Part shown: positions 1-30,594 of the stretch, one piece after another
Position numbering within the stretch: position 1 is the stretch's first letter
How the letters are laid out: each line of letters starts with the position of its first letter
DNA from: a virus
Virus record (IMG/VR): IMGVR_UViG_3300046007_002763
Coordinates: 1 to 30,594 of that record
Direction: 5' to 3' (one strand)
Length of the DNA: 30,594 nucleotides
The notes under the pieces: model-generated
What the model saw: the letters and a program-made list of their open reading frames with translations, nothing else
What the model was told of the DNA's origin: nothing
The model's database searches: none
Program-made: the position numbers and the translations under genes

Positions 1-492
1 AGTACAGAAGATGTAAAGAAATTTACAATTACAAATGGTAATTTAGATGCTGATGATTTTATCGAATATATAAAAATCAGTCAAGATATTACTATTCAAA
101 ATTATTTAGGTTCTAAACTTTACCAAAAGTTACAGGAATTGATTTTAAATGATGATATTAATGAAGTTGCATTTGTAGATTATAAAAACCTTTTAACTAC
201 CTATGTTAAACCTATGCTTATCCATTGGGCAATGGTTTACTATTTACCATTTGCAGCATATACATTAAGTAACAAAGGATTGTTTAAACATAACTCTGAA
301 AACTCTACAAATGTAGATAAAGCAGAAGTAGATTTTTTAGTAGAAAAAGAAAGGGATATAGCAGAAAGTTATACACAGCGTTTTATTGATTTTATGTGTT
401 ATAATACAAATACATACCCTGAATATAACAATAATAATAATGAGGATGTAAACCCTGATACTAATAATTTTTATGGCGGTTGGTATTTATAA
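1..492 (+). CDS. head-tail connector-like protein, C-terminal part (gene continues from 30452)
   Basis: The reading frame is open from base 1, and the first ATG inside it (139) is not the start. The same sequence recurs at the right edge, where the gene begins with ATG at 30452, two bases after the portal stop. Joined through the overlap, the protein is about 170 aa. The N-terminal part (TEDVKKFTI... DADDFIEYIKISQDITIQNYLGSKLY) is an acidic helical segment of the kind seen in small head completion or connector proteins. The C-terminus is Asn-rich (NNNNNEDVNPDTNN) and ends GGWYL. Position directly after the portal suggests a role joining head and tail. I infer the function from context and general appearance; no catalytic motif is visible. 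Confidence 0.6.
   Translation, partial: STEDVKKFTITNGNLDADDFIEYIKISQDITIQNYLGSKLYQKLQELILNDDINEVAFVDYKNLLTTYVKPMLIHWAMVYYLPFAAYTLSNKGLFKHNSENSTNVDKAEVDFLVEKERDIAESYTQRFIDFMCYNTNTYPEYNNNNNEDVNPDTNNFYGGWYL
4..122. repeat. terminal redundancy, left copy
   Basis: These 119 bases are identical to 30476-30594. The identity stops exactly at base 4: the preceding three bases are AGT here and TCG at 30473-30475. The repeat lies inside one gene and continues its frame, so it most likely marks the overlap of a circular or circularly permuted genome rather than a biological terminal repeat. Confidence 0.9.
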
Positions 493-592
493 TAACGTAA
501 AGATTAAAAACTTTAAAAAGTTAAATTTATATTTAGCTAAAGTTGAGCAATTAAAAAAAGTAGAAATCTTAAAATCTAATAATGGCAAATAG
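473..592 (+). CDS. small basic protein, 39 aa
   Basis: ATG at 473 lies inside the end of the connector gene in another frame (20-nt overlap). The frame stays open to TAG at 590-592, giving a Lys-rich, Leu-rich peptide (MAVGIYNNVKIKNFKKLNLY...). It overlaps the next small gene by 11 nt, and such overlaps are the rule in this genome. I do not recognise the product. It is a plausible but weak gene call because of its size. Confidence 0.4.
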   Translation: MAVGIYNNVKIKNFKKLNLYLAKVEQLKKVEILKSNNGK

Positions 593-725
593 TATAGGTT
601 GGGGGCAAGCAGCAAATGATAACGGTATAGGTTTTGGGCAGGGTGCTTTTAATAATGATAACGATTGGGGTAAAATTTATGAATTTAGCCATAGTGAAGA
701 AACTGATTTAAAAAAAAAATTTTAA
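582..725 (+). CDS. small Gly/Trp-rich phage protein (NSIGWGQ type), 47 aa or longer by frameshift
   Basis: ATG at 582 gives a 47-aa protein with a repeated aromatic-glycine pattern (IGWGQAANDNGIGFGQGAFNND). I have seen this type next to fibre genes in Bacteroidota phages. It ends at TAA 723-725 directly after a run of nine A. A -1 shift on that run would add 29 residues (frame 719-808) and bring the end to overlap the next gene's start. Its place between connector and fibre genes suggests a small structural part. The function is unknown; family resemblance is from memory. Confidence 0.55.
   Translation: MANSIGWGQAANDNGIGFGQGAFNNDNDWGKIYEFSHSEETDLKKKF
711..719 (+). other. A9 run, possible -1 slip site
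   Basis: Nine A's at 711-719 are read as AAA AAA AAA in the frame of the 582 gene, followed by TTT and a stop. In the -1 frame the sequence from 719 stays open to the stop at 806-808 and encodes ILTLTVDNIKYTIDII... . It could be a programmed -1 shift, a sequencing error in a homopolymer, or chance in AT-rich DNA. Confidence 0.35.
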
Positions 726-792
726 CTTTAACGGTAGATAATATAAAATACACAATAGATATAATTAAATTAACAACAGATAAAATATACCA

Positions 793-1776
793 ATGGCTGA
801 ACAAATAATAAATGTAGGTACAACTGCAAACGATGGCACAGGAGATACTTTAAGGGGTGCTTTTATAAAAGCAAAAAATAATTTTTCAGATTTATATACT
901 AATAAACAGGCTACTCTTGTTTCAGGTACAAATATAAAAACTGTTAATTCTACTTCTTTATTAGGTAGTGGAGATGTAGCAGTACAAGCAACTTTAGTTA
1001 GTGGTACAAATATTAAAACAATAGAGGGGCAATCTTTATTGGGTTCTGGTAATATTGATTTAACAAAATCAGACGTTGGATTGTCAAATGTTGATAATAC
1101 TTCGGACATAAACAAACCAATTTCAAGTGCAACACAAACTGCATTAAATGCTAAACAAAATACACTTGTTTCTGGTACGAATATAAAAACTATAAACGGA
1201 AATACTATTTTAGGAAGTGGTGATTTAGTAGTAGGTGGAACAACACCAACTTTGCAAGAAGTTACAGATGAAGGAAATTCAACTACAAATCCAATTTATT
1301 TTAACGGAACAATACCAATTTACGGAGAAAATAATTCTTCTTTTTTAGGTTCTGAAAATTTACCTAATGGAAATAGTTATGCTGCAGCAGTTGATGAAAC
1401 AAGTATCGGGGTTTATGATACTAATCAGGGTGCTTTTGAAACAGGTTTTTATTCTAAAAGAAATATACCAAGTAATAATGCTGAAACAAATATAATTTTA
1501 AGTGTTAGTCAAGCACATACTTCAATAGATTTTACTATAGTTGCTAAAAATTTAACTGCTTCAAAATACTATACTATAAATGGACTTGTAACTATTGATT
1601 GGGCAAATGAAACTTATAAATATAGAATGATTAACACAAATACTAACGTATTTGATGATGCAGATTTTTTACTATTCAATATTATTTTTGGTTTTAATTC
1701 TACACAATTTGAAATACAAGCAGATAATCAATCAACAAACAATTTTTTCATTAATATTAACGCAAATATTTTATAA
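793..1776 (+). CDS. tail fibre-like protein with SGTNIKT repeats, 327 aa
   Basis: The N-terminus (INVGTTANDGTGDTLRGAFIKAKNNFSDLY) matches a motif common at the start of phage fibre and spike proteins, where it probably anchors them to the virion. Three repeats of the form LVSGTNIKT..G..LLGSGD follow (roughly residues 40-150), interrupted by KSDVGLSNVDNTSDINKPIS, another sequence typical of tail fibre shafts. The C-terminal 170 residues have mixed beta-like sequence and probably form the tip. It lies just before a second putative virion protein and the lysis genes. Likely role: adsorption to the host surface. Family assignment is good; receptor specificity cannot be read. Confidence 0.75.
   Translation: MAEQIINVGTTANDGTGDTLRGAFIKAKNNFSDLYTNKQATLVSGTNIKTVNSTSLLGSGDVAVQATLVSGTNIKTIEGQSLLGSGNIDLTKSDVGLSNVDNTSDINKPISSATQTALNAKQNTLVSGTNIKTINGNTILGSGDLVVGGTTPTLQEVTDEGNSTTNPIYFNGTIPIYGENNSSFLGSENLPNGNSYAAAVDETSIGVYDTNQGAFETGFYSKRNIPSNNAETNIILSVSQAHTSIDFTIVAKNLTASKYYTINGLVTIDWANETYKYRMINTNTNVFDDADFLLFNIIFGFNSTQFEIQADNQSTNNFFININANIL
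910..1230 (+). repeat. three direct repeats inside the fibre gene
   Basis: The copies begin near 910, 985 and 1156 and encode LVSGTNIKT followed by four variable residues and LGSG. The first two are adjacent, and the third comes after an insert carrying the DVGLSNVDNTSD motif. Similarity is stronger in protein than in DNA, as expected for shaft repeats under protein-level selection. Confidence 0.75.
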
Positions 1777-1778
1777 TT

Positions 1779-2411
1779 ATGCCACAAACAACAATAAATG
1801 TATATGACAGAAATACAATCGAAACTGAAAAAGTTAAGGGTTGGGAAATGTGCAGAGTTTTTAAAGGTAGTGTTTTAAATTCAGCACCAGATGCAGACGG
1901 AACTATTTCAATAGGTACTGGTACAAAATATATAAAAGAATTTACTCAAACTTTGGCATCTAATTACAAAGGCACAAATAAATTTGATTTAAGCAAATTA
2001 AACGATTTCAATTCTTTTCGTATAACTGCACAAGGTGTTATTTCTTTAGATGGACAAAAATTTCAAATAGGTTTTAAATTACTTGATGATACTTATAGTA
2101 GTATTGCGGTAGTTGAACCAAACTATTCAGGCGGTCACGAAGTTTTTAATCACCCGGGCGGATATTATGTTGATTGGTATTTGGATATTGAGGTAACATA
2201 TTATAAAAATGATAGTGGTAATCATTCGCTTATTATTAATGGAAATTATATGCATTCAAACGATTTTCACAATGCAAAAGTTGATGTTAGTTTGGTGCCA
2301 ATATGTGGTGTTATAAATACTTCTCAAAATAATGTATATTTTGATTTAGTTTCTGTTGATATACCATCAAATTGTTATTTAAAGCAAGTTAATATTGATT
2401 TTGTAGAATAA
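1779..2411 (+). CDS. putative virion protein, fibre partner or tip, 210 aa
   Basis: The start is two bases after the fibre gene stop, and the stop TAA shares its last A with the next ATG (2411). The sequence is rich in Thr, Asn, Asp and aromatic residues with alternating hydrophobics, which suggests a beta-structured protein. There is no signal peptide and no enzyme motif. Position between a fibre and the holin suggests an adsorption protein or fibre tip. I do not recognise the family; the call rests on context and composition. Confidence 0.55.
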   Translation: MPQTTINVYDRNTIETEKVKGWEMCRVFKGSVLNSAPDADGTISIGTGTKYIKEFTQTLASNYKGTNKFDLSKLNDFNSFRITAQGVISLDGQKFQIGFKLLDDTYSSIAVVEPNYSGGHEVFNHPGGYYVDWYLDIEVTYYKNDSGNHSLIINGNYMHSNDFHNAKVDVSLVPICGVINTSQNNVYFDLVSVDIPSNCYLKQVNIDFVE

Positions 2412-2845
2412 TGAAAACATATATTAATTATATTTTAAGTGGCTTAATACTTTTTTTTGCACCTATTCACGGACTATTAATTGCTGTAGGAGTAGGAATT
2501 ATACTTGACACATTTACAGGTATATTTAAGAGCATTAAACTAAATGGGTGGGTATCTATTAAAAGCAGAAGATTATCCCATATAGTAAGCAAAATGCTAT
2601 TATACCAAATTACTATTATCTTATTATATGTAATTGATAATTTTTTATTAAACGAATTTATTATACAACATTTTACCATTCAATTTATGTTTACAAAATT
2701 AGTAGCAATACTTTTAATTTTTATTGAGCTTGTAAGCATTAAAGAAAATATAGAAGCTGCTTTAAAAATTGATGTTTGGAAGATGTTAAAAAACTTATTA
2801 AACAGAGCAAAAGAAGTTAAAGAAGATATTGATTTAATTAAATAA
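2411..2845 (+). CDS. phage holin, 144 aa
   Basis: The protein has hydrophobic segments near residues 6-33, about 60-80 and about 90-108, and a charged C-terminal tail (NLLNRAKEVKEDIDLIK). Between them lie DTFTGIFKSIKLNG and SRRLSHIVSKMLLYQ, which match the pattern of the holin_4 type (DTxTG, then a basic SxKLxxxxxK stretch). The next gene encodes an amidase and starts two bases after this stop, completing a standard lysis pair. Expected action: pores in the inner membrane that release or activate the endolysin. Confidence 0.8.
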   Translation: MKTYINYILSGLILFFAPIHGLLIAVGVGIILDTFTGIFKSIKLNGWVSIKSRRLSHIVSKMLLYQITIILLYVIDNFLLNEFIIQHFTIQFMFTKLVAILLIFIELVSIKENIEAALKIDVWKMLKNLLNRAKEVKEDIDLIK

Positions 2846-2846
2846 T

Positions 2847-3257
2847 ATGCGTGAAATAAAATACATAGTTATACATTGCACAGCTTCACAGCCAAACGCT
2901 ACAAAACAAGCAATTTTAAACTATTGGAAAGATGTTTTAAAATGGAAGTCTGTAGGTTATCATCGTTTAATTGATGCAAACGGTATTATACACGAATTAG
3001 CAAACTATGAACAAATTACAAACGGTGTTAAAGGTTTTAATTCTACTTCAATACATTTTAGTTATATTGGTGGTATAGATGAAAAAGGAAAGCCAAAAGA
3101 TACGAGAACACAGAAACAAAAAGAAAGTTTATTATATTTAATAAAACAAGCTAAAAAACAATTCCCAAACGCAATAGTACAAGGACATAAAGATTTTTTA
3201 GGAGTTAAAAAAGCTTGCCCAAGTTTTGAAGCCAAGCAGGAATATAAAAATATTTAA
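2847..3257 (+). CDS. N-acetylmuramoyl-L-alanine amidase endolysin, 136 aa
   Basis: This is an Amidase_2 / T7 lysozyme-type enzyme that cuts the bond between muramic acid and the peptide in peptidoglycan. Zinc ligands are visible as H10 (IVIHCTA), H114 (GHKDF) and C124 (KACPSF). Y38 (GYHRLI) and K122 correspond to the catalytic Tyr and Lys of the T7 enzyme. At 136 aa it is a single catalytic domain with no wall-binding module and no signal peptide, so it relies on the upstream holin. A strong terminator follows directly and closes the late transcript. Confidence 0.9.
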   Translation: MREIKYIVIHCTASQPNATKQAILNYWKDVLKWKSVGYHRLIDANGIIHELANYEQITNGVKGFNSTSIHFSYIGGIDEKGKPKDTRTQKQKESLLYLIKQAKKQFPNAIVQGHKDFLGVKKACPSFEAKQEYKNI

Positions 3258-3260
3258 TCA

Positions 3261-3293
3261 AAAAAACCCTTACAAATACTGCAAGGGTTTTTT
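3261..3293 (+). terminator. intrinsic terminator after the lysis genes
   Basis: Stem AAAAAACCCTT-C pairs with G-AAGGGTTTTTT around a 7-nt loop (one A/C mismatch), ending in a T run. It begins four bases after the amidase stop. Confidence 0.85.
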
Positions 3294-3366
3294 CTTAACT
3301 ATTAATCAAAACAAATTATGAATACGCAAATATAATATTATTTTTTTAATATACAAATAATTTTTA

Positions 3367-3374
3367 TATATTTG
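3367..3374 (+). promoter_or_regulatory. Bacteroidota-type promoter, -7 box TATATTTG
   Basis: TATATTTG fits TAnnTTTG and lies 25 nt before the ATG of the 3399 gene, in the 141-bp gap following the lysis terminator. The upstream region is a T7 run and AT-rich without a clear TTG at -33. Confidence 0.65.
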
Positions 3375-3398
3375 TTGAAACTTTTAAACAAATAAGTT

Positions 3399-4601
3399 AT
3401 GAGATTTTCAAAATGGAATGATTACGATGTACAATTAACTGAATTATTACAAAGTAATAAAAACTGTACTGATACAGAAATAGCTAAAAAACTATTAAAT
3501 ACTAATGATGGTGGTAATATTAATAGAGATGTAGATTTACTTCGAACTTATATTAAAAGGCATAGAGCAAGATTATTAGACCAGCACGAGGGAATTTATA
3601 ACGCTACTAATGAATTAGATGTACCAAACACTTCGGTTAAACATATGTGGTTAAAAACAAAGCAAAGCAGTATCTTTGTTAAGAACCCAGAATACATAGA
3701 ACCACAAACAGAAGTAGAATTAGAAAAAGAAATTGATTTTACTAATTTTTTTAAAGATTTAGTTAAACCGATTAAATTACCTAAAATAGAAAGTAAATTA
3801 GATTTGTCAATATTTGATAGGTTGGTTTATACTGATGTGCATATTGGAATGGAAGTAAACCAAAACGGTTATAGTTTATACGATGGTGCTTGGAATGAAG
3901 CAGAAGTAGATAAACGTTTACAAATAATGATTTCACAAACTTTAATTAACAAGCAATCAGATACATTAATTATACACGAGTTAGGTGATTTTATGGATGG
4001 TTACGATGCAGTAACTACACGAGGTGGACATAGTTTACCACAAAATATGGATAACCAAAAAGCGTTTGATGTTGGGTTAGGTTTTAAAATACGTTTAATA
4101 GATGCTTTAATTCCTTACTATAATAATATAGAATGTATTAATATTTGTAATGATAACCACGCAGGAAGTTTTGGATATATCGTTAATTCTGCATTTAAAG
4201 CGTATATAGAGCTTAAATACGAAAATGTTAAGGTAGTCAATCAAAGAAAATTTATAGACCATTATATCGTAGAAAACAGATGTTTTATTTTAACTCACGG
4301 TAAAGATGATAAAAATATGAAGTTTGGTTTTAAACCACATTTAGACGCTGTACAAATTGAAAAGATTAAAAATTATATTGATGAATATAAATTGCATAAC
4401 TACACTATAGAATTTAGTAAAGGTGATAGCCACCAATTATTATTAGATTTTACTTCATCATCTGCTTTTGAATATCAAAACTTTGGTGCTTTTTCTCCAC
4501 CAAGCGATTGGGTAAAAACTAACTTTAAAAACACAAATAGTAGTTTTATTGTTTTTAACTATTACGAAAACCAAAAGAGTATTAACCCTATAATATTTTA
4601 A
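3399..4601 (+). CDS. metallophosphoesterase with N-terminal HTH-like region, 400 aa
   Basis: Calcineurin-like phosphoesterase motifs appear in order: D146-x-H148 (YTDVHIG), G196-D197-x-x-D200 (LGDFMDG), N253-H254 (CNDNHAG), H300 (LTHGKDD) and H345 (KGDSHQ). These supply a two-metal site for cleaving phosphodiesters or phosphomonoesters. Residues 10-60 look like a DNA-binding helical region (TDTEIAKKLL ... DLLRTYIKRHRARLL), so a nucleic-acid substrate is plausible. The gene opens a new transcription unit behind its own promoter. Whether it is a nuclease (Mre11/SbcD-like) or a phosphatase cannot be told from motifs alone. Confidence 0.8.
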   Translation: MRFSKWNDYDVQLTELLQSNKNCTDTEIAKKLLNTNDGGNINRDVDLLRTYIKRHRARLLDQHEGIYNATNELDVPNTSVKHMWLKTKQSSIFVKNPEYIEPQTEVELEKEIDFTNFFKDLVKPIKLPKIESKLDLSIFDRLVYTDVHIGMEVNQNGYSLYDGAWNEAEVDKRLQIMISQTLINKQSDTLIIHELGDFMDGYDAVTTRGGHSLPQNMDNQKAFDVGLGFKIRLIDALIPYYNNIECINICNDNHAGSFGYIVNSAFKAYIELKYENVKVVNQRKFIDHYIVENRCFILTHGKDDKNMKFGFKPHLDAVQIEKIKNYIDEYKLHNYTIEFSKGDSHQLLLDFTSSSAFEYQNFGAFSPPSDWVKTNFKNTNSSFIVFNYYENQKSINPIIF

Positions 4602-4602
4602 T

Positions 4603-4800
4603 ATGGAAGCAAAAGAAAAAGCTAAAGAGTTAATAAATAATTATAATTTTTTAAATTATAAAACAGACTTATCTATACACGAAAAAAAAGAATGTGCATT
4701 AATAGCTATTGAAGAAATAAGAAATTTATGTAATAGAGTACAAAATTATGAAGAAGCTATTTATTGGAAATATGTAAAAAATGAACTTAATAAATTATAA
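4603..4800 (+). CDS. small hypothetical protein, 65 aa
   Basis: Starts one base after the phosphoesterase stop and is probably co-transcribed. It is a highly charged, helical protein (EAKEKAKELINNYN... EEIRNLCNRVQNYEEAIYWKYVKNELNKL) without membrane segments or metal motifs. I do not recognise a family. Confidence 0.6.
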   Translation: MEAKEKAKELINNYNFLNYKTDLSIHEKKECALIAIEEIRNLCNRVQNYEEAIYWKYVKNELNKL

Positions 4801-4802
4801 AT

Positions 4803-4925
4803 ATGTCAGATTTACAAAGAGTATTACGAATTATAAAATTTAATTATAATCGTGGTTGCAACAAAGAAAGCGTTAATAAAATATATCATAAAATTTTAAG
4901 AATAAAATATGAAAATAGAAATTAA
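4803..4925 (+). CDS. small basic protein, 40 aa
   Basis: ATG at 4803 follows the previous stop by two bases and the frame ends at TAA 4923-4925. It is rich in Arg, Lys and Ile (SDLQRVLRIIKFNYNRGCNK...). It overlaps the next small gene by 17 nt. The tight packing supports it as a gene; no function is visible. Confidence 0.45.
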   Translation: MSDLQRVLRIIKFNYNRGCNKESVNKIYHKILRIKYENRN

Positions 4926-5079
4926 ACATTACGGAAATACATACACAGTAGAAACGCCAAACGATGATTTAGAAGCTGTAGGAGTATTAGATATTATTAC
5001 AGGTTTATTAATTCAAATGGGCTACCAACAAGAAAGTATTAATAACGCAATAAAAGAATTAGCAGATGGAAGCAACTAA
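4909..5079 (+). CDS. small hypothetical protein, 56 aa
   Basis: ATG at 4909 overlaps the previous gene's end, and the stop at 5077-5079 overlaps the start of the next gene (5066) by 14 nt. The sequence begins with two short strands (KIEIKHYGNTYTVETP) and then a helix (DLEAVGVLDIITGLLIQMGY) and resembles small Bacteroidota phage proteins with a beta-beta-alpha layout. Function unknown. Confidence 0.55.
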   Translation: MKIEIKHYGNTYTVETPNDDLEAVGVLDIITGLLIQMGYQQESINNAIKELADGSN

Positions 5080-5692
5080 TAAAAGAATAAATTATTTAAC
5101 TTGGTTAGGGTGGGTATTATTTTTTATCGTGTTATTTTTTCGAGGGTGCAATACTGAATTACAAACTGCCGAGAAAATTAAGGTAATTACAAAAGAAATA
5201 AAAGGTTCGATTGTAACAAAAGAAAAAGTAATTAACGTGCCTATTGTTAGAACGGTAAAAGATACTGCAGGTAGTGGCTTTTACGTAAACCAAATAGATA
5301 AACTATTTGAAGAAAATAATAAGATGCAATTAGAATTTTTAAAAATGGATAGTTTGCAACAAATACAAGCGTATAACAAAGCAATCGAAATAAACGCTTT
5401 TAAACAATCATTTGACGATAAGTATATAAACGCTCAAGTTTCAGGCGAAGTGATGGGTAATGTAAAGCAAATGCGTTTAGACTACACAATAAAGCCACAA
5501 GAATTAAAAGTAGATGCACCAAAACCAAAAAACAATTTATATTTAGGTGTAAACGTGGCTAATACTTTGCAACTAAACAAACCGCTTTTTTCTGCAGGAA
5601 TTGGTATTAAAAATAAACGTGGTAATATACTAAATGCTTCATTTGATACTGAAAAAAGAATAGGTATTGGGTATTATTTAAAAATATTTTAA
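5066..5692 (+). CDS. membrane-anchored envelope protein, possible spanin, 208 aa
   Basis: A single hydrophobic segment at residues 11-26 (LTWLGWVLFFIVLFF) is followed by RGC, with Cys28 a weak lipobox candidate. Residues 30-130 are hydrophilic and helical, as expected for a periplasm-spanning part. The last 50 residues alternate like beta strands (LYLGVNVANTLQ, FSAGIGIKNK, ILNASFD, IGIGYYLKIF) and end in Phe, like outer-membrane barrel proteins. Such a layout could bridge both membranes, and the gene lies one short operon after the holin and amidase. The spanin role is my inference; it may instead be an unrelated envelope protein. Confidence 0.5.
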   Translation: MEATNKRINYLTWLGWVLFFIVLFFRGCNTELQTAEKIKVITKEIKGSIVTKEKVINVPIVRTVKDTAGSGFYVNQIDKLFEENNKMQLEFLKMDSLQQIQAYNKAIEINAFKQSFDDKYINAQVSGEVMGNVKQMRLDYTIKPQELKVDAPKPKNNLYLGVNVANTLQLNKPLFSAGIGIKNKRGNILNASFDTEKRIGIGYYLKIF

Positions 5693-5716
5693 ACTAATTT
5701 TATTAATGTTTACAAT

Positions 5717-5741
5717 GGTTGGCGGTTGCTAACCTTTTTTT
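5717..5741 (+). terminator. intrinsic terminator
   Basis: GGTTGGC pairs with GCTAACC (one G-U) around a GGTT loop and is followed by seven T's. It sits 24 bases after the 5066 gene's stop. Confidence 0.8.
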
Positions 5742-5754
5742 ATGCAAAAAAATA

Positions 5755-5775
5755 TAGTAAAAAATTTTTTTATTA
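5755..5775. promoter_or_regulatory. 21-bp promoter-proximal palindrome, copy 1
   Basis: TAGTAAAAAA followed directly by TTTTTTTATTA. Near-identical elements occur at 7498-7518 and 13923-13943, each 12-13 bp upstream of a TATATTTG box. It may be an operator, an AT-rich UP element or the -33 region. Confidence 0.6.
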
Positions 5776-5788
5776 AAATTATTCGTTT

Positions 5789-5796
5789 TATATTTG
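5789..5796 (+). promoter_or_regulatory. Bacteroidota-type promoter, -7 box TATATTTG
   Basis: TATATTTGC lies 30 nt before the ATG at 5827 and follows a terminator and the shared palindrome. It should drive the operon of small proteins 5827-7494. Confidence 0.75.
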
Positions 5797-5826
5797 CATA
5801 TCAATAATTAACAAATAACAAATATT

Positions 5827-6039
5827 ATGACAACTACAAAAACACATTTAGGAATGGCAATGGGGAAAGGAAAAATAACATTACATAAATCATCTTGTGG
5901 ATTAGGAGATAGTAATAGAGAAGGAAGAATGAACTATATAACTAAAACAAGTACTTTTAAAACTTTATATTTAGAAAGAGGTACAGAATTAGTTTGCGAA
6001 AAATGTTTAGCAAAAGCAAAAGAACAAGGTAGAGTATAA
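5827..6039 (+). CDS. small Cys-containing protein, 70 aa
   Basis: First gene behind a clear promoter. It has one Cys at SSCGLGD and a pair in CEKCLAK near the C-terminus, a spacing that could bind zinc (C-x2-C plus C and nearby His). There is no membrane segment. A start at 5827 fits the leader length. Likely an early protein expressed on infection; I do not know the family. Confidence 0.6.
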   Translation: MTTTKTHLGMAMGKGKITLHKSSCGLGDSNREGRMNYITKTSTFKTLYLERGTELVCEKCLAKAKEQGRV

Positions 6040-6097
6040 ATAAAAAACAAAGTGGAGCAGAATACTATAAACTGCATTAACTTTAAAACAAAATATT

Positions 6098-6319
6098 ATG
6101 GAAACACTTTATGAAAAATTAACAAAAGAAAACAGAACCAAGTTAAGAAATTACAAAGAAAAATACCCAACTATTTCTGGAAAGTTAATTGTATCTTTAA
6201 AAGCAGAAGTAGCTTGGACTGAATTAAAAGTAATTGAAATGATGCAATTATTTGAAGCATTAGAAGTAAAAGAATTTAATTTTATTAACCCTTTAGACAA
6301 TTTATTTTATGGAAAGTAA
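6098..6319 (+). CDS. hypothetical early protein, 73 aa
   Basis: A charged helical protein (LTKENRTKLRNYKEKYPTIS... AEVAWTELKVIEMMQLFEALEVKEFN) with no signal, membrane or metal motifs. Its end overlaps the next gene by 11 nt, consistent with an operon. Not recognised. Confidence 0.6.
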   Translation: METLYEKLTKENRTKLRNYKEKYPTISGKLIVSLKAEVAWTELKVIEMMQLFEALEVKEFNFINPLDNLFYGK

Positions 6320-6512
6320 TTTAACAACAGTAGAATGGTTAATTGAAGAAATTGAAAAATTAACGGGCTTACAATATTTAGATGAAGAAGATTGTGTTAT
6401 AAAAGCCAAAGAAATGGAAAAGCAACAGATTATTGATGCTTATAGAACAGGATTTTTATCAGAAGATATTAAATTAGCTGGAGATTACTACAACGAAAAA
6501 TTTAACAAATAA
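6309..6512 (+). CDS. small conserved phage protein (EWL-EKQQIIDAY type), 67 aa
   Basis: The pattern TTVEWLIEEIEKL ... AKEMEKQQIIDAYRTG ... AGDYYNEKF is one I recognise as recurring in prophages and phages of flavobacteria and Bacteroides, always as a short stand-alone protein. Its function is not known. It overlaps its upstream neighbour and is followed after 3 nt by the next gene. Confidence 0.65.
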   Translation: MESNLTTVEWLIEEIEKLTGLQYLDEEDCVIKAKEMEKQQIIDAYRTGFLSEDIKLAGDYYNEKFNK

Positions 6513-6515
6513 GAT

Positions 6516-6722
6516 ATGAATAATTTATTTAGAACCGATTTAGAGGAATTAGGTATTGAAGTTGAAGAACTTTATCACACCGAAGCAGTAGATTTTGAAG
6601 TAATGGCACAAACAGAAGTAGGTTTGGCTTTTATTAAAATAGAAGATTACCTTTCAAAATTAGAAAAGCAAAATAGAGAATTAGAAAAAACTATTGAACA
6701 ACTTAAAAACCAAATAAAATAA
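6516..6722 (+). CDS. acidic protein with C-terminal coiled coil, 68 aa
   Basis: The N-terminal half is acidic (EELGIEVEELYHTEAVDFEVMAQ). Residues 44-68 form a probable short coiled coil (YLSKLEKQNRELEKTIEQLKNQIK). Its stop shares a base with the ATG of the HTH gene (6722), indicating translational coupling. Function unknown. Confidence 0.6.
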   Translation: MNNLFRTDLEELGIEVEELYHTEAVDFEVMAQTEVGLAFIKIEDYLSKLEKQNRELEKTIEQLKNQIK

Positions 6723-6934
6723 TGAATGCAATAGAACAATTATTAAGGCAAACAAAATTAACAGGTTATCGTTTAAGCAAACTAACAGGGGTAAGTACCC
6801 AACTATTACACTATCAAAAGAAAAAACAGTATAATTTAAAAGAAGCTGTACACCTTGCTAAATTATTAAAGCAAAAAGGTTTAATTGATAAAGATTTAAT
6901 ATTAGTAGAAAACGAAATAATAACTAAAATTTAA
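6722..6934 (+). CDS. Cro/C1-like helix-turn-helix protein, 70 aa
   Basis: Residues 5-30 (EQLLRQTKLTGYRLSKLTGVSTQLLHYQKK) read as an HTH of the XRE/Cro type, with the turn near LTGVS. There is no dimerisation or peptidase domain, so it is not a full lambda-type repressor. It may regulate the phage's own promoters; the palindromes at 5755, 7498 and 13923 are obvious candidate targets. The assignment as a DNA-binding protein is moderate; the target is a guess. Confidence 0.6.
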   Translation: MNAIEQLLRQTKLTGYRLSKLTGVSTQLLHYQKKKQYNLKEAVHLAKLLKQKGLIDKDLILVENEIITKI

Positions 6935-6938
6935 AATT

Positions 6939-7220
6939 ATGAAAAAAAGAATAACAAATTATTGGAATATTTTAGCTGGGGTTAAAAACCAATCAGAAGA
7001 ATTATTAGATTTAAAATTAATTTTATTTAGAGATAAAACAACTGCACAAAGTATTAATTTATTTTTAGAATTAAAACGTGATTTTGAAGAAGAATTAAGT
7101 AAACGTAAATTAGAAGCAATAAACGAAAATAACAATGTAAGCAATTATTTTAATAGACGTGCAGCTTTACCTTATACAACTGTAAAAGATACAGTATTTC
7201 AACAACCAATACAAAATTAA
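6939..7220 (+). CDS. hypothetical early protein, 93 aa
   Basis: A basic start (MKKRITNYWNILAG), a central helical, charged stretch (LDLKLILFRDKTTAQSINLFLELKRDFEEELSKRK) and a disordered C-terminus. No motif was recognised. It lies one base from the next gene, in the same operon. Confidence 0.6.
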   Translation: MKKRITNYWNILAGVKNQSEELLDLKLILFRDKTTAQSINLFLELKRDFEEELSKRKLEAINENNNVSNYFNRRAALPYTTVKDTVFQQPIQN

Positions 7221-7221
7221 T

Positions 7222-7494
7222 ATGAAACTACAAACTAACAAAAAGCATAATTTAAGTAGCCATAAAATTGCAACTTTAACTTATTTGCTAATTACAGAAT
7301 TAAACGATATAAAAGCAAATAGTTTTTTAGCAAAAGAAATTATAGACAAAGGCAAAGATTTAGAAAATTCACTTGAACCAATGATGGATGCAATATTTGA
7401 AAGTAAACAAATATCTAAAGGAACGTATTTAAATGAACTTGCATATAAAATAGATACAGTTATTAGAAAAAATTATACTATGATTACTGAATAA
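7222..7494 (+). CDS. hypothetical early protein, 90 aa
   Basis: The last gene of the early small-protein operon, mainly helical (LSSHKIATLTYLLITELNDIKANSFLAKEIIDKG) with an acidic middle. No recognised motifs. No clear terminator follows; the next promoter palindrome begins four bases after its stop. Confidence 0.6.
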   Translation: MKLQTNKKHNLSSHKIATLTYLLITELNDIKANSFLAKEIIDKGKDLENSLEPMMDAIFESKQISKGTYLNELAYKIDTVIRKNYTMITE

Positions 7495-7497
7495 AAT

Positions 7498-7518
7498 TAA
7501 TAAAAAGTTTTTTTATTA
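7498..7518. promoter_or_regulatory. 21-bp promoter-proximal palindrome, copy 2
   Basis: TAATAAAAAG followed directly by TTTTTTTATTA, 13 bp upstream of the -7 box at 7532. The 10-bp arms TTAATAAAAA and TTTTTATTAA are perfect complements. The T run might also serve as a weak terminator for the operon upstream. Confidence 0.6.
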
Positions 7519-7531
7519 AATAAATTATATT

Positions 7532-7539
7532 TATATTTG
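7532..7539 (+). promoter_or_regulatory. Bacteroidota-type promoter, -7 box TATATTTG
   Basis: TATATTTGC lies 28 nt before the ATG at 7568. It should drive the recombination and ssDNA-binding genes 7568-8764. Confidence 0.75.
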
Positions 7540-7567
7540 CTTATTATTAATCAAAAACAAAAATATT

Positions 7568-8005
7568 ATGAGTAAAAATCTTTATGAATTAATGCAAATG
7601 CAAGAAATTGCAACATCTAATTTTTTACCAAGTAAAAAGGAATTAGAATTATCATCTAAAACATTCGTTAAAAATCTAATCGATGCAGGTGAAATTAACA
7701 AAGTAGAAGCATTTGCACAAGCAGAACGTTTAACAACTGCAATAAGTAGTGTAAGAGATGAATTAAAAGCATCTTTACCACGTGAAAAGCAAACAGCATA
7801 CGGAATTGAAATCAATCCAGTAAACGGTCGTCAAATGATACAATTTTCAGAAGATGCAATTTGGTTGCAATTAAACGCAGATTTAAAAGCACGTGAAGAA
7901 TTATTAAAACTTGCGTTAAAACAAGATGTAATAGATGCCTATGGTAATGATGTGCCAAAAGTAAGTATTAAATATTCAGCAGATAGTTTAACAATTAAAT
8001 ACTAA
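7568..8005 (+). CDS. hypothetical protein of the recombination module, 145 aa
   Basis: First gene behind its own promoter, followed after 3 nt by a putative annealing protein and then an SSB-like protein. The sequence is helical and charged, with a central helix (EAFAQAERLTTAISSVRDELKASLPREKQ) and a short strand-rich C-terminus (PKVSIKYSADSLTIKY). Its place suggests a part in DNA recombination or protection, but no nuclease or helicase motif is visible. Function unknown. Confidence 0.6.
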   Translation: MSKNLYELMQMQEIATSNFLPSKKELELSSKTFVKNLIDAGEINKVEAFAQAERLTTAISSVRDELKASLPREKQTAYGIEINPVNGRQMIQFSEDAIWLQLNADLKAREELLKLALKQDVIDAYGNDVPKVSIKYSADSLTIKY

Positions 8006-8008
8006 ATT

Positions 8009-8398
8009 ATGAATGTAGATAAATTAAAAGAGCTTTACGTTAAGTTTGAACTAACTAAAGATGATGTTTACAAGCATCAGCATTACATTATTATTACCAG
8101 AAGTGGTATTGATAAAATACAAGCCAAAGAAAAAGTACAAATATCTTACGAAGTTGTAACTTGCGAACCTAAATTTTGTGTAGTTAAAGCAACTGCTACA
8201 AAACAAAACAATGTTATTGAAACTTTTGGTAGTGCTTTAAAAGGAGATAGTTTTAAAGATGGTAACACTCAAAGTTGGTATGTTATGGAAATGGCTGAAA
8301 AACGCGCTATGAGTAGAGCAGTATTAAAACTAACAGGGTTTTATGAATTGGGAGTATTTGGAGAAGATGAAAGCGAAGATTTTAAACGTAAACAATAA
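8009..8398 (+). CDS. putative single-strand annealing protein (Rad52/ERF-like), 129 aa
   Basis: The N-terminal part looks like alternating strands (YIIITRSGIDKIQAKEKVQISYEVVTCEP, CVVKATATK, ETFGSAL). The C-terminal helix MAEKRAMSRAVLKLTGFYELGVFGEDE follows the pattern seen at the end of Rad52-, Sak- and ERF-type phage annealing domains (A/E-x-R-A-x-x-R-A-x). Its neighbour downstream is an OB-fold ssDNA-binding protein, the usual partner. Expected role: annealing complementary single strands in phage recombination. The family is assigned from pattern and context only. Confidence 0.5.
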   Translation: MNVDKLKELYVKFELTKDDVYKHQHYIIITRSGIDKIQAKEKVQISYEVVTCEPKFCVVKATATKQNNVIETFGSALKGDSFKDGNTQSWYVMEMAEKRAMSRAVLKLTGFYELGVFGEDESEDFKRKQ

Positions 8399-8413
8399 TT
8401 AAATTAAATAAAA

Positions 8414-8764
8414 ATGAGTGAAGTAATTGGTAGTATTATCCATATTGGAAATACAGAAACAGTAGGAAGTGCAGGAACTTTCAAAAAAAGATTATTAGTA
8501 ATTAAAACAAATGAGCAATATCCTCAGGAAGTACCTATTGATTTTGTTCAAGACAAATGTGAAGTATTAGATAAATACGCATTAGGGCAAAATGTAAAAG
8601 TAGGAATTAATATTAGAGGTAATAAGTATAACGAAAAATGGTATTGTAGTTTAAATGGTTGGAGAATTGATAAAGAAGATGCAACAAGTTTAACTAATAC
8701 AGCAGTTGAAACTTTTGAAGTAAAAACTCCTTTACAACAAGCGGCAGATGATTTGCCTTTTTAA
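8414..8764 (+). CDS. DUF3127-type ssDNA-binding protein, 116 aa
   Basis: Motifs GTFKKRLLVIKTNEQYPQEVPIDF, QDKCEVLDKY, GQNVKVGINIRG and YCSLNGWRIDKE match the DUF3127 pattern, an OB-fold SSB substitute common in Bacteroidota and their phages. The C-terminus ends ADDLPF, the acidic tip SSB proteins use to recruit partners. It probably coats single-stranded DNA during replication and recombination, working with the 8009 product. It lies 15 nt downstream in the same operon. Confidence 0.85.
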   Translation: MSEVIGSIIHIGNTETVGSAGTFKKRLLVIKTNEQYPQEVPIDFVQDKCEVLDKYALGQNVKVGINIRGNKYNEKWYCSLNGWRIDKEDATSLTNTAVETFEVKTPLQQAADDLPF

Positions 8765-8776
8765 AATTGTTAATAA

Positions 8777-8802
8777 AAACCTGTAATTAATTTTGCAGGT
8801 TT
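8777..8802 (+). terminator. weak terminator-like hairpin
   Basis: AAACCTGT pairs with GCAGGTTT (last pair U-G) around a 10-nt loop, 12 bases after the stop of the DUF3127 gene. The T tract is short (TTTAAATT). Its 3' arm overlaps the TTTTG that may be the -33 box of the next promoter. Confidence 0.5.
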
Positions 8803-8822
8803 AAATTAAAATACTATATTTG
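8793..8822 (+). promoter_or_regulatory. Bacteroidota-type promoter, TTG-19-TATATTTG
   Basis: TTG at 8793-8795 and TATATTTG at 8815-8822 are separated by 19 bp, the canonical spacing for Bacteroidota housekeeping promoters. It is the best-formed promoter in the window and drives the replication operon through a leader of about 95 nt. Confidence 0.8.
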
Positions 8823-8924
8823 CATTTATATTATTGGTGGAGCATTAATATAATTTAAGAAATTTTTAAAAGCCTAATAGTGCGGAACTCCACTTCCAAT
8901 CTGTTGGGCATTTTTTTTACGTGT
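8823..8924 (+). promoter_or_regulatory. structured leader with competing hairpins, possible attenuator
   Basis: Two stems cross each other. GTGGAG at 8837-8842 pairs with CTCCAC at 8888-8893. GCCTAATA at 8872-8879 pairs with TGTTGGGC at 8902-8909 (two G-U pairs) and is followed by eight T's at 8911-8918. The second stem is a terminator-like hairpin set between promoter and gene. Both could form only as a pseudoknot; otherwise they compete. The ligand or regulator is unknown. Confidence 0.5.
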
Positions 8925-9587
8925 ATGAGTGGTTGGATAAAATTAAACAGAGAAATTAATAATCATTGGGTTTTTCAAAATTCAGATTATTTTAAATGGT
9001 GGGTTGATATTCTTTTAGAAGTTAATTACGCACCAGCAAAAGTTGTTATAAAAGGTAAAATATACGAATGTGATAGAGGAGAAAAATTATATTCTTTAGA
9101 CACTTGGGCAATACGTTGGAAAACTAATAAAAGTAAAGTAAGACGTTATTTTGACTTGTTGCAAAAAGAAAATATGATTGAGTTAAAAAATGAAACGCAA
9201 ACAACACGCCTTAAGGTTTGTAAATACGAGGATTACCAAGAAACAGAAAAAGAAAGTGAAACGCAAACGAAACGCAAACGAAACGCAAACGAAACGCATT
9301 TGACACCAATTAAAGAAAGTAATAATAATAAAAATATAATAGATAGTAAAGCGAATTTAGAAATTCGCACACTCGCATTTAAAGAAACATTAATACCATT
9401 TAAACAAAAATATTCTATTGAAATGCTAAAAGACTTTTTTGGATATTGGACAGAACCAAATAAAAGCAATACTAAATTAAAATTTGAATTGCAGCAAACT
9501 TGGAGTATAAGCAGAAGATTAGAAACTTGGGCTAAAAATGATAAAACTTTTGCACCTAAACAACAAATTAAACAAGATAGATTATGA
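8925..9587 (+). CDS. replication initiator (winged-HTH phage replisome organiser type), 220 aa
   Basis: The start is ATG 8925 (MSGWIKLNREI), after the T8 of the leader; a GTG at 8880 in the same frame falls inside the hairpins and is unlikely. Residues 1-100 show the pattern of phage replication proteins with a winged HTH: SGWIKLNREI, an RGE(K) strand turn, then TWAIRWKTNKSKVRRYFDLLQKENMIE. A basic linker (TQTKRKRNANET) is encoded by the iterons. The C-terminal part (FFGYWTEPNKSNTKLKFELQQTWSISRRLETWAKND) recurs in Bacteroidota phages. It probably binds the iterons in its own gene, like lambda O, and loads the replisome. Its stop overlaps the next start by 4 nt. Confidence 0.75.
   Translation: MSGWIKLNREINNHWVFQNSDYFKWWVDILLEVNYAPAKVVIKGKIYECDRGEKLYSLDTWAIRWKTNKSKVRRYFDLLQKENMIELKNETQTTRLKVCKYEDYQETEKESETQTKRKRNANETHLTPIKESNNNKNIIDSKANLEIRTLAFKETLIPFKQKYSIEMLKDFFGYWTEPNKSNTKLKFELQQTWSISRRLETWAKNDKTFAPKQQIKQDRL
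9192..9301 (+). repeat. 11-bp iterons, candidate replication origin
   Basis: GAAACGCAAAC occurs at 9192-9202, then three times in perfect tandem at 9258-9268, 9269-9279 and 9280-9290, and a diverged fourth copy (GAAACGCATTT) follows at 9291-9301. The first copy is 66 bp (six repeat lengths) before the tandem set. An AT-rich stretch at 9316-9350 follows and could be the unwinding element. Related AAACGCATTT copies lie at 9601-9610 and 9611-9620. Confidence 0.7.
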
Positions 9588-10093
9588 GTTGGACAGAACA
9601 AAACGCATTTAAACGCATTTATAACGTATTTAAACGAAATAAAAATAATATCTATAGCGAAGATATAGAAGCATTAAAATTATTAAATACAGCGTTAGAA
9701 AATAAAAACAAACAATTTGTAACTCAAAATTTATTATATGCTAAATTATTAGCAATACAGTTAAACCAGAATTTAATGTATTACGGAAGTATTGAAGAAG
9801 CAATAAAGAAAATTAAATCAGATTTATCTTTGTCATTAAATTACAACTTAATATATTTACAAAAAAATTTAAACAATACAGAATTAACAAATTATTTTAA
9901 CTCAATAGGTGTTAATACTTCAAACCCAAATTTATTAACAGATGAGCAAAAGCAAAATGATAAAAATATAATTTCAGATAAACAAAAAGAAATTATAGAA
10001 CAATTAAAAAAGAATTGGGATTTTGAATTAGTAGAAAAAAGTTTTGTAAAAACTGCAAACGAATTATTAAAAGATGTAAACTATTATGAATGA
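9584..10093 (+). CDS. hypothetical replication-operon protein, possible helicase loader, 169 aa
   Basis: Overlaps the initiator by 4 nt and the ATPase gene by 8 nt. It is an almost wholly helical, Asn- and Lys-rich protein with a basic start (FKRIYNVFKRNKNN) and a C-terminal helix (DFELVEKSFVKTANELLKDV). Its position between initiator and helicase-like ATPase matches lambda P or DnaI-type loaders, but there is no Walker motif and no direct sequence evidence. Function is inferred from context only. Confidence 0.5.
   Translation: MSWTEQNAFKRIYNVFKRNKNNIYSEDIEALKLLNTALENKNKQFVTQNLLYAKLLAIQLNQNLMYYGSIEEAIKKIKSDLSLSLNYNLIYLQKNLNNTELTNYFNSIGVNTSNPNLLTDEQKQNDKNIISDKQKEIIEQLKKNWDFELVEKSFVKTANELLKDVNYYE
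9601..9620 (+). repeat. AAACGCATTT tandem pair
   Basis: Two perfect tandem 10-bp copies sit at the start of the gene following the initiator, then a diverged one (ATAACGTATTT). They share the core AAACGCA with the iterons at 9192-9301 and may be secondary initiator sites. Confidence 0.5.
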
Positions 10094-10922
10094 TTTTAAT
10101 TTTGAAGATTTAACTAATAATGTAGAACCAATTTTAGACTTTAAACAAATATTTAAAGATGCTTTAATTGACCCTGCAGAAGAAATAAAACAGCAACCGA
10201 TTGCATTAAGCATTGGCGAAAGTAATTACAAAGGAAATAGTTATCCAATACCTTTTGGCTCGTATGGTGATTTTAGTTGCATAGTAGGTGCTTCTAAAAG
10301 TAGAAAAACATTTTTTAAATCTATGATTGAAGCAGCTTATATTGGTGGTAAATCAAACATTTATAATCCAAGTATTAAAGGACATAACAACGATAAAAAA
10401 TTTGTACTTTCATTTGATACAGAACAATCACATTTTCACGCACAAAGGGTACAGCGTAGAGTATTAGAATTAATAGGTGGTAATTGTGATTATTATAAAA
10501 CTTTTGGATTGCGTAGTTATACACCTAAAGAGCGTTTTGATTTTATTGATTGGGTTGTATTTGAAAGCGATTTTAAAGATAACATAGGTTTAATGTCAAT
10601 AGATGGTTTTGTAGATTTAGTAACCGATTTTAATAGTTTAGAACAAAGTACAGGTTTAACAGAAAAATTATTAAATTGGACTGCAAAGGGTAAAATGCAT
10701 TGCACAGGAATACTACATAAAAACTTTGGTACTGCTAAACCTGTAGGACACGTTGGTAGTAGCGTATTAAAAAAAGCTGAAACTGTAGTATTTGTAGAAA
10801 AAGATGATGATGATGTAACAGTAGTTAAATGCGAATATTCACGTAACCAGCCATTTAAAGAAATTAAATTTAACGTAGATGATAACGATTGGCTACCTAA
10901 AGAAATTCAAGATTTTATATAA
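10086..10922 (+). CDS. RecA/DnaB-fold ATPase, probable replicative helicase (AAA_25/RepA type), 278 aa
   Basis: Walker A is G68-ASKSRK-T75 (IVGASKSRKTFF), Walker B is around D173 (GLMSIDGF), and D111-TEQ-S is the RecA-fold acidic motif. This pattern is typical of short RepA/AAA_25 ATPases that act as hexameric DNA helicases in phages and plasmids. At 278 aa there is no primase domain, so priming must come from the host or another protein. It is flanked by the putative loader and NinB in one tightly packed operon. Confidence 0.75.
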   Translation: MNDFNFEDLTNNVEPILDFKQIFKDALIDPAEEIKQQPIALSIGESNYKGNSYPIPFGSYGDFSCIVGASKSRKTFFKSMIEAAYIGGKSNIYNPSIKGHNNDKKFVLSFDTEQSHFHAQRVQRRVLELIGGNCDYYKTFGLRSYTPKERFDFIDWVVFESDFKDNIGLMSIDGFVDLVTDFNSLEQSTGLTEKLLNWTAKGKMHCTGILHKNFGTAKPVGHVGSSVLKKAETVVFVEKDDDDVTVVKCEYSRNQPFKEIKFNVDDNDWLPKEIQDFI

Positions 10923-11356
10923 TGAATTATGAAATTAGAAGCGAGGTTAAAAACGGAACTTTAACACGCAACAGAAATTTAATTAAAGATGCAATAGAAA
11001 CTTTTGAGGGTAAGCAAATAGTAATTAAAATTGAAAAGGCAAAGAAAAAAAGAAGTACGCAGCAAAACCGATTTTATTATGGAGTTATAATACCTATAGT
11101 ACAAAATTGTTTGAAAGAAGCTGGGCATATAATGACAAACGAAAGCACACACGATTTAATTAAACTAAAGTTTTTAAAAGAAGCACTATTTGTAAATGAA
11201 GAAACAGGCGAAGTAATAGAACGTATAAAATCTACTACCGAACTTTCAACAAGTCAATTTATGGATTTACTCGCAGAAATTAATAACTTTACATTTGAAT
11301 ACTTTGGTGTTAGTTTACCAAGCCCAAACGATGATTTAACTTTAAAATTAGAATAA
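10922..11356 (+). CDS. ninB: NinB-like recombination protein, 144 aa
   Basis: The N-terminal IVIKIEKAKKKRSTQQNRFYYGVIIPIVQNCLKEAG carries the diagnostic RSxxQNRxYY motif of the NinB family (lambda Orf). That protein binds single-stranded DNA and helps RecBCD/RecFOR-independent recombination. The C-terminal half (TTELSTSQFMDLLAEINNFTFEYFGVSLPSP) also fits. Length is close to lambda's 146 aa. The first base overlaps the last base of the preceding stop. Confidence 0.8.
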   Translation: MNYEIRSEVKNGTLTRNRNLIKDAIETFEGKQIVIKIEKAKKKRSTQQNRFYYGVIIPIVQNCLKEAGHIMTNESTHDLIKLKFLKEALFVNEETGEVIERIKSTTELSTSQFMDLLAEINNFTFEYFGVSLPSPNDDLTLKLE

Positions 11357-11381
11357 TAAAATTAACTATAAAATAATAATT

Positions 11382-12560
11382 ATGAAAATCAATTTAATAC
11401 ACAAAATTAACAATGATAAATATACAGAGTATGTTTATGAAGCATTTGACATTCAAAATCAAAATGAATCTAATGTAATTGTAGAAGCAAATTTAGAACA
11501 TTTACCAAAAGATTGGAATATTGGTGTTGTTTACGGTGGTTCTGGGACAGGTAAAACTACTATTTTAAAAAATTATTTTAAAAAAGAAATGGATAAATCA
11601 TATTTTGATAATTCTAAATATTTAATATCTAATTTTGATTGGTTAGAACCTAAAGATGCTACTTTTTTATTGAGTGCTATGGGTTTAAGTTCTGTACCAA
11701 CTTGGTTAAGACCATTTAACACGCTTTCAAATGGTGAACAATACAGAGCAAATCTTGCTTATATTGTAGGAAGTGCGAAAGAAAACGAAGTTATATTAAT
11801 TGATGAATACACATCTGTAGTAGATAGAGATGTCGCAAAAGCTATGAGTAATGCGTTGCAAAAATATATTAGAAGAACTAATAAACGTATTGTATTAGCT
11901 TCTTGCCATTTCGATATAATGGAATGGTTACAACCAGATTGGATATATTCACCATCAAAAGGGCGTCTTGAAATAGCGCCATCACTTCGGCAACCAAGTT
12001 TTGAACTTCAGATTGTTCGATGTAGATATGAAACTTGGAAATTATTCAAGCAAAATCATTATTTAACAGAAGATTTAAATAAAGCAGCAAAATGTTTTGT
12101 AATTTTGTTTAATGACAAACCAATAGCATTTATGGCAATATTACCATTCCCAAGTGGTGTTATTCAAAATGGATATAGAATTTCTAGAATTGTAGTGTTG
12201 CCAGATTTTCAAGGATTAGGAATTGGTTTTAAAATTTGTGATTGGTTTGGTCAAGTTTATAAAAATGATAATAAAACAATTTATATAAAAACATCTAATC
12301 CAGCTTTATGGTCTGTTTTTAATAATTCAAAAAATTGGTTATTTTGTGGTGAAACAAAAGGAGAAGAAAAAGCAGAAATGATGCAATCTAAAAAACAAAA
12401 AACACAAGGAGAATATAATACATCTGCAAGAATTTCTAAATCTTATAAATTTATAGGAATTAAAAACGATATAAATACAGATTTAATAACTTTTAACGCT
12501 GATGCTTGGAAAGATGTAGCACAAAATCAAATTAGTATTTTTGATATTTTAAATAATTAA
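11382..12560 (+). CDS. ABC ATPase fused to GNAT acetyltransferase domain (COG2401-like), 392 aa
   Basis: Residues 45-200 form a soluble ABC ATPase: Walker A G53-SGTGK-T59, signature L115-SNGEQ, Walker B VILI-D141-E142 and switch His176 (ASCHFD). No membrane segment is present, so it is not a transporter. Residues 205-375 are GNAT-like: a conserved-looking HYL (226-228), then VVLPDFQGLGIG (271-282), the acetyl-CoA-binding motif Q-x-x-G-x-G. The C-terminus Q383-ISI-F387 resembles the sliding-clamp-binding motif. The fusion corresponds to what I know as COG2401. The GNAT fold is also that of Mu Mom, a DNA-modifying enzyme, so a role in DNA modification or anti-restriction is possible. It lies between ninB and ninG with a 25-nt gap and its own start signal. 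Confidence 0.8.
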   Translation: MKINLIHKINNDKYTEYVYEAFDIQNQNESNVIVEANLEHLPKDWNIGVVYGGSGTGKTTILKNYFKKEMDKSYFDNSKYLISNFDWLEPKDATFLLSAMGLSSVPTWLRPFNTLSNGEQYRANLAYIVGSAKENEVILIDEYTSVVDRDVAKAMSNALQKYIRRTNKRIVLASCHFDIMEWLQPDWIYSPSKGRLEIAPSLRQPSFELQIVRCRYETWKLFKQNHYLTEDLNKAAKCFVILFNDKPIAFMAILPFPSGVIQNGYRISRIVVLPDFQGLGIGFKICDWFGQVYKNDNKTIYIKTSNPALWSVFNNSKNWLFCGETKGEEKAEMMQSKKQKTQGEYNTSARISKSYKFIGIKNDINTDLITFNADAWKDVAQNQISIFDILNN

Positions 12561-12562
12561 CA

Positions 12563-13144
12563 ATGACATTTTTTGATGAAATTTTAGAAACAAATAATAT
12601 GCAAAAAATATATCAAAGAAAATGCGTAAGCTGTAAAAATAAATTTACACCGCAGAATAATACGCAAATATGTTGCAGCCCAAAATGTGCTATTGATTAT
12701 ATGAAAAGTAAAAACGCAAAAGATTGGCAAAAAGAAAAGAAAATACTTAAAGAAAAGTTAATGACAAAATCGGACTACTTAAATATTTGCCAAAAGGTTT
12801 TTAATACTTACATACGTACAAGGGATAAAAATAAAAACTGTATAAGCTGTAATAAAAAGTTAATAGGTAAATACGATGCAGGACATTTTTTTTCAGTAGG
12901 TGCTTATCCAAACTTACGATTTAATGAAAATAATGTATTTGGGCAATGCGTTCATTGTAACAGAGATAAACACGGAAACGTAAAAGAATACGATTTAAAA
13001 CTTCAAAACATTTTAAGTACAGAAGATTATAACCAATTACTAAACGATAGAAATAAACCTGCTTTATTAAGTATTGATGATGTAAAAGAATTAATAGCAA
13101 TATACAGGGTTAAAACAAAAGAATTAACCAATGGGAAAAACTAA
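12563..13144 (+). CDS. ninG: NinG-like recombination endonuclease, 193 aa
   Basis: An N-terminal zinc finger (C21-VSC-24 ... CCSPKC near 37-42) is followed by a basic linker and the NinG core. This includes YLNICQKVFNTYIRTRDKNKNCISCNK, DAGHFFSVGAYPNLRF (the AGHFxS motif) and QCVHCNRDKHGN. It is the lambda Rap fold, a Holliday-junction and D-loop endonuclease of HNH/treble-clef type. The start at 12563 is two bases after the previous stop; ATG 12599 (MQKIYQRKC) is a reasonable alternative. Together with NinB it points to a lambda-like recombination module. Confidence 0.85.
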   Translation: MTFFDEILETNNMQKIYQRKCVSCKNKFTPQNNTQICCSPKCAIDYMKSKNAKDWQKEKKILKEKLMTKSDYLNICQKVFNTYIRTRDKNKNCISCNKKLIGKYDAGHFFSVGAYPNLRFNENNVFGQCVHCNRDKHGNVKEYDLKLQNILSTEDYNQLLNDRNKPALLSIDDVKELIAIYRVKTKELTNGKN

Positions 13145-13373
13145 AGCGCCTGAAAAGTTACCAGATTTTGGAAATAAACTTTACGAATTAATTAAACAAG
13201 GTTATAAAATTTATCCAATATATCATAAATACAAATGGTGGATAGAATACGAATACAAAGGCGAAGTAACAAGGTTTACAAAACCATTAACACCAAACGA
13301 AATTAATATAGCAATACACAAAACAATTATTCATTTACATAAAACAAATACAAATGACAAAAAAAGAAATTAA
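13131..13373 (+). CDS. small basic hypothetical protein, 80 aa
   Basis: Overlaps ninG by 14 nt and the next gene by 20 nt. It has a WWIEYEYKGEVTRF beta-like stretch and a His/Lys-rich C-terminus (IHKTIIHLHKTN). Not recognised; kept because of the close operon packing. Confidence 0.55.
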   Translation: MGKTKAPEKLPDFGNKLYELIKQGYKIYPIYHKYKWWIEYEYKGEVTRFTKPLTPNEINIAIHKTIIHLHKTNTNDKKRN

Positions 13374-13914
13374 AACCAAATTAGGAATTGATATTAGTAT
13401 TCCTTGTAGAAAAATAGAAAACATAGTTTTAAAAGGTTTATATGTAGAAAAAAGGTTTTTAGAATTACCTGATTTAAAACAAACAACTGCATATGATTTA
13501 ATAGGCAAAGAAATAAACGTTAAACGTTCAAACATATTTAATATATTTAAAAATTTAGAATATTATAAAACAGGTGATAAAACTAAATTAATATATTTAG
13601 CTTTTATTACAGGTGATAAAACATATTTAGCACAATACAAAGCCGAAATAAAAAAACAGCAATGCAGTAATTATTATATGCGTACTGCAGAAGAACGCAA
13701 AGCAAAAAGAATATTAAAGCAAAACAAAATTAAATTACAGCAAGTAATACCTGATAAACCTTATTTGAATAATTTAGATGTTGCAGAATATTTAAGAAAA
13801 AATAAAATAAAAGCGTCAAGGTTTTGGGATATACACCCAAGATTATATACAGAAAACCTTTGGAATGAGTTAAGGGATTTTAATCCTGAAATGTTTGATA
13901 GTTATTTAAAATAA
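13354..13914 (+). CDS. hypothetical basic protein with HTH-like segments, 186 aa
   Basis: Rich in Lys and Arg. Residues 45-70 (TTAYDLIGKEINVKRSNIFNIFKNLE) and 130-160 (LNNLDVAEYLRKNKIKASRFWDI) both look like helix-turn-helix segments, so DNA binding is plausible. It ends the replication and recombination operon. No enzyme motif and no known family seen. Confidence 0.55.
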   Translation: MTKKEIKTKLGIDISIPCRKIENIVLKGLYVEKRFLELPDLKQTTAYDLIGKEINVKRSNIFNIFKNLEYYKTGDKTKLIYLAFITGDKTYLAQYKAEIKKQQCSNYYMRTAEERKAKRILKQNKIKLQQVIPDKPYLNNLDVAEYLRKNKIKASRFWDIHPRLYTENLWNELRDFNPEMFDSYLK

Positions 13915-13922
13915 AAAAAAAG

Positions 13923-13943
13923 TAATAAAAAATTTTTTTATTA
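13923..13943. promoter_or_regulatory. 21-bp promoter-proximal palindrome, copy 3
   Basis: TAATAAAAAA followed directly by TTTTTTTATTA, 12 bp upstream of the -7 box at 13956 and just after the end of the replication operon. It differs from copies 1 and 2 by one or two bases. Confidence 0.6.
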
Positions 13944-13955
13944 AAAAAGTATTTA

Positions 13956-13963
13956 TATATTTG
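13956..13963 (+). promoter_or_regulatory. Bacteroidota-type promoter, -7 box TATATTTG
   Basis: TATATTTGCC lies 34 nt before the tiny ORF at 13998. It should drive the small ORFs and, unless a terminator intervenes, the sigma-factor gene at 14415. Confidence 0.75.
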
Positions 13964-13997
13964 CCAAACAATTATTAACAATTAAAACAAAAAAATT

Positions 13998-14084
13998 ATG
14001 AAAGCAGAATTAAAATTATCAGATGTATTATTAATTACAGTTTATTGGGTAGTATTTTTTACAATATTATTTTTTATTCTTTAA
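13998..14084 (+). CDS. tiny single-span membrane peptide, 28 aa
   Basis: ATG at 13998 with an AAAAATT leader behind a promoter. After KAELKLSD the rest is a hydrophobic helix (VLLITVYWVVFFTILFFIL). It may be a membrane peptide acting on the host, like small phage-encoded toxins or superinfection factors. The call rests on promoter position and composition. Confidence 0.45.
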   Translation: MKAELKLSDVLLITVYWVVFFTILFFIL

Positions 14085-14097
14085 AAATAAATAAGAT

Positions 14098-14223
14098 ATG
14101 ATAGTAAACGAAAGAGAATTTTATATTTGGAAATTAGAAAAATGGTGGGTAGCTTGGAACGCTATTGATTTTAGACCTGAAAATAGAAAACATTTATTTG
14201 GTAATTGGTATTGGAGAAATTAA
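14098..14223 (+). CDS. tiny Trp-rich protein, 41 aa
   Basis: Starts after AATAAGAT-ATG, the same leader as the next small gene. Eight of 41 residues are Trp or Tyr (YIWKLEKWWVAWNAID ... GNWYWRN). No family recognised; supported by the shared start signal and operon position. Confidence 0.45.
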   Translation: MIVNEREFYIWKLEKWWVAWNAIDFRPENRKHLFGNWYWRN

Positions 14224-14236
14224 AAACAAATAAGAT

Positions 14237-14344
14237 ATGACAGGGTATAGTAATTGTTGTGGTGCAGAAAGGCATTACATTTGGAGTGATTTATGCAGTA
14301 GTTGTTTAGAACAATTTACAGAAGCAGAAGTAATAGAAGAATAG
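14237..14344 (+). CDS. tiny zinc-ribbon-like protein, 35 aa
   Basis: Two Cys pairs (NCCGAERH ... SDLCSSCLEQF) about 15 residues apart have the look of a minimal zinc ribbon or treble clef. This is a form common in small phage proteins. It starts after AATAAGAT-ATG like its neighbour. Likely a metal-bound adaptor; target unknown. Confidence 0.5.
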   Translation: MTGYSNCCGAERHYIWSDLCSSCLEQFTEAEVIEE

Positions 14345-14363
14345 TTAATAACTTTATACAAAT

Positions 14364-14420
14364 ATGTTACAATGATGTTTTAATAATATAAAATGTTTTT
14401 GTAACATTTGTGTAATGTTA
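14364..14420. promoter_or_regulatory. three-arm inverted repeat over the sigma-factor start codon
   Basis: ATGTTACAA (14364-14372), TTGTAACAT (14399-14407) and ATGTTA (14415-14420, including the start codon) are mutually complementary in two ways. The middle arm can pair upstream (9 bp) or downstream (6 bp, hiding the AUG). It could be an operator with three half-sites or an RNA switch. Confidence 0.45.
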
Positions 14421-14903
14421 GAAAAGTTATACAAACACCACAAGCAATTAATCGAATACGCAAAGATATTTGATAAAGTAAACTATGAGGATATAGTGCA
14501 AGAAACTTATATTAAGCTGCATCTATATTCAAATGAAGATAAATGCTTTATAAACGGTAATTTAAACAAAAGTTATATTTTTATTGTTATACGTAGTGTT
14601 TACATAACACAATTTTATAATAAATTTACTATTGTAGATTTTGTAGACCAAGCAATAGAACCTGATTTTGATGAAGAACACGCAATAGAATGGCATAAGT
14701 TTAGAAGCAAGTGCGAAGCAGAAGTAAACAGCTGGGATATGTACGATAAAAAGCTATTTACTATTTATAGAGATACTGATTTATCTATGCGTAAATTAGC
14801 CAAAGAAACAGGTATAAGTTTTGTATCTATATTCCATTCACTAAAAGCACACAAAAAAAAGTTAAAAGAATTGTTCCAGGAAGATTATAATAATTTAAAA
14901 TAG
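14415..14903 (+). CDS. phage sigma-70-family (ECF-like) sigma factor, 162 aa
   Basis: Residues 22-36 (VNYEDIVQETYIKLH) match sigma region 2, where D/E-I-V-Q-E-T-x-x-K is typical. Residues 112-155 (YDKKLFTIYRDTDLSMRKLAKETGISFVSIFHSLKAHKKKLKEL) match region 4, the HTH that reads the upstream promoter element. The size fits the ECF class. It should redirect host RNA polymerase, and the late motif TGTTTTTAAATAAA is a natural candidate target. Its start codon is within an inverted repeat that may regulate it. Family assignment is good; the target is an inference. Confidence 0.75.
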   Translation: MLEKLYKHHKQLIEYAKIFDKVNYEDIVQETYIKLHLYSNEDKCFINGNLNKSYIFIVIRSVYITQFYNKFTIVDFVDQAIEPDFDEEHAIEWHKFRSKCEAEVNSWDMYDKKLFTIYRDTDLSMRKLAKETGISFVSIFHSLKAHKKKLKELFQEDYNNLK

Positions 14904-14907
14904 TATT

Positions 14908-15147
14908 ATGAATTATGAAAATTTTATAAAATATATTTATGGTTTAATAGATTACTATAATTATATAGATTTTAATTCTTTAAGCAAATTTGAAATAAAA
15001 GACAAACCTATTGATAATGATAGCGAATTAATTTTTATGGTTTCAAATACATTAAATACTGCAAGGAAAGGAAATTATACAATAACAAAACAAGATAAAT
15101 TATATTATAAAAAAATAATTAAACAATATGGAACAAAAAGTAAATAG
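14908..15147 (+). CDS. small hypothetical protein, 79 aa
   Basis: Starts four bases after the sigma-factor stop. It is Tyr-, Asn- and Lys-rich (NFIKYIYGLIDYYNYIDFNSLSK) without recognised motifs. It overlaps the next small gene by 20 nt. Possibly an anti-sigma or co-factor given the neighbour, but that is only a guess. Confidence 0.5.
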   Translation: MNYENFIKYIYGLIDYYNYIDFNSLSKFEIKDKPIDNDSELIFMVSNTLNTARKGNYTITKQDKLYYKKIIKQYGTKSK

Positions 15148-15286
15148 ATTAGTAATTGAACCTGCTGTAAATGGTTGGTTAGTTTATGTAAACCAAGATT
15201 ATGCATTAGGAACAATAAGACCTTTGCCTTATGTTTTTGAAACAATGGAAAATCTTTTAGAATTTATTAAATATCAAAATTATTAA
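15128..15286 (+). CDS. small hypothetical protein, 52 aa
   Basis: ATG at 15128 overlaps the previous gene, with its stop at 15284-15286. It has a beta-like start (RLVIEPAVNGWLVYVNQDYALG) and a helical end (FETMENLLEFIKYQNY), a common layout for small phage proteins. Its stop lies five bases before the next ATG. Function unknown. Confidence 0.55.
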   Translation: MEQKVNRLVIEPAVNGWLVYVNQDYALGTIRPLPYVFETMENLLEFIKYQNY

Positions 15287-15291
15287 ACAAT

Positions 15292-15663
15292 ATGGCACGA
15301 GGTAGAAAAGCAAAAGGGTTAGGTGATACAATAGAACAAATAACCACAGCTACAGGTATTAAAGCAGTAGTAGAAAAAATAAGCGAAGTAACAGGTATTG
15401 ATTGCGGATGTGATGCACGCAAAGAAAAGTTAAATAACTTAATACCATACCATAAAAAAGTAGAGTGTATTAATGAAATTGATATGCAGTACCTTAATAG
15501 CTTTTTTGAACGCAACCCAGAAACAATTACTATTAAAGTACAAAACGAATTAAAATCAATTTATAAAAATATCTTTAACGTTACTATAGCTGATACAAGT
15601 TGTACAGATTGCTGGAGAGGGTATATATCCGATATAAGACGTGTTTATAATGAAAGTGTATAA
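15292..15663 (+). CDS. conserved pre-terminase protein with Cys motifs (DCGCDARKEKLN type), 123 aa
   Basis: The pattern GLGDTIEQITTATGIKAVVEKI ... GIDCGCDARKEKLNNLIPY is one I recognise as occurring just before the small terminase in Bacteroidota phages. Cys residues at DCGC, VEC and CTDCW could hold metal. The basic N-terminus (ARGRKAKG) suggests DNA contact. Function not established; it may assist packaging. Confidence 0.65.
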   Translation: MARGRKAKGLGDTIEQITTATGIKAVVEKISEVTGIDCGCDARKEKLNNLIPYHKKVECINEIDMQYLNSFFERNPETITIKVQNELKSIYKNIFNVTIADTSCTDCWRGYISDIRRVYNESV

Positions 15664-15687
15664 TTAATAATAATTACTTTTTTAATT

Positions 15688-15981
15688 ATGGAAGATAAAA
15701 GAAAAAATAACGGTGGGCATAAAACTGCAGGGCGTAAACCAAAAGTAGATGAACAAAAAGTAAATACTTTATTTGTAAACGCTTTAAAGGAATTATACAA
15801 TACTGAAACTGATGATGAAGCTAAAAAGACTTTTGTTAAAAATACTTTAATGGATAGCCAACGTGGGCAGATATTTATAGCAGAGCATATATTTGGTAAA
15901 CCAAAAGAAACAGTAGAAACAACACATAACATAAACGATTTTAATATTAAGGATATATTTAAAATTGGTGATAAATCTTAA
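15688..15981 (+). CDS. terS: terminase small subunit, 97 aa
   Basis: The basic N-terminus NGGHKTAGRKPKVDEQK is typical of Bacteroidota phage small terminases. Helical segments follow (VNALKELYNTETDDEAKKTFVKNTL, SQRGQIFIAEHIFGKPKE), and the next gene is the large terminase, overlapping by 17 nt. It should recognise phage DNA and regulate the motor. At 97 aa it is short but within the family range. Confidence 0.75.
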   Translation: MEDKRKNNGGHKTAGRKPKVDEQKVNTLFVNALKELYNTETDDEAKKTFVKNTLMDSQRGQIFIAEHIFGKPKETVETTHNINDFNIKDIFKIGDKS

Positions 15982-17170
15982 TGAAAAATATAATCTACTC
16001 GGGTCTGATAGTAGATACTTTGTAATTACAGGGGGTAGGGGTTCGGGAAAATCTTACTCCCTTAATTCGTTTTTATTACTTCTTACTTATGAAGTAGGAC
16101 ACGTAATACTATTTACTCGTTATACTTTAACTTCTGCACACGTTTCAATTATACCTGAATTTATAGATAAAATAGAAACAGCTAATTTAAGCCACGATTT
16201 TTATATTACTAAAGATGAAATAGTAAATATTAAAACAGGTTCTAAAATCTTATTTAAAGGTATTAAAACAAGTAGCGGAACACAAACAGCAAATTTAAAA
16301 TCTTTAGCTGGTGTTACTACTTGGGTATTAGATGAAGCAGAAGAATTAAACGATGAAGATACTTTTGATAAAATAGATTTTTCTATACGTGCAAAGAATG
16401 TACAGAATAGGGTTATATTAGTTTTAAACCCTGCAACAAAAGAGCATTTTATTTACAAACGTTTTTTTGAAAGTAAAGGCGTTGCTGATGGTAGCAATTT
16501 AATTAAAGATGATATTACTTACATACATACAACTTATTTAGATAATTACGCAAACCTTTCTAAATCTTTTATACTTCAAGTTGAGGATATGAAAACTCGC
16601 AGAAGTCAAAAGTATAATCATCAAATAATGGGGGCGTGGTTAGATAAAGCAGAGGGAGTAGTATTTACTAATTGGCAGTTTGGAACGTTTAACCCAAACA
16701 ATTTACCAACTTCATTTGGTTTAGATTTTGGTTTCAGTATTGACCCTGATACACTTATTGAAGTTGCAATAGACAAAGACCATAAAAAGATTTACGTTAA
16801 AGAGCATTTATACCAAAATGGTTTACGTATGGAAGAATTGGCAAAGATATGTACAGATAAAGCAACTAATAAATTAATAATAGCTGATAGTGCAGAAAAT
16901 AGGTTAATAGTAGATTTAAGGCATAAAGGTTTAAATATAGAACCAATTAAAAAAGGTACTATTGAAAGTGGTATTACTATGATGTTAGATTATGATATTA
17001 TAGTTGATAACGACAGCAGCAATATTGCAAAGGAATTAAACAATTATGCATACCTCAACAAAGGTAGTAAATTGTATATAGATGATTTTAACCACGCTAT
17101 AGATGCAATACGTTACAATGTTACTTTTCATTTAGATAACCCAAACAAAGGAAGTTATTATGTCTACTAA
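15965..17170 (+). CDS. terL: terminase large subunit, 401 aa
   Basis: The packaging ATPase and nuclease. Walker A is GGRGSGKS (residues 23-30), and Walker B is VLDEAEE (LAGVTTWVLDEAEEL). The C-terminal nuclease half carries Asp clusters in GLDFGFSIDPD and IADSAENR, consistent with an RNase H-like fold (Terminase_3/PBSX type). There is no ATG before the Walker A in this frame, so the start must be TTG 15965 or GTG 15968, both inside the small-subunit gene. The 5' overlap points to coupled translation. Confidence 0.9.
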   Translation: MVINLNEKYNLLGSDSRYFVITGGRGSGKSYSLNSFLLLLTYEVGHVILFTRYTLTSAHVSIIPEFIDKIETANLSHDFYITKDEIVNIKTGSKILFKGIKTSSGTQTANLKSLAGVTTWVLDEAEELNDEDTFDKIDFSIRAKNVQNRVILVLNPATKEHFIYKRFFESKGVADGSNLIKDDITYIHTTYLDNYANLSKSFILQVEDMKTRRSQKYNHQIMGAWLDKAEGVVFTNWQFGTFNPNNLPTSFGLDFGFSIDPDTLIEVAIDKDHKKIYVKEHLYQNGLRMEELAKICTDKATNKLIIADSAENRLIVDLRHKGLNIEPIKKGTIESGITMMLDYDIIVDNDSSNIAKELNNYAYLNKGSKLYIDDFNHAIDAIRYNVTFHLDNPNKGSYYVY

Positions 17171-17318
17171 CCAACCAACGTATGGAGAAATGATTTACGT
17201 TGTAGAAGTTTACATTTTTAAAAAAACAGGTAAAGATGTTAAAATAAATTTGCCACGTAATGTGGGAGAAATAAAAAAATTAATACATTTGTATAAAATA
17301 TCAACAAACCAATTATGA
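17160..17318 (+). CDS. small hypothetical protein, 52 aa
   Basis: ATG at 17160 overlaps the end of terL by 11 nt, and its TGA overlaps the next ATG (ATGA). Beta-like then helical (MIYVVEVYIFKKTGKDVKINLP ... IKKLIHLYKI). Overlap coupling on both sides supports it. Function unknown. Confidence 0.55.
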   Translation: MSTNQPTYGEMIYVVEVYIFKKTGKDVKINLPRNVGEIKKLIHLYKISTNQL

Positions 17319-17674
17319 TAGCATTTGAAAATTATTTAATAGAAAAGGGTTTTGAAAAATTTGGATGGGATGCCAAAAAAGGTGAATACTATAAACCTAA
17401 AGCACATATAATATCTACTATGGTTAATTTAGGTTACATTTATATTAAAGGTGATTTAAAAATTGCTGTAGGTTTACACGAAGTTTATAAACCTGTTACT
17501 TTAATAAACCCAAGACCAAGAATATTAATTGAAAAAACAGTAGAAGATAAAGTAATTAAAATGTATGAGTACGAAGATGATGCTATGAATATTATATTAC
17601 AAAAGTTTTCTTTTGATGAAATATTTGAAGCTATGTACAATAAAGAAAAATTACTTTACCATAAAATTAATTAA
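17315..17674 (+). CDS. hypothetical protein after terL, 119 aa
   Basis: Starts at an ATGA overlap. Mixed alpha/beta, starting FENYLIEKGFEKFGWDAKKGEYYKP, with a central PRPRILIEKTVED and an acidic C-terminal helix (FSFDEIFEAMYNKEK). No metal, membrane or enzyme motif recognised. It ends the packaging unit just before a terminator. Confidence 0.6.
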   Translation: MIAFENYLIEKGFEKFGWDAKKGEYYKPKAHIISTMVNLGYIYIKGDLKIAVGLHEVYKPVTLINPRPRILIEKTVEDKVIKMYEYEDDAMNIILQKFSFDEIFEAMYNKEKLLYHKIN

Positions 17675-17680
17675 TTAAAC

Positions 17681-17707
17681 AAAAGCAATCTTAATAGGTT
17701 GCTTTTT
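17681..17707 (+). terminator. intrinsic terminator between packaging and tail genes
   Basis: AAAAGCAATC pairs with GGTTGCTTTT (10 bp, one G-U) around a 6-nt loop, with a run of T's. Confidence 0.85.
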
Positions 17708-17732
17708 ACTTTATACAAAAAACCAACTTTAA

Positions 17733-17746
17733 TGTTTTTAAATAAA
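17733..17746 (+). promoter_or_regulatory. late motif TGTTTTTAAATAAA, copy 1
   Basis: Lies 26 nt after a terminator and 5 nt before the ATG of the tail-chaperone gene. It shares TTAATG-TTTTTAAATAAA (18 nt) with copy 2 and CAACTTT at the same offset with copy 4. Probably a late promoter or an initiation signal. Confidence 0.65.
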
Positions 17747-17751
17747 CGCAT

Positions 17752-18423
17752 ATGAAAATAGATATTAAAATACCAGAAACACTAAACGAAATTACGCTTT
17801 ATCAATACCAAAAGTTTGATAAGCTAATTAATAATAATGAAGCGAGTGAATTTGTTAATCAGAAAACTATTGAAATATTTTGCAATATAGATTTAAAAGA
17901 TGTAGCTCGTATTCGTTTAGCTGATACAAATGAATTGTTAAATCATTTAAACAGTTTAATTAATCAAAAACCTAAATTAATAAATACTTTTAAGCTGGGT
18001 GCTTACGAATTTGGGTTTATACCAAAGTTAGAAGATATGACTTCAGGAGAATACATAGATTTAGAAAACTATTTAACTGATGTATCAACTTATCATAAAG
18101 CAATGGCGGTGCTTTTTAGACCAATAAAAACAAAAGTTAAGGATTTATATACAATAGAAGAATACGAGTCGTCAGAGAAATATAGTGATGTTTTAAAATA
18201 TATGCCTTTAGATGTTGTTTTAGGTTGCTTGGTTTTTTTTTCGACTTTAACGAACGATTGCGTGAACGGTTTGATGGACTTTATACACAGCGAAGCGGAA
18301 CAATCGGAAGTAGTGAAGAAGCTTTTGGAAGAAAATGGGGTTGGTATCAATCAATTTACGGAGCAGCACAAGGCAACATTTTACGATTTGATGCAATTAC
18401 CAAACTTCCCATCACTCAATTAA
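17752..18423 (+). CDS. tail assembly chaperone G-like, 223 aa
   Basis: Mainly helical. Residues 1-160 include TLNEITLYQYQKFDKLIN, a start typical of Bacteroidota phage G-type chaperones, and GCLVFFSTLTNDCVNGLMDF, matching their VVLGxLxFF pattern. In lambda, G and a frameshifted G-T coat the tape measure during tail assembly. Here a T9 run (18233-18241) lies at residues 161-164, and the -1 frame stays open to 18494. The zero-frame tail after the slip site (about 60 aa) also looks coding, so two frames share nearly 190 nt. Confidence 0.75.
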   Translation: MKIDIKIPETLNEITLYQYQKFDKLINNNEASEFVNQKTIEIFCNIDLKDVARIRLADTNELLNHLNSLINQKPKLINTFKLGAYEFGFIPKLEDMTSGEYIDLENYLTDVSTYHKAMAVLFRPIKTKVKDLYTIEEYESSEKYSDVLKYMPLDVVLGCLVFFSTLTNDCVNGLMDFIHSEAEQSEVVKKLLEENGVGINQFTEQHKATFYDLMQLPNFPSLN

Positions 18424-18494
18424 TGACTTGGTTAATGTTTGAAAAAGAAAAAACAGAAATAGAAATTAAAAATTTAAAACGTAATGGTATATAG
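18225..18494 (+). CDS. T domain of tail assembly chaperone, made by -1 frameshift
   Basis: This frame starts only at TTG (18225) if read alone, but overlaps the G gene's T9 run. A -1 slip at T_TTT_TTT (18234-18240) would join residue 163 of G to 84 residues from 18240, giving a G-T fusion of about 247 aa. The C-terminus RKWGWYQSIYGAAQ ... RFDAITKLPITQLMTWLMFEKEK is the signature I know from T regions of Bacteroidota phages (WGWY..IY.LA.G, then ITKLP). I judge this real and not a shadow ORF. Confidence 0.75.
   Translation: MLGFFFDFNERLRERFDGLYTQRSGTIGSSEEAFGRKWGWYQSIYGAAQGNILRFDAITKLPITQLMTWLMFEKEKTEIEIKNLKRNGI
18233..18241 (+). other. T9 slippery site for G/G-T frameshift
   Basis: In the G frame the codons are GTT TTT TTT TCG, so T_TTT_TTT (18234-18240) fits the X_XXX_XXX form that allows two tRNAs to re-pair one base back. 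No obvious stable stem follows within 10 nt; none was checked by folding. Confidence 0.7.
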
Positions 18495-18906
18495 TATTAT
18501 AAATAAAATTAAAGAAGCTTTACTTGATGAGCCTTTTGTAAACACAGTTACAGAGGGTGATATATTCGGAGTTGATTTAGCTAAACGTACATTATTCCCT
18601 TTATCACATATAATGGTAAATAATGCAACGCATCAGGGTAATGTAATTCAGTTTAATATTACTATACTTTTAATGGATATACTTAACCAAAAAGATGAAA
18701 GCAATAAAGTAGATGTTTGGAATACTCAAATGCAGTTAGGGGTTAGGGTAATGGATAGGTTAAATCGTGGTGATTTACGTAGTGATTTTTGGGAATTAAC
18801 AGGAAGCCCAAACTTTGAACCATTTACAGAAAGGTTTGAAAATGATTTAGCAGGTTGGGCTTTAACATTTGATGTATTAGTTAGAAACGATATGACAATA
18901 TGTTAG
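18484..18906 (+). CDS. tail terminator / completion protein-like, 140 aa
   Basis: Its start overlaps the T frame end by 11 nt. The pattern VDLAKRTLFPLSHIMVNNAT ... VIQFNITILLMDILNQKDES ... NWALTFDVLVRND-like is typical of small Bacteroidota phage tail completion proteins (strand-helix-strand, gpU-like). It probably ends tail tube polymerisation. Context strongly supports a tail role; the exact one is inferred. Confidence 0.6.
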   Translation: MVYSIINKIKEALLDEPFVNTVTEGDIFGVDLAKRTLFPLSHIMVNNATHQGNVIQFNITILLMDILNQKDESNKVDVWNTQMQLGVRVMDRLNRGDLRSDFWELTGSPNFEPFTERFENDLAGWALTFDVLVRNDMTIC

Positions 18907-19412
18907 ATAGCAAAAATACAAACAAATACTTAAACGAATTTGCAAAGTACGTTATACAACAAAGTAGAAGTAATTTAACTAAAGGTGGTAAAAACGTAGA
19001 TAATAAACTTTATAATAGTTTAGATAAACAAATTGAAGTAAGTGCTAATAGTTTTCGTTTGAGTTTTTTAATGGAGTATTACGGTCAATTTCAAGATAAA
19101 GGAGTTAGTGGAACTAAAAAAAAATATGATACGCCATTTAGTTATAAAAGTAAAAGACCACCATTAAAACCTTTAACTGATTGGGTTACAAAAAAACGTT
19201 TTCAATTTCGTAATAAAGAGAATGGTAAATTTATGAGTTATAAATCTACAGCTTATTTAATTGCAGGTGGTATTTTAAAAAATGGTATTAAACCAAGTTT
19301 ATTTTTTACAAAACCATTTGAGAAAGCTTTTGAACGTTTGCCAGATGAATTAGTTGAAGCGTATGGTTTAGATGTTGAACAATTTTTACAATATACAATT
19401 AATAAAAAATAA
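18900..19412 (+). CDS. neck / tail completion protein, HK97 gp10-like, 170 aa
   Basis: Overlaps the previous gene by 7 nt. Layout: N-terminal helix (YLNEFAKYVIQQSRSNL), a strand region (FRLSFLMEYYGQFQDKGVSG), a basic loop and a C-terminal helix (FFTKPFEKAFERLPDELVEAYG). This is the usual form of gp10-type completion proteins. The next ATG overlaps its stop by one base. No enzyme motif. Confidence 0.55.
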   Translation: MLDSKNTNKYLNEFAKYVIQQSRSNLTKGGKNVDNKLYNSLDKQIEVSANSFRLSFLMEYYGQFQDKGVSGTKKKYDTPFSYKSKRPPLKPLTDWVTKKRFQFRNKENGKFMSYKSTAYLIAGGILKNGIKPSLFFTKPFEKAFERLPDELVEAYGLDVEQFLQYTINKK

Positions 19413-20434
19413 TGAAAAAGATATTTATTAGAAGCCCATACTTTATACAAGTAAATGAAGCAAACCAATTAGGCAGCAAAGTAGAATTATATTTATATAA
19501 TAAAGGTACTACTGCACCAACTTTGCCTACTTATATTTTAAGTAAAAAAATAGCAAGTACTACACAATTAGAAAACACATATAACATAGCTAATTATGCA
19601 AAGGAATTTATTAAACCTGTTGCACCTGTTACAGTTAGTGTACCTACAGAAGAAGATGTAAATTGTTGGGCGTATTGTATTGTTAAACGATATACAGAAT
19701 TAACTTTAGGTGTTTATACTTTATTAGATACTGAAACTTTTGTTTGTTTAAATGGGTATACCAATTATTCAGATGGATATAATAACTATGATACAAGTGC
19801 TGTTTTGCCTTTAGTAAATACAAATATTACTTATTATAAAAGTACAGCAGATAATTATATTAATGTATTTATAGAAACTATTGCAAATAATATACAATGG
19901 GGTTATGAACTTGAGTCTGAATATTTTGATAATACAGAACCAACTTTATGGAAGCTCCCATATTATCAAGATGTTTATTTAGACTTTTATCCATATACAC
20001 AGCCAAGAATATTTTATTTAAAAGTTGAACAGTTATGCGAACCTAAATACAGCCCAATTACCTGCAGTTTTATTAATCGTTTTGGTGGTTGGCAATACCT
20101 TACATTCTTTAAAGCTAATTTACAATCAATAGAAACAACTTCTAAAGATTTTAACCTATTACCAAGCAGCGTAAATTATAATGCTTTACAAGGGCAAAAA
20201 AGAACATTTAACCAACAAGGTAAACAAAAAATAAAATGTAATACGGGTTGGGTAGATGAAAATTATTTTGATTTAATACAAGATTTATTATTAAGTGAAG
20301 TAGTTTTATTAAATGGTAAACCTGCAATAGTTAAAAGTCAAAGTGCAGAATATAAAACGCATTTAAAAGATAAGAATATAAACTATGAAATTGAGTTTGA
20401 ATTTAACTATGGTTTAATAAACGATGTAATATAA
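19412..20434 (+). CDS. tail structural protein, 340 aa
   Basis: A beta-rich, Tyr- and Thr-rich protein beginning KKIFIRSPYFIQVNE. It has the FIRSPYFI start that I associate with a recurring Bacteroidota phage tail protein located before the largest baseplate protein. No catalytic motif. It overlaps the following gene by one base. Probably a distal tail or baseplate component; confidence in the specific role is low. Confidence 0.6.
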   Translation: MKKIFIRSPYFIQVNEANQLGSKVELYLYNKGTTAPTLPTYILSKKIASTTQLENTYNIANYAKEFIKPVAPVTVSVPTEEDVNCWAYCIVKRYTELTLGVYTLLDTETFVCLNGYTNYSDGYNNYDTSAVLPLVNTNITYYKSTADNYINVFIETIANNIQWGYELESEYFDNTEPTLWKLPYYQDVYLDFYPYTQPRIFYLKVEQLCEPKYSPITCSFINRFGGWQYLTFFKANLQSIETTSKDFNLLPSSVNYNALQGQKRTFNQQGKQKIKCNTGWVDENYFDLIQDLLLSEVVLLNGKPAIVKSQSAEYKTHLKDKNINYEIEFEFNYGLINDVI

Positions 20435-22749
20435 TGGAAGTAGCATTATACATATACGTAGATGAAAATGTTATTTTAGAAGATGCTTTAACAGTAGATA
20501 ATACTTTAATTACTGTAGATGATACTGATATAACAGCAGATATGACAGGTTACATTTCTAATCAAGTTGTAAATGTAGCTAAAAGGATTGAATTATTTAA
20601 TGATGAAAAAATTAGTATTACTTCAAGTATTCAAAATGTTAATGATATATCAAAAGTATTTACCGATTATAGTCAGAGTTTTACAATTCCTGCAAGTGAT
20701 AATAATAATGAAATATTTAGACATTGGTACGAAAACGCTTTAGATAATGGTTTCGACCAACGTGTAAGGTATAGAGGTTATATTGAAATAGATACGCAAG
20801 TATTTAGAACAGGTTTATGGCAATTAGAAAGCTCAACAATTAAAAACAACCGTGTAGAAGATTATAAGATAACTTTTTACGGTGTACTTAAATCTTTAAC
20901 TGATAAATTCGGTGAAGATAAATTAAAAGATATTGCAGAATTAAACGATTATACTATTGATTATTCAGGTACAACCGTACAAAATAAAATTACTACTACT
21001 TCTGATAGTGATATTTTATTCCCTTTAATTACAAGTAATAGAGTTTGGCAATATGGGGGCGGTGGTTCTGCTGTAACAAATTGGGATATATCAAATATTG
21101 CTACTCCTATAGGTTATACAGATTTATCTCCTGCTTTAAAAATTGCGAGAATATTTGATGCAATAGAAAGTAAATATAACATAAATTTTAACGGTAACTT
21201 TTTAACTCAATCAAGATTTACAAAGGCATATTTATGGTTAAAAAATAAAGAAGCGTTTAGTCCATTAGCACAAAAGAAGCTAATTGAGTTTACAAATATT
21301 AATAATTACGATGGTTCATTAACTGTTAATTCTGATAATTACGATTTAGCTATTGCAGAATATAACAACCCAGGAAGTAGTGCTTTATTTTTTAATGGTG
21401 GTGCAATAAATTTTACACTTTCAACTTCTACAAATTGGCAGGTTAGTTGGTTTTTAAATGGTGTTCAATTATATGTACAAAGTGGAACAGGTACAAATAT
21501 TTACGTAGGTATAGGTGATATATCAGGTAATTATAAATTATATTTAAGTACTGCTCAATCTTGTACATATACAGGTTCAATTTCAGCAAGTAGTACAGAA
21601 TATGATTATCAAAATAATTCACAAATTACTTTTACAACAACTGCTGATATATTAGGTGGTTCTATTACTTCTAATTTAGATTTACCTGCTTTTATGCCAG
21701 ATATGAAAGTAACAGATTTCTTTAGTGGTATATTAAAAATGTTTAACCTTACAGCGTTTAGTTATGATGAGCAAACATATACTTTAGAGCAGTTAGAAAA
21801 TTGGTACTATCAAGGTAATATAAAACAATATTCAGAATATTGTATTTCTGATTTTGAATTTGAAAGAATTAAACCATATAAGAAAGTAAATTTTAATTAC
21901 GAAAAAAGTGAAAGTTTATTAAATAAAAGTTATTCAGATACTAACCAAAAAGAATACGGTGATTTATCTTATCCATTTAATACAGATGGTGCAGATTATT
22001 CAGTAAAATTACCTTTTGAAAATATATTGTTTAATAAATTTACAGGAGAAAATTTACAAGTAGGTTATGCAATTAAAACTGATTTAACACCTTATGTACC
22101 TAAACCTATAATTTTATATCAATACGAAAATACAAGTTGTGATTTTTATTTTAATAATGGTACAACTACTAACAACATAACTAATTACAATGTTATGGGG
22201 CAAGATGTAGGGTATCAAAACCAAATACATACATTAAACTTTGGTGTTGAATTTAGTAGTTATACATTAAACACGGTTAGTAATACTTTATTTAAAGATT
22301 ATTATTTTGATTATTTAAACAACCTTTATTCTCTAAAATCAAGAATGGTTAAGGTAAGTATGCGTTTACCTTATTCAGAGCTATTAGCGTTACGTTTAAA
22401 CGACCGTATTGTAATACGTGATAAACGTTATATTATAAATAGTTTTACAACTGATTTAGACACGTTTGAAAGTAAGTTTGAATTAATACAAGATTTTAGA
22501 AGTTTAAATTTTAATAATTCACAGCCAAGAGTAGCAGGTAATACAGCACAAACTTTAAAATTTGATACAGTAAGTATTGAACCTTTAACTTGGAGTATTT
22601 TAAATGACCCAACAGGGCAAATAATAACTATTACAAATGGTGATAATTATGTAGAAGTAGATATAAAATCAAACACTTCAGGAGTTGAAAAAATATATAG
22701 TATTGAAAGTAATAATAATGATGTAATCGTAATAACACAAGATGCTTAA
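20434..22749 (+). CDS. large tail/baseplate protein, 771 aa
   Basis: The largest protein in the window. Near residues 60-95 it has the motif KVFTDYSQSFTIPASDNNNEIFRHWYENAL, recurrent in Bacteroidota phage tail proteins (DFSxSFTIPAxxxNxxIFxHYY). The middle is beta-rich, and the C-terminal part has RLPYSELLALRLNDRIVIRDKRYIINSFTTD, as in Dit/Tal-like baseplate proteins, followed by an Ig-like tail. It probably forms the tail tip that contacts the host. The place before the tape measure, not after it, is unusual. Confidence 0.65.
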   Translation: MEVALYIYVDENVILEDALTVDNTLITVDDTDITADMTGYISNQVVNVAKRIELFNDEKISITSSIQNVNDISKVFTDYSQSFTIPASDNNNEIFRHWYENALDNGFDQRVRYRGYIEIDTQVFRTGLWQLESSTIKNNRVEDYKITFYGVLKSLTDKFGEDKLKDIAELNDYTIDYSGTTVQNKITTTSDSDILFPLITSNRVWQYGGGGSAVTNWDISNIATPIGYTDLSPALKIARIFDAIESKYNINFNGNFLTQSRFTKAYLWLKNKEAFSPLAQKKLIEFTNINNYDGSLTVNSDNYDLAIAEYNNPGSSALFFNGGAINFTLSTSTNWQVSWFLNGVQLYVQSGTGTNIYVGIGDISGNYKLYLSTAQSCTYTGSISASSTEYDYQNNSQITFTTTADILGGSITSNLDLPAFMPDMKVTDFFSGILKMFNLTAFSYDEQTYTLEQLENWYYQGNIKQYSEYCISDFEFERIKPYKKVNFNYEKSESLLNKSYSDTNQKEYGDLSYPFNTDGADYSVKLPFENILFNKFTGENLQVGYAIKTDLTPYVPKPIILYQYENTSCDFYFNNGTTTNNITNYNVMGQDVGYQNQIHTLNFGVEFSSYTLNTVSNTLFKDYYFDYLNNLYSLKSRMVKVSMRLPYSELLALRLNDRIVIRDKRYIINSFTTDLDTFESKFELIQDFRSLNFNNSQPRVAGNTAQTLKFDTVSIEPLTWSILNDPTGQIITITNGDNYVEVDIKSNTSGVEKIYSIESNNNDVIVITQDA

Positions 22750-22885
22750 ATTAGTAATACAAATGCTTGAATTTCAAAAGTTTGGAACAAGCGAAGCTAT
22801 AGATATAGCAAAAGGAAAATATAAATTACCAGATACAATAACAGAACTTAAAAGAGCAATAAAATGGCAATTACAAAAACGATAG
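22742..22885 (+). CDS. small hypothetical protein, 47 aa
   Basis: ATG at 22742 overlaps the end of the large tail gene by 8 nt and the stop overlaps the tape-measure start by 22 nt, so it fills the only gap between them. Sequence LKLVIQMLEFQKFGTSEAIDIAKGKYKLPDTITELKRAIKW; helical. Not recognised. Confidence 0.5.
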   Translation: MLKLVIQMLEFQKFGTSEAIDIAKGKYKLPDTITELKRAIKWQLQKR

Positions 22886-24903
22886 AAATTGATGTTAAAG
22901 CTGGTGCAGCAGAAAAAGATATTAATGACTTAAACAAATCGGTTGTTAAGTTAGAAAATTCTGTAGAAGATTTTTCAAAGACAGGTAAAAAGTCTTTAGA
23001 TAATATAGACAAGAATGTTAAAGAAACTGAAAAAAGCACAAAATCATTAAGTGAGGGCTTTAAAGCTACAGGTTTAGCATTAAAGGCTATGGGTATTGGA
23101 CTTATTATTAGTGCAATGGCTACACTTAAAGAAATCTTTATGGGTAATCAAAAAGTAGCTGATACTTTTAGTGCTGTATTGGGTACGGTTGCAAATGTAT
23201 TTAGCCAAGTTACAAATATAGTAGTTTCTGTTATTGAAAAAGTTGGTGGTGCTACAAATGGATTTGAGGGGTTAAGTAATGTAATAGGTGGTTTATTAAA
23301 ATTATCTTTAGTGCCTTTAAAGGGTGCTTTTTATGGAATTAAGTTAGTTATTGATGAAGTACGTTTAGCGTGGGAAGAAAGCGTTTTTGGTGATGGAGAC
23401 CCTAAAAAAATTAAGGAACTTACTAAACGTATTGATGAAACTAAAACAAGTTTAAAGAAAGTAGGTACTGATGCAGTAGAAGCTGGTAAACAGGTAGGTA
23501 ATAACATAGGAAAAGCAATTAGTGAGGTTGGTGCAGTTGTAGAGGGTACTATTGATGGTGTTAGTAAAATATCTATTGCAAGTGCATACGAACAAGCAAA
23601 GGCAAACGTTAATTTACAAAACACAGCAAAATTAGCCGAAGCAAACCAAGCACGTTTAGTAGAACAATACGATAGGCAAGCAGAAAAATTACGCCAAGTT
23701 AGAGATGAGGAACGTAATAGCATACAAGATAGAATAAAAGCTAATAACCAATTAAAACAAGTTTTAGAAAACCAAGAAGCTGCAATGATAGGGCAGGCTA
23801 ATGCACAAATAGCAGCAGCCCAATCTACACTTTCGCAAAATAATAATATCGAAAATCAAGTTGCTTTAACAAATGCTTTAGCAAATCGTGAGGGAGTTTT
23901 AGCACAAATTGAGGGTTTACGTTCTGAACAAAAAGCAAATGATTTAGCATTAAATAAAGAGCTTATTGATTTAACTAAAACTAAACAAGAAGCAGAAACA
24001 CAATTAGCAATTAATGAAGCTAATTTTAATGCAGAGCGTATTAAAAATGAAGAAGCACAATTAGTAGCTAAAAAGAATGCTTTAGAAAAAAATAAAATAA
24101 TTGAATTAGAACGTTTACAAAATGTTATCGATAGTGCAAACGCAGGTACTCAAGCTAAAGTAGATGCTGAAAACGAATACGCATTAAAGAAACAAGAAAT
24201 TGAACAATCAATAATTTTAGCAGATGATGCAATAGCTGAATACAAAAGAAACAAAATTATTGAAAACAACCAAAAAATAATAGATGATGAAGCTGCAACT
24301 TTTGAAGCAAAAAGAGAAGCGTTAAGAATACAAGAAGAAATATTATTAGCAGATGATACTTTAAGTGAAGAAAAAAGAACTGAAATTGAAAAGCAATATG
24401 CTGATGCAAGGGTTAAAATAAGTGAGCTTGAATTTCAACAAAAAATGTCTCAAGCAAAAGAAGCAGGACAAGCTTTAGATAATTTAGGTGCTATTGTAGG
24501 TAAACAAACTGCAGCAGGTAAAGCTTTAGGTATTGCGAGTGCTTTAATTAATACCTATGTGGGTGCTTCGGAAGCTTTAAAACAAAAATCTACTTTACCA
24601 TCGCCTTTTGATTATGTTGCAAAAGCTATTAACGTTGCAGGTATTTTGGCAACAGGTTTCAAAACAGTTAAAGCTATTACTGCTGTTAATGTTCCTGGTG
24701 GTGGCGGTGGCAGTGGTGGTGGCGGTGCTGCTATTGCTCCACCACCTGCACCAAGTTTTAACGTAGTAGGTAATACAGGCGTTAATCAATTAGCAGAAAC
24801 TTTAGGAAATCAGCAACCTGTTCAAGCATTCGTAGTAGCAAATCAAGTTACAAGCCAACAAAGTTTAGATAGAAATATTGTAAACAATGCAAGTTTAGGT
24901 TAA
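22864..24903 (+). CDS. tail tape measure protein, 679 aa
   Basis: Long helical protein. An N-terminal coiled coil (INDLNKSVVKLENSVEDFSKTGKKSLDNIDKNVKE) is followed by hydrophobic helices at residues 70-160 (LALKAMGIGLIISAMATL, LKLSLVPLKGAFYGI). Then come more than 300 residues of Glu/Lys/Gln-rich coiled coil, and the motif ASALINTYVGASEALKQKS ... AGILATGFKTVKAI near the end, typical of tape measures. A glycine linker (GGGGGSGGGG) precedes the C-terminal tail. At about 0.15 nm per residue the tail would be near 100 nm, a siphovirus tail. Confidence 0.9.
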   Translation: MAITKTIEIDVKAGAAEKDINDLNKSVVKLENSVEDFSKTGKKSLDNIDKNVKETEKSTKSLSEGFKATGLALKAMGIGLIISAMATLKEIFMGNQKVADTFSAVLGTVANVFSQVTNIVVSVIEKVGGATNGFEGLSNVIGGLLKLSLVPLKGAFYGIKLVIDEVRLAWEESVFGDGDPKKIKELTKRIDETKTSLKKVGTDAVEAGKQVGNNIGKAISEVGAVVEGTIDGVSKISIASAYEQAKANVNLQNTAKLAEANQARLVEQYDRQAEKLRQVRDEERNSIQDRIKANNQLKQVLENQEAAMIGQANAQIAAAQSTLSQNNNIENQVALTNALANREGVLAQIEGLRSEQKANDLALNKELIDLTKTKQEAETQLAINEANFNAERIKNEEAQLVAKKNALEKNKIIELERLQNVIDSANAGTQAKVDAENEYALKKQEIEQSIILADDAIAEYKRNKIIENNQKIIDDEAATFEAKREALRIQEEILLADDTLSEEKRTEIEKQYADARVKISELEFQQKMSQAKEAGQALDNLGAIVGKQTAAGKALGIASALINTYVGASEALKQKSTLPSPFDYVAKAINVAGILATGFKTVKAITAVNVPGGGGGSGGGGAAIAPPPAPSFNVVGNTGVNQLAETLGNQQPVQAFVVANQVTSQQSLDRNIVNNASLG

Positions 24904-24927
24904 AAAATAACAAAATACAGTAATTAA

Positions 24928-24941
24928 TGTTTTTAAATAAA
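24928..24941 (+). promoter_or_regulatory. late motif TGTTTTTAAATAAA, copy 2
   Basis: Six nt before ATG 24948, the start of the protease gene. The motif's own ATG at 24927 is in frame and can mislead a gene finder. No strong terminator precedes it. Identical in 18 nt to copy 1. Confidence 0.65.
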
Positions 24942-24947
24942 AATAAT

Positions 24948-25541
24948 ATGAACCTTATAGAATTAATAATAGACGATAAAGATGAGTTAAGTGGTGTTGA
25001 TGCTATTAGCGTAGTGGCTACTCCAGCTATTGAGTCAAATTTTGTAGCGTTAAAATCAGAAGAAATTAAATTAGCTCAAGTAGATACTGAAAAGCGTATT
25101 TTAATGGGTGCTGTTTTAATTCCTGAAAAGCCAATTTATAGAAGAAATGGAGAAGATGAATATTATATTTATTTTTCAAAAGATACTGTAAACAAAGCAA
25201 GTCAATTATTTTTTAAAAATGGTAATCAGAATAATTGGACTTTAGAACACGGAAAAGAAATTAAAGGTTTAACCGTTGTTGAAAGTTGGATAGTTGAAAA
25301 TACTGAAAAAGATAAATCAGCTATTTATAATTTAAGTGTGCCTGTAGGTACTTGGATGGCTTCGGTTAAAGTAGAAGATGATGCTATTTGGAATGATTAT
25401 GTTAAAACAGGTAAAGTAAAAGGGTTTTCTTTAGAGGGCTATTTTGCAGATAAATTAGAAGAAAAAAAGCAGTTAAGTAAAAACGAAAGTATTGTTGAAC
25501 AAATTAAATCTTTAATAAATGAGTACGAAAACAAAAAGTAA
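24948..25541 (+). CDS. prohead protease, XkdF-like, 197 aa
   Basis: Start chosen at ATG 24948 (MNLIELIIDDKDELSGVDAISVV) rather than 24927, whose ATG lies within the late motif. The XkdF-type serine protease pattern is visible: ILMGAVLIPEKPIYRR, H101 in LEHGKEIKGLTVVESWIVE, and S161 in GFSLEGYF. His and Ser form the catalytic pair; the enzyme usually trims scaffold and capsid N-termini during maturation. Its neighbours downstream are the scaffold candidate and major capsid protein. Confidence 0.8.
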   Translation: MNLIELIIDDKDELSGVDAISVVATPAIESNFVALKSEEIKLAQVDTEKRILMGAVLIPEKPIYRRNGEDEYYIYFSKDTVNKASQLFFKNGNQNNWTLEHGKEIKGLTVVESWIVENTEKDKSAIYNLSVPVGTWMASVKVEDDAIWNDYVKTGKVKGFSLEGYFADKLEEKKQLSKNESIVEQIKSLINEYENKK

Positions 25542-25713
25542 AACAAGTCCAGTAAATGGTAAAAAGGGTTGTCTATGTGATGATAACACTTATAGTAAAG
25601 AATGTTGCAATGGTGATTTACAAAATCAAGGCATTGGGCAAACATCAGGAGTAGATAGTTTAACCGTTACAGAAAATAACGGAGTAAGAGTAATAACAAG
25701 GGTAAACGGATAA
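25519..25713 (+). CDS. small Cys-rich head protein (KGCLCDDNTYSKECC type), 64 aa
   Basis: Overlaps the protease gene end by 23 nt. The motif SPVNGKKGCLCDDNTYSKECCNGDLQNQGIG is one I recognise as a short conserved protein in the head modules of Bacteroidota phages. The four Cys (C-x-C and CC) could bind metal or form disulphides. Function not known; probably a minor virion protein. Confidence 0.65.
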   Translation: MSTKTKSKTSPVNGKKGCLCDDNTYSKECCNGDLQNQGIGQTSGVDSLTVTENNGVRVITRVNG

Positions 25714-25731
25714 ACAATTAAATAATTAAAA

Positions 25732-26097
25732 ATGACACCACAAGAAAAAAACGTATTTGGTAAATTATTTACTAAAACAGAATTAGCAAGTCAAAAAATT
25801 GAATTAGCTAATTTACAATCAGTTGTTAAATTAGAAGATAATGCTTTTAAACTTAAAGAAAAAGCTTTAGGTTCTGTAAAAAAAGTAAGTGAATTAATAG
25901 CAACTGTTAAAGCAAATACAATATCTGCTTCTAAAGCATTTGAATTAGTAATTAATGAAGTTGATGCTTTAGAAATACAAGCTAAAGAATTAGGTTTATC
26001 ATTACCGAATGATGCAAGACTTGCAAGAGACTCAGCAAAAAGAGAAGCTGCACAATTTTCTGAATTAAATAACAAAATTAATTCTGTAAAATTTTAA
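25732..26097 (+). CDS. helical protein, possible scaffold component, 121 aa
   Basis: Nearly all helix, with coiled-coil-like repeats (KTELASQKIELANLQSVVKLEDNAFKLKEKALGSVKKV) and no Trp or Cys. Its place between the protease and a scaffold candidate suggests a role in capsid assembly. Not recognised by motif. Confidence 0.55.
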   Translation: MTPQEKNVFGKLFTKTELASQKIELANLQSVVKLEDNAFKLKEKALGSVKKVSELIATVKANTISASKAFELVINEVDALEIQAKELGLSLPNDARLARDSAKREAAQFSELNNKINSVKF

Positions 26098-26124
26098 TAA
26101 AATACAACAACAATTAAAAACTAT

Positions 26125-26138
26125 TGTTTTTAAATAAA
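26125..26138 (+). promoter_or_regulatory. late motif TGTTTTTAAATAAA, copy 3
   Basis: Ten nt before ATG 26149. It overlaps a weak AT hairpin (AACAAT at 26109-26114 with ATTGTT at 26123-26128) that may end the previous unit. Confidence 0.6.
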
Positions 26139-26148
26139 TTTAATAAAT

Positions 26149-26718
26149 ATGTCAAACGTAATTACAGAAATTAAAAAATTGCTTGGTATGGAAATCAAAC
26201 TTGAGCAAATGACATTAGACAACGGAACTGTTATTGAAGCTGAAATCTTTGAAGCAGGGCAAGCAGTGTTTATTGTTAATGGTGAAGATAGAGTTGCATT
26301 GCCTGTAGGTGAGTACACTCTTGATAACGGAATGATTTTAGTAGTTGAGGTTGAGGGCGAAATCAAAGAAATCAAAGAAGCTATTGTTGAAGCACCTGCA
26401 GAGGAAGCTACACCAGAAGTAGAAGTTGAAGTTGAAGCAGCTCAAACACCAGCAACAGCTAAAAAGGTAATCGAGTCTACTGTTAGAGAGTCGCATTTTT
26501 CAAAAGAAGATGTTGATGCTTTAAAGTCAGAAATCGAAAGTTTAAAAACGGAATTAGCATCTATGAAAAGTGTTGAAACTTTTGAAGAAAAAGTAGAATT
26601 ATCTGCTCAACCTTTAACACATAACCCTGATGCAAAACCAAACGTTGAAAAAGTGTTATTCTCACAAAACAGAGAAATGACTACATTCGACAGAGTAATG
26701 AATAAAATAGCAAACTAA
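26149..26718 (+). CDS. capsid scaffold candidate, 189 aa
   Basis: Residues 1-80 read as strands (MTLDNGTVIEAEIFEAGQAVFIVNGEDRVALPVGEY). The middle is a very acidic, low-complexity stretch (APAEEATPEVEVEVEAAQTP), then a coiled coil (DVDALKSEIESLKTELASMKSVETFEEKV) and a C-terminal SQNREMTTFDRVMNKIAN. The coiled coil, acidity and position right before the capsid gene fit a scaffold. The DNGTxIEAExFExGxxVF N-terminus recurs in head modules of Bacteroidota phages. Confidence 0.65.
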   Translation: MSNVITEIKKLLGMEIKLEQMTLDNGTVIEAEIFEAGQAVFIVNGEDRVALPVGEYTLDNGMILVVEVEGEIKEIKEAIVEAPAEEATPEVEVEVEAAQTPATAKKVIESTVRESHFSKEDVDALKSEIESLKTELASMKSVETFEEKVELSAQPLTHNPDAKPNVEKVLFSQNREMTTFDRVMNKIAN

Positions 26719-26734
26719 TAATTAATTAAAAAAA

Positions 26735-27667
26735 ATGGCTACTACAACAAGTATTACAACAACTTACGCTGGTGAATTTTCAAAAAAATACATTTCAGCT
26801 GCATTATTATCAGCTTCTACTATTGAAAATGGTGGAATTGAAGTAATGCCAAACGTAAAGTATAAATCAGTTATCCAACGTTTAGCTACTGATGCTATCG
26901 TTAAAGATGCTACTTGTGCTTTTGATGCAACTTCTACAGTTACTTTAACTGAAAGAGTTATTACTCCTGAAGAATTTCAGGTAAATTTAGAATTATGTAA
27001 AAAAGATTTCGCAAGTACTTGGCAATCTATCGAAATGGGAATGTCTGCTTTCGAAACTTTACCTAAATCTTTTGCTGATTATTTAATTGCTCACGTAGCA
27101 GCTAAAGTAGCAGAAAAAACTGAAACTAACATTTGGAGAGGTGCTACTGCTAATGCAGGTGAATTTAACGGATTTGTAGCTTTAGCTACTGCAGACTCTA
27201 ATGTAGTTGATGTAGTTGGTACTACTGTAACAGCTTCTAACGTTATTGCTGAATTGGGTAAAGTAGTTGATGCTATCCCTGCTGCATTATACGGTAAAGA
27301 AGATTTACATATTTACGTTTCTCAAAATGTAGCTCGTGCTTATGTTAGAGCTTTAGGCGGTTTTGCTGCTTCAGGTTTAGGTGCAAACGGTACTAACGCA
27401 ATGGGTACACAATGGTTTAACAACGGTTCATTATCTTTTGATGGTGTTAAAATCTTTGTTGCTAATGGTTTAGCTGCTAACTATATAATGGCTGCTCAAA
27501 AATCTAACTTATATTTTGGTACAGGTTTATTATCAGACCAAAACGAAGTTAAATTAATTGATATGGCAGATATCGATGGTTCACAAAATGTAAGAGTTGT
27601 TATGAGATTTACTGCTGCTGTTCAATACGGTATCGGTTCTGAAATCGTACTTTACACTCCAGCATAA
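26735..27667 (+). CDS. major capsid protein, 310 aa
   Basis: N-terminus ATTTSITTTYAGEFSKKYISAALLSASTIENGGIEVMPNVKYKSVIQ is the recurrent start of Bacteroidota phage capsid proteins. Further on, ITPEEFQVNLELCKKDFASTWQSIEMGMSAFETLPKSF and a C-terminal FTAAVQYGIGSEIVLY fit an HK97-fold subunit. Codon use shifts to GCT, ACT and TCT-rich, as expected for the most abundant virion protein. A strong terminator follows. Confidence 0.85.
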   Translation: MATTTSITTTYAGEFSKKYISAALLSASTIENGGIEVMPNVKYKSVIQRLATDAIVKDATCAFDATSTVTLTERVITPEEFQVNLELCKKDFASTWQSIEMGMSAFETLPKSFADYLIAHVAAKVAEKTETNIWRGATANAGEFNGFVALATADSNVVDVVGTTVTASNVIAELGKVVDAIPAALYGKEDLHIYVSQNVARAYVRALGGFAASGLGANGTNAMGTQWFNNGSLSFDGVKIFVANGLAANYIMAAQKSNLYFGTGLLSDQNEVKLIDMADIDGSQNVRVVMRFTAAVQYGIGSEIVLYTPA

Positions 27668-27687
27668 TTAATAACAAATAACTAATT

Positions 27688-27720
27688 AAAGGTGGTGCAA
27701 TAAACGCCACCTTTTTTTTT
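27688..27720 (+). terminator. intrinsic terminator after the capsid gene
   Basis: GGTGGTG pairs with CGCCACC (one G-U), extended by AAA/TTT, with a 7-nt loop and nine T's. The strongest terminator in the window by GC content of stem. Confidence 0.9.
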
Positions 27721-27741
27721 AACTTTTAAAATATATATACT

Positions 27742-28269
27742 ATGGCTTGTGATTTAAGTTTAGGTAGATTGGAAGTATGCAAAGATAGCGTAGGTGGTTT
27801 AAAAAATGTTTACTTCGTTAATTACGGAGATGCAACAGGTTACACATACGATGTTACAAATACAGACGTTATAGACGCTGTAGCAGGTACTCCAAGTGCT
27901 TATAAATATGAGTTGAAAGGTGCAAGTACCTTTACTCAAAATATTAACAGCTCAAGAGAAAACGGAACAACGTTTTTTGAGCAGGTTTTAGAATTAACTT
28001 TTAAGAAATTAACAGTTAAGGATAATAAAGAATTAAAATTAATGGCTTATGGTAGACCACAAGTTATTATAGAAGATAACAACGGTAATTTCTTTTACGC
28101 AGGTTTACAACACGGTATGGATGTTACAGGTGGTACTATTGTTACAGGTGGTGCTATGGGAGATTTATCAGGTTATACTTTAACTTTAACAGGAATGGAA
28201 AAAGTACCTGCTAATTTTATTGGAGATACTTTAACTGCTGCTGGTTTTACAGTTGTAGTTGGTTCATAA
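27742..28269 (+). CDS. major tail tube protein, 175 aa
   Basis: The opening CDLSLGRLEVCKDSVGGLKNVYFVNYGD, the central STFTQNINSSRENGTTFFEQVLELTFKKL and the end GGTIVTGGAMGDLSGYTLTLTGMEKVPANF match a tail tube family I know well from Bacteroides phages. It polymerises around the tape measure. It lies apart from the other tail genes, between capsid and portal, with terminators on both sides, which allows separate high expression. Confidence 0.8.
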   Translation: MACDLSLGRLEVCKDSVGGLKNVYFVNYGDATGYTYDVTNTDVIDAVAGTPSAYKYELKGASTFTQNINSSRENGTTFFEQVLELTFKKLTVKDNKELKLMAYGRPQVIIEDNNGNFFYAGLQHGMDVTGGTIVTGGAMGDLSGYTLTLTGMEKVPANFIGDTLTAAGFTVVVGS

Positions 28270-28290
28270 GAAATATTTTTGAACACTATG

Positions 28291-28323
28291 AAAAGCGTAT
28301 ATTAATTTATACGCTTTTTTTTT
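28291..28323 (+). terminator. intrinsic terminator after the tail tube gene
   Basis: AAAAGCGTATA pairs perfectly with TATACGCTTTT (11 bp), loop 6 nt, followed by nine T's counted from the stem end. Confidence 0.9.
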
Positions 28324-28347
28324 GCTTTAACAAAAATGCAACTTTTG

Positions 28348-28361
28348 TGTTTTTAAATAAA
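28348..28361 (+). promoter_or_regulatory. late motif TGTTTTTAAATAAA, copy 4
   Basis: Five nt before ATG 28367 and 25 nt after a strong terminator. CAACTTT lies two bases upstream of it, as in copy 1. Confidence 0.65.
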
Positions 28362-28366
28362 ACAAT

Positions 28367-28696
28367 ATGATAATCTTAAGAGAACAAGAAACAGCACAAA
28401 CATTAAACGCCATTATTTATGGTAGTAATGCTGATGCTATTGTATTGCGAGATGAAGAAACGAATATAGAAACAGAAATTAATTGCACGTTTTCAATAGA
28501 TAGGTATTACGTAGCAACTTCTGTAATATTCCCAATTAAAGAAAATAAATACTATACACTTACTATTTTAAATGGAACGGATATAGTTTATAGGGATAAG
28601 GTTTTTTGTACAAATCAAGTAATTGCAAATTACACAATTAACAAAGACCAATATACTCAACATACAACAAGTAACGAATACAAAATATTTGAATAA
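28367..28696 (+). CDS. putative virion protein, 109 aa
   Basis: Starts MIILREQETAQTLNAIIYG and is beta-rich with a central EINCTFSIDRYYVATSVIFPIKENKYYTLTILNGTDIVYRDKVFC. This looks like a small Ig- or FN3-like domain of the sort found as a minor structural protein in Bacteroidota phages. It precedes the portal by one base. Exact role unknown. Confidence 0.6.
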   Translation: MIILREQETAQTLNAIIYGSNADAIVLRDEETNIETEINCTFSIDRYYVATSVIFPIKENKYYTLTILNGTDIVYRDKVFCTNQVIANYTINKDQYTQHTTSNEYKIFE

Positions 28697-28697
28697 T

Positions 28698-30449
28698 ATG
28701 TTTCACATTTTAAATTTAAGTGCATATACTTCACCACAAATAAACGAAAGTAAAAAGGGTGAATTTGTAGAGTACGGTGCAGACAATAATTACTTTAATT
28801 TTTTAATTGAAAGGTATTTATATAGTACTACAAATAATGCTATTATAACAGGTGTTTCTAATATGATTTACGGAAAAGGTATATCAGCATTAGATGCTAA
28901 TAAAAAACCCGATGAGTACGCTAAAATGATTTCTATTATTAAACCAAATTGTTTAAAGAAAATTGGTTTAGAAAGAAAGTTATTAGGAATGGCTGCAATG
29001 CAAGTTGGTTATGAAAAAGGAGAAGTTAAATTTGTAGACCACTTCCCAATGCATACTTTACGAGCTGAAAAATGTAATGATAAAGGCGAAATTGTAGCGT
29101 GGTATTATCACCCTGATTGGGCAAATAAAAAACCAAGTGAAGAAATAAAACGTATTCCTGCTTTTGGTTTTGGTGATGGTAAAGAAGTTGAAATTTACGT
29201 TATCAAACCTTATATTAGTGGTTATCATTATTACACTCCGATTGATTATTCTGGTGCTTTACCTTATGCAAAGTTAGAAGAAGAAATATCTGACTATTTG
29301 ATTAACGATGTAATGAATGGTTTTAGTGGTACTAAAGTTATAAACTTTAATAACGGTGTGCCACCAGAAGAAAAACGTGAAGAAATTGCAAACGAGGTTA
29401 AACGTAAATTAACAGGTGCAAGGGGTGAAAAAGTAATTGTAGGTTTTAACAGCTCGGTAGATAACAAAACTACTGTAGATGATATCCCTTTAAATGATGC
29501 ACCTGCACATTATGAATATTTAAGTAAAGAATGTTTTGAAAAATTAGTTGTAGGGCATAGAGTTACTTCACCTATGCTTTTAGGTATTCGTGATGCTGGT
29601 GGTGGTTTTAGTAATAATGCAGATGAAATTAAAACAGCAACTTTATTATATGATAATTTAGTTATTAAACCTTATCAATTAGAAATTATTGATGCTTTAG
29701 ATATTATTTTGGCTGTTAATAATATTAAATTAAAATTATACTTTAAAACAATACAACCTTTAGAGTTTACTGATTTAACAAATGCACAAACTACAGACCA
29801 AGTAGCAGAAGAAACAGGAACGCAATTATCAGCACATACAAACCCTGAATTAGCAAACGCATTAATTGACAAAGGCGAAGTTTTAGGTTCTGAATGGATT
29901 TTAATAGATGAAACAGAAGTAAATTTAGATACTGAAACTGAATTAGATGCTGAAATTGAAGCGTTAAATAATAAGAAAAAACCAAGTTTATTACAAAAAT
30001 TAGCTGCTACTATTACAGGTAGACCAAACGCAAAAAGCGAGCAAGATGAAAATATTGATGGTGTAAGATTTATTACACGTTATAAATATAGTGGTAGCGA
30101 AATAGGTGAGCGTGAATTTTGCAATAAAATGATAAAAGCAGATAAGTTATACCGTAAAGAAGATATTGATAATACAGATAGTAATTCAGTAAACCCAGGA
30201 CAAGGACATAACGGACAAAACTACAGTTTATTTTTATACAAAGGCGGAGTTAATTGTAAGCATAAATGGTTAAGACAAACATACGTTTCTTTTGACAATA
30301 TTAAAATAGATGTTACAAATCCAAACGCTACACAAATAAGCACTAATAAAGCTGAAAAATACGGTTACAGATTAAGAAATCCTAAAGAGGTGGCAATGAA
30401 ACCTATTGATATGCCAAATAACGGACATCATCCAAATTACAATAAATAA
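28698..30449 (+). CDS. portal protein with extra C-terminal domain, 583 aa
   Basis: Start chosen at ATG 28698 (MFHILNLSAYTSPQ), one base after the previous stop. The frame is open further upstream to 28623, but there it overlaps the previous gene. The portal pattern includes NNYFNFLIERYLYSTTNNAIITGVSNMIYGKG, YCPMHT-like HFPMHTLRAEK, ISDYLINDVMNGFSGTKVINFNNGVP and GHRVTSPMLLGI. The last 130 residues (VRFITRYKYSGSEIGEREFCNKMIKADKLYRKEDI ... NPGQGHNGQNYSLFLYKGGVNCKHKWLRQTY) form a second domain that I have seen in Bacteroidota phage head modules. It forms the ring through which DNA enters the head. Confidence 0.8.
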   Translation: MFHILNLSAYTSPQINESKKGEFVEYGADNNYFNFLIERYLYSTTNNAIITGVSNMIYGKGISALDANKKPDEYAKMISIIKPNCLKKIGLERKLLGMAAMQVGYEKGEVKFVDHFPMHTLRAEKCNDKGEIVAWYYHPDWANKKPSEEIKRIPAFGFGDGKEVEIYVIKPYISGYHYYTPIDYSGALPYAKLEEEISDYLINDVMNGFSGTKVINFNNGVPPEEKREEIANEVKRKLTGARGEKVIVGFNSSVDNKTTVDDIPLNDAPAHYEYLSKECFEKLVVGHRVTSPMLLGIRDAGGGFSNNADEIKTATLLYDNLVIKPYQLEIIDALDIILAVNNIKLKLYFKTIQPLEFTDLTNAQTTDQVAEETGTQLSAHTNPELANALIDKGEVLGSEWILIDETEVNLDTETELDAEIEALNNKKKPSLLQKLAATITGRPNAKSEQDENIDGVRFITRYKYSGSEIGEREFCNKMIKADKLYRKEDIDNTDSNSVNPGQGHNGQNYSLFLYKGGVNCKHKWLRQTYVSFDNIKIDVTNPNATQISTNKAEKYGYRLRNPKEVAMKPIDMPNNGHHPNYNK

Positions 30450-30451
30450 AT

Positions 30452-30594
30452 ATGGCTTACGCATTACTTATATCGACAGAAGATGTAAAGAAATTTACAA
30501 TTACAAATGGTAATTTAGATGCTGATGATTTTATCGAATATATAAAAATCAGTCAAGATATTACTATTCAAAATTATTTAGGTTCTAAACTTTA
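30452..30594 (+). CDS. head-tail connector-like protein, N-terminal part (continues at base 4)
   Basis: ATG at 30452 follows the portal stop codon by two bases, so the two genes are translationally linked. The frame reads MAYALLISTED and then the same residues encoded from base 4 of the window, running off the right edge. Together with 4-492 it gives one protein of about 170 aa. The start is well supported because it sits immediately after the portal gene. See the entry at 1-492 for the likely role. Confidence 0.65.
   Translation, partial: MAYALLISTEDVKKFTITNGNLDADDFIEYIKISQDITIQNYLGSKL
30476..30594. repeat. terminal redundancy, right copy
   Basis: Identical to bases 4-122. Removing one copy leaves a circle of about 30,472 bp in which the gene starting at 30452 reads through without interruption. 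Confidence 0.9.

Follow-up and report, generated by a model that had tools for sequence, protein, structure and literature searches.

The sequence studied is a virus record of 30,594 bases (the window). It holds an early gene module that includes an SSB-like protein and a DnaD-like helicase loader, and within this module lies a gene for a protein that joins an ABC ATPase to a GNAT acyltransferase (ABC-GNAT; Table 1). The ORF begins 25 bases downstream of ninB, and ninG starts 2 bases past its stop codon; the initial annotation had placed it between these two genes, and profile matches (PHROG 72, PF05766) bear this out. The helicase-loader gene suggests that the phage relies on the host replisome. 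Nowhere in the 30,594-base window was there a match to a ParB profile, or a Mom gene. The segment 10086-10922 encodes a 278-residue protein with a possible P-loop (GASKSRKTFF) and no Pfam or PHROG match; its relatives lie close to ABC-GNAT in 16 related loci, and it is possibly a RepA-like replication ATPase.

Table 1. Features of the ABC-GNAT locus in the window, and formyltransferase genes at related loci (L numbers)
Feature	Position	Strand	Basis
DnaD-like helicase loader	8880..9587	+	PHROG 2514 E=7.5e-27
NinB/Orf recombination mediator	10922..11356	+	PHROG 72 E=6.3e-18; Pfam 23.3 bits, slightly below the 23.8 cut-off
ABC ATPase-GNAT fusion protein, 392 aa, ATG start	11382..12560	+	PHROG 11143 E=3.8e-135 over aa 1-363
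ABC ATPase domain, about aa 1-198	11382..11975	+	residues invariant in 104 relatives; Foldseek matches to solved ABC ATPases
Walker A, GGSGTGKTT	11532-11558	+	sequence
Signature LSNGEQ, aa 115-120	11724-11741	+	sequence
Walker B, VILIDE, aa 137-142	11790-11807	+	sequence
Switch His176	11907-11909	+	sequence; invariant in 104 relatives
GNAT acyltransferase domain, aa 209-357	12006..12452	+	PF00583 E=6e-7; AlphaFold2 models
His226-Tyr227 motif of the GNAT domain, aligned with Mom His48-Tyr49	12057..12062	+	conservation in 104 relatives; hhalign
QGLGIG acyl-CoA pyrophosphate-binding loop, aa 277-282	12210..12227	+	sequence; conservation in 104 relatives
Conserved C-terminal peptide FNADAWKDVAQNQISIF, aa 371-387	12492..12542	+	column conservation in 88 relatives; motif enrichment; low-confidence tail in model
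QISIF clamp-binding-type core, aa 383-387	12528-12542	+	as for the C-terminal peptide
NinG/Rap junction endonuclease	12563..13144	+	PF05766 E=1.3e-40
Formyltransferase gene	L086:6113-6727		PF00551
Formyltransferase gene	L087:6131-6601		PF00551
Formyltransferase gene	L096:1826-2473		PF00551
Other formyltransferase loci	L122, L125, L129, L139-L142, L153, L154, L159, L169, L173		PF00551

The protein had been read at the outset as an ABC ATPase-GNAT fusion with all the named motifs, and the ORF, motif positions, Pfam, conservation and structural model all agree with that reading. Among 104 diverse relatives, G52, S54, G55, G57, K58, L115, S116, G118, D141, E142 and H176 of the ABC half are present in every one (104/104), as are F222, Y227, R269, V271, P274, Q277 and G278 of the GNAT half; H226 is kept in 103 of 104. 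Within the QGLGIG loop, Q277 and G278 are thus invariant, with G280 in 97 and G282 in 100 of the 104. The GNAT domain exceeds the Pfam cut-off for PF00583 over residues 220-302. With the 104 relatives in the alignment, AlphaFold2 gives one confident two-domain model of the full-length protein (pLDDT 91.5, pTM 0.86), in which confidence falls only at about residues 331-350 and over the last 20 residues; the GNAT domain modelled alone has a pLDDT of 87.1. Neither sequence nor model contains a coiled coil or a zinc hook. Identification as an ABC transporter was rejected: the ATPase is fused to a GNAT domain, the neighbours are NinB and NinG, and no permease adjoins. A known defence system was likewise set aside, as PADLOC yields weak ABC-type matches only. 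Sequence searches for a solved homologue returned weak ABC or generic GNAT matches only.

The family and its published prediction

Homology to PHROG 11143, for which that resource gives no known function, extends over the full length of the protein. Its identity is 62% to the homologue of Nonlabens phage P12024S and 48% to that of Tenacibaculum phage pT24. By tblastn, homologues appear in 73 annotated phage records, with hosts that include Nonlabens (62%), Gordonia, Leptospira, Aeromonas, Pseudomonas, Porphyromonas and Lactococcus; pattern scans find at least 589 viral stretches and at least 427 in genomes of bacteria or archaea, and many of the latter look like prophages because terminase and portal genes lie nearby. 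The fusion is not universal: phages of Lactococcus, Streptococcus, Oenococcus, Enterococcus and Thomasclavelia encode ABC and GNAT separately, in a pair of genes that adjoin or overlap. At three such loci, from Lactococcus, Streptococcus and Oenococcus phages (L089:3968-5022, L094:3875-4944, L095:3878-4938), the records name the ABC gene as an ABC transporter (iron-siderophore or another type), which is probably a mistake. The frame in the pT24 record (L083:3995-5167) is broken by one stop codon and is annotated as two ORFs, each named ABC transporter. Nor is the ninB-ninG setting conserved; many other phages and prophages have a ParB-like neighbour, often with a terminase gene nearby.

The initial annotation saw here a candidate for an undescribed system, which the evidence does not support. 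The ABC ATPase-GNAT family, with phage pT24 cited as the example, has been predicted to modify DNA bases with an acyl group of unspecified kind (PMC7824862); going by the passage of that paper that treats the family, the core idea that it modifies DNA bases is already in print as a prediction, and is not new. Our literature search found no experimental test of this predicted modification by ABC-GNAT. The published family, as described in that passage (PMC7824862, pT24), has the same domains in the same order as the window protein and is homologous to it over the full length. The branch in the window differs from it in having a conserved C-terminal clamp-type tail and no adjacent ParB-like gene, neither of which figures in the passage (PMC7824862). 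What is apparently new, as far as the portions of the literature surveyed go, is this clamp-tail branch, the tail held in common with methylases and a Mom homologue, and the exclusion between tail and ParB.

The clamp-type tail and its other carriers

Proteins that bind the bacterial sliding clamp carry the consensus QL[S/D]LF or QxxLF, and PolC has QLSLF at its C-terminus (PMC12309361). The likeness of the end of ABC-GNAT to this motif, seen from the start, is confirmed by its distribution. A strict pattern, Q-[ILVTM]-x-[LMI]-F, is found close to the stop in 113 of 246 complete family members, versus 7 of 1,713 neighbouring proteins; a narrower one, Q-[IL]-[SDN]-[LM]-F, is found in 61 of 246 versus none of the 1,713. 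In close relatives one of QISMF, QISLF, QISIF, QLSLF, QTRLF or the like nearly always stands at the C-terminus or a few residues before it. In 88 distinct close relatives a variable linker is followed by a conserved F-N-A-D-A-[YW]-K-[DE]-V-A-Q-N-Q-I-S-[ML]-F, with Q and F of the core invariant; its fourth position is I in the window protein and M, L or I in the relatives. The tail of a second subclade is shorter and of another kind; it ends QLTLF, KITLF, QIKLF or SLTLF. The C-terminal QISIF is far above chance. Model confidence drops from 95 (residues 361-370) to 74, 58 and 45 over residues 371-392; the window tail thus combines, as clamp binders do, an evolutionarily conserved motif with an end that is predicted to be accessible and flexible.

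The tail is found on other proteins of related phages. Unique neighbours of ABC-GNAT (1,209 proteins in 381 families) were surveyed for [QEK]-x-x-[LMI]-F at the protein end, and 14 have it. Nine of these 14 are DNA-modifying enzymes: an N6/N4 DNA methylase cluster (PF01555) accounts for seven, and the other two are a C5 cytosine methylase (PF00145, ending QTELF) and a Mom protein. Of the remaining five, three come from a single small, uncharacterised family and two have the look of chance matches. The Mom protein (L235:7065-7697; PF25680 E=3.5e-25) ends NQTKLF and is encoded by a phage that also encodes ABC-GNAT; among Mom-like relatives, a clamp-like tail occurs in only 2 of 22. The small family (L049:2205-2642 and relatives), encoded near ABC-GNAT, has KQQQFLF or KQQQLLF at the end of 3 of its 27 members and may, to judge by these ends, be another clamp client.

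All 79 complete viral relatives of the methylase at L180:7949-8581 end in a Q-containing clamp-type tail, mostly QLTMF, QIRMF or QQRLF, with F at or beside the stop in 66 of the 79. The tail is degenerate at the last position in the other 13 (scan of loci L307-L386, first match of each). The N6/N4 methylases modify bases in situ and share the C-terminal motif with ABC-GNAT (QIRMF, QLTMF, QQRLF), whereas their fold and chemistry are unrelated to it. The neighbour survey and the methylase scan together indicate that in related phages the clamp tail is a mark of DNA-base modifying enzymes of unrelated folds; on this sequence evidence ABC-GNAT appears as one more carrier.

The GNAT domain, Mom and TmcA

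Comparison of the GNAT domain with Mom and with other GNAT families, a course indicated by the initial annotation, gave a divided answer. On one side is a profile match around the His-Tyr pair. Mom of phage Mu (PF25680, PDB 8bv8) is of GNAT type and has, like ABC-GNAT, an invariant HY near the N-terminus of the domain (His48-Tyr49 in the Mom alignment); hhalign pairs the one HY with the other, along with the half-domain around it, with a probability of 83-94% and P of 1e-5 to 1e-7, depending on direction. A RimI control matches Mom at 0.5% (P 0.1; the RimI alignment is small, at 6 sequences, and a wider search added four more weak matches only), and it matches the ABC-GNAT family at 94%, over the CoA-binding half. 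On the other side, membership of the Mom family was rejected: no PF25680 match appears down to E=1, where Mu Mom itself scores 253 bits. The invariants of the second half of Mom (NSES, D139, Y149) are not shared, as the profile alignment ends before them; ABC-GNAT has there an intact Q-x-x-G-x-G CoA loop, QGLGIG, and it differs from Mom also in its fused ABC ATPase. As these profile comparisons portray it, the family joins a front half like that of Mom to an acyl-CoA loop of the ordinary kind.

Fold comparison is less discriminating. The best 50 PDB matches that Foldseek returns for the modelled GNAT domain are ordinary GNATs that act on proteins or small molecules, with RimI, Naa50 and polyamine acetyltransferases nearest, and Mom 8bv8 is absent from those 50; since the search returns ordinary N-acetyltransferases, the fold of the model by itself leaves the substrate undecided. 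With the full-length model, TmcA (2zpa) stands 11th and 14th among the PDB matches (E 4.5e-7), with a low TM-score (0.17-0.27). TmcA is the tRNA(Met) cytidine acetyltransferase, which makes N4-acetylcytidine and so acts on the exocyclic amine of a nucleic-acid base. Its ATPase domain precedes its GNAT domain, in the same order as in ABC-GNAT; it differs in having a RecD-like helicase and an RNA substrate, where ABC-GNAT has an ATPase of the ABC kind and only a weak match to PF13718 (GNAT_acetyltr_2; E=0.03, 14.1 bits versus a cut-off of 24.6).

Routes to DNA and the reading of the locus

In distant phages a ParB-like gene lies immediately upstream of ABC-GNAT, usually overlapping it; five of six such proteins tested match PF02195 at E<0.001, three of them above the curated cut-off. 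ParB-like proteins are known in DNA-modification systems, as DpdB in Dpd and DndB in Dnd (PMC12839542, PMC12704722). On a family tree of 115 members, built with the tail columns left out, 58 have an upstream ParB-like gene, 30 have the clamp tail, no member combines the two and 25-27 have neither; over all loci an adjacent ParB and a clamp tail occur together in 0 of 115 cases, an exclusion that rests on few independent evolutionary changes (3-4 for ParB, 4-8 for the tail). The pattern follows the tree, so it is better described, as far as sequences tell, as replacement at the level of lineages than as many independent events. With about a quarter of the members lacking both, no single recruiter is universal, and the ParB-like gene is a common companion of the family without defining it.

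One subclade has a further component. In 15 of 15 of its loci a PF00551 formyltransferase gene overlaps the end of ABC-GNAT, giving a ParB/ABC-GNAT/formyltransferase operon; its members come from Pseudomonas, Porphyromonas, Prevotella, Gordonia, Chromobacterium, Novosphingobium and others. The overlap suggests that a further formyl step may take place there.

The account that best fits these observations is that ABC-GNAT writes an acyl-type DNA base modification, coupled to replication by a tether to the host sliding clamp; we put the probability of this at about 0.6. That is, the C-terminal peptide, with its QISIF core, would hook onto the host beta clamp, so that the enzyme acts on newly replicated phage DNA; the ABC part would bind or remodel DNA in an ATP-dependent manner, its dimers closing, gripping the DNA and exposing a base; the GNAT part would use acyl-CoA and, as in Mom, an active-site His-Tyr to attach a small group of acyl type to an exocyclic amine, adenine being the likeliest base; and a plausible benefit of the mark would be to shield the phage genome from restriction. 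In other branches the ParB-like protein from the upstream gene would target the DNA in place of the clamp. Clamp recruitment is proposed from the conservation of the tail, and base modification from the sharing of the tail, the Mom-like motif and the prediction in the passage already cited (PMC7824862); the ATPase step and the identity of base and group we infer. The initial annotation had proposed a DNA-modifying enzyme with a clamp tether. As a prediction this gains from the conserved tail, its presence on methylases and a Mom homologue, and the Mom profile match at HY; also in its favor, one of the best PDB fold matches is TmcA, which has an ATPase domain and N-acetylates a base in nucleic acid. 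Against it count the failure of Foldseek to single out Mom, the missing PF25680 match, the tail in only 2 of 22 Mom-like relatives and the low TmcA TM-score.

Other perspectives keep parts of this picture and change the substrate. The tail might bring the GNAT domain to DnaN or to clamp-bound host proteins, whose acetylation would switch the fork to the phage or disable a host enzyme. The nearest solved folds and the canonical acyl-CoA loop fit such a protein acetyltransferase at the replisome, and phage Rac is a protein-targeting GNAT (PMC7824862); this account leaves unexplained why DNA methylases and a Mom homologue have the tail too, why other branches have a ParB-like partner and why the profile match is specific to Mom, and we regard it as unlikely. 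By analogy with TmcA, the substrate could instead be an RNA base, as in tRNA N4-acetylcytidine. The alignment of 2zpa over both domains and the weak PF13718 match speak for this, but the match lies below the cut-off, the ATPase is of the ABC kind and not a RecD-type helicase, and clamp tail and ParB partner point to DNA; this seems very improbable.

A different view starts from the genes on either side. The protein might be a soluble ABC ATPase resembling SbcC or UvrA that senses DNA structures for the NinB/NinG pathway, with the GNAT domain as a regulator, and a position between ninB and ninG in an early replication/recombination operon is what such a recombination or repair factor would have. 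The neighbourhood is not conserved, however, the GNAT motifs are invariant, and the protein is without the coiled coil or zinc hook; we consider this role quite unlikely.

The clamp-tethered writer of a base modification can be set in a wider frame, which we offer tentatively, at somewhat less than even odds. In phages of Flavobacteriia and relatives, unrelated writers (ABC-GNAT, N6/N4 and C5 methylases, Mom) would independently bear a hook for the beta clamp at the C-terminus, and modification would thereby keep pace with the fork; in ABC-GNAT the hook would replace a ParB-like DNA-loading partner, and the formyltransferase branch would carry out a novel two-step acyl/formyl base modification.

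Through this analysis a vague prediction from the literature becomes a set of claims that experiments can address: catalytic residues (H226, Y227) and a route to phage DNA (clamp tail versus ParB). The mark can be sought in cultured phages, namely Nonlabens phage P12024S, whose homologue has a QISLF tail, Lactococcus phage P335, which has split ParB-ABC-GNAT genes, and Leptospira biflexa phage LE4. If the reading is true, hundreds of phages and prophages would carry an additional DNA base modification, and phages would couple DNA modification to replication by way of the host clamp.
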